Part shown: positions 1-64,000 of the stretch, one piece after another
Numbering within the stretch: the first letter of the stretch is position 1
How the letters are laid out: every line of letters starts with the position of its first letter
Source of the DNA: Photorhabdus noenieputensis
Lineage (GTDB): Bacteria > Pseudomonadota > Gammaproteobacteria > Enterobacterales > Enterobacteriaceae
Assembly (NCBI RefSeq): GCF_018448935.1
Contig: NZ_RCWC01000022.1
Span: 1-64,000 of the forward strand
DNA length: 64,000 nucleotides
Direction of reading: 5' to 3'
Program-made: the position numbers and the translations under genes
Notes under the pieces: model-generated
Seen by the model: only the letters and a program-made list of their open reading frames with translations
Told to the model about the DNA's origin: nothing
Database searches by the model: none

Positions 1-1477
1 AATCCATTGCCAGATACAGCGACTGCCCTTTCAGCGGGGTTTGCCAGTCCAGCTCGTTGCGGCTGTACCAACCCCGATCAGCGGATAAGGTCAGCTCGCC
101 ATCAAAGCCGCGCACCGTCCAGCGACCACCGATTGAAAATCGATCCTGGGGCGTCAATGGGCTGGCGCTTATCTGACGCAGATATTGGGTCTGATAAGAA
201 AAGGGCTGAGAAAACAGCGTTAACGGCCCGGCAAGCGTCGCTGAGAACTGGGTGATTTTGGGTAAGGCGGTCCCTTCATTGCGGTACTCTTCCGGAGCAG
301 GTTGTGCGCCAAACCAGCGCATGCCCTGTTGGTAAGTCACCCGGGTATCCAGCGTCGCGCTGCCGATAAAGTGATGATGGGACAGCCCCAGCTTCCAGCC
401 CGCGGTTTCCCGGCGCTGAACATCAACTTCGGTCTTATCAATAAAATTGCGCGAAGTCCGGCGATAAATTTCACCGTTGAGCAGGGTTTTCTGATCGGCA
501 TTACGGTGTAGCACCCGGCTAAGCTGAACCGCCAGGTTTTGGCTTTTGCCCCGGTATTGGATCGCCTGATTCAGCCCGGCTATCGTCTGGGTATAATCGT
601 AATGACTGGCCGTCACGCTCGCCATCCAGTAACCGAAGGGCAGGGAGTAATAGAGCGTGTCATTTTGGCTGCCTTTTCCGGCAGACGAATGAATATCGCG
701 CCCACCGGAGAGATAGAACAGGTCGCTGAGCGCCAGAGGGTTATCCAGAAAGAAGGTGAGTCCGCCCTGATAACGCCCGGTGCTTTTCGAGCCGGTATCA
801 TCCAGATACGTCGCGACTCGCCAGTGCCGGGACTGACGCCAGTCCAGCACAATATCGCTCTCCCCCGGCTGCTCTGCCGGAACAATGTTCATATCCGCCT
901 GCACGGTGGGGAAACGTTGCAGATTTTCTAATCCCTGCTCAATATCCCGTAAATCCAGTAGCTTGCCTTCACGCGCGGGAAAGGGGGTTATCCGCTGGAT
1001 ATATTTCCCGCTGTCAGGGGTATAGCGGATATGCCGGATTTTTCCCGGTATCATCACCAGTTTTAGCGTTTGGGTACGCAGATCCTGGGGAGGAACCAGA
1101 ACCCGGCTGGTGACATAGCCGTGATTGATGAGCTGATCTTGCAATTGGGTTATCAGCCGGCTAATGCCTTTATCGCCCAGGCAATGGTTTTCGCCCTGTT
1201 GAGCGACACGCCGGAACGGTAACCAGTGCGGGAAATTTTCGGTACCTGCCAATGCTACATGAGTGATAGGAAAACACGGGGTTTCCACCGGGAAGGCGGA
1301 TGATTCCCCGGTTTCCGGTACAAACAGGTGAACCTCCGCAGGCGGCGGGGTTAATTGCGCCTCCAGGGCTTGCTGACGGGCCTGTTGATGAATGAGTTGT
1401 TGATCTGCGATATCGGCGGCTTGACTGCCTGAAACCACGCTACAAAAAACCGTTAAGACTACAATACTGCTTTTCAT
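1..1477 (-). CDS. TpsB/ShlB-FhaC family two-partner secretion outer-membrane transporter, 5' part
   Basis: The reading frame is open from the ATG at 1477 to the window edge (about 492 codons), so this is the N-terminal majority of the gene. A signal peptide ends near residue 20 (GSQAAD). It is followed by a Q/A-rich linker, a POTRA-like domain around residues 65-145 (GYVTSRVLVPPQDL, LKLVMIPGKI) and a long beta-barrel region. The VRGF tetrad typical of TpsB/Omp85 loop L6 is at residues 455-458. Family role: a 16-strand barrel in the outer membrane that secretes a large TpsA partner (haemolysin, adhesin or contact-dependent toxin). The tpsA partner would be expected next to it, downstream and outside the window. 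Family call is secure; substrate unknown. Confidence 0.92.
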   Translation of the reverse strand, partial: MKSSIVVLTVFCSVVSGSQAADIADQQLIHQQARQQALEAQLTPPPAEVHLFVPETGESSAFPVETPCFPITHVALAGTENFPHWLPFRRVAQQGENHCLGDKGISRLITQLQDQLINHGYVTSRVLVPPQDLRTQTLKLVMIPGKIRHIRYTPDSGKYIQRITPFPAREGKLLDLRDIEQGLENLQRFPTVQADMNIVPAEQPGESDIVLDWRQSRHWRVATYLDDTGSKSTGRYQGGLTFFLDNPLALSDLFYLSGGRDIHSSAGKGSQNDTLYYSLPFGYWMASVTASHYDYTQTIAGLNQAIQYRGKSQNLAVQLSRVLHRNADQKTLLNGEIYRRTSRNFIDKTEVDVQRRETAGWKLGLSHHHFIGSATLDTRVTYQQGMRWFGAQPAPEEYRNEGTALPKITQFSATLAGPLTLFSQPFSYQTQYLRQISASPLTPQDRFSIGGRWTVRGFDGELTLSADRGWYSRNELDWQTPLKGQSLYLAMD

Positions 1478-2935
1478 TGACTTTCTATTCCACAATGTCG
1501 AAACAGCATTAACCACGAATTTAACTTAACGATCAATATTTAGGGTTGATTATCAACCGGGCAACTAAAATAGGGGGTTGGTTAAGATAGCAGCAAAAAC
1601 AAGAGGTTATATGACAAAGCAAAAAACAGGCCAATGTGATTATTTTATGACTGGATTGTATAAAAAACAGATTAATATTAATCATTTAATAATCAACATT
1701 AATAATTTCAAATTAAATTTATTGTTTTATTTTTATTATGTGATGAATGTCACATTTATAGTGATTGATTTCGGTATTGATTCAAAATGAAATGTGATGC
1801 TTATTGTAAATTTGTAATGAAATATTGTCTTTTATGGTTATGTGAGGGGTTAGGGTTATCCATGCCAATCTTGCTTCTTATCTGCCGCTCGCTCTGCCAG
1901 AAGATCACTTAACCTAAATCCTTCATAATTATGTGGGATAAATAGTATGATTTGTTAGCTTCATTTTCCGTCATTGGAAAGTTGAACGTAGTGGCGATAG
2001 GGAAGATGATACGATGTTTGGAGTTTGCAGAGCATAAACTAAATTAGAGGCGCAAATTTACTTTTCTCACCCTATTCACCTTGGGAAAGAAGGGACCAAT
2101 GAAAATATCAATGGGTTAATCAAGCAATACTTTCCAAAAGGAACCAATTTTAATGAACTCTCTGAGCAGGAAATAGATTTTGTGGTAAACCGATTAAGTA
2201 ATCGCCCCTGAAAAACTCGGGGTAGTAAAACACCCAATGAATTATTTAAAGGAATATGGATATGTTTACTTACAGAGTAACGATATTGCACTTATTATGT
2301 GAATCTAAGAAATATATTAATTCTATTTTTACATAAAATAATATATTTTTGTTATCGTATTAATAACTGTGTTAATAATGGCTAGATATAAGTGGATAGG
2401 TTATGTTTATAACGACAGATGATGTTTGTATATAACGATAATTATTAACTATTCTATTTAAATGTTTTTATGTAATGTAAAGTCAAATTATATCTGGTAA
2501 ATATATTATATTTTTATCTTATAATATAGATAAAATGAGAGCGGTCATGTAAGTCAATTGCTGGCTTTATAGTGATATTTTAAATTAAATATTGTCAATT
2601 ATACTAGGTATTAGTATAGTGAATTGGATTAAATGGTTTTAATAACCTATCGTTGGGTTTTATTTTTAATAATATATTTATCTCGACCTTTAAAAATATG
2701 TTGTACAGCAAGGTATAATATTTGTGTGTTAATATTGCAAGACAATAAATATGATAGAGAGATAATCATTTTATGTTGAAAAATTAACGGTTAACAGAGG
2801 AGGAGTAATTTGTGATCTGCTTATAAAAATGTGACGATATAATGGCTTTTCATTATTTTATTGATGTACGTCAATGCTATTGTTACCCGTATCGTTTAAT
2901 AGATGTATTACTTCAACAGAATTAATGGATATGCT
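1478..2935. other. A+T-rich intergenic accessory stretch
   Basis: This stretch separates the tpsB start from the metallohydrolase gene. Apart from the IS30 remnant around 2021-2258 I see no convincing gene: short open frames (for example 1578-1790) have no recognisable product. The tpsB promoter should lie in roughly 1480-1560. Base composition is much richer in A+T than the housekeeping genes further right, as expected for acquired or decaying DNA. Confidence 0.6.
2021..2258 (+). pseudogene. IS30-family transposase C-terminal remnant
   Basis: In the frame running from 2041 the translation reads GTNENINGLIKQYFPKGTNF, then EQEIDFVVNRLSNRP, an in-frame TGA at 2209, and SKTPNELF. This is the familiar C-terminal end of IS30-family DDE transposases, including the glutamate of the catalytic triad in GTNEN. 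A preceding piece (EFAEHK) lies in a different frame near 2021-2038. There is thus at least one frameshift plus one stop, and the N-terminal two thirds and both inverted repeats are missing. It is a dead insertion-sequence fragment. Confidence 0.82.
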
Positions 2936-3739
2936 ATGTCATTAAAAATAACTGTACTCTTGGAAAATAAAACATCTGATTCATATTTGATAGCTAAGCC
3001 GGGTTTGAGCCTTTTACTTGAGGACGGTGAAGAGAAGATAATTTTTGATACCGGTCCAGATGGTAGCTATATTGAGAATGCAAATAGGATGGGAATATCT
3101 ATTGATGATATATCTAAAATAGTTATCTCTCATGGGCATTCTGACCATATAGGTGGTGTTAACTATTTTCCTCATAATGCTAAATTAATATGTCACCCTG
3201 ATGCATTAAGCGAGAAATATTATGGTGTTATGTTCAATAAAAAGAGCGTGTTAAAGTTCAAAAAAATATCCGGTAAAATTAATAAAAGAGTTAAGAAGAG
3301 AGTTTTATTTCGCTTAACGAAATCGCATATGAAAATAAGTGATCGATTTATTTTTTCAGGTGAAATAGCAAATAGTCATAGAAAATCCTATGGGTTAATT
3401 AGAAAAAGCTCTTGGGCTAATGATTATATACTTGATGATAGTGCATTAATTTGGAAAAGCGATAATGGACTGGTGATTATCATTGGCTGTGGTCATTCTG
3501 GTATTTGTGAAATTATTAACCACGCTAAAATGATTACTGGTGTAGACAAAGTATACGCGGTAATAGGCGGGTTGCATTTAAGGAGAGCATTACCGACAGA
3601 GTTATTGAAGATCAGAGAGTTTTTTATAAAAGAAAATATAAAACAAGTTTATGGATGTCATTGTACTGGTAGTTGGGGAAGACTTTGGTTACCAAATGTC
3701 AAACAGTTGAAAACAGGGCAGGTATTATTAGTAGAGTAA
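2936..3739 (+). CDS. MBL-fold metallo-hydrolase (COG1237-type)
   Basis: A 267-residue protein with the metallo-beta-lactamase metal motif HGHSDH at residues 66-71 and the later histidine/cysteine segments GCGHSGICEIINHA and GGLHLR typical of the COG1237 branch, in which some archaeal members are annotated as dihydropterin-related synthases. The fold binds two metal ions and hydrolyses or oxidises small substrates; the substrate here is unknown. I prefer the ATG at 2936 because MSLKITVLLENKTS matches where family members begin; an in-frame ATG at 2903 would add 11 residues. No signal peptide, so probably cytoplasmic. It is followed after 4 bp by a small membrane protein gene, suggesting co-transcription. 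The gene is very A+T-rich. Confidence 0.82.
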   Translation: MSLKITVLLENKTSDSYLIAKPGLSLLLEDGEEKIIFDTGPDGSYIENANRMGISIDDISKIVISHGHSDHIGGVNYFPHNAKLICHPDALSEKYYGVMFNKKSVLKFKKISGKINKRVKKRVLFRLTKSHMKISDRFIFSGEIANSHRKSYGLIRKSSWANDYILDDSALIWKSDNGLVIIIGCGHSGICEIINHAKMITGVDKVYAVIGGLHLRRALPTELLKIREFFIKENIKQVYGCHCTGSWGRLWLPNVKQLKTGQVLLVE

Positions 3740-3743
3740 TATA

Positions 3744-4142
3744 ATGAAATTTATTGAGAAAATGGATGTTCATCAAATTATTACCCCATTTGCGGCAGCG
3801 TTGGGGTTAGCATTTTTTTCTATTTTAAATAATTGGGATTATAATAACGATAGGTTAATATTTTTGTTGCTAAATTTATTCGCATTTTTTATTGTATTTT
3901 TTCATCATAGAGGTTTTTATTCATATTTTATAGAAAACAATTTGTATAGTCAGTGTTTCACGCAAGTCATTATTGCCACTTTTGATAAGAGAGTGGCACT
4001 CTATTTACAGATTACAGATTACAGATTAATGGTAATTTCTGCATTAGAAGTTAAATGTGTTTTATTTACATGGCTTTTTATTTGTTATAAATATCCTATT
4101 GAGATAATGATGAGTCTTAACAAATGGTTAGTAATGTATTAA
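3744..4142 (+). CDS. Small predicted membrane protein of unknown function
   Basis: A 132-residue product that I do not recognise. It has hydrophobic segments at about residues 15-27, 36-54 and 100-113, consistent with two or three membrane spans. It starts 4 bp after the metallohydrolase stop, so it is probably translated from the same message. Codon 87 onwards crosses three tandem copies of the heptamer ATTACAG-type unit (4004-4027). Because 7 is not a multiple of 3, gain or loss of one unit would change the frame. Composition is extremely A+T-rich. It could also be a degraded gene, since the C-terminal part is less clearly protein-like. Confidence 0.5.
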   Translation: MKFIEKMDVHQIITPFAAALGLAFFSILNNWDYNNDRLIFLLLNLFAFFIVFFHHRGFYSYFIENNLYSQCFTQVIIATFDKRVALYLQITDYRLMVISALEVKCVLFTWLFICYKYPIEIMMSLNKWLVMY

Positions 4143-4788
4143 ATAAAACATTAAATATACATTTATTAAAGTTATTTATTGCTTTTATTAATTGAGATAA
4201 TTAATTTATTAAATAATGGTATATTGGAGTCGAGTATATTTAATTCGATATTTATAATCAGTACGATAATGATAATTTCCTGTTTATTCAACTTTGTTTT
4301 AATGGCCGATTTTATATTATTTTATTTCTTGTAAATTATCGGGCAGGTGGTGCAGTAAAGGGCTATCTCCGGTTACTGAGGGAAGTGACAAAAGATTTTT
4401 TTGCCTTTTATATGGAGTTCTTAATGAAAAATTGAATCGATAAATTTAGATTTATTTATCGTCTCTGTGATGTTTAATTCGTTAAAATAACAGGCTATTA
4501 TGTGAACTTAATGTCTGTACGTTGCCTAATATAAATAGGCGGTATATAAGTTGATCATAGGTATATAGCTGATTATATCTGTTTGAATTTAATATATTGA
4601 TTTATACCCTATGGATTTCGAGATGCATTGCGGCGGCAAGGGAGCGACTCCCCGGGAGCATAGCAAACTATGTGACCGGGGTGAGAGAGTGCAGCCAACA
4701 AAGAGGCAACTTGAAAGATGACGGGTATATAGGGTTATTCATTAAATCCTGCCACCAGTTGGTTGGAGTTAAGACAGGGGTTATGGTT
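4143..4788. other. A+T-rich spacer with an ERIC element
   Basis: No gene was recognised between the small membrane protein and the alpha-2-macroglobulin gene. The right part holds a complete ERIC repeat at 4603-4729; the rest is low-complexity A+T-rich sequence. Confidence 0.6.
4603..4729 (+). repeat. ERIC element, copy 1 (127 bp, complete)
   Basis: It runs from TATACCCTATGGATTTCGAG to GATGACGGGTATA, with the central near-palindrome CCCCGGGAGCATAG ... CTATGTGACCGGGG. It is the same 127-bp unit as at 25242, 31687, 40457, 48516 and 52278. Length and the core resemble the enterobacterial ERIC/IRU repeat. It ends 59 bp before the yfhM start. Confidence 0.9.
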
Positions 4789-7700
4789 ATGAATCAAGGT
4801 CAATTCTGGCAACGACCAGGAAGAAACAAGCGTTATTTGGCGGTGATTTTGGCTTCTTTGCTGATGCTTTCTGGTTGTGACCAATCTGATAGCACTGATA
4901 ATAAGCAAGCTGCTCAACCACAGTCCACAGAAATTCAAAGCGAAAAAGCACCTCAACAATCAAATATTCCACCAAAATCAGCAAAACAGAAAGACGCAGC
5001 ATCACTGGCTGAATTAGTAAAACGTTATGCCGGTAAACCAGTAAAAATTTTGGATGCTTCTGAAGTTCAGCTTGATGGCGCTAGTGCAATGGTGGTGACA
5101 TTTTCTGTTCCTTTAGATCCAAATCAGGATTTTGCTCAGAATGTCCGTTTGGTAGATGTCAAAGAGGGCAAACTTGATGGTGCGTGGGAACTGTCAGATA
5201 ACATGATGGAGCTTCGCTTGCGCCATTTGCCGCCCTCCCGAGAGTTGCAATTAACCGTAGATAAAGGTGTTAAAGGTATTAATGAGCATCAACTCGAAAC
5301 GGTTTATGAGAAAACGCTGACAACCGCAACGATTTCTCCGTCTGTCGGTTTTGCCAGCAAAGGCTCTTTGTTACCCAGTAAAGTCGCTGAAGGTTTGCCG
5401 GTATTGGCACTGAATGTTAATCGTGTTGATGTTAATTTTTTCAGGATAAAAGAGGCGGCATTACCGGCTTTTATTGCACAGTGGCAATATCGCAATAATA
5501 TGAGTTCTTGGGAATCTGAAGAGATGCTCAACGGTGCGGAATTGGTTTATACCGGCCGTTTCGATCTGAATCCAACACTGAATACCCGCGAAAAATTACT
5601 GTTGCCATTAAGTAATATCAAAGAGTTACAGAAAGATGGTGTTTATCTGGCGGTGATGCAACAAGCAGGTAAATATACTGACACTAATCCAGCAACAATG
5701 TTTACCTTAAGTGATATTGGTGTTTCTATGCACAGTTATCTGGATAAGATAGATGTGTTTACCCAATCTTTGGCGCAAGGTAGCAGCCTGAAAGGGGTGG
5801 AAATACGTCTGTTGAATGAGAAAGGGCAATTATTGTCAAAGGCAACGACGGATGATGATGGACACATCAGTTTGGAGAAAAATGCGAAAGCGAAGCTGTT
5901 GCTTGCTACTCGTGACCACCAAACCAGTATGATTGATTTAGTATCACCGGCGCTGGATCTGTCTGAATTTGATATTTCCGGTCCACAAGGGTATAGCAAA
6001 CAATTTTTTGTTTTCGGACCTCGTGATCTCTATCGCCCGGGTGAGATGTTGATTGTCAATGGTCTGTTGCGTGATGGCGATGGTCGAGCAATAAAAAGTC
6101 AACCCGTTAAAGTGGATGTATTGAAAACCGATGGTCAGGTAGTCGATAGTTTTGTCTGGCAACCTGAAAATGGATTGTATCAGTATCGCTACGTAATCCC
6201 TCCCTCAGCGGCTACCGGGTTCTGGTCGTTACGTTTTGATCTGGGCGATAACAAACCCCGTTATTACAAGTTTAATGTCGAAGATTTTATGCCGGAGCGC
6301 ATGGCACTGGAAATTAGTAGTGAGTCGCAACCGGTGATGAAAAGCCACGATGTGGATTTCGCGATTAATGGCCGTTATCTATATGGCGTACCTGCTGCAC
6401 ATAATCGCCTGCAAGGGCAATTATTTCTGCGTCCAGCTCGTGATGCGGTAGCAAAGTTGCCGGGTTATGTGTTTGGCGCGGTTACAGAGGACAATCTTAG
6501 TCGCACATTGGATGAGTTTGACTTGGTTTTAGATAGTGGTGGTAAAGCCGCGCTTAATGTCAGTGCTGATAACTGGAGTTCGGTCTCTTCGCCGGTAAAC
6601 GTCATTGTACAGGCTAGTTTGCTTGAATCTGGCGGCCGCCCGGTAACTCGTCGGGTTGAACAGGCTGTTTGGCCGACAGAAAAGCTGGTTGGTATTCGTC
6701 CGCTGTTTAATCAGAAAGAGATTTATGACTATCGCGTAGGTCGTTATCAAAGCCGTTACAATGTGGATGAAAATTCACTGGCGCAATTTGCGGTGGTGTA
6801 TGCCGATGCCGATGGAAAAAAGTATGCTGCAAAAGATCTCACTGCCCGTCTGGTTTATGAACGTCGTGACTATTATTGGCGTTGGTCTGATGGTGAAGGT
6901 TGGCAATCAGGCTATGACCAGAAAGATTTGGTGATGGCGGATGAGCATATCCAGATTGCTCAAGATGGTACCGCAAAGGTCAGTTTTCCGGTTGACTGGG
7001 GTTCGTACCGTATTGAAGTGGTTAATCCAGAAAATCAATTAGTGACCAGCGTTAATTTCTGGGCCGGTTACTCATGGCAGGACAATACGGGTGGCACAGG
7101 CGCTGTTCGTCCTGATCAGGTGAAATTGTCTCTGGATAAACCTGCTTATCGGGTAGGTGAAAAGATAAAACTACATATGGTTGCACCACAAGCCGGTAAA
7201 GGTTATCTGTTGGTGGAATCCAGCGAAGGGCCGCTTTGGTGGCAAAAAATTGATGTGCCGGAACAAGGTTTGGATGTGGAAGTGCCGGTGAATAAAGAGT
7301 GGCGTCGTCATGACCTTTATTTAACCGCTGTGGTGGTGCGTCCAGATGATAAATCTCGTCAGGCGACGCCGAAACGGGCCATTGGCGTGTTGCACCTGCC
7401 GTTGGCTGATGAAAATCGTAAACTGGATTTAACGCTATCCGCACCGGAAAAAATGCGTCCGAATCAGGATTTGATCGTTAAAGTCAAAGCGACACCGCAG
7501 CAAGGGCAGAAATTACCCAAGCAGGTTAATGTGCTGCTTTCTGCTGTCGATACGGGGGTGTTGAATGTTACGAATTTTAAAACGCCAGACCCCTATGAGG
7601 CTTTTTTGGGGCGTAAGCGTTACAGCGTCGATCAATATGATGTGTATGGTCAGTTGATTGAAGGTGAAGGCCGTCTGGCGAATCTGCGTTTTGGCGGTGA

Positions 7701-9822
7701 TGGCGATGATAGTGCCCTTGAGCGTGGCGGCAGAAAGCCATTAACCGAAGTTAAGATTATCGCTGAACAAGCACAGCCGGTAGCATTGGATGAAAATGGG
7801 GAAGGGCAGATCGTTTTGCCAATTCCTGATTTCAATGGTGAGTTGAAACTGATGGCTCAAGCGTGGAGTGAAGATGAGTTCGGCCACGGTGAAAGTAAAA
7901 TTGTCATTGCGGCACCTGTGGTTGCACAGATGGCATTACCGCGTTTTATGGCCGGTGGTGATAGTGCATTGTTGTCGTTGGATTTAACTAACTTAACTGA
8001 ACAGAGGCAAGATTTGATCTTGAACTTTGTCGCTAATGACCTGATTAAGTTAGAGGATGATGTCCGCCAGGAGATAATACTGGAAAAAGGCAAACGTACC
8101 ACAGTAGAGATTCCGGTCACGGCACAGCATGGTTTTGGTCAAGGAGAGATTTCCCTGACGATTGATGGTCTATATGTACCGGGTGAAAACCTGAGATCGT
8201 ATAAAAATAGTTGGCAGATTGGTGTGCGTCCGGCACAGCCAGCGGAAACTGTTCTGTTCGCTAATGTTATTCATCCGGGTGAAGAGTGGCAGATGCCGTC
8301 AAAAGCCTTATCGGGTTTATCGCCAGAAGGGGCCGAAGGTCAATTGTTACTGAGCAGCCGTCCGCCGTTACAGATTGCACGCTATATTCGTGAATTGTAC
8401 GCCTATCCGTATGGCTGCCTTGAGCAGACGATCAGCGGGCTTTATCCGTCTCTCTATTCGAACAAATCAGAACTGAATAGTTTGGGTATCATGACGGAAG
8501 ATGATGATAAACGCCGGTCAAGTATTGATGAGGGAATTATTCACTTGTTGAGTATGCAGCGTCATGACGGCAGCTTTGCTTTATGGGATAAAACCGGTGA
8601 TGAAGAGTATTGGTTAACCGCCTATGCCACCGATTTTCTATTCCGTGCAAGTCAACGAGGTTACAGAGTACCTAAAGAGGTGTTGGATTCCGCCAATAAC
8701 CGTCTGTTACGTTATTTACAGGATAAAAGTGTTATTAACTATCCCTACAGCCAGAATCAGGAAGCAGTGCGATTCTCGGTTCAGGCTTATGCCGGGCTGG
8801 TGCTTGCCAATCAACAGAAAGCGCCATTGGGTGCTTTGAGACAAGTTTATGAACGCCGTCAGCAAGCAGGCAATGGCTTGTCACTGGTACAACTGGGCAT
8901 TGCACTGAAACTGATGGGAGATAACACCCGGGCAGATGAAGCGGTTCGTTTGGGGATCAGTGAAAACCGTAATGATGATTTAGATTTAGGTGATTACGGC
9001 AGTGCTATCCGTGACAACGCAATGATTGTGGCTCTGTTGACTGAAAATAATATGTTGATAAAGGAACGTGATGAGAAATTACTGGCGTTGTCTGATGAAT
9101 TGACATCTCGCAATTATTTCTCAACTCAGGAGAGTAATTCACTCTACTTGGCGGGACGTTTCTTTATCGATACATCGGTGCAACCGTGGAAGGCGCTAAT
9201 TGACCAGCGGACTTCACCAATAAGTAGAGACAAACCCTATAGTGAGATGTTGTATTCACAGGATATTCAGCAAGGTATGAGCATCAGTAACCTTGGTGAC
9301 AGTATGCTCTATTCACGGGTGAATGTGGTGGCTTACCCGCTGCATTCTCCGAAACCTTACGCTAATGTGCTGAAAATTGAGCGTAGCTATCTGGATATGC
9401 AGGGTAATCCGATTTCCAGCACTCTGCTGAATAGCGGTGATATGGTGGTTGTGAAGCTGGTGGTGAGCTCAGATAAACCCGTACAGGATGCTTTGGTTGT
9501 TGATTTATTGCCTGCCGGTTTGGAGCTGGAAAACCAGAACCTGGCTAACAGCAGTGCTAAGCTGAGTGAGAGTGCCGCTAATCTTCAGGAGTTGATTGGC
9601 GATATGCAACAGGCGACGATTCGTCATATTGAATATCGTGATGATCGATATGTAGCGGCAGTCGCGGTTGATCCGTCTCAGCCGGTGACGTTGCTCTATC
9701 TGGCTCGCGCGGTGACGCCAGGCGTCTACACCATCCCGGCACCACAGGTGGAATCGATGTACGTACCTTATTGGCGTGCGGTAGGAAAGTCTATACCTGA
9801 AAAAATAACGGTTACTCACTAA
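4789..9822 (+). CDS. yfhM: Bacterial alpha-2-macroglobulin lipoprotein (YfhM type)
   Basis: A 1677-residue protein close in length to E. coli YfhM (about 1650). The N-terminus NKRYLAVILASLLMLSGCDQ is a lipoprotein signal with the lipid-modified cysteine in LSGC. The thioester motif CLEQ is present with Cys near residue 1210 (YPYGCLEQTISGLYPS), so it should be able to trap proteases covalently. Known family role: periplasmic protease trap that works with the peptidoglycan synthase PBP1c, encoded next door by pbpC. I place the start at ATG 4789, 9 bp after AGGGG. The frame stays open upstream to 4597, but that extension runs through the ERIC repeat and would bury the signal peptide. Confidence 0.95.
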   Translation: MNQGQFWQRPGRNKRYLAVILASLLMLSGCDQSDSTDNKQAAQPQSTEIQSEKAPQQSNIPPKSAKQKDAASLAELVKRYAGKPVKILDASEVQLDGASAMVVTFSVPLDPNQDFAQNVRLVDVKEGKLDGAWELSDNMMELRLRHLPPSRELQLTVDKGVKGINEHQLETVYEKTLTTATISPSVGFASKGSLLPSKVAEGLPVLALNVNRVDVNFFRIKEAALPAFIAQWQYRNNMSSWESEEMLNGAELVYTGRFDLNPTLNTREKLLLPLSNIKELQKDGVYLAVMQQAGKYTDTNPATMFTLSDIGVSMHSYLDKIDVFTQSLAQGSSLKGVEIRLLNEKGQLLSKATTDDDGHISLEKNAKAKLLLATRDHQTSMIDLVSPALDLSEFDISGPQGYSKQFFVFGPRDLYRPGEMLIVNGLLRDGDGRAIKSQPVKVDVLKTDGQVVDSFVWQPENGLYQYRYVIPPSAATGFWSLRFDLGDNKPRYYKFNVEDFMPERMALEISSESQPVMKSHDVDFAINGRYLYGVPAAHNRLQGQLFLRPARDAVAKLPGYVFGAVTEDNLSRTLDEFDLVLDSGGKAALNVSADNWSSVSSPVNVIVQASLLESGGRPVTRRVEQAVWPTEKLVGIRPLFNQKEIYDYRVGRYQSRYNVDENSLAQFAVVYADADGKKYAAKDLTARLVYERRDYYWRWSDGEGWQSGYDQKDLVMADEHIQIAQDGTAKVSFPVDWGSYRIEVVNPENQLVTSVNFWAGYSWQDNTGGTGAVRPDQVKLSLDKPAYRVGEKIKLHMVAPQAGKGYLLVESSEGPLWWQKIDVPEQGLDVEVPVNKEWRRHDLYLTAVVVRPDDKSRQATPKRAIGVLHLPLADENRKLDLTLSAPEKMRPNQDLIVKVKATPQQGQKLPKQVNVLLSAVDTGVLNVTNFKTPDPYEAFLGRKRYSVDQYDVYGQLIEGEGRLANLRFGGDGDDSALERGGRKPLTEVKIIAEQAQPVALDENGEGQIVLPIPDFNGELKLMAQAWSEDEFGHGESKIVIAAPVVAQMALPRFMAGGDSALLSLDLTNLTEQRQDLILNFVANDLIKLEDDVRQEIILEKGKRTTVEIPVTAQHGFGQGEISLTIDGLYVPGENLRSYKNSWQIGVRPAQPAETVLFANVIHPGEEWQMPSKALSGLSPEGAEGQLLLSSRPPLQIARYIRELYAYPYGCLEQTISGLYPSLYSNKSELNSLGIMTEDDDKRRSSIDEGIIHLLSMQRHDGSFALWDKTGDEEYWLTAYATDFLFRASQRGYRVPKEVLDSANNRLLRYLQDKSVINYPYSQNQEAVRFSVQAYAGLVLANQQKAPLGALRQVYERRQQAGNGLSLVQLGIALKLMGDNTRADEAVRLGISENRNDDLDLGDYGSAIRDNAMIVALLTENNMLIKERDEKLLALSDELTSRNYFSTQESNSLYLAGRFFIDTSVQPWKALIDQRTSPISRDKPYSEMLYSQDIQQGMSISNLGDSMLYSRVNVVAYPLHSPKPYANVLKIERSYLDMQGNPISSTLLNSGDMVVVKLVVSSDKPVQDALVVDLLPAGLELENQNLANSSAKLSESAANLQELIGDMQQATIRHIEYRDDRYVAAVAVDPSQPVTLLYLARAVTPGVYTIPAPQVESMYVPYWRAVGKSIPEKITVTH

Positions 9823-9830
9823 ATAAATGT

Positions 9831-9861
9831 ATCAGCCCTTATGCTCAGTGTAAGGGCTGAT
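9831..9861 (+). terminator. Hairpin between yfhM and pbpC
   Basis: A perfect 11-bp inverted repeat (ATCAGCCCTTA / TAAGGGCTGAT, 9-nt loop) followed by TTTCTC. The U-tract is short, so it may attenuate or stabilise the message between the two functionally coupled genes rather than stop all transcription. Confidence 0.6.
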
Positions 9862-9880
9862 TTCTCACCAGGATTCATTG

Positions 9881-12202
9881 ATGAAGAAAATGCATCGCCT
9901 TATATGGCTGATTGTGCTGTTGTTGTTTCTGATCCCGGCGGGTTTATGGTTGGCAGATAAAATCTGGCCTCTGCCACTGCGTGAAATCAAAATGGCGCGT
10001 ATTGTCGTCAGTGAGGATGGTACGCCGCTTTGGCGTTTTGCCGATGATGAAGGGGTTTGGCGTTATCCGGTGACATTGGATCAAGTATCGCCGGAATATA
10101 TTCAAGCGTTGCTGACTTATGAAGATCGTTGGTTCTACCAGCATCCAGGGATTAACCCGATTTCTCTGGTCAGGGCTGCCTGGCAGGATATTCGGGCAGG
10201 TAAAATTTTATCCGGCGGCAGTACGCTGTCAATGCAGGTGGCCCGGTTGATTGATCCCCATTCACGCACTTTCGGCGGGAAGTTGAAACAGATTTGGCGT
10301 ACTTTGCAGCTTGAATGGCACTATTCCAAAGATGAAATTCTGGAAATGTATCTGAACCGTGCGCCGTTTGGGGGGACGTTACAAGGCGTCGGCGCGGCGA
10401 GTTGGGCATATTTGGCTAAACCGCCCTCTGAACTCTTGGCGGGGGAAGCGGCTTTACTGGCTGTTTTGCCACAGGCCCCTAGTCGTTTAAGGCCAGATCG
10501 CTATCCTGAACGGGCGCAGGCAGCCCGTGATAAGGTGTTGCAACGGTTGGCGCACTACAAAATTTGGCCGGAACAGACGATTGCTGATATTCGGCAGGAG
10601 ACGTTGTGGTTGGCTCCTCGGCAAGCGCCACAGCTTGCCCCGCTTCTTGCCAGACGAATGGCGAAAGGCATTCGTCAGGAGATCATTAAAACAACCTTGG
10701 ATGTGGGATTACAGCGTCAGCTTGAAGATATGGCGGTGAATTGGAAGTACCAGTTACCAGAAAAAACTTCGATTGGCGTGTTAGTGGTTGATCATACAGA
10801 CATGGCGGTGAAAGCCTATATCGGTTCATTGGATCTGCGGGATGATGGCCGTTTTGGTCATGTTGATATGATAAGCTCATGGCGTTCGCCGGGATCAACC
10901 CTGAAACCATTTCTGTATGCAATGGCGCTGGATGATGGGTTGATTCATGGGGAGTCACTGTTACAAGATGTGCCTCGCCGCTTTGATTATTACCGCCCGG
11001 GAAATTTTGACAGCGGCTTTCATGGACCGGTCAGTGCCAGTGAAGCGTTGGTTCGTTCACTGAATTTACCCGCCGTGCAACTGCTTGAAGCTTATGGCGC
11101 TAAGCGGTTTACCGCCCATATGCGTAATGTAGGAACCGTATTGCGTTTTCCGCCCGGCAGTGAACCCAATTTATCATTGATTCTTGGTGGCACGGCAACC
11201 CGGATGGATCAACTGGTGGCGGCTTACTCGGCGTTTGCCCGTCAGGGGAAGGTTTCTCCCCTTAGATTCACCCCACAGCAAAAATTGCGTGATCGGCAAC
11301 TTTTTTCCCCCGGCGCGGCATGGATAGTCAGGCGGATTATGGCTGGAGAGGCTCTGCCGCAACCTGATGATGTGTTACCAGCACAGGTGCCGCTGGCCTG
11401 GAAAACCGGTACTAGCTATGGCTATCGTGATGCTTGGGCTATCGGCTTAAATGCGCGTTATACCATCGGTGTTTGGGTTGGCAGGCCGGACGGCACGCCG
11501 GTTGTTGGGCAGTTCGGCTACGCTACGGCGATTCCTATCATGAATCAGATCAATAACCTGTTACTTGCCAATATGCGAAATGGGGCTAAACGAATCCCGG
11601 TTGATCCACGTCCGGCAAGTGTGAGTCAGGCAATTATCTGTTGGCCGGGAGGGCAGAGTTTACCGAAAGGAGAGAATAATTGCCGTCAACGTCGTCTGAG
11701 CTGGATACTGAATAACACTATTCCGCCTACGCTGCCTGCGGTGGGGCAAGAGGCCATTTCAGGCATCAATGAATTGGTGTGGTTGGATAAGAACGGTTTG
11801 CGCGTGGCTCCTGATTGCCCCGGCGCTCAGGCTAAAAATATCGCTTTATGGCCGATTACCCTCGAATCATGGTTACCGGCACAAGAGAAACGGACGCAGC
11901 GTCTGCCACCGGTTAATCCTCAATGTCCACCGTTGAAATCAGATGAAGCGCCCTTGTTGATCGTGGGTATTCGTAACGGAGATGTATTGAAGCGACTCCC
12001 CGGTTTTGACAGCCTTGATTTACGTATGACAACTCAGGGCGGTAGTGGCGGGCAGCAATGGTGGTTTTTGAATGGAGAGCAGGTAATGACCACAGAAAAG
12101 AATCAGGGATTTGTTCAGATATTGACTCAACCGGGTAAATATCAGCTTAGTGTTTTGGATTCAGGCGGACAGGTTGATGCTGTCAATTTTACTTTGAAGT
12201 AA
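9881..12202 (+). CDS. pbpC: Penicillin-binding protein 1C (bifunctional peptidoglycan synthase)
   Basis: A 773-residue protein. An N-terminal membrane anchor (LIWLIVLLLFLIPAGLWLA) is followed by a GT51 glycosyltransferase domain with the EDRWFYQHPGI motif and SGGSTLSMQVAR. The transpeptidase domain has the serine in PGSTLKPF at about residue 339 and KTGTSYGYRDAW near residue 505, then the C-terminal BiPBP_C domain typical of PbpC. It polymerises and cross-links peptidoglycan in the periplasm. Pairing with the upstream alpha-2-macroglobulin gene is conserved. ATG 9881 is chosen, 7 bp after CAGGA; a TTG at 9878 is also possible. Confidence 0.95.
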   Translation: MKKMHRLIWLIVLLLFLIPAGLWLADKIWPLPLREIKMARIVVSEDGTPLWRFADDEGVWRYPVTLDQVSPEYIQALLTYEDRWFYQHPGINPISLVRAAWQDIRAGKILSGGSTLSMQVARLIDPHSRTFGGKLKQIWRTLQLEWHYSKDEILEMYLNRAPFGGTLQGVGAASWAYLAKPPSELLAGEAALLAVLPQAPSRLRPDRYPERAQAARDKVLQRLAHYKIWPEQTIADIRQETLWLAPRQAPQLAPLLARRMAKGIRQEIIKTTLDVGLQRQLEDMAVNWKYQLPEKTSIGVLVVDHTDMAVKAYIGSLDLRDDGRFGHVDMISSWRSPGSTLKPFLYAMALDDGLIHGESLLQDVPRRFDYYRPGNFDSGFHGPVSASEALVRSLNLPAVQLLEAYGAKRFTAHMRNVGTVLRFPPGSEPNLSLILGGTATRMDQLVAAYSAFARQGKVSPLRFTPQQKLRDRQLFSPGAAWIVRRIMAGEALPQPDDVLPAQVPLAWKTGTSYGYRDAWAIGLNARYTIGVWVGRPDGTPVVGQFGYATAIPIMNQINNLLLANMRNGAKRIPVDPRPASVSQAIICWPGGQSLPKGENNCRQRRLSWILNNTIPPTLPAVGQEAISGINELVWLDKNGLRVAPDCPGAQAKNIALWPITLESWLPAQEKRTQRLPPVNPQCPPLKSDEAPLLIVGIRNGDVLKRLPGFDSLDLRMTTQGGSGGQQWWFLNGEQVMTTEKNQGFVQILTQPGKYQLSVLDSGGQVDAVNFTLK

Positions 12203-12283
12203 ACGATTCAGGTAAAAATGTGATTTGTACGAAAAAATGGTGATTTTCGCTAAGAAAAATTTAATGGAATGTTATGTTTTCTG

Positions 12284-12312
12284 TAGGCAACCGCTATTCG
12301 TGCCCCTATAAT
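12284..12312 (+). promoter_or_regulatory. Predicted sigma-70 promoter of ndk
   Basis: TAGGCA (12284-12289), a 17-bp spacer and a consensus TATAAT (12307-12312), about 110 bp upstream of the ndk start in the gap after pbpC. Confidence 0.6.
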
Positions 12313-12421
12313 CAACGCCGTTTTTATCTCCGCTAAGGTTGCGGAATGAAGTATTAACCGATTAACTTATCGGGAAAAATTAAAATTATCAGTTGCTGAC
12401 AGAAGAACCAAGAGGTTATCC

Positions 12422-12847
12422 ATGACGGTTGAACGTACTTTTTCTATTATTAAGCCTAACGCTGTAAAGAAAAATGCTATTGGGGCGATTTATGCTCGTT
12501 TTGAAAGCGCCGGGTTTAAAATTATTGCCGCCAAAATGCTTCACCTGACCCGTGAACAGGCTGAGGGCTTCTATGCGGAGCACAAAGGCCGTCCTTTCTT
12601 TGATGGTCTGGTGGAATTTATGACTTCTGGTCCAATTATGGTTCAGGTGTTGGAAGGTGAGAATGCAGTACAGCGTCATCGTGACCTGATGGGGGCAACT
12701 AATCCTGATAATGCATTAGCAGGTACTCTGCGCGCCGATTACGCGGATAGCTTCACTGAAAACGCGGTTCACGGCTCTGACGCGGTTGAATCTGCAAACC
12801 GTGAAATTGCTTATTTCTTCACAGACGATGAAATTTGCCCACGTTAA
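12422..12847 (+). CDS. ndk: Nucleoside diphosphate kinase
   Basis: A 141-residue protein, full length for the family. The phosphate-accepting histidine is H117 in [11 protein letters not shown]. The N-terminal [10 protein letters not shown] strand and [22 protein letters not shown] region are typical. It transfers gamma-phosphates between nucleoside di- and triphosphates to balance cytoplasmic NTP/dNTP pools. The ribosome site AGAGG lies 8 bp before the ATG. It is a single-gene unit with its own promoter and a strong terminator at 12899. Confidence 0.98.
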
Positions 12848-12898
12848 TTGATTTGTCGTTACCCGTAGCATCATTGCATTAAAGTTTGTACAATGCGA

Positions 12899-12930
12899 CG
12901 CCCCGTTGTTAATACAACGGGGCGTTTGTT
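12899..12930 (+). terminator. Rho-independent terminator of ndk
   Basis: An 11-bp G+C-rich stem CGCCCCGTTGT / ACAACGGGGCG with loop TAAT, followed by TTTGTT. Confidence 0.9.
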
Positions 12931-13031
12931 ATTTGTCGCTATGCTAAACTGATAGTGATATCCGAATTGAAACTTCGCGTTGAATTCATCAACGCAGAGC
13001 CGAAAGTGTCACAACGAGGCAATATAAAAAA

Positions 13032-14210
13032 ATGTCCCAACCAAATACCGCGGCACAATTTGCTGCTCCTGTCGTGTCTGAAACTCCAGAAAAGAAAGGC
13101 GGTAAAATTAACCTGCTTGATCTGAATCGCAAGCAAATGCGTCAGTTTTTCATTGATATGGGGGAAAAACCCTTCCGTGCTGATCAGGTGATGAAGTGGA
13201 TGTATCACTACTGTTATGACGATTTTGAGCAGATGACAGATATTAATAAAATTCTGCGAGCAAAATTGCAACAAGTTGCAGAGATCCGCGCACCGGAAGT
13301 AGCAGAGGAGCAACGTTCTGCCGATGGTACGATTAAGTGGGCGATCACTGTTGGCGATCAGCAGGTTGAAACGGTTTATATTCCGGAAGATGATCGAGCG
13401 ACTTTGTGCGTCTCTTCTCAGGTAGGTTGTGCACTGGAATGTAAATTCTGTTCTACCGCTCAGCAAGGGTTTAACCGTAATTTGCGGGTTTCTGAAATTA
13501 TTGGTCAGGTTTGGCGCGCGGCAAAAATTATTGGTTCATTGAAGTCCAGTGGTCGCCGTCCGATTACCAATGTGGTCATGATGGGCATGGGAGAACCGCT
13601 GCTTAACCTAAATAACGTGGTGCCTGCCATGGAAATCATGATGGATGATTTTGGTTTTGGTCTGTCAAAACGCCGTGTGACGCTATCTACATCCGGTGTG
13701 GTGCCGGCACTGGATAAACTTGGCGATATGATCGATGTTGCTTTGGCCATTTCCCTGCATGCTCCGACAGATGATGTACGGGATGACATTGTTCCTATCA
13801 ACCGTAAATATAATATCGAGCAGTTCCTTGCCGGTGTACGCCGCTATTTGACTAAATCTAATGCCAATCAGGGGCGTGTGACGGTGGAATATGTCATGCT
13901 GGATCATATTAATGACAGCGTGGAACAGGCACATCAATTAGCTGAATGCTTGAAAGAGACACCGAGTAAGATCAATTTGATCCCGTGGAATCCGTTTCCG
14001 GGAGCGCCATATGGGCGCAGTTCCAACAGCCGGATTGATCGCTTTGCTAAGGTGTTGATGGAGTATGGTTTTACCACTATTGTCCGCAAGACTCGCGGTG
14101 ATGATATTGATGCCGCATGTGGTCAGCTTGCCGGTGATGTGATTGATCGTACCAAACGTACATTGAAAAAACGTCAGACCGGTGAACCTATTCAGATAAG
14201 AACAGTCTGA
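13032..14210 (+). CDS. rlmN: Dual-specificity rRNA/tRNA (adenine-C2) methyltransferase RlmN
   Basis: A 392-residue radical-SAM enzyme. The iron-sulfur cysteines are C133, C137 and C140 in CALECKFC. The GMGEPLLN loop and C-terminal [14 protein letters not shown] with the methyl-carrying cysteine are intact. It methylates A2503 of 23S rRNA and A37 of some tRNAs. The protein is nearly colinear with E. coli RlmN apart from a variable N-terminus. The neighbouring order rlmN-pilW-rodZ-ispG-hisS is conserved in enterobacteria. Confidence 0.97.
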
Positions 14211-14252
14211 ATTGATTGTTGCAATTGCATATTTTTGGTCGGTGGGGATGGA

Positions 14253-14678
14253 ATGATAAGGAAATCGTTATCGGGAGTGATAGTTGTTGCCGTGGTGGTT
14301 GCGATGTTGTTGGCAGGATGTTCCAATCAACTAACAAACGGCAATCAACAGCGAAAAGTCGCAGCAGAAACCCGGATTCAACTAGGAATGGCCTATCTGG
14401 CTAAAGGTAATTTGCCAGCCGCCAGATATCACTTTGATAAGGTTTTACTGGCAAAGCCAGACCATTATCAGGCTCAATTGGGTATGGCGTTGTATGAGCA
14501 ATATTCTGGTCAGCCAGAAGCTGCCCGCCAACGTTACAAAATGGCGATGCAGTACGCGCCAGGAAATGATACGGTATTGTATCATTACAGCGTTTTTCTC
14601 TGTGAGCAGGGGCAGTATGAAGAAGCCAAAACTCTGTTTACCGGGAGCCATGCTAATAGGCGTGTTTGTTATCAGTGA
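14253..14678 (+). pseudogene. pilW: Truncated PilW/PilF-like TPR lipoprotein
   Basis: A 141-codon product with a lipoprotein signal (VVAMLLAGCSNQ) and about two and a half TPR repeats (TRIQLGMAYLAKGNLPAARYH, AQLGMALYEQYSGQPEAARQ). Then it degenerates (FTGSHANRRVCYQ) and stops. Type IV pilus biogenesis/stability proteins at this position between rlmN and rodZ are usually about 240-260 residues with more TPRs, so the C-terminal part has been lost by a small deletion or frameshift. The 120 bp before rodZ hold no clear continuation. The start is ATG 14253 after GGATGGA. In full-length form it supports PilQ secretin assembly; here it is probably non-functional or reduced. Confidence 0.72.
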
Positions 14679-14798
14679 TTTGCCGCTAGTAAAATAGCAA
14701 ATCTATTTCGCCGCGCAGGCTATTGTGTAATTTAAAGATTATAGCAGGAGCCAGCGCGAAGTTTTTCACAACCTGAACAGTACCGCGTCTTCTTGCTA

Positions 14799-15827
14799 AT
14801 GAATACTGAAACGACTCCAGAACAAGCTCATTTAACCGCAGGTCAGCTCCTGCGTCAGGCTCGTGAACAGCACGGGCTAACCCAGCAGACTGTAGCTGAT
14901 CGCTTGTGTTTAAAACTTTCTACTATACGTGATATTGAAGAGGACAATATTCCAGCCACTATGGTACCGACTTTCCTGCGTGGTTATGTTCGCTCTTATG
15001 CTAAGTTGGTACAAATTCCAGAAGCAGAAATTTTGGCCATTCTGGATAAACATACCCCGGCAAAAACAGCGAAAGTTTCACCAATGCAGAGTTTTTCGTT
15101 GGGTAAAAAGCGTAAAAAACGCGAAAGTTGGTTGATGTGGATTACGTGGTTGATTATTTTAGTTGTAATTAGTTTGACGGGAGCATGGTGGTGGCAAAAC
15201 CACATAGCTCAACAGAAAGAATTGATTTCGATGGCTGATCATTCTGCGGCTAAAATTGCCCAGAAAAAAGCCAGTTCAGTGAATTCGGCCACTGAAAGTC
15301 ACGATCAGGTGACACAGTTACCGGCCCGCGAGCAGGCAACAAGTGAGCCGTCAGCATCTGCTGCTTTAGCCGAAAATGCCGTGGCCGCGAATAATACCAG
15401 TAGTCATCATCAGGAAGTGGCTCAATCTGTGGCGTCAACTCAAAATCGAGTGGTGAAAACACCTGAAACTCAATTAGCGGGTAACGGGTCACAGACTCAG
15501 ACTACTCCGTTGCCAGCTAATCAAGGGACAGCTCAAGTACCGAGTGTGCCTGAAAATAACGCAACGGCAGTTGCTGACAGTAATAAGCTGATGATAAATT
15601 TTAAAGCATCTTGTTGGTTGCAGATTGTTGATGCAAAAGGGAAAAAACTATTTAGTGGCACTAAACATAAGGGTGACCATCTGAATCTTTCTGGCTCATT
15701 ACCTTATGAGTTGACTATCGGTGCTCCGGCTGTTGTGGATGTACAGTTCCGGGGGCAAGCTGTCGATTTAAGCCGCTTTATTAAAGAGAGTCGTATTGCG
15801 CGTCTTAAAGTACCCTCAGCACAATAA
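14799..15827 (+). CDS. rodZ: Cytoskeleton protein RodZ
   Basis: A 342-residue protein. The N-terminal Cro/CI-like helix-turn-helix domain (residues 15-85, LRQAREQHGLTQQTVADRL) binds MreB in the cytoplasm. A basic stretch KKRKKRE precedes the single transmembrane helix at about 108-130, followed by a Ser/Thr/Gln/Ala-rich periplasmic linker and a C-terminal DUF4115 beta domain from about residue 265. It links MreB filaments to cell-wall synthesis and keeps the rod shape. ATG 14799 matches the E. coli start; a TTG two codons upstream is also in frame. Next in the conserved order is ispG. Confidence 0.95.
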   Translation: MNTETTPEQAHLTAGQLLRQAREQHGLTQQTVADRLCLKLSTIRDIEEDNIPATMVPTFLRGYVRSYAKLVQIPEAEILAILDKHTPAKTAKVSPMQSFSLGKKRKKRESWLMWITWLIILVVISLTGAWWWQNHIAQQKELISMADHSAAKIAQKKASSVNSATESHDQVTQLPAREQATSEPSASAALAENAVAANNTSSHHQEVAQSVASTQNRVVKTPETQLAGNGSQTQTTPLPANQGTAQVPSVPENNATAVADSNKLMINFKASCWLQIVDAKGKKLFSGTKHKGDHLNLSGSLPYELTIGAPAVVDVQFRGQAVDLSRFIKESRIARLKVPSAQ

Positions 15828-15897
15828 AAGCCTGTTGTAGTAGGGCATAGTTGTAGTTTTATCAGTAAACACATGGAAGTATGGGAGAAACACCTAT

Positions 15898-17019
15898 ATG
15901 CATAATGAATCGCCGATAAAAAGACGCAAATCTACGCGTATTTATGTAGGCAATGTGCCAGTCGGGGATGGTGCGCCCATTGCGGTGCAATCAATGACAA
16001 ACACACGTACTACAGATGTGGAAGCGACTGTTAAACAAATTAAATCGCTTGAGCGTGTTGGCGTTGATATTGTTCGCGTATCAATACCCACGATGGATGC
16101 CGCAGAAGCATTTAAGTTGATTAAGCAGCAAGCGAATGTTCCTTTGGTTGCCGATATCCATTTTGATTACCGTATTGCGCTGAAAGTTGCAGAATATGGG
16201 GTCGATTGTCTGCGTATTAACCCTGGCAATATTGGTAATGAAGCACGTATCCGTGAGGTTGTGGCTTCTGCCCGTGATAAAAATATCCCAATCCGCATTG
16301 GTGTAAATGGCGGATCATTGGAAAAGGATCTTCAGGAAAAATATGGTGAGCCAACGCCAGAAGCGCTGGTGGAATCGGCTATGCGCCATGTGGATATTCT
16401 TGACAGACTTAATTTTGACCAGTTTAAAATCAGTGTAAAAGCATCAGATGTCTTTCTGGCGGTTGGTGCCTATCGCTTGTTAGCTCAGAAGATTGATCAG
16501 CCATTGCATCTTGGTATTACCGAAGCGGGGGGCGCACGAGCCGGTTCTGTAAAATCAGCCATTGGCTTGGGTATCCTCCTGTCGGAAGGCATCGGTGATA
16601 CCTTGCGTATTTCTCTGGCGGCTGATCCGGTCGAAGAAGTTAAAGTGGGTTTTGACATTCTGAAAGCATTACGTATTCGTTCCCGTGGTATAAACTTTAT
16701 CGCTTGTCCAACCTGTTCCCGTCAGGAGTTTGATGTTATTGGCACAGTTAATGCCTTGGAACAGCGTTTGGAAGATTTACTCACACCGATGGATGTTTCT
16801 ATTATTGGTTGTGTGGTTAACGGACCCGGTGAGGCGGAGGTTTCTACTTTAGGTGTCACCGGTGCCAGAACGAAAAGTGGCTTTTATGAAGATGGCGTAC
16901 GGCAGAAAGAGCGCCTCGATAATACTGATATGATTGATCAGCTTGAGGCTAAGATCCGTGCTAAAGCATCAATGCTGGATGAAAATAAGCGCATTGGCAT
17001 AAGTCAACTGGATAAATAA
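15898..17019 (+). CDS. ispG: 4-hydroxy-3-methylbut-2-en-1-yl diphosphate synthase (flavodoxin)
   Basis: A 373-residue enzyme of the MEP isoprenoid pathway, also called GcpE. It converts ME-2,4-cyclodiphosphate to HMBPP. A TIM-barrel N-terminal part ([24 protein letters not shown]) is followed by the iron-sulfur domain with CPTCSR and [10 protein letters not shown], which supply the 4Fe-4S cysteines and catalytic glutamate. The ribosome site GGGAG lies before ATG 15898. The MEP pathway is the target of fosmidomycin-type inhibitors, relevant to the cluster at 52765-58990. Confidence 0.98.
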
Positions 17020-17143
17020 TGTACCTGATACTGGCTCATCGTTATGATGAGTCAGCGTTGTTTTGTTTGTTAATTGAAGCTCGTCGGTATTCGCTTCTAT
17101 AATCAATCAACATCATTTTTGAATCATTAACTAGAGATAAAAC

Positions 17144-18421
17144 GTGGCAAAAAATATCCAAGCTATTCGAGGCATGAATGACTACTTGCCGGCAGATACG
17201 GTTATCTGGCAGCGTATCGAAACTATTTTGAAACGGGTACTGGCGGGTTATGGTTATAGTGAGATCCGCACACCGATTGTAGAGCAGACCCCGTTATTTA
17301 GACGGGCTATTGGGGAAGTCACTGATGTGGTTGAAAAGGAGATGTATACCTTTGATGATCGCAATGGTGAAAGTATAACCCTACGCCCTGAAAATACCGC
17401 AGGTTGTGTGCGTGCCGGTATTGAACATGGTCTGCTGTACAATCAGGAACAGCGCGTATGGTATTTAGGGCCAATGTTCCGTTATGAGCGTCCACAAAAA
17501 GGCCGTTACCGCCAATTTTATCAGTTAGGTGCTGAAGTTTTTGGTCTTCAAGGACCTGATATTGATGCCGAACTTATTTTATTGACTGCTCGTTGGTGGC
17601 GTGAGCTCGGTATTTTTGAGCATGTGACGCTTGAATTGAATTCCATTGGTTCGTTGGCGGCACGCGCTAATTATCGCGAAGCGTTGGTCGCTTTTCTTGA
17701 GCAGCATAAAGATAAGCTGGATGAAGATTGCAAACGCCGTATGTACAGCAATCCATTACGTGTTCTGGATTCAAAAAATCCAGAGGTTCAGCAACTTCTT
17801 AATGATGCGCCGGAACTGTTTAATTATCTTGATGCCGAATCAAAGGAACATTTTGCTAGCCTGTGTGCACTTCTTGATGGGGCGGGTATCAAATATCGGA
17901 TTAATCAGCGTTTGGTTCGTGGCTTGGATTATTATAACCGCACGGTATTTGAATGGGTGACGACGGCACTCGGGGCTCAAGGGACGGTTTGTGCTGGTGG
18001 TCGGTACGATGGGCTGGTTGAGCAACTGGGAGGCCGACCAACGCCTGCGGTGGGGTTTGCTATGGGGATGGAACGCCTGGTTTTGCTGGTGCAAGAAATT
18101 AATCCAGTATTTGCCGCGGAGCGGTCAGTTGCAGATGTTTATCTCGCTTCTTTTGGTGAAGGTAGTCAGCAAACGGCATTGATTTTGGCTGAACAAGTAC
18201 GTGATACGTTGCCCCAATTGCGTTTAATGATGAACCACGGGGGAGGGAACTTTAAGAAGCAACTGGGGCGTGCGGATAAACAAGGTGCCAAAATTGCACT
18301 GATCCTCGGTGAGGATGAAGTTCGTTCTGGTCAGGTAGCCATTAAAGATTTACGTACAGGTGAACAACAAACGTTGCCGCAAAGCGAAATTGCAGCTCGT
18401 TTGGCTGAACTGTTAGGTTAA
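17144..18421 (+). CDS. hisS: Histidyl-tRNA synthetase
   Basis: A 425-residue class II synthetase. Motif 2 is [23 protein letters not shown], the histidine-specific motif is [15 protein letters not shown], and motif 3 is GFAMGMERL; a C-terminal anticodon-binding domain follows. It starts with GTG at 17144 ([15 protein letters not shown]) after AGAGATAA. The gap before it contains a short hairpin (17032-17054) and probably the promoter. yfgM follows after 11 bp, so the two are co-transcribed with bamB. Confidence 0.98.
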
Positions 18422-18432
18422 GGAGAGACTCA

Positions 18433-19053
18433 GTGGAAGTCTATACCAATGAAAACGAACAAGTAGACGCGATCCGTCGCTTTTTTGCCAATAATGGTAA
18501 AGCCTTGGTTTTTGGGCTGGTGTTGGGTGCCGGGGCGTTGATTGGCTGGCGTTACTGGCAATCTCATCAGACAAATCAGTTGCAGGAAAGCGCAGAAGCT
18601 TTTGAGCGGGTAGATCAAGGATTAGTTGCCAGTACAAAAGAAGGTCATGCTGCTGCTGAAAAATTTGCCAGTGAAACTAATAACAGTTATGGCGTGATGA
18701 CGCATATGCATTTGGCTCAACTTGCTGTTGAAAAGAATGAGTTAACTAAAGCAGATCAGTTTTTATCTGCGGCAGCGGGTCAGACAAAAAATGAGGATTT
18801 GCAGGCTCTGGTGAATATTCGCTTAGCTAAGGTTCAATTGGCGGAAGATAAAGCGGATGCCGCGTTGAAAACATTGGAGCAAGTCAAAGGTTCCGGTTGG
18901 GTTGCCGTCGCAGAGGATATCCGCGGTGATGCTCTGTTGAAAAAAGGTGATATTGCCGGTGCCCGCGCAGCGTATACCAAAGGTTTGAGCTCAGATTCAC
19001 CACAGGCGATCAAATCGATGTTAAATCTTAAATTGAATAACTTATCCAGCTAA
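18433..19053 (+). CDS. yfgM: Ancillary SecYEG translocon subunit YfgM
   Basis: A 206-residue inner-membrane protein with a short cytoplasmic N-terminus, one transmembrane helix at about residues 24-41 (ALVFGLVLGAGALIGWRYW) and a TPR-like periplasmic domain. It starts with GTG 18433, preceded by AAGGAGAG. In E. coli it associates with SecYEG and PpiD and modulates Rcs signalling. It sits between hisS and bamB, 14 bp before bamB, as in other enterobacteria. Confidence 0.93.
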   Translation: MEVYTNENEQVDAIRRFFANNGKALVFGLVLGAGALIGWRYWQSHQTNQLQESAEAFERVDQGLVASTKEGHAAAEKFASETNNSYGVMTHMHLAQLAVEKNELTKADQFLSAAAGQTKNEDLQALVNIRLAKVQLAEDKADAALKTLEQVKGSGWVAVAEDIRGDALLKKGDIAGARAAYTKGLSSDSPQAIKSMLNLKLNNLSS

Positions 19054-19067
19054 GGGGAATTCTTTCA

Positions 19068-20240
19068 ATGCAACTGCGTAAAACACTCTTGGTTGGTTTG
19101 GTGGCTTCTGTTTTGCTAGCCGGTTGTTCAAGTGAGCAAGACACGGTAACAATGTCACCGTTGCCAAAGGTCGAAAATCAATTTAATCCAAACGAGGTTT
19201 GGGATAAATCTGTAGGTGATGGTGTAGGCCGTTATTATTCTCACTTAACGCCAACTTGGCAGGGTTCCGCTGTTTATGTTGCTGATCGTCATGGCATCGT
19301 TAAGGCGTTGGACATTGATAGTGGTAAAGAGATATGGTCGGTGAATCTGGCTGAAAAAGCGGGTTTCCTCTCTTCTCGTATACCTGCATTGCTCTCTGGT
19401 GGTCTGACCGTCGCGGGGGATCATCTATATGTAGGCACTGAACGTGCCAAAGTTATTGCATTGGATACCAAAGACGGCCAAGTTGTCTGGCAATCTGATG
19501 TTGCCGGTGAAGCGTTGTCGCGTCCTGTGGTGAGTGATGGTTTGGTACTGATTCATACTAGCAATGGGATGTTGCAGGCATTGAGTGAGTCAGATGGTAA
19601 AGTGCAGTGGTCCGTTAATTTGGATACACCATCATTATCATTGCGTGGTGAATCGGCACCTGCCGTGGCTTACGGTGCTGCCATCGTCGGTGGGGATAAT
19701 GGCCGTGTCAACGCCGTCTTGGTTTCTCAGGGGCAGTTGATTTGGCAACAACGTATTTCTCAGGTAACCAGCTCTACAGAAATTGGTCGTCTTAATGATG
19801 TTGATACGACACCGGTTATTTCTGAGGGCGTGATATATGCAATAGCTTATAGTGGCAATCTGGTGGCGCTTGATATGCGTTCAGGTCAGATCCTCTGGAA
19901 GCGTGATTTGGGTTCAGTGAATGAGATGGTTGTTTCTGGTGATAATATCTATATTGTTGACCAAAACGATCGCGTTATGGGGCTGCGTCAAAGTGATGGC
20001 GTTACTTTGTGGACTCAGACAAAATTGCAACACCGTAATTTAACCGCGCCTGAAATGTATAATGGCTATCTGGTTGTCGGTGACAGTGAAGGTTATTTGC
20101 ACTGGCTAAATATGGATGACGGTAAGTTTGTTGCTCAACATAAAGTGGATAGTTCCGGTTTAATGAGCCGTCCAGTTGTAGCCAGTGATAAATTAATGGT
20201 ACAGGCGAAAGACGGTACGGTTTATCTGTTTACCCGTTGA
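19068..20240 (+). CDS. bamB: Outer-membrane protein assembly factor BamB
   Basis: A 390-residue lipoprotein with signal TLLVGLVASVLLAGCSS and an eight-bladed PQQ-type beta-propeller recognisable from repeated units such as VYVADRHGIVKALDIDSGKEIW, VIALDTKDGQVVWQS and LVALDMRSGQILWKR. It is a non-essential subunit of the BAM complex that helps insert beta-barrel proteins into the outer membrane. The preceding AAGGGGAA is the ribosome site. It ends the hisS-yfgM-bamB unit, with a hairpin at 20295. Confidence 0.97.
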   Translation: MQLRKTLLVGLVASVLLAGCSSEQDTVTMSPLPKVENQFNPNEVWDKSVGDGVGRYYSHLTPTWQGSAVYVADRHGIVKALDIDSGKEIWSVNLAEKAGFLSSRIPALLSGGLTVAGDHLYVGTERAKVIALDTKDGQVVWQSDVAGEALSRPVVSDGLVLIHTSNGMLQALSESDGKVQWSVNLDTPSLSLRGESAPAVAYGAAIVGGDNGRVNAVLVSQGQLIWQQRISQVTSSTEIGRLNDVDTTPVISEGVIYAIAYSGNLVALDMRSGQILWKRDLGSVNEMVVSGDNIYIVDQNDRVMGLRQSDGVTLWTQTKLQHRNLTAPEMYNGYLVVGDSEGYLHWLNMDDGKFVAQHKVDSSGLMSRPVVASDKLMVQAKDGTVYLFTR

Positions 20241-20294
20241 GTATTGCTTACTGCCTGTTTACCGGAAATAAAGTAAAGCGTTAGTTATAGTCCT

Positions 20295-20337
20295 ACGGCT
20301 CCTGAGAGAAAGAGAACAGGAGCCGTTTCGTCTTTTT
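20295..20337 (+). terminator. Terminator-like hairpin after bamB
   Basis: A perfect 10-bp stem ACGGCTCCTG / CAGGAGCCGT with a 12-nt loop, followed by TTCGTCTTTTT, between bamB and der. Confidence 0.75.
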
Positions 20338-20399
20338 AGTGTTCTGTTGTGATGAACAGTGGAGTACTAATTTCAAATTAAGTCATGAGGCATCAACAA

Positions 20400-21881
20400 A
20401 TGATACCTGTCGTCGCTCTGGTAGGGCGCCCAAATGTGGGTAAGTCCACATTATTTAACCGTTTAACCCGTACAAGAGATGCGCTGGTAGCGGATTTTCC
20501 AGGTCTGACTCGCGACCGCAAATATGGTCGAGCTGAGGTTGAAGGGCAAGAGTTTATCATCATTGATACCGGTGGTATCGATGGTACCGAAGAGGGTGTA
20601 GAAACCCATATGGCCGCTCAATCTTTGATGGCGATTGAAGAGGCCGATATTGTTCTGTTCATGGTAGATGCTCGTGCCGGACTGATGCCAGCAGATCACG
20701 CGATAGCAAAACATCTACGTAGCCGTGAAAGAGCCACTTTTTTGGTTGCGAATAAAACCGACGGTGTTGATATTGATACCGCTATTGCTGAATTTTATTC
20801 CCTCGGATTGGGGGATATTTACTCTATTGCTGCTTCTCATGGTCGTGGCGTCACCCAACTTATTGAACGAGTACTATTGCCTTTCTCTGGTAAAGGTGAA
20901 GAAGAAGAGGTTGAGCTGACGGAGGAAGAAGCCAACGCAGCTTATTGGGCAGAGCAGGAACAGAATGAAATTGAGATGGTAGAAGAGGAGGAGGATTTTG
21001 ATCCATCAACTCTGCCATTGAAATTAGCCATTGTCGGTAAACCAAATGTGGGTAAGTCTACGTTGACTAACCGTATCTTGGGTGAAGAACGGGTTGTGGT
21101 TTATGACATGCCCGGCACTACCCGTGACAGCATTTATATTCCAATGGAACGCAATGGCCGTGAATATGTCCTTATTGATACCGCAGGGGTACGTAAGCGC
21201 GGTAAAGTCACTGAAACGGTTGAAAAATTTTCAGTCATCAAAACCCTTCAAGCGATTGAAGATGCTAACGTTGTATTGCTGGTGATCGATGCGCGAGAAG
21301 GCATTTCCGATCAAGATTTGTCATTATTGGGTTTTATTCTTAATAGCGGGCGCTCGTTGGTCATTGCGGTCAATAAGTGGGATGGCATGTCGCAAGAAGA
21401 TAAAGAGCGTGTGAAAGAGATGCTGGATTATCGTCTTGGTTTTGTTGACTTTGCCAGAGTACATTTTATCTCTGCTTTACATGGTAGTGGGGTGGGGAAT
21501 CTGTTTGACTCGATTCTTGAGGCTTATGATTGCGCTACCCGCCGTGTCAATACTTCACTGCTAACCCGTATCATGCATATGGCCGAAGAGGATCATCAGC
21601 CGCCGATGATCCGTGGTCGCAGGGTGAAAATGAAATATGCTCATGCCGGTGGTTATAATCCACCAATCGTTGTGATCCACGGTAATCAGGTAACCGATTT
21701 GCCTGATTCTTATAAGCGTTACCTGATGAACTATTTCCGCCGATCCCTAAAGGTGATGGGGACGCCCATTCGGATTCAGTTTAAAGAAGGGGCAAATCCC
21801 TATGCTGACAAACGTAATACGTTGACACCAAATCAAATGCGTAAACGTAAACGTCTGATGGCGCATCTGAAAAAGCGTTAA
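20400..21881 (+). CDS. der: Ribosome biogenesis GTPase Der (EngA)
   Basis: A 493-residue protein with two tandem G domains, each with its own P-loop (GRPNVGKST near residue 9 and GKPNVGKST near 212), NKTD and NKWD specificity motifs, an acidic linker rich in glutamate between them, and a C-terminal KH-like domain. It is an essential GTPase for 50S subunit maturation. I choose ATG 20400 (MIPVVALVG), which has GAGG 9 bp upstream; the ATG at 20385 overlaps that site and would add five residues. Confidence 0.97.
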
Positions 21882-21890
21882 TTCTGATAG

Positions 21891-21920
21891 AAAAAGGGGT
21901 GGTGATTAACCACCCTTTTT
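21891..21920. terminator. Bidirectional terminator shared by der and the emfourin gene
   Basis: AAAAAGGGGTGGT, loop GATTA, ACCACCCTTTTT: a strong stem flanked by an A-run and a T-run, usable in both directions. It overlaps the last codons and stop of the leftward gene (stop at 21906-21908), so the lysine-lysine-glycine-glycine end of that protein is encoded by the stem. Confidence 0.8.
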
Positions 21921-22223
21921 GTCGGCGTCCCATATTTGGTTAATGATTTCTGGTGCATCTGACTCAGGAAGGGTGAAGTGATGTTCTTCATTTCCATTGA
22001 CGATACTGAGCAGATAATAATCTTGATCAGGATATGGTGCTGATGGCATAGAATCGGAAAAGTCTTGTTCTATGGCTTGAAGAAATAACTGCTGTTGGTG
22101 TGAAGACAATGATTCTAAATTCACTGTTTTATCTTGGTTAAGGCCAGGTGTAGCGGCAAATCCTCCTTGTAAGGAAATTGTGATTTTACTATCATTTGTG
22201 AGTTTAAGAGTTTTATTATTCAT
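21906..22223 (-). CDS. Emfourin-like inhibitor of M4 metalloprotease
   Basis: A 105-residue protein beginning LKLTNDSKITISLQGGFAATPGL and ending with a conserved-looking acidic segment (DYYLLSIVNGNEEHHFTLPE, ESDAPEIINQIW). It lies directly downstream of the thermolysin-family protease gene on the same strand. Small proteins of this type next to protealysin genes are the emfourins, which inhibit their cognate M4 peptidase inside the cell. The position, size and N-terminal beta-strand with GGFA all fit. No signal peptide, so it is cytoplasmic. Likely role: protect the producer until the protease is released. Confidence 0.78.
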   Translation of the reverse strand: MNNKTLKLTNDSKITISLQGGFAATPGLNQDKTVNLESLSSHQQQLFLQAIEQDFSDSMPSAPYPDQDYYLLSIVNGNEEHHFTLPESDAPEIINQIWDADKKGG

Positions 22224-22382
22224 GATATACCAAATTTTTACGGTTATTTTTCAGGTCTCTTTAGTATAGCGTGAAATTCGTCATTAACAATTTTAGTATC
22301 TTTTATTAGATATATTTTTTACAAGTCAGGTATTACAAATAATAAAATATCGCTGGCGTTAAACCAGCGATATATTTATAGA

Positions 22383-23513
22383 TTACTCTTCAGTTTTATC
22401 TTTATTTTTATCTTTATTTTTGTCTTTATCGCCTTTGTCTCCGCCCTTATCGTCTTTATCTTCCTTCACTTTAACGCCCACTTCTGTCCAGCTATCAATT
22501 GTTGCTTTTTCAACATCCTCATCAAATAACTCACGAGCATGTTTAATTGTTAACTTGGCGAAAGATACGAAATTAGCATCTCGGGCAAGATCTTTATCCA
22601 ACAATGTGTTGTACCATATTTTTCCTGCTTTCTCCCAGGAATATCCACCTAATTTTGTCGCCAGATTATAGAAGGCTTTATTAGGAATACCTGAATTAAT
22701 ATGAACTCCACCATTGTCTCTATAAATCGGCAGATCTTTATAATTATCCATATGACCAGGCTGTGGATCTTTACCGAGAGCTTCATCATCATATGCGCTG
22801 CCGGGGTTTTTCATTGAACGAATCCCTACACCTTTAATATCTTTGCCCAGTAATCCACTACCTATAATCCAATCTGCTTCGTCAGCTTTTTGTTTTAGAT
22901 AATGTTGTTTTACTAATGAGCCAAAAACATCTGCTATTGATTCATTCAACGCGCCAGACTGGAAGAAATAGACCAGATCCGCTGTTTTCTCAATAACGCC
23001 ATGAGATAATTCATGGCCTATCACATCAATAGATGTCGTGAAATCATTGAAGGTTTTGCCATCTCCGTCGCCAAATACCATTTGTCCGTTGCCCCAGAAT
23101 GCATTCATATATTCTTCGCCATAATGCACAGTGGCAATCAATTTCATTCCTTTATCATCTAATGAGTTGCGATTGAAAACTTCTTTATAGAAATTGTAAG
23201 TTGCTTCTAAATATCTATATGCGTTATCAACTGATTTATCTCCGTTATCTGGATCTCCTTCATCTCGTACTAATTTTCCTGGCAACTTGCGTTTATTTTC
23301 TGCATCGTGAATAGAACGATGTATAGTTGTATTGGTAACTTTATCGTCATCGCCGGAATCATCGGAAGATTCTCTAATAACATTGTCCAACATTAAACTC
23401 TGAGTATGATTTAATGTCATTAATACTTTCTTCTTTTCATTGTCATTATTATAAATATTTTGAAGAATGTACGGCGGTATTACGCCTCTGTAGTTATTGT
23501 TTTGTATTTGCAT
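22383..23513 (-). CDS. prtS: Protealysin-like M4 (thermolysin family) metalloprotease, PrtS type
   Basis: A 376-residue protein. The zinc site is HELSH (H167, H171) with the third ligand E191 in NESIADVFG. The catalytic histidine is H271 in NGGVHINSG. A short N-terminal propeptide carries the PPYIL motif characteristic of protealysins, and there is no signal peptide, as in that subgroup. The last 35 or so residues form a low-complexity Lys/Asp tail with KDKN repeats not seen in classical thermolysins. In Photorhabdus, PrtS is a secreted protease that triggers melanization in insects; assignment to PrtS is from family and genus context. Downstream lies its presumptive inhibitor gene. Confidence 0.88.
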   Translation of the reverse strand: MQIQNNNYRGVIPPYILQNIYNNDNEKKKVLMTLNHTQSLMLDNVIRESSDDSGDDDKVTNTTIHRSIHDAENKRKLPGKLVRDEGDPDNGDKSVDNAYRYLEATYNFYKEVFNRNSLDDKGMKLIATVHYGEEYMNAFWGNGQMVFGDGDGKTFNDFTTSIDVIGHELSHGVIEKTADLVYFFQSGALNESIADVFGSLVKQHYLKQKADEADWIIGSGLLGKDIKGVGIRSMKNPGSAYDDEALGKDPQPGHMDNYKDLPIYRDNGGVHINSGIPNKAFYNLATKLGGYSWEKAGKIWYNTLLDKDLARDANFVSFAKLTIKHARELFDEDVEKATIDSWTEVGVKVKEDKDDKGGDKGDKDKNKDKNKDKTEE

Positions 23514-23746
23514 AAAATATCTCCTGGAATAAATTTTTAGTTATTAATTAGAGGTACTCTTTAGGTACGGATTCATATTAAACATGTTTCCAGCAGATAG
23601 TCATCAGGTCCAGCCTGCTTCTTTTGTGTTAAGGGGTTGTTAATAAATTGTTAAGTTTTTTTATGTGAGGGATTCTTGCATCGGTTGTAATAAAAATATA
23701 AATAGTTAGGAATAGTTTTTTATAATATTCCTAACGTGATAAAAAA

Positions 23747-24655
23747 TCATATCCAGCTTTTTGCTGGTAGAAAGTCGATATATAAAGCGGCTTCCGCAGA
23801 TCCTGGTTCAGGGTGATAATCATATTCCCAACGTACTAATGGTGGCATGGACATTAAGATAGATTCTGTTCGTCCTCCGCTTTGTAATCCAAATAAGGTT
23901 CCTCTGTCCCAAACGAGGTTAAATTCTACATAGCGACTACGGCGATATAATTGAAATTGTCGTTCACGTTCACTCCACGATATGTCTTTCCTTTTTTCTA
24001 CAATCGGTAAATAGGCAGAAAGAAAACCTTTACCTACATCTTGAGTGAAATTGAAACAATATTCAAAGTCAGGTGTATTTAAGTCATCGTAAAATAAGCC
24101 ACCAATTCCACGGGCTTCGTCACGATGTTTAATATAAAAATAATTGTCACACCATTTTTTATATTTTGGATAAACATCTTCTCCATAGGGTTGACATATA
24201 TTTCTGGCGGTGGTGTGCCAGTGAATAGCATCTTCCTTAAAACCATAATAAGGTGTTAAATCAAAACCCCCGCCGAACCACCATACTGGCGCTTCACCTT
24301 CTTTTTCTGCAATAAAGAACCGAACATTAGCATGACTGGTTGGTATATAGGGATTCAAAGGATGGATAACCAGAGAGACACCTATTGCTTGATAATACCG
24401 ACCGGCCAGTTCAGGACGGAGAGCGGTTGCTGATGAGGGAAGTATATCTCCTGATACATGAGAAAAATTAACGCCTGCTTGTTCGAATATCGCGCCTTCT
24501 TTCATAATTCGACTACGGCCTCCGCCGCCTTTTTCTCGTTGCCAGCATTGCTCAGTAAATTTTGCTTTGCCATCTATTTGTTCCAGTTGTCGGCAAATGT
24601 CATTCTGTAATGAAAGGAAAAAAGATTTAATTTGATTAATGTTTGGTGTGTTCAT
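23747..24655 (-). CDS. hemF: Oxygen-dependent coproporphyrinogen III oxidase
   Basis: A 302-residue enzyme, normal length. It has typical motifs [47 protein letters not shown] and [35 protein letters not shown] (given in part). It converts coproporphyrinogen III to protoporphyrinogen IX in haem synthesis under aerobic conditions. In E. coli amiA precedes hemF; here ypeA is the divergent neighbour and no amidase gene is present. Confidence 0.97.
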
Positions 24656-24806
24656 GATTCTTTCCCTATTATGGTATGGTAAGCCTTATATTATAGCTGT
24701 TAGTGGAAGAGAATAGTGGAAGAGAACGCATTTTCGTATTGATTCCAGTGTTAAAGCAGAGATAATGAGAAAATAGTTATTTTCAATAAAAACAGGTTGG
24801 TTAGGG

Positions 24807-25238
24807 ATGGAAATTCGGGTATTTCGACAAGATGATTTTGAAGAAGTGATCACCTTATGGGAACGCTGCGATTTACTTAATCCTGGTGTTGATCCTGAAG
24901 TGGATATTGAGCGTAAATTGACTCATGATCCTGACCTGTTTTTAGTCGCGGAAGTGGCTGGTGAAGTGGTTGGGACGATTATGGGGGGTTATGATGGTCA
25001 TCGTGGTTCTGCTTATTATTTGGGAGTTCATCCTGAATTTCGCGGTAGGGGAATTGCGAATGCATTAATTGCCCGATTGGAAAAGAAATTGATTGCCCGT
25101 GGTTGTCCAAAAATAGTTCTTATTGTTCCTGAAGATAATGATGCCACTATCTATATGTGTGAAAAACTGGAATATGAAGATCGTTATCAAGAGAGCGTTA
25201 TTTTCAGTAAGCGTTTGATTGGTGATCAGGAATATTGA
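24807..25238 (+). CDS. ypeA: GNAT-family acetyltransferase YpeA
   Basis: A 143-residue protein, same length class as E. coli YpeA and nearly colinear with it ([20 protein letters not shown]). The acetyl-CoA-binding motif A is [17 protein letters not shown] around residues 73-89. The acceptor substrate is unknown. It is followed 3 bp after its stop by an ERIC element, so the repeat is in the transcript's 3' end. Confidence 0.93.
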
Positions 25239-25241
25239 GTT

Positions 25242-25368
25242 TATACCTTATGGGTTTCAAGATGGATCGCGACGGCAAGGGAGTGAATCCCCGGGAGCAT
25301 AGCAAACTATGTGACTGGGGTGAGCGAGTGAAGCCAACGAAGAGGCAATTTGAAAGATGACGGGTATA
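25242..25368 (+). repeat. ERIC element, copy 2 (127 bp, complete)
   Basis: Starts TATACCTTATGGGTTTCAAG and ends GATGACGGGTATA, with the core CCCCGGGAGCATAG/CTATGTGACTGGGG. It begins 3 bp after the ypeA stop. Confidence 0.9.
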
Positions 25369-25373
25369 GATAT

Positions 25374-25400
25374 GGCTGAGTGAAAGAATCCCACTCAGCC
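25374..25400 (-). terminator. Hairpin after the BOF protein gene
   Basis: Stem GGCTGAGTG / CACTCAGCC with a 9-nt loop just past the stop of the leftward gene. The U-tract is weak. Confidence 0.55.
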
Positions 25401-25408
25401 ACAAGCCA

Positions 25409-25828
25409 TTAGTTCAATTTGGTGACTTTTTTCACGTCAACAGTCATACCATTCCACTCTTTATCGACTTCACCTTCAAGACGAACTCTATCTTGAGGCG
25501 TTATCGTTTGACCATTCCAGTATTTATGATCAACTTCTACTTCAACAATTCCTGCATTATCGCGGAATATGAAGTGATCACTGTGGATACGGGATTCAAT
25601 ATGCCCTTCCAGCACGACCCAACTGTCATCTCTCATATTTTTAACTTGCTGAGTGGTGGAAACTCTCGCATTTTGATCGACAAAACCACCTTGTGGTGCT
25701 GCTTGGACGGGAGGCTGTGTTGAATCGGGACCAGAAAAACCACCAAATTGCGTTTGTGAGGTTTGAGCTATTGACGGCATACTAAACAAAGTAATCAAGG
25801 CGGTGGTTATGAATATTTTTTTCATCAT
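25409..25828 (-). CDS. BOF (OB-fold) family periplasmic protein, YgiW/VisP-like
   Basis: A 139-residue secreted protein with signal peptide MMKKIFITTALITLFSMPSIAQ. A G/P/Q-rich linker (FGGFSGPDSTQPPVQAAPQGGF) is followed by the bacterial OB-fold: DDSWVVLEGHIESRIHSDHF, FRDNAGIVEVEVDHKYWNGQ, RVRLEGEVDKEW. Members such as YgiW/VisP are periplasmic stress proteins; VisP binds peptidoglycan in Salmonella. I place the start at ATG 25828 because AAGG lies 5 bp upstream and the signal peptide begins there; the longer open frame from 25894 is unlikely. Single-gene unit. Confidence 0.85.
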   Translation of the reverse strand: MMKKIFITTALITLFSMPSIAQTSQTQFGGFSGPDSTQPPVQAAPQGGFVDQNARVSTTQQVKNMRDDSWVVLEGHIESRIHSDHFIFRDNAGIVEVEVDHKYWNGQTITPQDRVRLEGEVDKEWNGMTVDVKKVTKLN

Positions 25829-25998
25829 ATTGACCTTACTAATAGTGATGATTTTTAGGGGAGCTAATGATACCGCTAAGTTGTATTTTATCAATAAAAT
25901 ATTAATCTAAAGTAATTAATTTAAATATTCTCAGAAACTAAAAATCAGATGTGATGTCTCAGTGCCTATCTCTGTATTGAGTCATAAGGGAACCAGTT

Positions 25999-26607
25999 AT
26001 GCAGAAGTATATTTTAACTAACATGTTGTCAGGATTGCGTTTTGTCACAATAAGTGGTGCATTGTTACTGGCCGGTTGTACGGGTTCATCGGGTTTTTCA
26101 TGGTCGAATTTGTCTCCTCTTAGCTGGTTTGGTAGCCCCTTAAAAATCTCAGATCAGGGTGTGGGAGAAATAAATGATCTGACAGCAATGAATAAAGAGG
26201 CAGTAGAGAAGGGATTGGATGGAAAATACCACTTACGCAGTGGTATGGAAACAAAAAATGGTCAATTAGTGACACTCTTTCAAGCAATGGATGGTGATCA
26301 ATTGAAGATAGCGCTATTTGGTCAGGCCGATGGAAAAGTCAGTCGTATTGAAGTGCTGGATGAAGATATTGAAACTGTCTGGGGAACAAAGGTTGGTATG
26401 CCATTTTCGGCACTTTATAGCAGGGCATTTGGTGCTTGCCAAAATACGGTGAGTGAATCAGAGAAGAGCGCTATCGTCTGCGTATCCCCTCAGAGCAAAC
26501 ATGTTAGTTATCTGTTTACAGGTAATTGGAATGGCCCTGAAGGTTTAATTCCTTCTGATGATGTGCTGAAAAACTGGAAAGTGGAACGTATCATTTGGAA
26601 GCGATGA
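25999..26607 (+). CDS. yfeY: RpoE-regulated lipoprotein YfeY
   Basis: A 202-residue lipoprotein (ISGALLLAGCTGSS). The body matches E. coli YfeY: SPLSWFGSPLKISDQGVGEI, KYHLRSGM, MPFSALYSRAFGACQ and the ending GPEGLIPSDDVLKNWKVERI. Its function is unknown; in E. coli its gene is in the sigma-E envelope-stress regulon. Position upstream of cysP is conserved. Confidence 0.9.
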   Translation: MQKYILTNMLSGLRFVTISGALLLAGCTGSSGFSWSNLSPLSWFGSPLKISDQGVGEINDLTAMNKEAVEKGLDGKYHLRSGMETKNGQLVTLFQAMDGDQLKIALFGQADGKVSRIEVLDEDIETVWGTKVGMPFSALYSRAFGACQNTVSESEKSAIVCVSPQSKHVSYLFTGNWNGPEGLIPSDDVLKNWKVERIIWKR

Positions 26608-26783
26608 GAATTTCTGATTAAAATATAAACTGAGTCAGTTTGGTGAATTTGATGTTCCTCTTGCGGAGCCGTAACAGGCCCGCACTTTTCATTTAAAAAC
26701 CTTATTCTTCCTGTCAGCTTATTGCGTTTCATACTTTCTAATTGCAATTTGGTATATTAAACGGTGATAGTTATCTACCCTGT

Positions 26784-26789
26784 TATAAA
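26784..26789 (+). promoter_or_regulatory. Candidate -10 element of the cysPTWA operon
   Basis: TATAAA 60 bp before the cysP start, with no good -35 hexamer 17 bp upstream (ACGGTG). That is expected for a promoter needing the activator CysB, whose binding site I cannot recognise by eye. Confidence 0.3.
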
Positions 26790-26848
26790 TAAACTGGATA
26801 CATTAGTCACTGGCGCGTTATTTGATGAAATAACGGATAAGGTGAGAA

Positions 26849-27871
26849 ATGAAAAAGTATTCAGTAAAAAATACAATACTAAATGGACTGGTAGCAGTAA
26901 CTTTATTAGGCAGCAGTCATGCCTTTGCTGTAGAGCTGTTAAACAGCTCTTATGATGTTGCGCGTGAGTTATTTTCTGCACTGAATCCTGAATTTGAAAA
27001 ACAGTGGAATGAGCAGTATCCACAAGATAAATTGATAATCAAACAATCCCACGCCGGCTCCTCCAAACAAGCATTGGCAATTCTTCAGGGATTGCGGGCT
27101 GATGTGGTGACTTACAATCAGGTAACGGATGTGCAAATTTTGCATGATCGCGGCAAGCTGATCTCGGCTGATTGGCAGAACCGCCTGCCAAATAGCAGTT
27201 CACCTTACTATTCCACGATGGCGTTTCTTGTGCGTAAAGGCAACCCCAAAAATATTCGTCATTGGGATGACTTGGTGCGTCAGGATGTCAAATTAGTCTT
27301 CCCAAACCCTAAAACCTCCGGTAATGGCCGATATACTTATTTGGCTGCCTGGGGAGCTATTCAGCAGGAAAATAGTGGAGATCAAGGAAAAACTCGTGAG
27401 TGGATGAAGCGTTTCCTGAAAAATGTCGCCGTGTTTGATACTGGCGGTCGCGGGGCGACAACTTCATTTATTGAACGTGGTTTGGGTGATGTACTGATCA
27501 GTTTCGAATCTGAAGTGAACAACATTCGCAAGCAGTATGGTGATGATAAATATGAAGTGATCGTTCCACCGGTAGGTATTCTGGCAGAATTCCCTGTGGC
27601 TTGGGTTGATAAGCATATTGCGAAAAACGGTACAGAGAAAGCGGCCAAAGCTTATCTAAATTATCTTTATAGCCCACAGGCACAGCAAATTATTACCAGC
27701 TTTAATTATCGTGTCAGTGATAAAGACGTGATGGCTCAGCAGAGAGCCCGTTTTCCAGCGACCAAGCTGTTTCGATTGGAAGATCAATTTGGTGGTTGGC
27801 CGCAAGTGATGAAAACCCACTTCAATACTGGCGGCATATTGGATCAATTGCTGGCCGAGGGGCATAAGTAA
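26849..27871 (+). CDS. cysP: Thiosulfate/sulfate ABC transporter, periplasmic binding protein
   Basis: A 340-residue protein with a cleaved signal peptide (residues 1-27, [10 protein letters not shown]). Typical family segments are [52 protein letters not shown] and [16 protein letters not shown]. It binds sulfate/thiosulfate for CysTWA. AAGGTGAG is the ribosome site. Its stop overlaps the cysT start (TAATG), indicating translational coupling. Confidence 0.96.
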
Positions 27872-28704
27872 TGTTTTCGAGATCCAGTAAGCGAGTATTG
27901 CCTGGTTTCGGGTTAAGCTTAGGCAGTAGCCTGTTCTATACCTGCTTGATCTTATTGTTGCCTCTGAGTGCATTAGTTGTGCAGCTTTCCAGTATGACTT
28001 GGGAACAGTATTGGCAAGTGATTGCTAATCCCCAAGTTGTGGCGGCTTACAAAGTGACATTATTGGCAGCCGCGGTTGCCAGCTTGTTTAACGCGGTGTT
28101 TGGTATGCTGATGGCATGGGTTTTAACCCGCTATCGTTTCCCTGGCCGTAGTTTATTAGATGGTTTGATGGATCTCCCTTTTGCGTTACCTACGGCGGTA
28201 GCGGGATTGACATTGGCGACGCTATTCTCCGTTAGTGGTTGGTATGGCTCTTTGCTTGGGCACTTCGATGTAAAAGTAGTGAATACTTGGTTGGGTATTG
28301 CGGTGGCGATGGCGTTTACAAGCCTGCCATTTGTAGTGCGAACTATTCAGCCGGTACTTGAAGAGCTAGGGCCAGAATATGAAGAAGCAGCTCAAACATT
28401 AGGAGCTAATCGTTGGCAAGCTTTCAGGCGGGTTGTATTGCCAGAATTGTCTCCTGCTTTAATTGCGGGTACAGCACTCTCTTTTACCCGCAGTTTGGGG
28501 GAGTTTGGTGCCGTGATCTTTATTGCTGGCAATATTGCATGGCAAACAGAAGTGGTATCGCTGATGATTTTCATCCGCTTACAGGAGTTTGATTACCCCG
28601 CGGCCAGTGCTATCGCATCAGTTATATTGGCAATATCCCTGATCTTACTATTTAGCATTAATATTCTGCAAAGCCGCTTTGGTAAACGGATTGGAGGGCA
28701 TTAA
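27871..28704 (+). CDS. cysU: Sulfate/thiosulfate ABC transporter permease CysT (CysU)
   Basis: A 277-residue inner-membrane permease with about six transmembrane helices. The cytoplasmic coupling loop is EEAAQTLGANRWQAFRRVVLP (EAA motif, last part). Overlaps cysP and cysW by one base at each end (TAATG), so all three are coupled. It forms the channel with CysW. Confidence 0.96.
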   Translation: MFSRSSKRVLPGFGLSLGSSLFYTCLILLLPLSALVVQLSSMTWEQYWQVIANPQVVAAYKVTLLAAAVASLFNAVFGMLMAWVLTRYRFPGRSLLDGLMDLPFALPTAVAGLTLATLFSVSGWYGSLLGHFDVKVVNTWLGIAVAMAFTSLPFVVRTIQPVLEELGPEYEEAAQTLGANRWQAFRRVVLPELSPALIAGTALSFTRSLGEFGAVIFIAGNIAWQTEVVSLMIFIRLQEFDYPAASAIASVILAISLILLFSINILQSRFGKRIGGH

Positions 28705-29549
28705 TGGTTGAATTATCTGAATCTCATGTAGAGCAACGACTACCTATAAATTGGGGTAAATGGACGTTGATCATAACAGGCGTATTGTTTTCAATCTTAC
28801 TGTTAGTGATCCCCATTGTCTGGATATTTATGACCGCCTTTTCTAAAGGAGTTGAGGTAGTCACTGAGAATCTTTTAGATCCTGACATGTTGCATGCCAT
28901 CTGGTTAACGATACTGATCGCATTAATTACCGTTCCGGTAAACCTAATTTTTGGCGTCATGATCGCTTGGTTGGTGACGCGTTTTCAGTTTCCGGGGCGA
29001 CAATGTTTATTGACATTGATCGATATTCCGTTCGCTGTTTCGCCGGTCGTAGCTGGGCTGCTCTACTTATTGTTTTATGGTTCGAATGGTTGGGCAGGAA
29101 GTTTGCTGGAGCCCTATGATATCCAATTGATGTTTTCCTGGCCGGGGATGGCCTTGGTGACGATATTTGTGACTTGTCCGTTTGTTGTTCGAGAGCTGGT
29201 GCCGATGATGCTTAGTCAGGGGAGCCAGGAGGATGAAGCTGCCATTTTATTGGGAGCGTCTGGTTGGAAAATGTTTTGGCGGGTGACATTGCCTAATATC
29301 CGTTGGGCGTTGTTATACGGTGTGGTTTTAACCAATGCCCGGGCGATTGGTGAATTTGGTGCTGTTTCAGTGGTATCCGGCGCTATTCGTGGTGAAACTT
29401 ACACTTTGCCGTTGCAGGTTGAGCTACTGCATCAAGATTACAACACCGTAGGGGCATTTACTGCGGCGGCATTGTTGGCATTGATGGCAATTATCACTTT
29501 GATTGTTAAAAGTGCTTTGCAGTGGCGGTTAAGCCGCCAACATGGTTAA
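28704..29549 (+). CDS. cysW: Sulfate/thiosulfate ABC transporter permease CysW
   Basis: A 281-residue permease, about six transmembrane helices, with EAA loop EDEAAILLGASGWKMFWRV and the CysW-typical NARAIGEFGAVSVVSGAIRG. It pairs with CysT. cysA begins 14 bp after its stop, with a GTAGGAG ribosome site between. Confidence 0.96.
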   Translation: MVELSESHVEQRLPINWGKWTLIITGVLFSILLLVIPIVWIFMTAFSKGVEVVTENLLDPDMLHAIWLTILIALITVPVNLIFGVMIAWLVTRFQFPGRQCLLTLIDIPFAVSPVVAGLLYLLFYGSNGWAGSLLEPYDIQLMFSWPGMALVTIFVTCPFVVRELVPMMLSQGSQEDEAAILLGASGWKMFWRVTLPNIRWALLYGVVLTNARAIGEFGAVSVVSGAIRGETYTLPLQVELLHQDYNTVGAFTAAALLALMAIITLIVKSALQWRLSRQHG

Positions 29550-29563
29550 GGTAGGAGCAGAAT

Positions 29564-30652
29564 ATGAGTATTGAAATTAACAATATCAGTAAATATTTTG
29601 GTCGGACTCAGGTTCTGAGCGATGTCACTCTGAATATTTTTTCTGGAGAAATGGTTGCTCTGCTTGGTCCGTCAGGCTCCGGTAAAACAACCTTATTGAG
29701 GATTATTGCTGGTCTGGAACAACAAACCGAGGGGAAACTGAGTTTCCACGGGCAAGATGTTAGCTGTATGCATGCTAAAGATCGGCAAGTTGGATTCGTA
29801 TTTCAGCATTATGCACTGTTTCGGCATATGACCGTGTTTGATAATGTTGCTTTTGGATTGACTGTACTGCCACGACGTAGGCGTCCGAATATGGCGGCTA
29901 TCCGCCGTAAGGTTATGGAGTTGCTGGAGATGGTGCAATTGACGCATCTTGCTGAACGCTATCCATCGCAACTTTCTGGTGGGCAAAAGCAGCGGGTAGC
30001 GTTGGCAAGAGCATTGGCTGTTGAACCACAAATTCTATTACTTGATGAACCGTTTGGCGCACTGGATGCGCAGGTAAGAATGGAATTACGCCGTTGGCTA
30101 CGCCAGCTCCATGAAGAACTTAAATTTACCAGTGTCTTTGTCACTCACGATCAGGAAGAAGCGATGGAAGTGGCTGACCGGGTTGTTGTCATGAGACAAG
30201 GGAATATTGAACAGGTCGCTACGCCACAAGAGGTATGGCGTTATCCGGCAAGCCGTTTTGTGATGGAGTTTCTAGGGGAGGTCAATCATTTTGATGGTGA
30301 GATTAAAGGCACGCAGCTATTGATTGGCGGACAGCACTTACCTCTCAATGTGACGCCAATCCATCAGGGGAATGTCGATGTATTCCTACGTCCGTGGGAT
30401 ATCATGATGAACTTGCAACCGACACCTTCCAGCCCGTTGCCGGTACAAGTGACTGAGGTCAGTCCTAGAGGGCATTTCTGGCAGCTTTCGGTCCAGCCTC
30501 TAGGTTGGCATCATGAGTCGGTTGCTGTTATTTGGTTTGATGAAACTTCAGTACCTACAAGAGGAAGCCGTTATTTTATTGGTGGCACTGAAGCGCGTTT
30601 GTATGCGGGTGATAAACAATTGCAAACATTGAGTTTAGCCCAAACTGCCTGA
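29564..30652 (+). CDS. cysA: Sulfate/thiosulfate ABC transporter ATP-binding protein
   Basis: A 362-residue ATPase: Walker [10 protein letters not shown], signature LSGGQKQR, Walker [13 protein letters not shown]-loop [13 protein letters not shown], then a C-terminal TOBE-like regulatory domain from about residue 240. It powers uptake through CysTW. A terminator at 30683 follows, so cysM is a separate or read-through unit. Confidence 0.97.
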
Positions 30653-30682
30653 TAATTATTTGGATTTGGTTGGTACCATTTT

Positions 30683-30717
30683 GCTCATCTCCTTACCGCC
30701 AGGGATGGGCATTTTTT
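30683..30717 (+). terminator. Rho-independent terminator after cysA
   Basis: Stem GCTCATC..CC / GGGATGGGC with a loop CTTACCGCC-like and a following ATTTTTTATT tract. Confidence 0.75.
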
Positions 30718-30790
30718 ATTTAAGGTCTTGCGATATGTGTCTGAATATGGTTATTTCGCTGTTCTATTAAATAAAATTTGGGTAATAGCT

Positions 30791-31672
30791 GTGGCAAGCT
30801 TGGAACATTTTATAGGTAATACCCCGCTGATAAAATTACAACGAATCACCGATAAGCTTGGGGTGGAAATATGGGTGAAACTTGAAGGTAATAATCCGGC
30901 AGGCTCGATAAAAGATAGAACCGCGCTATCAATGATTCAGCAAGCTGAATTGCGCGGTGAGATTTCTCCCGGTGACGTATTGATTGAAGCCACTAGCGGA
31001 AATACGGGTATTGCGTTGGCAATGATTGCCGCAGTAAAAGGTTATCATCTTAAGTTACTTATGCCTGATAATATGAGCCTTGAGCGTCAGGCTTCTATGC
31101 GAGCTTATGGCGCAGAACTGATTTTGGTGAGTAGAGCAATGGGCATGGAAGGTGCACGTGATTTAGCTCAGCAAATGGAACGTAATGGTGAAGGTAAAGT
31201 TCTTGATCAATTCAATAACCCGGATAATCCTTTAGCGCATTTTACGACGACAGGGCCTGAAATTTGGCAACAGACGCAAGGGCGTATTACGCATTTTGTT
31301 TCCAGTATGGGAACGACGGGAACCATTACCGGTGTTAGTCGTTATTTAAAAAGCCAGTCTAATCGTGTACAGATTATTGGCTTGCAACCGGCGGAGAATA
31401 GCCATATTCCCGGTATTCGCCGCTGGTCGCCGGCTTATTTGCCTGGCATTTTCCGCAAAGAGTTAGTTGATCAAGTGCTGGATATCACTCAGCAGGAAGC
31501 TGAAGATACCATGCGTTTGTTAGCTCAGAAAGAAGGCATTTTCTGTGGAGTCAGTTCCGGCGGTGCTGTTGCTGGAGCATTAAGTGTTGCAGCGCAAAAT
31601 CCAGGTTCTGTCGTTGTTGCCATTATCTGCGACCGTGGCGACAGATATCTTTCTACCGGAGTATTTAATTAA
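30791..31672 (+). CDS. cysM: Cysteine synthase B (O-acetylserine sulfhydrylase B)
   Basis: A 293-residue PLP enzyme. The PLP lysine is K41 in NPAGSIKDRTA; phosphate is held by TSGNTG; GTTGTITGV and the C-terminal CGVSSGGAVAGAL are CysM-like. It makes cysteine (or S-sulfocysteine from thiosulfate). I choose the GTG at 30791 (ASLEHFIGNTPL), which aligns with the E. coli start; the frame is open for 21 more codons upstream. It lies after cysPTWA as in E. coli and ends at an ERIC element. Confidence 0.95.
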   Translation: MASLEHFIGNTPLIKLQRITDKLGVEIWVKLEGNNPAGSIKDRTALSMIQQAELRGEISPGDVLIEATSGNTGIALAMIAAVKGYHLKLLMPDNMSLERQASMRAYGAELILVSRAMGMEGARDLAQQMERNGEGKVLDQFNNPDNPLAHFTTTGPEIWQQTQGRITHFVSSMGTTGTITGVSRYLKSQSNRVQIIGLQPAENSHIPGIRRWSPAYLPGIFRKELVDQVLDITQQEAEDTMRLLAQKEGIFCGVSSGGAVAGALSVAAQNPGSVVVAIICDRGDRYLSTGVFN

Positions 31673-31686
31673 TCTGGTTATATATT

Positions 31687-31813
31687 TATACCCAATGGAT
31701 TTCAAGATGGATCGCGACGGCAAGGGAGCGAATCCCCGGGAGCATAGATAACGATGTGACCGGGGTGAGTGAGTGCAGCCAACAAAGAGGCAACTTGAAA
31801 GATAACGGGTATA
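31687..31813 (+). repeat. ERIC element, copy 3 (127 bp, complete)
   Basis: TATACCCAATGGATTTCAAG to GATAACGGGTATA with the core CCCCGGGAGCATAG...GTGACCGGGG. It sits between the convergent cysM and crr genes, 14 bp after cysM. Confidence 0.9.
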
Positions 31814-31900
31814 GCGTGAGTAGAGTAAAAGAGGCGGTAAGCTCTGCTCACACCAGCCAATTTTCACGGGAAAATGATGTAAATCGAAAATAAGGGATAA

Positions 31901-31930
31901 AAAAACAGCCGTCATTGTCGGCCGTTTTTT
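31901..31930. terminator. Terminator of crr
   Basis: AAAAACAGCCG, loop TCATTGT, CGGCCGTTTTTT: a hairpin with A- and T-runs on its two sides, just downstream of the leftward crr gene; it could also act on rightward transcripts from cysM. Confidence 0.75.
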
Positions 31931-31965
31931 AAGATGAAAATGGTATTGTGACAGTTAAAGTATTA

Positions 31966-32475
31966 CTACTTTTTAATCCGCATAATGGGGGTTTCACCAA
32001 CAGTGACAGAACCGCTCAACTTGGATAACTCTTTAATCTCATCCATGTTGGAAATAACAACGGGTGTCAGGGTCGATTTTGCTCTTTCTTCAAGGAGTTT
32101 AAGATCGAACTCCAAAACTAAATCGCCTTTTTGTACACGCTGACCTTCCTCAGCAATACGCTTAAAGCCTTCGCCTTTAAGTTCAACCGTATCAATACCA
32201 AAATGGACAAATAGCTCAATACCGCTGTCCGATTCGATAGAAAATGCATGGTTGGTTTCAAATATTTTACCGATTGTTCCATCAACTGGTGCAACTATTT
32301 TATTGCCAGCGGGTTTTATAGCGATACCGTCGCCGACAATTTTCTCGGCGAAAACAACATCTGGAACATCTTCAATATTGACAATCTCACCAGATAAAGG
32401 TGCGATAATTTCAATAGTGCCGCTGTTTTTTTTATCATCTGAAACTAGAGATTTCAGTTTATCAAACAGACCCAT
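31966..32475 (-). CDS. crr: PTS glucose-specific enzyme IIA component
   Basis: A 169-residue protein, exactly the E. coli length. The phosphorylated histidine is H91 ([11 protein letters not shown]) and the assisting histidine H76 (ETNHAFS). It passes phosphate from HPr to glucose IIBC, and regulates adenylate cyclase and inducer exclusion. Last gene of ptsH-ptsI-crr. Confidence 0.98.
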
Positions 32476-32523
32476 GAATCTTCTCCTAATTGTTTATACT
32501 GGACCGCGTTTTAACCGATATTG

Positions 32524-34251
32524 TTAGCAAAGTGTTTTTTCTTTGATGAAGGTATCAACCAATTCTATCAACCCCTGAGCGGTAGACTGAGACAAGGCTT
32601 GCTCAGCTAGCGCTTTTGCATCTTCGTAACGCGTATTACGAATGATTTTCTTGATGCGGGGAATAGAAATCGCACTCATACTAAACTCATCCAGCCCCAT
32701 GCCTAATAGCAACAATGTAGCACGTTCATCACCTGCAAGCTCGCCACACATCCCCGTCCATTTACCTTCAGCGTGTGAAGCATCGATGGTTTGCTTAATC
32801 AGGCTCAATACTGCTGGTAGCATCGGGTTATAAAGATGAGAAATCAACTCGTTACCGCGGTCTACAGCAAGAGTATACTGAGTTAGATCGTTTGTCCCAA
32901 TACTGAAAAAGTCAACTTCTTTTGCCAGGTGATGAGCAATAACTGCGGAAGCTGGTGTTTCTACCATCACACCCACTTCGATCGCTTCATCAAATTTTTT
33001 GCTTTCTTCGCGAAGCTGGTCTTTCAGTAATTCAAGTTCTGCTTTCAGCTCCTGTACTTCTTCTACAGAAATAATCATTGGAAACATAATACGTAGCTTA
33101 CCGAAAGCAGATGCACGTAAGATAGCACGTAACTGAGAATGTAAGATCTCTTTTCGATCAAGGCAAATACGAATTGCACGCCAACCGAGGAATGGATTCT
33201 CTTCTTTCGGTAGATTCATGTAGGGCAGATTTTTATCACCACCGATATCCATCGTACGTATAATAACCGCTTGGCTGCCCATTGCTTCGGCTACAGCTTT
33301 ATAAGCTTGGAATTGTTCTTCTTCTGTTGGCAGCGCGTCACGATCCATAAACAGAAATTCTGTACGGTATAAACCGACCCCTTCGGCACCATTGCGCTCA
33401 GCGCCGATCACATCACGGACAGTACCGATATTGGCACAGACTTCAACCTGATGCCCATCAAGGGTGATTGCCGGGAGATCTTTCAACTTTGCAAGTTCAG
33501 TTTTTTCTGCCAGATATTCGTTTTTGGTCTTTTTTAGTTGTTCAATTTCTGCATCAGATGGATTGATATAAATATGGCTATTTACCGCGTCTAGGATTAA
33601 ATAATCACCATTCTGGATTGTCGTCGTCGCCTGGGTGGTACCCACGATCGCTGGCAGTTCAAGAGAGCGGGCCATGATTGAGGTGTGGGAAGTTCGACCA
33701 CCTAAATCGGTGATAAAACCGAGCACTTTTTCCAGATTGAGTTGTGCGGTTTCCGATGGCGTCAGATCGTTGGCAACCAGAATGACTTCCTCTGAAATTG
33801 AGCCAAGATCAACAATGGGCATGCCCAGAATGTTTTTCAGCAAGCGTTTACCGATATCACGCACGTCTGTGGCGCGTTCTTTCAGGTATTCATCATCCAA
33901 TTCTTCAAGGGCTTGGGCCTGAGTTTCGATGACAGAATAGACTGCGGCATCCGCAGTTTTGAAATCGTTTTTGATTAACGAAATAATTTCTTGTTCAAGT
34001 TCTTCATCTTCCAATAGCATGATATGCCCTTCGAAGATTTCAGCTTTTTCTTCTCCGAGGTTTTTGGCTGCTATATTCTTGATGATTTCTAGCTGAGATG
34101 AGGCTTTTTCACGGCCTTGCTTGAAATGGGAAATTTCTTGTTCAACTTGTTCTTGGCTGATTTTTTTCTGAGTAACAATAATGGGGTCTTCTTTCAGTAA
34201 TAGTGCTTTACCGAAAGCGATGCCTGGTGATACTAATATGCCTGAAATCAT
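32524..34251 (-). CDS. ptsI: PTS enzyme I (phosphoenolpyruvate-protein phosphotransferase)
   Basis: A 575-residue protein, full length. The active histidine is in [20 protein letters not shown] (near residue 189). PEP-binding domain signatures are [22 protein letters not shown] and [10 protein letters not shown]. It takes phosphate from PEP and gives it to HPr in the cytoplasm. It lies 48 bp before crr and about 180 bp after ptsH. Confidence 0.98.
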
Positions 34252-34435
34252 GATGTTACCTAACTACTAATAATTATTCTTTAAAGAGCCAGCCCGCAGA
34301 TGGTTTGCTGTTTTAGGACATGCATTTAAACTGATACCCCCAGATAAAAGTTTATCCGGGGATGAGGAACGGCTAAGTGAATACCTGTCTATTCACAATC
34401 TCTGAATCTTGACTGGCTTTGCGGTCAACGGAAAA

Positions 34436-34693
34436 TTATTCCAGTTCTGCCATCAACTTAACCAAATGCTCGATTGCTTTTTGCTCATCTTCGCCTTCAG
34501 CAGAAATGGTCACTACAGTGCCTTGAGTGAGTCCCAAAGTTTGTAGCTTAAACAGGCTTTTAGCACTGGCAGTTTTACCACCGGAAGTCAGTGTAATGTC
34601 GGAGGCGAAACTTTTGGCTTCTTTAACAAACTGTGCAGCGGGACGGGTGTGTAGGCCATTTGGCGCAGTAATAGTGACTTCTTGCTGGAACAT
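34436..34693 (-). CDS. ptsH: PTS phosphocarrier protein HPr
   Basis: An 85-residue protein of standard length with H15 ([10 protein letters not shown]) as the phosphorylation site and S46 in the usual position ([13 protein letters not shown]). It shuttles phosphate from enzyme I to sugar-specific IIA proteins. GAGGAAAC is the ribosome site. The 550-bp region upstream, up to cysK, should hold its promoters. Confidence 0.98.
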
Positions 34694-35245
34694 AACGTTT
34701 CCTCAATAACTTAGATTTTTGCTATGTAAGTTAAGAACTTGTAATGGACAAATTTTAACTTGAGTGTTTATTCACTGCCTATCCCATTTAAGACGGTTTT
34801 ACTTACTTAAAGAGTGAACTGAGTAATGTTCTGGTAAAAGCAATAAATCGCTCCTGAACGCTCTTTAGTACGACCCGTAAGTTCCGGGTCATGCGTGCTG
34901 TCTGTATTCATTTTTACGGGTAAGAATGAACAGCACTAACGACGTCTACTGAGACAGACTCTCAGGTCGATAATGTAATAAAAATTTTTATTCATTATCA
35001 AAAAAATTGTTCTTTTCGATGCTTCTGGTTGATAGTTTGAAGTAAAGATAGATCGTGGAACTACTTAACTGAAACTACTACTCCTGCTAATTAATTTCGA
35101 GCATCGAAATAATTATTATTGGTTAAATACTAGACCCATTGTAAGAAATCATCTGGCAAAGTGTAAAAGTTTGATCTACCACACAGAAAAAGCACCATTT
35201 AGGTGCTTTTTTATCAATAAATCTAAGTAACTTACTTAAAAACTT
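34694..35245. other. Regulatory region upstream of ptsH
   Basis: 550 bp between cysK and ptsH, both leftward. It contains the cysK terminator at 35187-35213. In enterobacteria this gap carries the multiple CRP-dependent pts promoters; I cannot fix individual hexamers confidently by eye. No gene seen. Confidence 0.5.
35187..35213. terminator. Terminator of cysK
   Basis: AAAAGCACC, loop ATTTA, GGTGCTTTTTT: a compact hairpin with A/T runs on both sides, 30 bp beyond the cysK stop. Confidence 0.8.
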
Positions 35246-36199
35246 TTATTCATCAGACAAGTCAGTAAACAGTACACTGCTTAGATAGCGTTCACCTGAT
35301 GAAGCCAGAATGACGACGATATTTTTGTCTTTATATTCCGGTTCCTGAGAAAGTTTCACCGCTGCTGCAACGGCGGCACCAGAGGAGATACCTACCAGAA
35401 TACCCTCTTTCACCATGATTTCACGTGCGGTTTTAATCGCTTCCTCACCGCTGATTTTGAAAACGCGATCAACCAACGTCAAATCAAGGTTATCTGGAAT
35501 GAAACCTGCACCAATACCTTGAATCTTATGGGGACCCGGTTTCACTTCTTCACCGGCCAGAGTCTGGCTGATGACGGGTGATTCTTCTGGTTCTACGGCA
35601 ACCGCGGTGATATTTTTACCTTTGGTGTTTTTCAGGTAACGGGTAACGCCTGTTAATGTCCCGCCAGTCCCTACACCGGTAACAAATACATCCACTTCAC
35701 CGTCTGTGTCTTCCCAGATTTCTGGACCTGTGGTTTTTTCATGGATTTCCGGGTTTGCCGGATTGCTGAACTGTTGCAGAATAATATAACGATCGGGATC
35801 GCTGGCTTTAATTTCATTGGCTTTCTCAATGGCACCTTTCATGCCTTTAGCGCCTTCCGTCAGCACCAGTTGCGCTCCCAATGCTTTCAATAGCTTGCGG
35901 CGCTCAATACTCATGGTTTCTGGCATGGTCAGCGTTAATTTGTAGCCCCGAGCGGCGGCAACATAAGCAAGTGCTATCCCGGTATTACCGCTGGTAGGTT
36001 CTACCAACTCTTTCCCCGGTTGTAGGATACCGCGTTTTTCAGCATCCCAAATCATATTGGAACCAATGCGACATTTTACACTAAAACTTGGGTTACGGGA
36101 TTCTACTTTTGCCAGAATACGCCCATTGCCAAAGTGTCTTAGGCGAATTAACGGGGTACGACCAATAGTCAAAGAATTATCTTCGTAAATTTTACTCAT
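35246..36199 (-). CDS. cysK: Cysteine synthase A (O-acetylserine sulfhydrylase A)
   Basis: A 317-residue PLP enzyme, slightly shorter than E. coli CysK (323), differing mainly at the C-terminus (FTDLSDE). The PLP lysine is K42 in [21 protein letters not shown] and [13 protein letters not shown] bind phosphate and substrate. It makes cysteine from O-acetylserine and sulfide. cysZ lies upstream on the same strand, giving a second cysteine-assimilation group in the window. Confidence 0.97.
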
Positions 36200-36313
36200 A
36201 CTCGTCTTTCAACTCCCTTTAGTGATATACGGTCAACAATACGCCAACAACTGGTTAATGGAAATATAACTTAAATATATTTTTATTGTCTAAAAGAATA
36301 ACTTAAATGAATA

Positions 36314-37084
36314 TTACGACATAATACGAGGAGCATGTTGGTCTCGATAAAGATCGACCCACATTGCTGTTGCCGCGCATACGGCAATAGGCATAATCAC
36401 CAAATTGATAATGGGTATCATGGTTAAAATACTCACTGTTGCGCCAAATTGCAGATTAATTATTTTGTTTTGGCGAAGGGCACTACGCATTGTTGGAAAA
36501 CTGACTTTGTGGTTATCAAAGGGGTAATCACAATACTGAATCGATAGCATCCAGGCACTGAAAATAAACCAGAGCACAGGTGCGGCAGTCTGCCCGATAA
36601 CAGGAATAAAATAGAGTAGCAGTAACACCAGAGCGCGTGGAATATAGTAGCACAGCTTAGTTAATTCCCGTTTCAGGATACGTGGAACATCTTTGAAGAG
36701 TGCTAAAGCGCCGGTATCTGGAGCGGGGATTCCTGTTAAATCCGCTTCAAGTTTCTCTGCCAGCAACCCATTGAATGGCGCTGCGATAAAATTCGCTATT
36801 GTGCTGAAAAAATAAGTAAAAATCAGCAAAACAGAAAATACGGCCAGCGGCCATAAAATATAACTGAGCCATTGCATCCAATCCGGTACTTTGCTCACTA
36901 TCCAAGGGATCCAGTTCTCCAGTTTCTGATAGAGCCACCAAAATGAACCGCCGAGAAACAAAATATTTGCCAACAAAGGCAATAGGACAAATCTTTTAAT
37001 GCCTGGGCGAGTAATTAATTTGCAACCTTGCATCAAATACTGAAAGCCGCTCAAATTTTTTGGCGATTTTGTCAAATTCAGCAT
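36314..37084 (-). CDS. cysZ: Sulfate transporter CysZ
   Basis: A 256-residue inner-membrane protein with about four long hydrophobic segments (for example [20 protein letters not shown] and [20 protein letters not shown]), starting [21 protein letters not shown] as in the CysZ (EI24) family. It imports sulfate for cysteine synthesis. It is divergent from zipA, and 114 bp upstream of cysK. Confidence 0.95.
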
Positions 37085-37304
37085 ACTTCCTATTCTCTCT
37101 TGTGTGATTGAAACGCTATCATATAGGTAGGATTTTCGACTGACTAGTATTGTTCTGTATAAAAAGAGTGCAAAAGAGGCTTATTAGGCATCTTTCTGAT
37201 AAGAAAAGTGTGTATAAGCTTGCACTTGTGTTATTTGACAAATACAGTTAATACAGAAAATATTCCGCCGTGGTGGCATACTTAATTAAACAACAGAGAT
37301 AGCA

Positions 37305-38216
37305 ATGATGCAGGATTTGCGTCTGATATTAATCATTGTTGGTGCGATAGCAATAATAGCTTTGCTGTTACATGGGTTGTGGACCAGCCGTAAAGAGCGT
37401 TCTTCGCTTTTTCGTGATCGCCCAGTTAAACGTCATAAACATGATCGTCAGAATAGTTTCGTCGATGACAGTGACGATGAAGCATTCGACAGTCAGCAAA
37501 AGCCTTATGCCCATAAGCAGGTGAAATCTCATCAGGAGTATAATGCTGAGCCAGCTATTGAGCGCCGTCAGAAAAAGTTGACTGAAATTGATTCTGCAAC
37601 ACCTGAAGAAAGCGATGATCCATTACTGGCGGGCCGTCAGCCTGAAACGACAGCGAGAAGGGCCGCGATAGAAGAGCCGGAACCCCAACTCGGTCTGTTT
37701 GAATTCGAAGAGCAGAATGAGGCTGAAAAAAACGGATCTGCGATTGAAGAAAAGTCTCAGGAGGCGGTTGGCGAAAAAGAAGCTCAGACCAAAGTGAAAG
37801 AAATTGTTTTGGTTCTTCACGTAGCAGCACACCACGGCCAGGAATTGAATGGTGAATCCTTGCTGCAAAGTATTCTACAATCTGGCTTCCAGTTTGGGGA
37901 AATGCAGATTTTTCACCGTCATGTGAATCCATCAGGTAGTGGCCCGGTCCTGTTTAGTCTGGCAAATATGGTGAAACCGGGTTCATTTAATCCTGAAACA
38001 ATGGCTGATTTTACGACTCCAGGGGTTTCCATGTTTATGGTGGTCCCTTCTTACGGAGAATCTAGTCAGAATTTTAAGCTGATGTTGCAAGCGGCTCAGC
38101 GTATTGCTTCTGATGTTGGGGGTGTGGTGCTTGACGATGAGCGGAAAATGCTGACACCGCAAAAAATCGAATTGTATAAGGCGCGTATTCGCAGCACACT
38201 TGGTGTTCAGGTATAA
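37305..38216 (+). CDS. zipA: Cell division protein ZipA
   Basis: A 303-residue protein. The N-terminal transmembrane anchor ([20 protein letters not shown]) and following basic stretch ([17 protein letters not shown]) are as in E. coli. The C-terminal FtsZ-binding domain spans about residues 165-300 ([28 protein letters not shown]). The linker differs from the proline/glutamine-rich one of E. coli: it is short and highly charged (Glu/Asp/Lys). ZipA tethers FtsZ to the membrane. Confidence 0.96.
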
Positions 38217-38235
38217 TCAATTTATCGAATGCTCA

Positions 38236-38260
38236 AGCCCCCGCCAGTCGGGGGCTTTTT
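38236..38260 (+). terminator. Rho-independent terminator between zipA and ligA
   Basis: AGCCCCCG, loop CCAGT, CGGGGGCT then TTTT. It ends 18 bp before the ligA start, so ligA needs its own promoter or read-through. Confidence 0.88.
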
Positions 38261-38274
38261 ATCGCTGGTTATAA

Positions 38275-40296
<2,022 letters not shown>

Positions 40297-40311
40297 CTTT
40301 TTGTTTACATA

Positions 40312-40342
40312 CTGATTATTGAGAGTTTTTCTCAATAATCAG
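40312..40342 (+). terminator. Hairpin after ligA
   Basis: A perfect 13-bp inverted repeat CTGATTATTGAGA / TCTCAATAATCAG around a GTTTT-like loop, 15 bp after the ligA stop. There is no long U-tract after it. Confidence 0.6.
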
Positions 40343-40456
40343 TTATACGCTATTAACGTGTTTTTAACCCTTATCGTATACGATTCAGCTAAAAATGTGA
40401 TCAGACGCATTAAGTAAAGATTTACAGTAAGAATTATTTCAGTCTAATGTGATATC

Positions 40457-40583
40457 TATACCCTATGGATTTCAAGATGGATCGCGACGGCAAGGGAGTG
40501 AATCCCCGGGAGCATAAATAACGATGTAACCGGGGTGAGCGAGTGCAGCCAACAAAGAGGCAGCTTGAAAGATGACGGGTATA
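40457..40583 (+). repeat. ERIC element, copy 4 (127 bp, complete)
   Basis: TATACCCTATGGATTTCAAG to GATGACGGGTATA; the core reads CCCCGGGAGCATAA...GTAACCGGGG. It lies in the ligA-nupC gap, 74 bp before the nupC start. Confidence 0.9.
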
Positions 40584-40657
40584 TACGTATTTGATCGCCT
40601 TTTATTACATAGAATGTGTTGATAAAAACTTGCTTTCTATCGTGTTTGGAGTGTGAT

Positions 40658-41842
40658 ATGTCTCAAATCCTGCATTTCTTTTTAGCTTTGATTGTCATTG
40701 GCGGCCTTGCTATTTTGGCGAGTAGCGACCGTAAAAGTATTCGCCCTCGTTATGTTATTCAATTGCTTGTTATTGAACTTATCTTGGCTTGGTTTTTCCT
40801 GAATTCAGGTATTGGTCAGGAATTTGTCATGAGATTTGCTGGTTTATTTGAGCATTTACTGAAATATGCGGGTGAAGGGACTGAGTTCATTTTTGGCGGC
40901 ATGATGGATGCAAAACTGGCATTCTTCTTTCTGAATGTATTGTGTCCGATTATCTTTATTTCTGCGTTGATTGGTATTTTGCAGCATATCAAACTATTGC
41001 CAATCATCATCCGGGTTATTGGTACTCTGCTGTCTAAAGTCAACGGCATGGGTAAACTGGAATCATTTAACGCGGTCAGTTCTCTGATACTTGGGCAGTC
41101 TGAAAACTTTATTGCTTATAAAGATGTACTGGGAAAAATGTCTGAGCGTCGCATGTACACGATGGCTGCGACTGCAATGTCAACGGTTTCTATGTCGATC
41201 GTTGGGGCCTACATGCAAATTTTAGCGCCTAAATATGTTGTAGCGGCATTGGTGCTTAATATGTTCAGTACCTTTATCATCCTATCGCTGATTAATCCGT
41301 ATGCTGTTGACAGTGAAGAAGATATTCAGATGAGCAATCTCCACGAAGGCCAAAGTTTTTTCGAAATGCTAGGTGAATATATTTTGGCGGGTTTCAAGGT
41401 GGCTCTCATTGTGGCTGCGATGTTGATTGGTTTCATTGCCCTGATTGCGGCGATTAATGCGCTGTTCAGCATGGTGTTTGAGAAGGACTTTCAGGAAATG
41501 CTCGGCTACGTATTTTATCCATTTGCTTGGGTGATTGGGATTCCCACAGATGAAGCATTACGGGTTGGTAGCGTCATGGCAACCAAATTGGTTGCTAACG
41601 AATTTGTGGCAATGCACAGCTTACAATCCATTGCGACAGAGCTTTCTCCTCGTTCACAAGGTATTTTGTCGGTATTCCTGGTTTCTTTTGCTAACTTCTC
41701 TTCTATTGGGATTGTGGCCGGTGCGATTAAAGGCTTGAATGAGAAACAGGGTAATATTGTTTCCCGCTTTGGTTTGAAACTATTATTTGGTTCAACGCTT
41801 GTCAGTTTCTTGTCTGCGGCTATTGCCGGTTTGGTACTGTAA
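40658..41842 (+). CDS. nupC: Nucleoside permease NupC
   Basis: A 394-residue concentrative nucleoside transporter closely following E. coli NupC ([55 protein letters not shown]). About eight to ten membrane helices; proton-coupled uptake of nucleosides. I choose ATG 40658 because GGAG lies 6 bp upstream and [11 protein letters not shown] matches the family start; the frame is open back to 40616. ypeB follows. Confidence 0.95.
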
Positions 41843-41925
41843 AAAATGATGTTTTATCGTGGAATATTGCATCATGGATGATGCAGATTCCCTTTCACCT
41901 ATTTCTCCTTATAGACGTGCAAATT

Positions 41926-42141
41926 ATGGAAAAAGAGAACCTGATAGAAATTGCTAATACTGCAATGCCGTTCGGTAAATACAAAGGGCGTATGCTCATT
42001 GACTTACCGGAAGAGTATTTATTGTGGTTCGCTCGTAAGGGGGAATTTCCACAAGGTAAATTGGGTGCGCTGATGGAGATGACTTTAGCAATAAAACTAG
42101 AGGGATTAGATTCGTTGGTGAAACCATTGAAAAAAGGCTAG
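41926..42141 (+). CDS. ypeB: DUF3820 family protein YpeB
   Basis: A 71-residue protein matching E. coli YpeB over its whole length (IEIANTAMPFGKYKGRMLID, LPEEYLLWFARKGEFPQGKL). Function unknown; the family is a small DNA/nuclease-associated-looking domain. ATG 41926 (MEKENLIEI) is preferred over the earlier in-frame ATG at 41878, which would add a non-conserved extension. Confidence 0.88.
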   Translation: MEKENLIEIANTAMPFGKYKGRMLIDLPEEYLLWFARKGEFPQGKLGALMEMTLAIKLEGLDSLVKPLKKG

Positions 42142-42200
42142 CCAAGGTTGGCGTTTGTTTTTTATTCGATGATAGTGGTTAGATTATGGTAACAACCAAA

Positions 42201-42229
42201 AGGCCCTGAAAGCATGGCTTTCAGGGCCT
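42201..42229 (-). terminator. Terminator of the tRNA-Ala operon
   Basis: A 12-bp stem AGGCCCTGAAAG / CTTTCAGGGCCT followed, on the minus strand, by TTTGGTTGTT. It lies just after the second alanine tRNA. Confidence 0.85.
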
Positions 42230-42237
42230 GATAATTT

Positions 42238-42313
<76 letters not shown>

Positions 42314-42370
42314 ACGAGTGTGGCATTTCCTAATTTTAGTACCAAACACCTTGATTCAATATAAAGGATT

Positions 42371-42446
<76 letters not shown>

Positions 42447-42471
42447 AATCAAAATTAATGGAACGGGGCGC

Positions 42472-42500
42472 ATAATATGAAACCCTGCAAATACTGTCAA
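42472..42500 (-). promoter_or_regulatory. Promoter of the tRNA-Ala operon
   Basis: On the minus strand: TTGACA (42500-42495), 17-bp spacer, TATTAT (42477-42472), then a GCGCCCC discriminator typical of stringently controlled stable-RNA promoters. Confidence 0.85.
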
Positions 42501-42645
42501 CGGCTAACTTATCATTCTCACAACAAGCGTTGAAAAAGCCATCAATTCTATGATCACAAAGACTGAGCAATGGGTTGAAGAGAAATAGAAGGTGTTTGGG
42601 AAAGTGGTAAAAAGGCAGCAATTAAATGAGATTTTTTGAAAACAG

Positions 42646-42676
42646 AAAGGCATCACATGTGATAAGTGATGCCTTT
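42646..42676 (-). terminator. Terminator of gltX
   Basis: An 11-bp stem AAAGGCATCAC / GTGATGCCTTT with a 9-nt loop, 10 bp after the gltX stop and followed on the minus strand by CTGTTTTC. Confidence 0.78.
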
Positions 42677-42686
42677 GATGTATTAA

Positions 42687-44105
42687 TTAAGATTGAGTTT
42701 CACGTTGAGCAATAAACTCCAGCGCTTGATTAATACGGGATAAAGTACGGGTTTGCCCGATAGCATGAATAGTGACATCCACACCTGGGGATTGACCTGC
42801 ACCGGTAGCAGCAACACGCAGTGGCATACCAATTTTACCCATACCGACTTCCAGCTCATCAGCGGTGGATTGAATGGCATGATGCACATTTTCTGGTGTC
42901 CAATCAGCAATTGAAGCCAGCTTTGCATGGACAACTTCAAGAGGCTGACGGGCAACTGGGCGCAAATGTTTCTTCGCTGCATCGGCATCAAATTCAGCAA
43001 AATCTTCATAGAAGTAGCGGCAGGATTCAGCCATCTCTTTCAGCGTCTTACAGCGTTCGCCCAGTAATTTAATCAGATCAACCAACTGTGGACCATTGCG
43101 GGTATCAATACCTTGTTGCTCCATGTGCCATGCTAGATGAACGGCAACTTTCTCTGGAGGCAGGGTATTAATATAGTGGTGGTTCAGCCATTGCAGTTTT
43201 TCTGTATTGAATGCGCTGGCGGATTTATTAATAGCATCCAGGCTGAACAACTCAGTCATTTCTTCAATGCTGAAAATTTCTTGATCACCGTGTGACCAAC
43301 CCAAACGAACCAGATAATTCAGCAGTGCTTCTGGCAGGTAGCCATCATCACGGTATTGCATAACGCTTACTGCACCGTGACGTTTGGACAATTTTTTACC
43401 ATCATCACCGAGGATCATCGAAACGTGAGCATATTCTGGTACGGGAGCGCCGAGTGCTTTCAGAATATTAATTTGGCGAGGTGTATTATTGATATGGTCT
43501 TCACCGCGGATGACATGGGTGATCTCCATATCCCAGTCATCGATAACAACACAGAAATTATACGTTGGCGAGCCATCGGTACGACGGATAATCAGATCAT
43601 CAAGTTCCTGATTGCTGAACTCAATGGGGCCTCGGATCTGATCATTAAAAATAACAGAACCTTCCTGTGGATTGCGGAAACGGACAACATGGGGTTGATC
43701 TGGGTCATGTTGACATGGATTATCACGGCAACGGCCGTCATAACGCGGTTTCTCGCCATTTGCCATTTGAGTTTCCCGCAACTCTTCCAGATGTTCTTTA
43801 GAACAATAGCAGCGATAAGCACTGCCTTGTTCTAGCATGTGATCGATCGCCTGATTATAACGATCAAAGCGTTTCGTCTGATAATAAGGGCCTTCATCCC
43901 AATTCAGATTTAACCAGTTCATACCGTCCATAATGGCATTGATAGCTTCCTGAGTTGAGCGTTCAAGGTCAGTATCTTCGATACGCAATACAAATTCGCC
44001 TTTGTTATGGCGGCTATATAACCAGGAATAAAGTGCGGTACGAGCACCGCCAACATGGAGATAGCCAGTTGGGCTTGGTGCGAAACGGGTTTTAATTTTA
44101 CTCAT
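42687..44105 (-). CDS. gltX: Glutamyl-tRNA synthetase
   Basis: A 472-residue class I synthetase, standard length. The HIGH-type motif is [11 protein letters not shown] near residue 9 and the KMSKS-type motif is KLSKRHG near residue 237. A cysteine/histidine zinc-binding segment (CYCSKE ... CRDNPCQHD) is intact. It charges tRNA-Glu. Divergent from the valine tRNA operon and flanked on the other side by tRNA-Ala genes, as in E. coli. Confidence 0.98.
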
Positions 44106-44330
44106 CGGGGATTGCCTTAATTACGTTTCACTTTTCAATGAACGTTATTGGTGATTTAAAGTAATAAAAGTGGGGGTTATTTTATCACTGCACCTTAATT
44201 CCTCAATGCTGTTAACGGGGAGTTGTTGAGAAAAGTCAGTGTATTTGTCTAAACTGTACCCTATAGTGATGATAATTATCTCACCCTTGTTTAATTTTGA
44301 GACGAACGATATTTTTCTCTAGAAAAAGCG

Positions 44331-44358
44331 TTGACTCACTCTGAACTATCCCTATAAT
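44331..44358 (+). promoter_or_regulatory. Promoter of the tRNA-Val/Lys operon
   Basis: TTGACT (44331-44336), 16-bp spacer, TATAAT (44353-44358), then GCGACTCC, a G+C-rich discriminator as expected for stringent control. The first tRNA starts 17 bp further on. Confidence 0.88.
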
Positions 44359-44375
44359 GCGACTCCATCACGACG

Positions 44376-44451
44376 GGGCGATTAGCTCAGTTGGTAGAGC
44401 ATCTCCCTTACAAGGAGGGGGTCATCAGTTCGAATCTGGTATCGCCCACCA
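44376..44451 (+). tRNA. valU: tRNA-Val(TAC)
   Basis: 76 nt, GGGCGATTAGCTCAGTTGG... to ATCGCCCACCA; anticodon TAC in CTTACAA. First of three identical valine tRNAs. Confidence 0.97.
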
Positions 44452-44481
44452 TCTCGTTGTGATAAGAATGATTTTATGATT

Positions 44482-44557
44482 GGGCGATTAGCTCAGTTGG
44501 TAGAGCATCTCCCTTACAAGGAGGGGGTCATCAGTTCGAATCTGGTATCGCCCACCA
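44482..44557 (+). tRNA. valX: tRNA-Val(TAC)
   Basis: Identical 76-nt copy, anticodon TAC, CCA encoded, 30 bp after the first. Confidence 0.97.
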
Positions 44558-44600
44558 ATCATAAATTCAGTGGTATAAGCAGTAATAGTCATCATGAAGT

Positions 44601-44676
44601 GGGCGATTAGCTCAGTTGGTAGAGCATCTCCCTTACAAGGAGGGGGTCATCAGTTCGAATCTGGTATCGCCCACCA
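44601..44676 (+). tRNA. valY: tRNA-Val(TAC)
   Basis: Identical third copy, anticodon TAC, CCA encoded. Confidence 0.97.
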
Positions 44677-44719
44677 CTTCATTAAGATTGTTTCAGGCGG
44701 TATCACATATCTTTGGTGC

Positions 44720-44795
44720 GGGTCGTTAGCTCAGTCGGTAGAGCAGTTGACTTTTAATCAATTGGTCGCAGGTTCGAATCCTGCACGACCCACCA
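44720..44795 (+). tRNA. lysV: tRNA-Lys(TTT)
   Basis: 76 nt, GGGTCGTTAGCTCAGTCGG... to CACGACCCACCA; anticodon TTT in CTTTTAA. Intact. Confidence 0.97.
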
Positions 44796-44830
44796 CTCCC
44801 AAAGATATTCAGAGTAGTTCTCCTATAGAT

Positions 44831-44906
44831 GGGTCGTTAGCTCAGTCGGTAGAGCAGTTGACTTTTAATCAATTGGTCGCAGGTTCGAATCCTGCACGAC
44901 CCACCA
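44831..44906 (+). tRNA. tRNA-Lys(TTT)
   Basis: Identical second intact lysine copy. The spacer after it (TCTCAAAAAGATAAAATTGC) is related to the spacer at 45806, showing that the array once continued with more Lys units. Confidence 0.97.
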
Positions 44907-44945
44907 TCTCAAAAAGATAAAATTGCATAATCTAATCATACAGAC

Positions 44946-45003
44946 GGGTCGTTAGCTTAGTCGGTAGAGCAGTTGACTTTTAATCAATGGATCGCAGGTT
45001 CGA
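44946..45003 (+). pseudogene. tRNA-Lys pseudogene, 5' part (third unit, split)
   Basis: The first 58 nt of a lysine tRNA up to GGTTCGA in the T-loop, with some substitutions (GCTTAG in the D-arm, CAATGGATCG). The missing 18 nt (ATCCTGCACGACCCACCA) are found at 45788-45805. 58 plus 18 equals a full 76-nt tRNA, so the gene was split by a clean insertion without loss or target duplication. Confidence 0.9.
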
Positions 45004-45008
45004 GCCGA

Positions 45009-45043
45009 GCGAAGCGAGACAACAGCGCGTGAGCGCTGGCCCG
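45009..45043 (+). repeat. 35-bp structured repeat, copy A
   Basis: Identical to 45905-45939. It contains the hairpin CAGCGC-GTGA-GCGCTG (perfect 6-bp stem with a GNRA-type tetraloop). In both copies it starts five to six nt after the tRNA T-loop breakpoint. It looks like the end of a small mobile or REP-like element. Confidence 0.85.
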
Positions 45044-45055
45044 ATATGAATATTA

Positions 45056-45086
45056 AAGGCCATCGGATGGTTAATCCGATGACCTT
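45056..45086 (-). terminator. Predicted terminator of the DinQ-like toxin mRNA
   Basis: AAGG-C-CATCGGAT, loop GGTTA, ATCCGATG-A-CCTT: a 12-bp stem with one mismatch, followed on the minus strand by TAATATTC. It lies 17 bp beyond the toxin stop codon. Confidence 0.65.
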
Positions 45087-45103
45087 AGCTACGTTTCCGT
45101 TAT

Positions 45104-45196
45104 CTATTTCAGAAATGTGCGGATCAATTCTAAAAGCGCAACTAATGCTTTGAGAACGATGATAGCAGTATCAATAAAGGCTTTGAATGCTTTCAT
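45104..45196 (-). CDS. DinQ/TisB-like type I toxin peptide (30 residues)
   Basis: A 30-residue open frame, too short for usual gene calling. It begins MKAFKAF and its core IDTAIIVLKALVALLELIR is one hydrophobic helix. As I remember it, E. coli DinQ has IDKAIIVLGALIALLELIR at the same place, and TisB has a comparable DIAILILKLIVAALQLL core. Such peptides insert in the inner membrane and lower membrane potential, linked to persistence or DNA-damage stress. AGGAG lies 9 bp before the ATG. The message has a leader of about 200 nt from the promoter at 45402-45429, contains a 22-nt antisense target, and ends at a hairpin. All the hallmarks of a type I toxin are present; expression and toxicity are untested. 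Confidence 0.8.
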   Translation of the reverse strand: MKAFKAFIDTAIIVLKALVALLELIRTFLK

Positions 45197-45273
45197 CCGT
45201 TTTGCTCCTGTTAGGGAGCGCGATTTACCCAGCCATTGCCTTTACACTGCCTGTCTGGCTGGTTCTCATCAGT

Positions 45274-45295
45274 GTTAGTTGAAGAGTAACGCGCT
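45274..45295 (-). promoter_or_regulatory. Antisense-RNA target in the toxin leader
   Basis: 22 nt in the toxin 5' untranslated region, about 78 nt before the start codon, perfectly complementary (inverted repeat) to 45556-45577. Next to it (45296-45303 with 45330-45337) the leader can form an 8-bp stem CTGACTGA/TCAGTCAG, which would present the target in a structured context. Confidence 0.75.
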
Positions 45296-45401
45296 CTGAC
45301 TGAGGCACTGAATCAGCACCACCTGTACTTCAGTCAGGGCTTAAGAAAACTTGCGTAGTAGATACACGGTCAGAACACTATCTCTAAACTAACAGCCGTT
45401 G

Positions 45402-45429
45402 ATTATAAGTTTATTTTGTCCTGATTCAA
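45402..45429 (-). promoter_or_regulatory. Promoter of the DinQ-like toxin
   Basis: On the minus strand: TTGAAT (45429-45424), 16-bp spacer, consensus TATAAT (45407-45402). Predicted start near 45395, giving about 200 nt of leader. I see no LexA box of the CTG-N10-CAG form around it, unlike E. coli dinQ and tisB; the closest is CTG-N9-CAG in the leader. Confidence 0.75.
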
Positions 45430-45450
45430 TGGATTAGAGCGTGAATAGAT

Positions 45451-45577
45451 AAAAACAAAAAAACCAACTGGTGAGGTTGGTTTTTTTGCATTTACCCTTA
45501 GATAGTAGGGTAATTTATCTTTAATGCTATTCACCAAGTTGGTAGCCTCGGTTTTAGCGCGTTACTCTTCAACTAAC
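45451..45577 (-). ncRNA. Predicted antisense small RNA (AgrB/IstR-like antitoxin)
   Basis: A transcript of about 120-127 nt predicted from a promoter at 45584-45612 to a strong terminator (AACCAAC, loop, GTTGGTTTTTTT; 45451-45488). It is read in the same direction as the toxin, upstream of it. Its predicted first 22 nt (45577-45556) are perfectly complementary to the toxin leader at 45274-45295, so it could base-pair in trans with the message and block translation, as AgrB does for DinQ and IstR-1 for TisB. No open frame of interest inside. Confidence 0.75.
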
Positions 45578-45583
45578 GTAGTT

Positions 45584-45612
45584 AGTCTACCCCCTAAAGT
45601 ACGAAATATCAA
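45584..45612 (-). promoter_or_regulatory. Promoter of the antisense small RNA
   Basis: On the minus strand: TTGATA (45612-45607), 17-bp spacer, TAGACT (45589-45584). With a start 7 nt downstream the RNA begins exactly at the complementary segment. Confidence 0.65.
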
Positions 45613-45787
45613 CATGAGGGGCTCATACTAAATTGACGGTATTATCATGATGAAAGATCATCATAAATTGTGATAAAATATGTTTTTTTTGTTAAAAAAC
45701 AGAATAATATTTCTTTTCCGGTCCATCAGATTTACAAGCCGTGTTTCTGATAGTGCTGACTTGAAGGATAAGGCCGTAGGCCGAGTC

Positions 45788-45805
45788 ATCCTGCACGACC
45801 CACCA
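45788..45805 (+). pseudogene. tRNA-Lys pseudogene, 3' part (third unit)
   Basis: ATCCTGCACGACCCACCA, exactly the last 18 nt of the intact lysine tRNAs. Together with 44946-45003 it makes a complete 76-nt tRNA. Confidence 0.9.
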
Positions 45806-45841
45806 TCTCAGAAGACAAAATTCGAATAATCTCCATAAGAT

Positions 45842-45899
45842 GAATCTTTAGCTCAGTCAGTAGAGCAGTTGACTTTTAATCAATGGGTCGCAGGTTCGA
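45842..45899 (+). pseudogene. tRNA-Lys pseudogene, 5' part (fourth unit)
   Basis: 58 nt resembling tRNA-Lys(TTT) with a decayed acceptor strand (GAATCTTTAG instead of GGGTCGTTAG) and a D-loop change. It breaks after GGTTCGA, the same nucleotide as the third unit, and is followed by GCTGGG and the 35-bp repeat. A degenerate 3' half (about 12 of 18 matches, ACTTGTACGACACACC) may survive at 46026-46043. Confidence 0.8.
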
Positions 45900-45904
45900 G
45901 CTGG

Positions 45905-45939
45905 GCGAAGCGAGACAACAGCGCGTGAGCGCTGGCCCG
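45905..45939 (+). repeat. 35-bp structured repeat, copy B
   Basis: Identical to 45009-45043. Here the outer bases GGGC (45903-45906) can also pair with GCCC (45935-45938), enclosing the CAGCGC-GTGA-GCGCTG hairpin. It begins the roughly 126-bp insert in the fourth tRNA-Lys relic. Confidence 0.85.
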
Positions 45940-46048
45940 CAGCAAAAGAAGTCACAAACAATGAGAACACTCAAACTATGGCCTCTTGGAAACAGGTAGA
46001 ACCGAGATGTGGTAGGTAACTTTAATACTTGTACGACACACCGGCTAA

Positions 46049-46333
46049 TCAATGCGTCGCCAGGGCTTTATAGAAACTAGGGTTTTCTTGGATGATAGCT
46101 AACACCTTTGCCGCTAGTCCTGTCGGATTTCGACGTTTCTGTTCCCAGCTTTTAATTGTATCAAGGCTAGTGCCTAAAGCCTCCGCCATCTCTGTCTGTG
46201 AAATGTTAAGTTGAGCACGGATAGCTTTAACGTCGGCAACTTCGTATCGGGTTACATGCGCTGCGGCTTTATTACCTTGTTTAATTTCAACTGCTTCTTC
46301 TAGGGATGCTTTTAATTCGTCAAAAAAACTCAT
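46049..46333 (-). CDS. HigA/NadS-type antitoxin with XRE helix-turn-helix
   Basis: A 94-residue protein with a C-terminal helix-turn-helix (IRAQLNISQTEMAEALGTSL, TIKSWEQKRRNPTGLA). The N-terminal part would wrap the toxin. ATG 46333 is one base after the toxin stop and has GAGG 6-7 bp upstream; an ATG four codons earlier overlaps the toxin gene. It should neutralise the RelE/HigB-like toxin and repress the operon. Confidence 0.88.
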   Translation of the reverse strand: MSFFDELKASLEEAVEIKQGNKAAAHVTRYEVADVKAIRAQLNISQTEMAEALGTSLDTIKSWEQKRRNPTGLAAKVLAIIQENPSFYKALATH

Positions 46334-46334
46334 G

Positions 46335-46667
46335 TTACACCTCATATTTTAGTAATTTTGTTAGTTTTTTCAGTTCTGCTTTCTCGGCATCCGTTAAGCT
46401 ATCTTTTTTACTTTTCGGATAAGCCATCACCAGATAGATAATATCTTCAGTCGCTAGAAGATAAATAACTCTGGTACTACCATTTTTTCCTTGTGAGCCT
46501 ATAGCCATTCTGATTTTACGTAACCCCCCAGTACCACGTATTAGATCACCTTTATCTGGTGACTCGATAAGCTCTCGTTGCAGTTCTTTAAGTTCATCAT
46601 CAGTGGCAATCTCTTTTATCTGTCGGGTAAACATACTAGTTTCGATAAACTCTATCGCATGACTCAC
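46335..46667 (-). CDS. RelE/HigB-type mRNA interferase toxin
   Basis: A 110-residue protein of the RelE superfamily (HigB2-like): IEFIETSMFTRQIKEIATDD, DKGDLIRGTGGLRKIRMAIG, STRVIYLLATEDIIYLVMAY, then a lysine-rich tail YPKSKKDSLTDAEKAELKKL. Such toxins cut mRNA on the ribosome. The toxin comes first and the XRE antitoxin second, the order of higBA systems. Located beside the tRNA array, a common site for gene acquisition. Confidence 0.88.
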   Translation of the reverse strand: MSHAIEFIETSMFTRQIKEIATDDELKELQRELIESPDKGDLIRGTGGLRKIRMAIGSQGKNGSTRVIYLLATEDIIYLVMAYPKSKKDSLTDAEKAELKKLTKLLKYEV

Positions 46668-46769
46668 TGGAAAACCTCCTTTATCCTAGAGTACAAGGTA
46701 CTCTTATAATTCTAAAATTGCCAGCATGACTTACAAATTTATTCCATACCTTTAGTTGAAGATTTGAAA

Positions 46770-46928
46770 ATGATAGCAGACCTTAATGGCCTAGGTTATC
46801 AGCCATTAATTAGACAGGTTTTAAATCGTTTTGCTGATAGCGAGAAAAAACGGGTACTCGCCGAAGTTCACAGCAAGGCAATGAAAAATAAAAAAAGAAA
46901 ATCCAATGAACGTCATAAGGCTGTTTAA
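46770..46928 (+). pseudogene. Remnant of a CopG/BrnA-like antitoxin
   Basis: 52 codons from an internal ATG: IADLNGLGYQPLIRQVLNRF, ADSEKKRVLAEV, then a lysine-rich tail. The same frame reads back to IPLVEDLKM without a start codon and then hits a stop, so the N-terminus is gone. The pattern VEDLKMIADLNGLGYQPLIRQ resembles the C-terminal half of BrnA/CopG-type antitoxins. Probably a leftover of an older toxin-antitoxin pair. Confidence 0.55.
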
Positions 46929-46948
46929 CCCCATGTCTTAGCTACGTA

Positions 46949-47030
46949 TATACCCTAAAGATTTCAAGATGCATCACGACGGCAAGGGGGCCTCCGGGAG
47001 CATAGATAACTATATGACCGGGATGAGTGC
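46949..47030 (+). repeat. ERIC element, copy 5 (3'-truncated)
   Basis: TATACCCTAAAGATTTCAAG to GACCGGGATGAGTGC, then unrelated sequence. About 45 bp of the right end are missing, and the core has lost several bases (GGGGGCCTCCGGGAGCATAG). Confidence 0.8.
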
Positions 47031-47122
47031 AAATTATTCATTCCTAAACGATCTATACCAATAATGCCAGATGGGATAAGCTTTACCTAATGGTTGTACT
47101 AGCTGATTATTAGGATATAAAA

Positions 47123-48088
47123 ATGAATCTCTACGGACTTGTTGCTGATATTGGCGGCACTAATGCCAGATTAGCACTTTGCAATTTGGAAAATGGGGCT
47201 ATTGAACGGATTGAAACGTATAGTGCAAAACAACACGCCGGATTAGAATCTATTATTAGTCACTATTTAGCGGAGCAAAAAACAGTAGTGGCTTATGCAT
47301 GTATTGCTATTGCTTGCCCGATAAATGGTGATTGGGTAGAAATGACCAATCACCAATGGGCATTTTCTATTAGTGAGCTGAAACGGACACTTGGGCTAGA
47401 CAAATTAGATGTGATCAATGACTTCACGGCTGTATCTATGGCTATTCCAATGCTGACAGAGGAATGCAAGCTTCAATTAGGAGGAGGAGAGGCGGTTAAA
47501 GACAAACCGATAGCGGTTTACGGGGCAGGGACTGGCCTCGGTGTAGCTCATTTGATCAAAGTAGACAAGCAATGGGTAAGTTTACCTGGTGAAGGTGGTC
47601 ATGTAGATTTTGCAGCGAATAGTGAAGAACAAGACGCGATATTGGCTGTCTTACGGCGTAAATTTGGGCACGTTTCAGTAGAAAGAATCTTGTCCGGTAG
47701 TGGGTTGGTAAACCTTTATCAGGCCATTGCCATTTTGGATAATCGTCAGCCGGAAGATTTAGAACCAGAAACCGTGACGCAACGAGCATTGGATGAAAGT
47801 TGTCAATATTGCCATCGTGCTCTGACACTATTTTGTGAAATTATGGGGCGATTTGGTGGAAATTTAGCGTTAAATATGGGGACTTTTGGTGGTGTGTATA
47901 TCGCTGGTGGTATAGTGCCGCGGTTTCTTGATTTCTTTAGGCAATCGAACTTTCTTCATGGATTTGAAGATAAAGGGCGCTTTAAACCGTTAATACAACA
48001 GATTCCTGTTTATTTGATTACTCATCCACAACCAGGATTATTAGGTTCAGGTACCTATTTACGGCAACAGCTTTCACGTATTAATTAA
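47123..48088 (+). CDS. glk: Glucokinase
   Basis: A 321-residue ROK-related/Glk-type kinase, E. coli length. Phosphate-binding [13 protein letters not shown] at the N-terminus; catalytic aspartate region [19 protein letters not shown] and [10 protein letters not shown] bind glucose and ATP. It phosphorylates glucose in the cytoplasm from sources other than the PTS. Single-gene unit. Confidence 0.96.
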
Positions 48089-48515
48089 ATTATAAGGTCA
48101 GATATATATTTCAAAATTAATGATTGTATATATCTGACTGGAATTTTTTAAATATCAATATTGCAACGGTATATTAATATTGAAAGCTATGAAAATCCAT
48201 TTTATTTTTGAGTGTTTATGATTTTATTTATATGGAATATTGGTTTGACAATATCGTTGTGGATTTATAAGAATAAAGTTAAAGAATAGATATTATGATT
48301 TTAACGATTAATGATTGAAATTATTGATTCTATAATTCACATTGAAAATATAATAATGGATATGGTGATTTTTTCATATAATTTATATGGTTACGATTTA
48401 TTTTGGTAAAATTTAAATGTTATATTAAAATAAAAAATTCACAATTTTATTAAAATATATTTACTGTTAAGATTAAATGGAAGTAAACATGCATCTCTAT
48501 GAATTTAAACTGTTT

Positions 48516-48642
48516 TATACCCTACGGATTTCAAGATGCATCGCGACGGCAAGGGAGTGAATCCCCGGGAGCATAGGAAACTATGTGACCGGGGTGAGCG
48601 AGTGCAGCCAACAAAGAGGCAACTTGAAAGATAACGGGTATA
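48516..48642 (+). repeat. ERIC element, copy 6 (127 bp, complete)
   Basis: TATACCCTACGGATTTCAAG to GATAACGGGTATA with core CCCCGGGAGCATAG/CTATGTGACCGGGG. Confidence 0.9.
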
Positions 48643-49054
48643 CTGTGTAACTGATATTCCCATTCGCTACTTAATCTCCCTTAATTGAATTTATTTTCGG
48701 CAATATTGCAATCAAGTTTGTCATTATCTGGGTTTAATATCAAAATAAATTATTATGTGATTATCAATGCCTAAATAGATAGTATTAAAAGATTGATATG
48801 ACATTTGACAATGAGTAAATAGGTCTTATGACATTATTTACTATCATCATCAAAACTTTTTGCAATATAGTGATGATTTATTATCCTGCTTGTGGGAAGC
48901 CTTTAACATGATAATGAGATTTATATTCACAATATTTATGTAACTGATTGATTTATTTTAGATGAAAAGCGGATATTTTATTATGCTGTTTTTCATGTTT
49001 AAATACTTTTAAGTTATTGAAATTTTAATTGTTTTGTTTTCTCTTTTTATACTT

Positions 49055-49060
49055 TATAAT
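49055..49060 (+). promoter_or_regulatory. Candidate -10 element of seqA
   Basis: Consensus TATAAT 39 bp before the seqA start; no clear -35 at 16-18 bp. Confidence 0.4.
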
Positions 49061-49098
49061 CTGTCAAAATTTTTTATTTAGAACAGTACTGGATAGAA

Positions 49099-49623
49099 AT
49101 GAAAACGATAGAAGTTGATGAAGACCTTTACCGCTATATTGCCAGCCACACACAACATATTGGTGAAAGTGCATCTGATATTTTACGGCGCATGTTGAAA
49201 TTTAACGCCGAGCAGCCAGTACAAAATGTGCAGCCTATTAGTGCTATGGAGAAATCGCCGGTAGTCCGCCAGCGTGATTCTGTCCGTGTGATACGTGAAT
49301 TGTTACTTTCAGATGACTATTCTGATAAGAAAAAATCTGTTGAGCGTTTTATGTTGATCTTATCTACATTATACAGCTTGAACAGTGAAAGTTTTTCCCA
49401 GACGACTGATGCTATGCATGGTCGTACTCGTGTTTATTTTGCTGGTGATGAACAGACATTGCTTGCCAGTGGTAAACAAACTAAACCTCGTCACATTCCA
49501 GGCACACCTTTTTGGGTAATCACTAATACCAATACTGACCGTAAGCGTAATATGGTTGAACAAATTATGCAGGATATGAAATTCACAGCCAATTTTATCG
49601 ACAAGGTGTGTGGCACAATTTAA
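49099..49623 (+). CDS. seqA: Negative modulator of replication initiation SeqA
   Basis: A 174-residue protein. The N-terminal multimerisation domain (KTIEVDEDLYRYIASHTQHI) and C-terminal DNA-binding domain (ATDAMHGRTRVYFA-like segment at residues 102-115, KPRHIPGTPFWVITNTNT) match the family. It binds hemimethylated GATC sites and delays re-initiation at oriC. seqA-pgm is a conserved pair, with pgm 62 bp downstream. Confidence 0.97.
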   Translation: MKTIEVDEDLYRYIASHTQHIGESASDILRRMLKFNAEQPVQNVQPISAMEKSPVVRQRDSVRVIRELLLSDDYSDKKKSVERFMLILSTLYSLNSESFSQTTDAMHGRTRVYFAGDEQTLLASGKQTKPRHIPGTPFWVITNTNTDRKRNMVEQIMQDMKFTANFIDKVCGTI

Positions 49624-49684
49624 CTGATTAAGGCTGCGCTGACGAATAAAGTTCAGTGCAGCTCTTGTCCAGGGGAGATTTAAC

Positions 49685-51325
49685 GTGGTAAATCATCCGT
49701 GCGCGGGACAGATTGCCCGCCAAAGTGATCTGATAAATGTAGCGCAACTTACATCGCAGTATTACACCTTACATCCTCAGCCGGAAAACTCAGAGCATAA
49801 GGTTAAATTTGGTACATCCGGTCATCGTGGCAGTTCTCGGCGTCACAGCTTTAATGAGGCGCATATTCTGGCAATTACTCAGGCTGTTGCAGAAGTTCGC
49901 AAGCAACGGGGAATTAATGGCCCTTGTTATGTGGGTAAAGATACCCATGCTTTATCAGAAGCGGCATTTATTTCTGTATTGGAAGTCTTGACGGCTAATG
50001 GCGTGAATGTGATTGTGCAGGAAAATAATGGATTTACGCCAACACCTGCGATTTCTCATGCCATCCTCTGTTATAACCGCTTGGGGAAAGCGTTGGCTGA
50101 CGGGATTGTTATTACCCCTTCCCATAACCCACCAGAAGACGGGGGGATTAAATATAATCCACCTGATGGCGGCCCCGCAGATACGGATTTGACAGCAATT
50201 ATAGAACGTCGTGCTAATGAGTTGCTTACAGAAGGTCTGAAAGATGTTAAACGTTTGCCGTTTGTTCAGGTATTGAACAGCGAATATTTACATCAGCAGG
50301 ATTTAGTTGAACCGTATGTTAGCACGTTGGGTGATGTGGTTGATATGGACGCTATCCAGCAGGCCGGGCTGAAAATCGGTATTGATCCTTTGGGGGGCTC
50401 TGGCATTGCGTTCTGGCAGCGTATCGGTGAGCGCTACAATTTGGATCTGACATTGGTTAATGATCAAGTTGATCAGACATTCCGTTTTATGCATCTGGAT
50501 CATGATGGCGTCATTCGTATGGATTGCTCATCCCCTTGGGCAATGGCGGGTTTGTTAGCCATGCGCGATAAATTTGATCTGGCTTTTGCAAACGATCCTG
50601 ATTATGACCGCCACGGTATCGTTACTCCTGCCGGTTTGATGAATCCTAACCACTATCTGGCAACCGCGATAAATTACCTATTCCGCCATCGTCCCCAATG
50701 GTCAGAGAGTGTTGCGGTAGGTAAAACATTGGTATCCAGTGCCATGATTGATCGGGTTGTCGCCGATCTTGGTCGTAAATTGGTGGAAGTGCCCGTAGGT
50801 TTTAAGTGGTTTGTTGATGGGTTACATAAAGGTGAGTTAGGCTTTGGTGGAGAGGAGAGTGCCGGGGCATCTTTCTTACGTTTTGATGGTACGCCGTGGT
50901 CTACAGATAAAGATGGGATTATCTTGTGTTTGCTGGCGGCAGAGATGACCGCAGTAACAGGGGAAAATCCGCAGCAGCATTACAATAAGTTGGCAGCCCG
51001 TTTCGGTACGCCAAGTTACAGTCGTATTCAGGCGTCGGCAACTTATCAGCAAAAGGCATTATTAGCCAAGTTATCACCAGAAATGGTGAAAGCGGATAAG
51101 CTCGCTGGTGATCCAATCACAGCCCGATTGACAAAAGCTTCTGGTAACGGCGCGTCAATCGGTGGTCTAAAAGTGATAACAGAAAACGGCTGGTTTGCTG
51201 CGCGTCCATCGGGGACAGAGGAAGCCTATAAAATTTATTGTGAAAGTCTCCTTGGCCCTGAGCACCGGCAGAAAATTGAGCAGGAAGCACTGGATATCGT
51301 TAACCAGGTTTTTGCCGCTGGCTAA
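49685..51325 (+). CDS. pgm: Phosphoglucomutase (alpha-D-glucose specific)
   Basis: A 546-residue protein, E. coli length. The phosphoserine loop is [20 protein letters not shown], the metal loop DPDYDRHG, the sugar loop GEESAGASF, and the phosphate-binding loop [12 protein letters not shown]. It interconverts glucose 1- and 6-phosphate. Start GTG 49685 after AGGGGAG. Confidence 0.97.
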
Positions 51326-51341
51326 TCTTTTGAGTTAATTA

Positions 51342-51386
51342 AAAAGAATCCGCAATAGTAATAAAGGCTTTTGCGGATTTTTTATT
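51342..51386. terminator. Bidirectional terminator between pgm and the EamA gene
   Basis: AATCCGCAA ... TTGCGGATT with an A-run before and TTTTTATTTTT after; serves the convergent pgm and leftward EamA genes. Confidence 0.78.
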
Positions 51387-51388
51387 TT

Positions 51389-51817
51389 TCAGCCCAGAGC
51401 GACCATTAATGCACCGACAGTAATCAGTGCAACACCACCTGCGGCCATAAGTGATATCTTTTCACCAAATAAGATAACGGCCAAGATGACAGCAAACACA
51501 ACGCTGAGTTTATCAATCGGGGCAACCTGAGAAACATTGCCATTTCTAATTGCCAGAAAGTAAAACAACCATGACAATGCCCCTGCCACACCGCTTAAAG
51601 TGATAAAAAGCAGCGCCTTGCGGTTTACCAGTATTTCACTCACCAGATTTAATTTTCCCTGTACTACAACAACGCCGACAAGAAACAACGCCATAATGAC
51701 TGAGCGTATTGCTGTTGCTGTATTGGCATCAAGATTTTGCAACCCGATTTTCCCGAAGATAGCGACTAAAGCGGCAGTAAACGCTGATAATAAGGCATAG
51801 ATAAGCCAGGTACCCAT
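51389..51817 (-). CDS. EamA-family (half-size DMT) transporter
   Basis: A 142-residue membrane protein with about five hydrophobic segments: WLIYALLSAFTAALVAIFGK, VIMALFLVGVVVVQG, LSGVAGALSWLFYFLAIRN, LSVVFAVILAVILFGE, AGGVALITVGALMVALG. One EamA domain; such half-size proteins work as dimers to move small metabolites. Substrate unknown. Two reverse-oriented ERIC elements lie just beyond its start. Confidence 0.85.
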   Translation of the reverse strand: MGTWLIYALLSAFTAALVAIFGKIGLQNLDANTATAIRSVIMALFLVGVVVVQGKLNLVSEILVNRKALLFITLSGVAGALSWLFYFLAIRNGNVSQVAPIDKLSVVFAVILAVILFGEKISLMAAGGVALITVGALMVALG

Positions 51818-51836
51818 AGCGAATAAATCCTGTTGT

Positions 51837-51966
51837 TATACCCGTTATTTTTCAAGTTGCCTCTTTAGTTGGCTGCACTCGCTCACCCCGGTCACATAGT
51901 TCGCTATGTTCTCGGGGATTTGCTCCCTTGCCGTCTTGATGCATCTTGAAATCCATAGGGGGTAGT
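51837..51966 (-). repeat. ERIC element, copy 7
   Basis: Reverse orientation: TATACCCGTTATTTTTCAAG to ATCCATAGGGGGTAGTA; slightly longer than 127 bp because of small changes at the end. Core CCCCGGTCACATAG/CTATGTTCTCGGGG. Confidence 0.85.
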
Positions 51967-52277
51967 ATCAAATGAGTTGAGATGATAAGGCCGTTTTCTT
52001 GGTTTGAATATACCATCACTCTCATTAAGTAAATTAAAGAATAAACTCATTACTAATCCCAATTTTAGTTATTGAATATTTTGGGGCCGTGAAATAGTTT
52101 CCAGTTTTAATCTCAGATGGATTCATATAAATCTATAAATAATAATTATCCCCACCGGAGTTTAGCTATTAAACTAAGATATAATTTTATTTATCTATTT
52201 CACTTTGAACATAATATTACAGTTTATTTTGGGATTAGATTAAGCTGAGTTTTTCAGTTGATTGATTACTATTTAAA

Positions 52278-52404
52278 TATACCCGTCATCTTTCAAGTTG
52301 CTTCTTTGTTGGCTGCACTCACTCACCCCGGTCACATAGTTATCTATGCTCCCGGGGATTCGCTCCTTTGCCGCCGCGATGCATCTTGAAATCCATAGGG
52401 TATA
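52278..52404 (-). repeat. ERIC element, copy 8 (127 bp, complete)
   Basis: Reverse orientation: TATACCCGTCATCTTTCAAG to ATCCATAGGGTATA; core CCCCGGTCACATAG/CTATGCTCCCGGGG. Confidence 0.9.
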
Positions 52405-52764
52405 GATAAAGATTGAACTGAAAGGCTTTGATCTGAGATTAAGGGCCCTTTTTACCTGTGTTTTTGCTTGTTAAAGTACAACGTACTTATGTCATTATGT
52501 TGCTTACTAACATCACCAGCATTTGATCTACGTTTAAAATGTAACAAAAGTGTCATATTTCGTTTGCAATTAACATCTGTTTTGATAATATATTAAAGAT
52601 AAATTATATATCATTGGATTTACTTTATCGTACAGATCATCCTAGTGCTTTCCTCTACATTTTATTTTTGTAGAGATGAGAAGGTCTTATGTGCTTTCAT
52701 AAATATTTCAAATGATTGACTTAAAAGATATCAATATCAATATAAATAATATAAGAACATAGCA

Positions 52765-53997
52765 ATGAAAAATTTTTCTCTTAATAGTTATACATCCATA
52801 CCGGCATGTATATGGGGTCTATTTGTTGGGACTTTTGTAACAAGATCAACATCAATGATGGTATGGCCTTTTATATCTATCATACTATATACAAAGTTTC
52901 ATTTTACTGCATCGATGATTGGATTAGTTCTCTCTTTATCCATTGCGATTTCATCAATATTAAGTTTTTATGCTGGTTACTTCTCTGATAAAGTCGGCCG
53001 AGCTAAGATAATCATCATTGGATGTCTTATATCTTCATTGGCATATTTAATATTATGGTTATCTGAACATCAGTCTGGTTTTATTATTGGTACTTTGTTA
53101 GCGAATATTTCTTGGGCGCTGGTGAATAACCCAATAAAAGCTGTTATCGGTGATGTTATTGAGGAAAAGCAGGTAAGAGAGAATGCCATGTACTTAAGGT
53201 ATTTATTTCTTAATGCGGGTGCGGTAGTCGGGCCTTATTTAGGCGTAAAATTAAGTTTGGATATTAATTCTATCTCTTTTTTGATTGTTTCGGTGTCCTA
53301 TGTAATTTTTATGATCCCTGTTTATCTATTTGGCAAGAAAATAAAAATAAACTTAACAAATAATGATGACTTTAAAGGAACGATAAAGGTTTTATTGAAT
53401 GATCGTGTGTTTTTAATGTTGGTCGTAAACAATATTCTCATGATGTTTATTTTTGGCCATTTTGATTCAACTTTGCCACAGTTAATTACTTCATTAGGGT
53501 TTAATGGGTATGCTGAGTTTATTGCTTCGCTTATTATGTTACATGCGATAACCATTGTTGTTATGCAGTTGCCGTTTTCCATGTTAACGCAAAAAATGGC
53601 GTTAGAAACTAAAATAAATATAGGGTCTGTATTACTCATTTTATCTGAATTAATGTTCTTTATTTCATTCAAGTATTATGATGTTTATTTATTATGGTAT
53701 ATAGCCGCATTTACCATGAGTATCAGTCAAACTATTTTGTTTCCATGTGTGAATGTTTTTATCGATCGTTTGGCACCAAATGATTTACGTGGCGCATATT
53801 TTGGTGCGGCGTCACTTTATAGTATCGGTTTTTCCATATCTCCATTGGTTGGTGGTACTATTATCCAATTATTTGATGGTGGAATGTTATTTCAATTATT
53901 AGCTATATTAAGTGTGTTGATGTTGGTAATTTTCTGTCGGATGTTTAAACTAAGGGATAAACATGAAATTAATATTAGAAGAAGTCTCAAATCTTAG
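52765..53997 (+). CDS. Major facilitator superfamily exporter
   Basis: A 410-residue protein with about twelve hydrophobic segments. The MFS loop-2/3 motif is GYFSDKVGRAKIIIIGCL near residues 71-88; a second half begins after a basic linker near residue 205. It resembles drug/H+ antiporters of the MdtG/SetA-like type. As first gene of the cluster it is a good candidate for export of, and self-protection from, the product. Its end overlaps the next gene by 35 bp, showing close coupling. Substrate inferred only from context. Confidence 0.82.
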   Translation: MKNFSLNSYTSIPACIWGLFVGTFVTRSTSMMVWPFISIILYTKFHFTASMIGLVLSLSIAISSILSFYAGYFSDKVGRAKIIIIGCLISSLAYLILWLSEHQSGFIIGTLLANISWALVNNPIKAVIGDVIEEKQVRENAMYLRYLFLNAGAVVGPYLGVKLSLDINSISFLIVSVSYVIFMIPVYLFGKKIKINLTNNDDFKGTIKVLLNDRVFLMLVVNNILMMFIFGHFDSTLPQLITSLGFNGYAEFIASLIMLHAITIVVMQLPFSMLTQKMALETKINIGSVLLILSELMFFISFKYYDVYLLWYIAAFTMSISQTILFPCVNVFIDRLAPNDLRGAYFGAASLYSIGFSISPLVGGTIIQLFDGGMLFQLLAILSVLMLVIFCRMFKLRDKHEINIRRSLKS

Positions 53998-54358
53998 ACC
54001 AACTGAATTACATTGTTCTATTCGTGTCGAGCAGTTAATAGAGAAAGTTAAACTTGAAGGTTTTTGGACTCAACCAATCTGGATTGATGAAACAACGAAT
54101 GTGGTTATTGATGGTCATCATAGACTTGAATTAGCCAAAATACTAAAATTAAATTGTATTCCTTGTTTGGCATTTGATTATGAGAAGGAACTATTGGTTT
54201 ATTCCCGCAATGAGGGTAAAACAATTAGTCATAGTGATGTTATTAAGGCGGGTTTGGATGGGCAACCTCTTGGTTATAAACAGACTCGTCATGAATTTGC
54301 CGGGAATGTTATTGAAACACAAATTTCGTTAAAAATGTTAGGGTTTGTCAATGAATAA
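53963..54358 (+). CDS. Small ParB/Srx-fold protein, SerK/SbnI-like (possible serine kinase)
   Basis: A 131-residue protein with the ParB/sulfiredoxin-fold signature NVVIDGHHRLELAKILKLN around residues 46-64 (DGHHR motif). The same motif occurs in SbnI and archaeal SerK, which phosphorylate free L-serine to O-phosphoserine. Those are about 240-250 residues, so this is a minimal single-domain version. Ribosome site AGGGAT 6 bp before ATG 53963; overlaps the MFS gene and the next gene. In this cluster a source of O-phosphoserine would make sense (see findings). A DNA-binding ParB-like regulator is the alternative. Confidence 0.6.
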   Translation: MKLILEEVSNLRPTELHCSIRVEQLIEKVKLEGFWTQPIWIDETTNVVIDGHHRLELAKILKLNCIPCLAFDYEKELLVYSRNEGKTISHSDVIKAGLDGQPLGYKQTRHEFAGNVIETQISLKMLGFVNE

Positions 54359-55547
54359 GCAGTTTTATGATGTGGTAATGTGTGGTGCGGGGCCTGCAAA
54401 TATTTCATTAATCCCGGATTTATTAAAAGATGAAGCCATAAAAAATTGTCTGATTTTAGAAAAAACAGAGATGGTTGGTTCTGGTTCATTAAAGAAATAT
54501 AAAATTACCGCGAACTCTTTAGGTAGTGTATTTTTAGAGAAATTTGATGGTTGTGATGATGAACTTAGTCAGTATATAAGATCAACATCGGAATGGGAAT
54601 ATTTTAGTGCCAATAAAGATAAGCCAGTTGAATTGAGGTTTGTCGGTCAATATTTGGAGAGAATTGCACGCTTTATTCAGGAAAATAAATATGGTGATCG
54701 GTTTGATGTTTTTACTGCTGCGGAAGTAAAAAAGATTAAGCGGAATGAAGAGGGTAACTATGATATAACTTACCGTAAAAATAATGAAGATTATATTGTA
54801 TCAGCACGAAAGGTACTGTTTAATATAGGTGGAGATCCAAACCAATCCAGATTATTGCATAATAGTAATAATATTACCTCTGGTGATTTCATTAAAGGTT
54901 TTTATGATGAGGTTATAAATAAAGGTGATGTAAAAAGTATATCAATATTGGGTTCGTCACACAGTTCTGTTTCTTGTTTGATTAGGCTGATAGAGCAATT
55001 AGAATTTACAGGAAAAATAAATGTTTTCGTGAATAAAGATTTCAAATTGTTTTTTGATTCGCCTTCAAGCGCAGAATCTTACGGCTATGATTTCACACAG
55101 GAAGATATTTGCCCTTTAAGTAACCGAGTTAATAGGTATTCAGGATTAAGATATGATTCTTTTGCTTTTGCACAAGAACTTAAAGAAAGAAAATATAAGA
55201 ATATTTCTATCTTAAATATTTCAGAAATTTCTGATGATGAAGTTATTAAACTCATTAACTGCGATGATTTACTTATTCATTGTACTGGCTATCACTCTAA
55301 ACTTGTTGAAATAATTAATGAAAATAATACTGCTATTGAATTTAAAAGTGATAGATACGGTTTGCTAACTAATGAAAAATTAAATCCTATATCAACGTCA
55401 GGTGACGCGCTCAATAATTTTCACACATTCGGTCTGGGATCGGGTGTAAAGACGGGTGGTGAAAATGGTGGAGAGGCAAGCTTTCATGGAAGAATTGACG
55501 GGGTTTGGGTATATCAGCATGTTATATATGACATCGTATTTAATTAA
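54351..55547 (+). CDS. FAD-dependent N-hydroxylating monooxygenase (SidA/IucD/FrbG-like)
   Basis: A 398-residue flavoprotein. The FAD-binding loop is VVMCGAGPANISLIPDLL near residues 8-25. A NADPH-binding region is SISILGSSHSSVSCLIRL near residue 200, and the C-terminal flavin-contact segment is FHTFGLGSGVKTGGENGGEA. This is the class B N-hydroxylating monooxygenase layout that oxidises primary amines of lysine, ornithine or, in FrbG, a CMP-activated aminoalkylphosphonate. ATG 54351 (MNKQFYDVV) is chosen, with AGGG 8 bp upstream, overlapping the previous gene by 8 bp. Amine substrate inferred to be the product of the next gene's enzyme. Confidence 0.72.
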   Translation: MNKQFYDVVMCGAGPANISLIPDLLKDEAIKNCLILEKTEMVGSGSLKKYKITANSLGSVFLEKFDGCDDELSQYIRSTSEWEYFSANKDKPVELRFVGQYLERIARFIQENKYGDRFDVFTAAEVKKIKRNEEGNYDITYRKNNEDYIVSARKVLFNIGGDPNQSRLLHNSNNITSGDFIKGFYDEVINKGDVKSISILGSSHSSVSCLIRLIEQLEFTGKINVFVNKDFKLFFDSPSSAESYGYDFTQEDICPLSNRVNRYSGLRYDSFAFAQELKERKYKNISILNISEISDDEVIKLINCDDLLIHCTGYHSKLVEIINENNTAIEFKSDRYGLLTNEKLNPISTSGDALNNFHTFGLGSGVKTGGENGGEASFHGRIDGVWVYQHVIYDIVFN

Positions 55548-55618
55548 TATTTAATTCAATATCAAATTAAGAATAAAAATAACCTTTTAACATCCATTTA
55601 AAATAATTTATTAAGACT

Positions 55619-57475
55619 ATGAATAAAAAAACAGCAATCCTTCTCTGTGCCGGAAGAGGCAGCAGATTATCAACTAGAACATCAAATAAACCAAAACCTT
55701 TGGTAGAAACAAATCAGATATCATTTATCGATAATGCGCTGAGGAATATCGAGTCTGTCGGTATTAAACAGGTTATTATTGTGGTGGGTTATAAGAGAGA
55801 TGTTTTAATGTCTCATATTAAACAAAGCTCATATAACTTGCATATTGAATTTGTTAATAGCGATAAATGGGAATCGACGAATAATATCTATTCTTTATAT
55901 CTCGCTAGAAATTGGATTAAGAAAGATACTCTGATTCTTGAAGGAGATATCTTCTTTACTAAGAAATGCTTGGAAATTGTCATGTTAAAAGCGGGAGATC
56001 TCAATGTACTTGTTTCTCCTCTGAGCCAAAATATGGAAGGAACTTATGCAAAAGTCGATAATGGTAATATCGTTGTGCTAAATTCCACCAAAGATAACAA
56101 CTATCAGGTTGAAGCAGGTCAATATAAGACGGTAAATATTTATAATATTTGCACCGCTAATTTTGCTGAATATGTTACTAAAGAGCTAGAAAGTTACGTT
56201 GATGGTGGATCGACTGGGTTATATTATGAGGATATATTTAAACACTCTTTACTGAATAATGTGGCTGAATTTAAAGCAAGTATTGTTGATAATTCTCAAT
56301 GGTATGAGGTAGATAATACTTATGATCTGGCTATTTGTGACTTCATTTCAAGCAATAATAAATTAGATCTTGTGCAAAATAGGCATGGTGGTTACTGGCG
56401 TTATCCTATTATTGACTTTGGCTTAATTTACAATTTCAACTTTCCACCTAAGAAATTGAAAGATGAAATAAAGAATAATTTTGATGAAATATTGTTAAAT
56501 TATCCTGGCGGGAATAGTTTAGTCGAGCATGCTTTATCTGAATTTATAGGGGTAGAGAGAACGCAATTATGTATTTCGAATGGCGCTGCTGAGATAATTA
56601 AACGGCTGCCTGATGTTTATAAGGGTAAAGTATTAGTCACGGTACCGTCATTTAATGAATATGCTAATTGCTTTGGTAAAGACAGAGCAATATTTAGCTA
56701 TAGTAAAGAGAGCAGAGATTTTGATATAGATATTGATGAACTATTAACGTTAGCGAAAGAAGAAAGGCCAAATGTGGTGGTACTTGAATCACCTAATAAT
56801 CCGACAGGTAAATTGACGCCTATTGATAGTCTGTTATATTTGGCTGGCGAATTGTTGACATTAAATATCGATTTAATTGTTGATGAATCTTTCTTAGATT
56901 TCTCTAAAATGCGTGATGACACAATGTTAAAGCATTTAGATAACTATAAGAATTTATCTGTTATTCGCAGCATGAGTAAAACTTTTGGCATTGGTGGTAT
57001 TCGTATCGGGTATATTGCCACTGCAAATCAGGAATTACTTGGTAAAATAAGAGCAGTGTTACCCATTTGGAATATGAATGGTTTTGCTGAAGAGTTTTTA
57101 TTGAGATTACCTCAATATAGAGAGAGTTATAAATTAAGTTGTGAAAAAGTGATTAGTGATACGTTAAAATTACAGCAGGAATTAAACTCAATCGAGGGTA
57201 TTACCGCATTTGAGACAGATTCTAATTTTGTTTACTGTAAACTACACATTTCTGATGCAAAGACGATATCACGGTTACTATTAGATATTCATGGGCTGTA
57301 TGTGAAAGAGTGCTCTGGCAAAGGAAATGCAGACTCTGATATGTATTTGCGTATTTCTTGCAGAACACCAAGCGATAATGAAATTTTAATACGTTCATTG
57401 CGTATGGTGATGCAGGGGCTAATTAATATTAGTGATATTAGCGTGGTTAAGGAAGTTAACGAGGCTTGCGAATGA
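55619..57475 (+). CDS. Nucleotidyltransferase fused to a HisC/CobD-like PLP enzyme (FrbH-like)
   Basis: A 618-residue two-domain protein. Residues 1-240: sugar/choline-phosphate-type nucleotidyltransferase with AILLCAGRGSRLSTRTSNKP (GxGxR..KPK), LEGDIFF and WYEVDNTYDL. Residues 255-610: fold-type I PLP domain with ESPNNPTGKL, VDESFLDF and the Schiff-base lysine at K454 in SMSKTFGIGGIRIGY, as in histidinol-phosphate aminotransferases and the threonine-phosphate decarboxylase CobD. The same fusion occurs in FrbH of FR-900098 synthesis, which attaches CMP to an amino acid phosphonate and decarboxylates it. Here the likely substrate is O-phosphoserine, giving CMP-phosphoethanolamine; that is inference. 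The stop overlaps the next start (ATGA). Confidence 0.8.
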   Translation: MNKKTAILLCAGRGSRLSTRTSNKPKPLVETNQISFIDNALRNIESVGIKQVIIVVGYKRDVLMSHIKQSSYNLHIEFVNSDKWESTNNIYSLYLARNWIKKDTLILEGDIFFTKKCLEIVMLKAGDLNVLVSPLSQNMEGTYAKVDNGNIVVLNSTKDNNYQVEAGQYKTVNIYNICTANFAEYVTKELESYVDGGSTGLYYEDIFKHSLLNNVAEFKASIVDNSQWYEVDNTYDLAICDFISSNNKLDLVQNRHGGYWRYPIIDFGLIYNFNFPPKKLKDEIKNNFDEILLNYPGGNSLVEHALSEFIGVERTQLCISNGAAEIIKRLPDVYKGKVLVTVPSFNEYANCFGKDRAIFSYSKESRDFDIDIDELLTLAKEERPNVVVLESPNNPTGKLTPIDSLLYLAGELLTLNIDLIVDESFLDFSKMRDDTMLKHLDNYKNLSVIRSMSKTFGIGGIRIGYIATANQELLGKIRAVLPIWNMNGFAEEFLLRLPQYRESYKLSCEKVISDTLKLQQELNSIEGITAFETDSNFVYCKLHISDAKTISRLLLDIHGLYVKECSGKGNADSDMYLRISCRTPSDNEILIRSLRMVMQGLINISDISVVKEVNEACE

Positions 57476-58146
57476 ATAATCCTAAAACAGTGGTAATTTG
57501 TGGTAAAGGAGAATTGGCAATTTTCATTTGTCAATATTTCTTAAATCATAAAGAGTATAAAATATCGCACGTGGTGGCAGATAAATTCGAACCTGTAAGT
57601 ACTGATCAGACGTTAATCGATTTCTGTTATCAAAATAATATTTCTGTTATTGAAGATAATAAGGTCGAAAATCTACCAGGCTATGAAAGTGGCGATTTCA
57701 CTTGCGATTTATGTTTTGTCGTATTTCATAAGCGGATATTGCCTTTAAAATTCATTAATTCGTGTAAGAAAATATTAAATATCCATCTCTCTTATTTGCC
57801 TAAATATCGAGGTGTAAGACCGGTTAATTGGGCTTTGAAAAATGGAGAACAGTCGCATGGCGTGACGATCCATGAAATCAACGAAGGTATTGATGCCGGG
57901 CCGATTGTGAATCAGATCTCGTTTTCTATTTATCCTGAATTTGAAGAGGTCATTGATACTTATACACGGGCTATTAGCTATGCCAGACAATTATTCCTTG
58001 ACACGATGCTAATATTGGAAAAAATAACACCAAGACCTCAGATTGATTCAGAGGCAACAATTTATTATGAAAAGGATAATCATAGTCTGGAAGAAAGGAT
58101 GACATTTACCAAGCAGGCATCGCGCGAATTGCTTAATAAAGCTTAG
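57472..58146 (+). CDS. Formyltransferase (10-formyl-THF-dependent type)
   Basis: A 224-residue protein with the catalytic Asn-His-Asp set of the GART/Fmt fold: NIHLSYLPKYRGVRPVNWAL (N and the P-rich loop), GVTIHEINEGIDAGPIVNQ (H and D). Only the catalytic domain is present; no tRNA-binding domain. It should move a formyl group to an amine, here most likely a hydroxylamine made by the upstream monooxygenase. ATG 57472 overlaps the previous stop; GAGG 8 bp upstream. The longer open frame from a TTG at 57466 is not needed. Confidence 0.85.
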   Translation: MNNPKTVVICGKGELAIFICQYFLNHKEYKISHVVADKFEPVSTDQTLIDFCYQNNISVIEDNKVENLPGYESGDFTCDLCFVVFHKRILPLKFINSCKKILNIHLSYLPKYRGVRPVNWALKNGEQSHGVTIHEINEGIDAGPIVNQISFSIYPEFEEVIDTYTRAISYARQLFLDTMLILEKITPRPQIDSEATIYYEKDNHSLEERMTFTKQASRELLNKA

Positions 58147-58177
58147 ATGATAATTGCCTTTAACACTGGAACGCCCT

Positions 58178-58990
58178 ATGTACAATCTCATTGCCACAGA
58201 TCTCGATGGAACGCTTCTCCTTCAAGGAGATACAATTGGTAAGTTTACCCGCAAGGTGCTGACTGATTTATCAAGTATGGGAAAGCAGATCGTATTTGCA
58301 ACCGGTAGGCATCATGCTGATGTAAATTCCATTATTGGTGATTTTGATATACCTGTGCATTTGATCACTTCGAATGGCGCTAGATTAACCAGTGCTTGTA
58401 AAAATCTGGATATCAGACAACATTTGCCAAGTCACATCGTAAAAAGAGTGATTGAAGAAACTCAGGCAGATAATGATTTAGTGATCAATATGTATTGTGG
58501 TTCTCAATGGTTAACCAATGTAGAAAATCATAATTTTAGCGATTTTAGTCAGAATGATAATTTTAATCCAACATTCAAGCATGTTGATGAAATGCCTTGT
58601 GATGCGGTTGAAAAAGTTTTTTTCATTCATAAGAGTAGAAATCATGATGCATTGGTTAAATTAGAGCGTCATTTAATTGATCTCTTTTCTGATAATGTCA
58701 GTGTTGCTTTTTCATTCCCTTGGTGTCTGGAGGTAATGGGGAGTGGTGTTTCCAAGGGGCAAGCTTTAATTCAGCTCGCTGGTTTTCTTGGTATCCCAAT
58801 TAATAAAACGATTGCGTTTGGTGACGGTATGAATGATGTAGAAATGCTTTCAACCGTAGCTAAAGGGGTCATAATGGGAACGGCGCATAATAGGGTCAAA
58901 CAAGCTCTTCCTGATGCCGATATTATTGGCTCTTGCTGTGAAGAGTCTGTGGCTTATTATTTATCTGAACATGTGTGTCAGGTGAAATAA
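58178..58990 (+). CDS. Cof/YigL-like HAD-superfamily phosphatase
   Basis: A 270-residue HAD-IIB hydrolase: motif I DLDGTLL near residue 8, motif II TGRHH, motif III lysine in SKGQAL, motif IV FGDGMNDVEML. It follows the E. coli YigL pattern closely (VFATGRHH, LITSNGAR, CLEVMGSGVSKG). YigL removes phosphate from small metabolites including pyridoxal phosphate and sugar phosphates. It is 31 bp downstream of the formyltransferase on the same strand, so it may dephosphorylate a pathway intermediate or be a separate housekeeping gene. ATG 58178 matches the family start. Confidence 0.85.
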   Translation: MYNLIATDLDGTLLLQGDTIGKFTRKVLTDLSSMGKQIVFATGRHHADVNSIIGDFDIPVHLITSNGARLTSACKNLDIRQHLPSHIVKRVIEETQADNDLVINMYCGSQWLTNVENHNFSDFSQNDNFNPTFKHVDEMPCDAVEKVFFIHKSRNHDALVKLERHLIDLFSDNVSVAFSFPWCLEVMGSGVSKGQALIQLAGFLGIPINKTIAFGDGMNDVEMLSTVAKGVIMGTAHNRVKQALPDADIIGSCCEESVAYYLSEHVCQVK

Positions 58991-59023
58991 GCGGATCTCA
59001 GCTTTGCTGAGAGGTGTTAATTG

Positions 59024-59058
59024 CCTGAGACATGAAGTGATTCGATACGTGTCTCAGG
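59024..59058. terminator. Hairpin between the HAD gene and kdpE
   Basis: A perfect 9-bp stem CCTGAGACA / TGTCTCAGG with a 17-nt loop that can partly pair further. A smaller hairpin CTCAGC-TTT-GCTGAG precedes it at 58997. Located between convergent genes. Confidence 0.6.
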
Positions 59059-59060
59059 TA

Positions 59061-59753
59061 TTAAGGCATAAACCGATAACCAATGCCGGTTTCAGTCAAT
59101 AAATGTTTTGGTCTGGTTGGGTCGGTTTCTAATTTTTGTCGTAAATGCCCCATATAAATCCGTAAATAATGGTTATGTTCAACATAATTAGGGCCCCAAA
59201 CTTGGTTGAGTAATTGGCGTTGGGTAAGTACTTTGCCGCTATTCGCTAATAATTCACCGAGTAACCGGAATTCAATCGGGGTGAGATGCAGTTCTTCATC
59301 GTTTTTAGTGATTCGGCGGTTAACCAGATCGACAACCACATCAGAAAAATGAACGATCGATTCTTCTTTATTAGTTCTGGCAAAGCGGCGCAAGGCAACC
59401 CGGACTCTTGCCAATAATTCACTGATGCCAAAGGGTTTACTCAGATAGTCATCAGCGCCGACATCCAAGGCCGCAACTTTATCCGCTTCTTTATCACGGG
59501 CAGAGAGAACAATAACGGGAATTGAGCTCCATTGGCGTAGATCACGGAGCAAGTTAATACCGTCGCCATCCGGCAATCCCAAATCAAGAATAATTAAGTC
59601 AGGCTTACGGGTTCCCGCTTCAATCAAGCCCCATTTCAGCGTATCACTGTCAAATACGCGATAGCCTTCACCTTCCAACGCCAGCCGGACAAAGCGTCGG
59701 ATCTCTTTTTCATCTTCAATAATCAAAATAGTGTTATTGTTGGTAATAATCAC
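59061..59753 (-). CDS. kdpE: Response regulator KdpE
   Basis: A 230-residue OmpR-type regulator: receiver domain with phospho-acceptor D57 (LIILDLGLPDGDG), K near 106 (DYLSKPFG), then a winged-helix DNA-binding domain (LTPIEFRLLGELL, VLTQRQLLNQVWGPN). It activates kdpFABC under potassium limitation. Overlaps kdpD by 4 bp. Confidence 0.97.
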   Translation of the reverse strand: MIITNNNTILIIEDEKEIRRFVRLALEGEGYRVFDSDTLKWGLIEAGTRKPDLIILDLGLPDGDGINLLRDLRQWSSIPVIVLSARDKEADKVAALDVGADDYLSKPFGISELLARVRVALRRFARTNKEESIVHFSDVVVDLVNRRITKNDEELHLTPIEFRLLGELLANSGKVLTQRQLLNQVWGPNYVEHNHYLRIYMGHLRQKLETDPTRPKHLLTETGIGYRFMP

Positions 59754-62443
59754 ATCTCCTCAGTGATAATTTCAGGTGGCTTCTCTAACGGTAGAACAAA
59801 GTGAAAACTTGCTCCACCTTTTTCGTTATTACTCGCCCAAATCTTTCCTTGGTGAATTTCAATAATTGCCCGGCAAATTGCCAATCCAAGGCCCACGCCG
59901 GGAATAGCAGATTCTTTACGAGCGCGGGAGAATTTATCGAAAATTAACTGTTCTTGTTCCGGCGGAATGCCTTTACCTGCATCCCAAACTTCAATATGAA
60001 TCTGATTTTTTTCTGTTGTCGCTTTGATGCCCAGTGGTGTTTGTTCATCGGTATATTTAATCGCGTTTTCCAACAGGTTGATAAATACCCGTTCCAATAA
60101 ACTGGCATCACAATGCAATAGCAAATCGGATGGCAGGGAAACCGCGACGGGATGACGGTTGAGTGCATATTCCAGCGAACGCAAGGTACTGCCGACGATC
60201 TCTTCCAACGATTGCCATTCCAGATTGAGCTGAATTCCTCCCGATTGAATACGCGCCATCTCCAGTAAATTATTAACCAGACGGGAAGTGCTGAGAATTT
60301 GCTGGCGGATCTGATTCACCTGTTTGGTATGCGGAGAGTTTTCAGCGGATAAATCCAGCATCAGGATTTCCGCTTGTCCGAACAGGACGGTCAGCGGGGT
60401 GCGTAAATCGTGAGACAGGGCTGCCAGAAGCGAGTTACGTAACTGCTCCCGCTCTGTATCCAGTTTAGCGGATTCTGCCCGGCGCGAGAGTTGTAATCTT
60501 TCCAGTGCATTGGCGATCAGGCCGGTAAATGTTTGTAGCAATCGCTGTTGTTCAGGGATCAATAACTGGCGCAAATAGGATGGCTCAATAGCCAGTACAG
60601 CCAGTGTCTGAGAAGGTGTAGCAATAGGTTGTAGTTGGTAAGGTACGCTAGGTAGCGTATCGGTTCCCGCCCCGGCCGGCAGATTTTTATCAAAACTCCA
60701 TTTTGCAATGGCATCGTCAATCAGCATATGACCGCCATTATTAGTCGTCAGTTGATATAAATTGCCATCGTCGTTGGGTAAAAAAAGCCCAGTTTTAGCT
60801 TGAAAACCATTAGTAAGAAAATGGTAGCTGGTGCGGGCAATATCTTCTTCATTCAGTGCTCGGCTCAGTTCTCGGGTCATTTCATAGAGATTGCGGGTTC
60901 GTTGTTCGCGGTAACGGGCAATTCGCGTCTGATATCTCATTCCCGCTGTTAAATTTCCAACGACGACACCCACTATCAGCATGACACTAAAAGTCAGCAG
61001 ATACTGCATATCGGTAACAGCAAGAGACCAATGAGGCTGTACAAAGAAGATATCGAAACTAATGACATTAATAAAAGCGGCAAAGATTGATGGCCGGTGT
61101 CCGTAAAATAGCGCAATGATGACGACACCAAGCAGATAAAGCGTGACAAGATTAGCTTTATCAAGGGTCAGCAAGAATGTTCGGGAGAACAAGGTGATAA
61201 GTGTACAGAGCGCAATAGCGATCAGGCAGCCCTGAATCTGTACTCGCCATTTTTCACTCATAGAGCGGTTGTCTTGTTCTTTATCCCATTGGCTGCGTTC
61301 TTCTAATGCGACAATGACCAGATCTAAATCGGGTCCCAGTTTCCCCAGTCGGTCAGCAAAACCTGGACGCCATTGCCAGCCAAATAGTTTCTGTTTAGAT
61401 GTACAGCGACGGCCTATCAGAATTTTGCCGAGGTTATGTTCTCTGGCATAACGTAACACCGCTTTTTCTTTGTTTGAGTCGGAAAGTGTCGCGGTTTCAG
61501 CCCCCAATTCATGCGCTAATCTGAGTGCTTTTAAAATAGCGCGCCGTTTACCTTCGGGTAATTGGTACAGTTTTGGCGTTTCAACATAGATTGCATGCCA
61601 AATGCAGCCTAATCGGGCAGCAAGGCGAGCGGCAGTGCGGATGAGCTTTTCATTACCTGAGCTATTACCAATGCATAGCAGAAGATTATCACGGGTATGC
61701 CAGACCGGTTCATGCCCTTGTGTATCGCGGAAAGCACGCATTTGATCATCAACCCGATCAGCCGTCCGGCGTAAAGCGAGCTCCCGCAATGCAATCAAAT
61801 TACCTTTGCGAAAAAAATGTTCAATGGCGCGTTCTGCCTGGCTAGGAATATATACCTTACCTTCATTGAGCCGCTGGCGCAGATCATCTGGAGGCAGATC
61901 AACTAAGACAATTTCATTCGCTTGATCAAAGATATGATCAGGGATGGTTTCCCTGACCCGGATACCAGTAATATCACCCACAACATCATTGAGGCTTTCC
62001 AGATGCTGAACGTTGATGGTAGTCAGTACATCTATGCCCGCCTCAAGTAATTCTTCAACGTCCTGCCAGCGTTTGGGATGACGGCTGGTGTGAGGATTAC
62101 TGAATGCCAACTCATCCATCAAGATGATAGCCGGGTAGCGTGCAATGGCGGCATCAAGATCAAAGGCGGTGATTCTTCTCCGTCGGTAGTGGATCTGTTT
62201 AAGTGGTAGTTGTGGCAGACCATCAAGTAAAGCGGCGGTTCCTTGCCGCTCATGAGTTTCTACCACGCCGATAACCACATCCAGCCCTTGAGCACGCAAT
62301 CTTTGCGCTTCCTGCAACATGGCATAGGTTTTTCCCACACCCGCGCAGGCACCGAAAAATATCTTTAATTTACCGCGTTGTTTCTCATTAACCAGTGTCA
62401 GTAATTCATCAGGGTCAGGGCGCTGTGGTTCGTGTTGATCCAT
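59750..62443 (-). CDS. kdpD: Sensor histidine kinase KdpD
   Basis: An 897-residue protein. The N-terminal KdpD domain has a Walker A (GACAGVGKTYAM, residues 31-42), followed by a USP-like domain (LLCIGNSSGNEKLI), four transmembrane helices at about 400-500, a GAF-like region, the HisKA domain with H in LSHDLRTPLTVLFGQ, and the ATPase domain (VFINLLENAIKYTD, GVGLGLAICRAI). It senses potassium/osmotic conditions and phosphorylates KdpE. Confidence 0.97.
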   Translation of the reverse strand: MDQHEPQRPDPDELLTLVNEKQRGKLKIFFGACAGVGKTYAMLQEAQRLRAQGLDVVIGVVETHERQGTAALLDGLPQLPLKQIHYRRRRITAFDLDAAIARYPAIILMDELAFSNPHTSRHPKRWQDVEELLEAGIDVLTTINVQHLESLNDVVGDITGIRVRETIPDHIFDQANEIVLVDLPPDDLRQRLNEGKVYIPSQAERAIEHFFRKGNLIALRELALRRTADRVDDQMRAFRDTQGHEPVWHTRDNLLLCIGNSSGNEKLIRTAARLAARLGCIWHAIYVETPKLYQLPEGKRRAILKALRLAHELGAETATLSDSNKEKAVLRYAREHNLGKILIGRRCTSKQKLFGWQWRPGFADRLGKLGPDLDLVIVALEERSQWDKEQDNRSMSEKWRVQIQGCLIAIALCTLITLFSRTFLLTLDKANLVTLYLLGVVIIALFYGHRPSIFAAFINVISFDIFFVQPHWSLAVTDMQYLLTFSVMLIVGVVVGNLTAGMRYQTRIARYREQRTRNLYEMTRELSRALNEEDIARTSYHFLTNGFQAKTGLFLPNDDGNLYQLTTNNGGHMLIDDAIAKWSFDKNLPAGAGTDTLPSVPYQLQPIATPSQTLAVLAIEPSYLRQLLIPEQQRLLQTFTGLIANALERLQLSRRAESAKLDTEREQLRNSLLAALSHDLRTPLTVLFGQAEILMLDLSAENSPHTKQVNQIRQQILSTSRLVNNLLEMARIQSGGIQLNLEWQSLEEIVGSTLRSLEYALNRHPVAVSLPSDLLLHCDASLLERVFINLLENAIKYTDEQTPLGIKATTEKNQIHIEVWDAGKGIPPEQEQLIFDKFSRARKESAIPGVGLGLAICRAIIEIHQGKIWASNNEKGGASFHFVLPLEKPPEIITEEM

Positions 62444-62451
62444 GTTCAGCC

Positions 62452-63042
62452 TTACTGTTTTTTCTTGTGCAAATTATCAAGGGCAAGATTAAGTTTTAAC
62501 ACATTAATCACTGGCTCACCGAGGAATTCCGATGGTGGTGGCTCAATATTATCCCTGATTAATTGTTTTATCACTTTAATCGGTAAATGGCGTGCATCAG
62601 CGACTCTTTGTGCTTGAAAGTCAGCGGCGGCGGGTGAAATGTGGGGATCGAGGCCGCTACTGGATGCGGTGACCAGATCAACCGGTACAGGAATGTCTGG
62701 TTGACGGTTAAATTGCCGCAGTTGTTCAACTCTGTGTTTGATTTCATCATCCAATATCGGGTTGGAGGGCGCTAAATTGCTGCCACCCGAGGACAGGGTG
62801 TTATAGGGATAATCTACGGTAGTAGAAGGGCGACCCTGAAAATAGATCGCCTTGGTGAAGGGTTGACCAATCAGTTCAGAGCCAACGGTTTGACCATCTT
62901 GTTTGACCATAGAGCCTTGTGCTTGATAAGGAAAAAGCAGTTCTGACAAGCCTGTTGCCAGCAATGGATAAGCTACGCCGGTAATCAGTGTCAGAAATAT
63001 CAACAACACAACAGAAGAACGTAACCAAATCATTTTCATCAC
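62452..63042 (-). CDS. kdpC: Potassium-transporting ATPase subunit KdpC
   Basis: A 196-residue protein with one N-terminal membrane helix ([20 protein letters not shown]) and the KdpC signature segments [24 protein letters not shown] and [17 protein letters not shown]. It stabilises the KdpAB pump. It is 8 bp upstream of kdpD and 2 bp after kdpB. Confidence 0.96.
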
Positions 63043-63044
63043 CT

Positions 63045-64000
63045 TTATTTAAGTATCAGCAAAGTCAGCAACATATCTATCAGTTTGATGCCGATGAAAG
63101 GCGCTATCAGACCACCCAGACCATAAATCCACAGATTGCGGCGTAAAAGCGACAAGGCATTCATTGGTCGGTAGCTCACGCCTTTTAGAGCTAATGGGAT
63201 CAAGAAAACAATAATCAGTGCGTTAAAGATAACTGTCGATAAAATCGCCGAACTGGGCGAATGCAGGTGCATGATATTCAAGACATTTAATTGTGGGTAA
63301 GTAACGGCAAACGCCGCCGGAATAATAGCAAAATATTTTGCGATATCATTGGCGATACTGAATGTGGTCAGAGAGCCACGTGTCATCAACATCTGTTTAC
63401 CAATATGGACAACTTCAATCAGTTTGGTTGGGTTGGAATCCAGATCCACCATATTGCCGGCTTCCTTGGCTGCCTGAGTGCCTGAATTCATAGCAACGGC
63501 AACATCGGCCTGAGCAAGTGCGGGGGCATCATTAGTGCCATCACCGGTCATGGCGACCAGACGGCCTTCGGATTGATATTGGCGGATCAGGGCTAGTTTG
63601 GCTTCGGGGGTAGCTTCCGCCAGAAAGTCATCTACTCCAGCTTCTGCGGCAATCGCAGCCGCGGTCAGACGGTTATCGCCGGTAATCATAACGGTCTTGA
63701 TTCCCATACGGCGCATTTCACTGAATCGCTCTTTAATACCGCCTTTCACGATGTCTTTTAGCGCGACAACTCCCAGTACCTGTTGATTTTCTGCGACAAC
63801 CAGCGGGGTACCCCCTTTACGTGCCACGGTCTGTACCAAAATTTCCACTGCGTCTGGGAATTTTCCGTGATTGACTTCAATATGGCGGCGGATTGCATCG
63901 ACAGCGCCTTTGCGGATCATGCGGTTTTCCACATTCACACCACTCATTCGCGTCATGGCAGAGAAAGGCACAAAAGTTGCGTTCAATGAGCGCAGATCAC
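63045..64000 (-). CDS. kdpB: Potassium-transporting P-type ATPase KdpB, C-terminal part
   Basis: About 318 codons reaching the window edge, so the N-terminal half lies outside. Present are the end of the nucleotide-binding domain, the hinge with [21 protein letters not shown], and the last membrane helices. It drives high-affinity potassium uptake through KdpA. The frame is open at 64000 with no start in the window. Confidence 0.96.

What the first reader, a model, noticed from the sequence alone, without database searches (positions are those of the whole stretch)
52765..58990. Candidate biosynthetic cluster for a fosfoxacin/fosmidomycin-like phosphate antimetabolite
Sequence shows, in one direction with overlaps: MFS exporter, SerK-like ParB-fold protein, N-hydroxylating flavin monooxygenase, nucleotidyltransferase fused to a CobD/HisC-like PLP domain, formyltransferase, HAD phosphatase. 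Known: in FR-900098 synthesis FrbH (same fusion) attaches CMP and decarboxylates, FrbG N-hydroxylates, and an acyltransferase then acts; fosmidomycin is the N-formyl analogue; fosfoxacin is the natural phosphate-ester analogue. Inference: serine to O-phosphoserine, CMP-phosphoserine, CMP-phosphoethanolamine, N-hydroxy, N-formyl, then release, giving 2-(N-formyl-N-hydroxyamino)ethyl phosphate or its CMP form, an expected inhibitor of the MEP-pathway enzyme DXR. No PEP mutase gene is present in the window, which favours a phosphate over a phosphonate.
Basis: partly seen in the sequence, partly recalled or inferred. Interest (0 to 1): 0.85.

Follow-up and report, generated by a model that had tools for sequence, protein, structure and literature searches.

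The report
Likely fosfocytocin/fosfoxacin antibiotic gene cluster
A six-gene operon in an insect-associated Photorhabdus bacterium probably makes fosfocytocin or fosfoxacin, antibiotics found in Pseudomonas in 1990 that block isoprenoid synthesis, and a matching operon turns up in some Pseudomonas, so an old orphan antibiotic may now have its genes.

Summary
The six genes are real, on one strand, overlapping or closely spaced. The window is from Photorhabdus. The block MFS-[SerK-like]-FMO-CTase/CobD fusion-formyltransferase recurs in order in 8 named Photorhabdus records (one with a split fusion gene), Photobacterium galatheae and 4 named Pseudomonas, and in an unnamed Pseudomonas. The window's genome shows no PEP mutase. 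A diverged relative on Priestia megaterium plasmid pBM700 has an AAC(3)-type acyltransferase instead of the formyltransferase and a DXR gene beside it, pointing to DXR as target. Searches of the held library listed no paper on biosynthetic genes for these compounds. Two roles stay open: the SerK-like protein is short and absent from the Pseudomonas clusters; the HAD survives under purifying selection in three Photorhabdus genomes lacking the rest, fitting immunity as well as release. Nothing biochemical was shown; fold prediction could not be run.

The parts
52765..53997 (+). MFS exporter (predicted product export)
   Evidence: PF07690 1.5e-40; present in 13 of 13 cluster records and in L109
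53963..54358 (+). Short ParB-fold, SerK/SbnI-like protein, 131 aa; possible free-serine kinase, role unproven
   Evidence: NCBIfam SerK 1.3e-6 but 27.7 bits against cut-off 380; profile of 10 orthologues: 7 PDB matches up to E=1, 6 named free serine kinase or SbnI, the best (0.011) a 242-aa 'conserved hypothetical protein'; the single sequence also weakly matches a ParB, 0.33; PTE and DGHHR motifs invariant in 10 sequences
54351..55547 (+). FAD/NAD(P)H N-hydroxylating monooxygenase (predicted)
   Evidence: PF13434 marginal, matched by 17 of 17 alignment members at E<=0.01; GxGP motif and the G-x-S-H-S positions invariant in 17 sequences
55619..57475 (+). Fusion: CTP-type cytidylyltransferase (residues about 1-240) and CobD/phosphoserine-decarboxylase-like PLP domain (about 265-600)
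   Evidence: PDB: N-terminal LicC 2.9e-13, C-terminal 6oux 2.4e-35 and CobD 1.6e-21; NCBIfam CobD 2.6e-48, 164.9 bits, below its cut-off 290.55; K26 and K454 invariant in 13 sequences
57472..58146 (+). Formyl-tetrahydrofolate-type N-formyltransferase (predicted)
   Evidence: PF00551 2.2e-23; N103, H105 and D141 invariant in 8 sequences
58178..58990 (+). Cof-type HAD-IIB phosphatase; cluster-linked; release or immunity
   Evidence: PF08282 4e-52; follows the formyltransferase in 8 of 8 Photorhabdus and 4 of 4 Pseudomonas records, not in Photobacterium; retained in 3 of 3 Photorhabdus genomes without the fusion
58996..59012 (+). Terminator-like hairpin after the HAD gene
   Evidence: consensus scan only; 2 sites found in the region against 4.0 expected in shuffles, so no statistical support

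Best explanation
The operon makes fosfocytocin (N-formyl-N-hydroxy-CDP-ethanolamine) and/or its CMP-free form fosfoxacin (2-(N-formyl-N-hydroxyamino)ethyl phosphate). Inferred steps: O-phosphoserine (from normal serine synthesis, perhaps topped up by the SerK-like protein) is capped with CMP by the N-terminal domain of the fusion and decarboxylated by its PLP domain to CDP-ethanolamine; the flavoenzyme N-hydroxylates the amine; the formyltransferase adds formyl; the MFS protein exports the product. The CMP cap probably keeps the compound harmless to the producer's single DXR. The HAD phosphatase either trims the product or destroys the toxic phosphate as self-protection. The free phosphate mimics fosmidomycin and inhibits DXR. 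Shown here: gene content, conservation, invariant likely active-site residues, no PEP mutase found in the genome, formula identity. Inferred: every enzymatic step, the product and the target in this organism.
For: Domains and invariant residues; by motif, Lys26 corresponds to the Lys whose Ala mutant abolishes FrbH cytidylyltransfer (my reading of PMC6697681 passages). No PEP mutase in the own genome. Conserved order in Photorhabdus, Photobacterium and Pseudomonas. Fosfocytocin formula in PMC12748000 (passages) equals CDP-ethanolamine + CO + O (the CDP-ethanolamine formula is recalled). Fosfoxacin is the alpha-oxa analogue of fosmidomycin, from P. fluorescens, and inhibits Synechocystis DXR with Ki 19 nM (PMC9782300 and PMC9919496 passages). 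The Priestia relative carries a DXR gene and an AAC(3)-type acyltransferase. Low dN/dS in the five core genes.
Against: No product or enzyme activity shown. The formula comes from a docking study; the 1990 structure paper was not read, only cited in papers I saw, and equal formula is not equal structure. Two papers I saw class these compounds with phosphonates (PMC13302981 names fosfadecin; PMC10707747 cites the 1990 paper so). The FMO match is marginal, and no chain named FrbG was found by sequence or profile. The window's cluster has no DXR copy, and 16 of 16 host or kin genomes searched carry one dxr. Genuine PEP mutases exist on other contigs of 2 of the 12 cluster-bearing genomes. Fusion relatives also sit in surface-glycan and PepM settings. 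In the tree the FMO-linked fusions are not one exclusive clade. E. coli DXR is only modestly inhibited by fosfoxacin (PMC9919496 passage).
Confidence: 0.72

Rival explanations
1. A phosphonate hydroxamate: the fusion caps and decarboxylates a phosphonate amino acid (such as phosphonoalanine) supplied by a PEP mutase elsewhere, giving a phosphonate relative of FR-900098.
For: FrbH acts on a phosphonate (PMC6697681 passage); split relatives of the fusion sit beside an annotated PEP mutase in Bradyrhizobium; 2 cluster-bearing Photorhabdus genomes hold genuine EDKxxxxxNS PEP mutases.
Against: No PEP mutase in the window's own genome. In 12 other cluster-bearing genomes (7 Photorhabdus, 1 Photobacterium, 4 Pseudomonas) there were 40 PF13714 rows; the motif was in 2 of the 30 fetched loci, both Photorhabdus, on contigs of other lengths than the cluster's. 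The 10 rows without a locus (9 Pseudomonas, 1 Photorhabdus) were not read.
Confidence: 0.08
2. A cell-surface or lipid decoration pathway using a CDP-linked N-formyl-N-hydroxy-ethanolamine head group, not a diffusible antibiotic.
For: Fusion relatives occur with LicD and glycosyltransferases in Gloeothece and with a CDP-alcohol transferase in Erwinia and Rahnella.
Against: No transferase that would use a CDP-alcohol is among the six genes; an MFS gene is in all 13 cluster records; flanks differ between genera (by eye); the Priestia relative carries DXR.
Confidence: 0.08
3. Same enzymology but a different end product, for example a threonine-derived (1-aminopropan-2-ol) homologue or a further modified relative of fosfocytocin.
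For: The PLP domain's best NCBIfam match is threonine-phosphate decarboxylase CobD (2.6e-48, below cut-off); the SerK-like protein is a weak match to serine kinases.
Against: The best PDB match is 6oux, which I recall to be the enzyme that makes ethanolamine phosphate for norcobamides; the serine-derived product exactly matches the formula of a known Pseudomonas antibiotic.
Confidence: 0.1

Closest known systems
Fosfocytocin / fosfoxacin (Pseudomonas fluorescens, Katayama 1990)
   Same: Predicted CMP product has exactly the listed fosfocytocin formula; predicted phosphate equals fosfoxacin; the operon occurs in Pseudomonas
   Different: Compounds not shown in Photorhabdus; the producer strains' genomes were not at hand; no biosynthetic genes in the literature listings
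FR-900098 late pathway (FrbF, FrbG, FrbH) of Streptomyces rubellomurinus
   Same: Cytidylyltransferase acting on an amino-acid-like acid (FrbH), flavin N-hydroxylation of a CMP-linked amine (FrbG); the PLP fusion, decarboxylation and FrbF acylation are from the finding or recall, not from a call
   Different: No PEP mutase and no C-P bond expected; formyl instead of acetyl; ethyl phosphate instead of propyl phosphonate; FMO not recognisably FrbG by sequence
pBM700 cluster of Priestia megaterium QM B1551
   Same: FMO (39% over 410 aa) and fusion (43% over 596 aa), with MFS and HAD genes nearby
   Different: AAC(3)-type acyltransferase instead of formyltransferase, two ATP-grasp ligases, and a DXR gene
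SerK / SbnI free-serine kinases
   Same: Weak SerK profile match; 6 of the profile's 7 PDB matches are named free serine kinase or SbnI
   Different: 131 aa rather than 242-256; far below the family cut-off; absent from Pseudomonas clusters

Membership tests
Fosfocytocin/fosfoxacin biosynthesis | Gene content able, by predicted function, to build N-formyl-N-hydroxy-CDP-ethanolamine | tested here: met
   CTase, PLP decarboxylase-like, FMO and formyltransferase in one operon; formula equality
Fosfocytocin/fosfoxacin biosynthesis | Present in the producer genus Pseudomonas | tested here: met
   4 named records; 4 of 398 Pseudomonas genomes with close FMO orthologues, 3 of them genomes of those records
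Fosfocytocin/fosfoxacin biosynthesis | Product made and lost on gene deletion | not testable with these tools
   needs culture, LC-MS and 31P NMR
FR-900098 (Frb) phosphonate pathway | PEP mutase | tested here: not met
   (own genome)
FR-900098 (Frb) phosphonate pathway | CTase-PLP fusion (FrbH architecture) | tested here: met
   architecture and CTase Lys motif; that FrbH is such a fusion is taken from the finding; FrbH sequence not available for comparison
FR-900098 (Frb) phosphonate pathway | FrbG-type flavin monooxygenase | tested here: inconclusive
   no chain named FrbG found by phmmer or profile; fold prediction never ran
FR-900098 (Frb) phosphonate pathway | Extra DXR copy as self-resistance (dxrB, recalled) | tested here: not met
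   single dxr in 16 of 16 genomes; a DXR gene is beside the relative on pBM700
SerK free-serine kinase (NF053625) | Score above curated cut-off and full-length domain | tested here: not met
   27.7 bits against 380; matches profile positions 17-92 of 244
YigL (sugar/pyridoxal phosphatase, NF008213) | Score above curated cut-off | tested here: not met
   240.2 bits against 386; the own genome has a second, 40% identical HAD elsewhere

The most novel reading that the evidence does not exclude
There is a family of PEP-mutase-independent 'phosphate hydroxamate' antimetabolite clusters, built on an FMO plus a CTase-decarboxylase fusion, that make fosmidomycin mimics from O-phosphoserine: a formyl type in Photorhabdus, Photobacterium and Pseudomonas (fosfocytocin/fosfoxacin) and an acyl type with its own DXR on a Priestia plasmid. 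In Photorhabdus the HAD gene is an immunity phosphatase that is kept after the synthesis genes are lost.
Probability: 0.4. Interest if true: 0.85.

Novelty: new variant of a known kind. Interest (0 to 1): 0.77.

Why it matters
Fosfoxacin and fosfocytocin have been known since 1990, and the passages I saw about them give no genes. A compact operon of five or six genes with an exact formula match makes their biosynthesis directly testable. It would show that nature reaches fosmidomycin-type DXR inhibitors without C-P bond chemistry, starting from O-phosphoserine. Genome mining that looks for PEP mutase would miss such clusters. It also offers a genetic handle on how such a toxic phosphate is capped, exported and tolerated by hosts in which I found only one DXR gene.

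Tried and rejected
Phosphonate reading tested by searching PF13714 in the own genome and in 12 other cluster-bearing genomes, then the EDKxxxxxNS motif: own genome negative; 2 of 12 genomes positive, on contigs of 14,614 and 430,496 bases, whereas their clusters lie on contigs of 134,165 and 168,002. 10 of the 40 rows had no locus and were not read.

A second DXR as self-resistance in the window's host: not found, one copy in 16 of 16 genomes (the own genome, 12 other cluster-bearing ones and 3 without the fusion); L019's genome was not held.

DXR on plasmid records as a control: 52 of 72,556 records hold a DXR-like gene at E<=1e-30, many of the listed ones chromosome-sized; apart from pBM700 itself every one is under 60% identical to the pBM700 protein. 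Whether the Priestia chromosome has its own dxr was not tested.

HAD as an unrelated resident gene (a YigL orthologue): I first suspected this because 3 Photorhabdus genomes without the fusion keep it. Weakened by formyltransferase traces just upstream of it in all three, by its place in the Pseudomonas clusters, and by no listed match above 42% identity in the other 118 of 119 family genomes at E<=1e-50. Against: at protein level the traces are weak (one match of E 5e-9 that runs into the HAD gene, two of E 0.15-0.22), no other cluster gene left a trace there, and a 45% match elsewhere in Photobacterium is ambiguous.

Distant FMO homologues in 34 of 398 Pseudomonas genomes: surroundings of 4 of the 34 were read (L107, L108, L110, L111), with no other cluster gene, so set aside.

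Tree of 15 fusions: the Photorhabdus, Photobacterium and Pseudomonas rows form one supported group (100/99); Priestia joins at 90/93, not fully supported; Erwinia and Rahnella group with a relative that had no FMO match in its locus, so FMO linkage has no single clean origin there. Long branches make the deep part unsure.

Promoter scan: 28 sites against 37.6 expected, uninformative; terminator scan 2 against 4.0.

Paper searches for the biosynthetic genes listed none by title or abstract start; passages were read in 12 papers, no paper whole. The library lacks most subscription papers, so prior publication is not excluded.
Full report
WHAT IS THERE. The six genes at 52765-58990 exist as described (sequence). 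Neighbouring genes overlap or are separated by 31 bp (formyltransferase-HAD) to 71 bp (FMO-fusion), all on the + strand, between seqA-pgm and kdpE/kdpD (names of the flanks are mine, from the translations). The five-gene block without the HAD is poor in G+C, 0.329 against 0.432 for the rest of the window.

IDENTITY OF THE PARTS. MFS exporter: PF07690 1.5e-40. SerK-like protein: no Pfam hit, NCBIfam SerK 1.3e-6 but 27.7 bits against a cut-off of 380. A profile of 10 orthologues has 7 PDB matches up to E=1: the best (0.011) is a 242-aa 'conserved hypothetical protein', the other 6 are named free serine kinase or SbnI; the single sequence also touches a ParB at 0.33. FMO: PF13434 at 20.9 bits, just under the cut-off of 21.3; all 17 alignment members, itself included, match at E<=0.01. 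Fusion: N-terminal half to LicC phosphocholine cytidylyltransferase (2.9e-13), C-terminal half best to 6oux, named threonine-phosphate-decarboxylase-like (2.4e-35), then others, CobD at 1.6e-21. I recall that 6oux is SMUL_1544 of Sulfurospirillum, which makes ethanolamine phosphate for norcobamides; papers of which I read passages tie SMUL_1544 to norcobamide synthesis but not to this PDB entry. Formyltransferase: PF00551 2.2e-23 with the Asn-His-Asp triad invariant in 8 sequences (triad roles recalled). HAD: Cof-type, under the cut-off of YigL.

THE GENOME. Two genomes that the tool calls 'same genus' have contigs of the same length as P. khanii and P. thracensis records (400,173 and 5,147,098 bases), so the window is Photorhabdus. 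The fusion is in 9 of 12 genomes of the genus, the own one included; in the P. thracensis one the gene is split by about 1.1 kb. PF13714 has two matches in the window's own genome, with KRCGH and KKCGH motifs, so (recalled) PrpB and isocitrate lyase rather than PEP mutase (the EDKxxxxxNS criterion is from PMC6697681, passages). In 12 other cluster-bearing genomes there were 40 rows; the 30 with a locus were scanned and 2, both Photorhabdus, carry the true motif, on contigs whose lengths differ from the cluster's.

DISTRIBUTION. A scan of genome contigs gave 20 loci. Thirteen hold MFS, FMO, fusion and formyltransferase in the same order: 8 Photorhabdus (one with the split fusion gene), Photobacterium galatheae, and Pseudomonas sp. 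PB106, sp. H1h, P. tehranensis and P. piscis. Identities to the window are 61-76% (Photobacterium) and 49-66% (Pseudomonas) for these four genes. The SerK-like gene is in 9 of 9 Photorhabdus and Photobacterium records and 0 of 4 Pseudomonas; the HAD follows in 8 of 8 Photorhabdus and 4 of 4 Pseudomonas but not in Photobacterium. A fifth, unnamed Pseudomonas (G742) has the Pseudomonas layout. The other seven loci have fusion-like, split or only CTase genes and no FMO match. The FMO was found in 2 of 149 genomes of the window's family (both in the genus), 1 of 369 of its class (the own one) and, as a close orthologue, in 4 of 398 Pseudomonas, 3 of them genomes of the named records. So the block is rare but shared by three distant genera, which suggests horizontal transfer (inference; I saw no mobile gene in it).

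CHEMISTRY. The four core activities applied to O-phosphoserine give N-formyl-N-hydroxy-CDP-ethanolamine. Its formula, CDP-ethanolamine plus CO plus O, is C12H20N4O13P2, 490.25 g/mol. PMC12748000, a docking study, lists fosfocytocin with exactly this formula and mass (passage). Fosfoxacin is described as the alpha-oxa analogue of fosmidomycin isolated from P. fluorescens (PMC9782300 and PMC9919496, passages), which is the CMP-free form. It inhibits Synechocystis DXR with Ki 19 nM and has an MIC of 0.2 ug/mL on Micrococcus luteus, but is only modest on E. coli DXR. That the known producers are pseudomonads and that the operon is in pseudomonads are independent facts that agree. The 1990 structure paper itself was not read, and PMC13302981 counts fosfadecin among phosphonates (passage), which the alpha-oxa description does not fit.

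TARGET. On plasmid pBM700 of Priestia megaterium an FMO (39% over 410 aa) and a fusion (43% over 596 aa) flank an AAC(3)-type acyltransferase (annotated so, below NCBIfam cut-offs), and 0.66 kb after the fusion lies a DXR gene. This DXR passes TIGR00243 and PRK12464 cut-offs and aligns with solved DXRs over 376 residues. No PF13714 match is on pBM700. A target gene inside a cluster is a usual mark of self-resistance; I recall the same (dxrB) for FR-900098, from no call. The relation to the window's cluster is distant, so this is support by analogy, and a chromosomal dxr of that strain was not looked for. The window's host and kin have one dxr each, 16 of 16, so their protection must be different: export, the CMP cap, or the HAD (inference).

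THE HAD. Three Photorhabdus genomes without the fusion (G150-G152) keep the HAD after pgm. Upstream of it lie traces like the formyltransferase gene: in two, about 103 bp at 73% (gene end and spacer) plus a shorter inner match, in the third 129 bp at 63% (best E 8e-15, 8e-15 and 1e-8). Protein-level matches there are weak and no other cluster gene left a trace. The simplest reading is that the cluster was there and was lost; arrival next to a resident HAD is not excluded. The HAD is still under purifying selection (dN/dS 0.061 between two of these genomes, 0.125-0.183 against the window). A gene kept after loss of the pathway is what an immunity gene would look like, but a separate housekeeping use is also possible.

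SELECTION. The other five genes have dN/dS 0.045-0.201 in 3 Photorhabdus comparisons; I used 3 of the 8 available records.

WHAT THIS DOES NOT SHOW. No activity, product or target was measured. The fusion type also occurs in surface-glycan, lipid and PEP-mutase settings, so it is not diagnostic alone. FrbG and FrbH sequences were not at hand. The fold prediction service was busy at all 13 attempts. The idea that the SerK-like protein feeds the pathway is plausible (SbnI is a precedent, cited in PMC12704722, passages) but it is not needed in Pseudomonas if the product is the same; that paper also reports CTP binding by a SerK-like protein, so another role is possible.

VERDICT. A probable fosfocytocin/fosfoxacin cluster: known compound class, FR-900098-like late logic, but a phosphate route without PEP mutase. 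No report of these genes was listed in the held library. Classed as a new variant of a known kind, interest 0.77.

Noticed in passing
L045 (G533:C173) and L046 (G537:C71): Two cluster-bearing Photorhabdus genomes carry different genuine PEP mutases (EDKxxxxxNS) on other contigs, so some Photorhabdus probably make separate phosphonates.
   Followed up: partly
L016:8986-18715 and L017: Erwinia rhapontici and Rahnella sikkimica plasmids hold a third cluster type: FMO, fusion, CDP-alcohol transferase, HAD, AAC(3)-FkbH fusion, SDR, ATP-grasp, MFS.
   Followed up: partly
L030 about 11338-12431: In P. thracensis the fusion gene is split by about 1.1 kb of other sequence.
   Followed up: no
window 51837-51960 and 52278-52400: Two copies of a direct repeat of about 124 bp, 89% identical, between pgm and the operon.
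   Followed up: no
window 22383-23513 (-): A 376-aa thermolysin-like (M4-type by eye) metalloprotease in a G+C-poor stretch.
   Followed up: no
L128:5373-12894: A gallidermin/nisin-type lantibiotic cluster lies close to the DXR-bearing cluster on Priestia plasmid pBM700.
   Followed up: no
window 44376-45091: Tandem tRNA-Val and tRNA-Lys genes followed by an RtT RNA match, 45.7 bits against a cut-off of 45.
   Followed up: no
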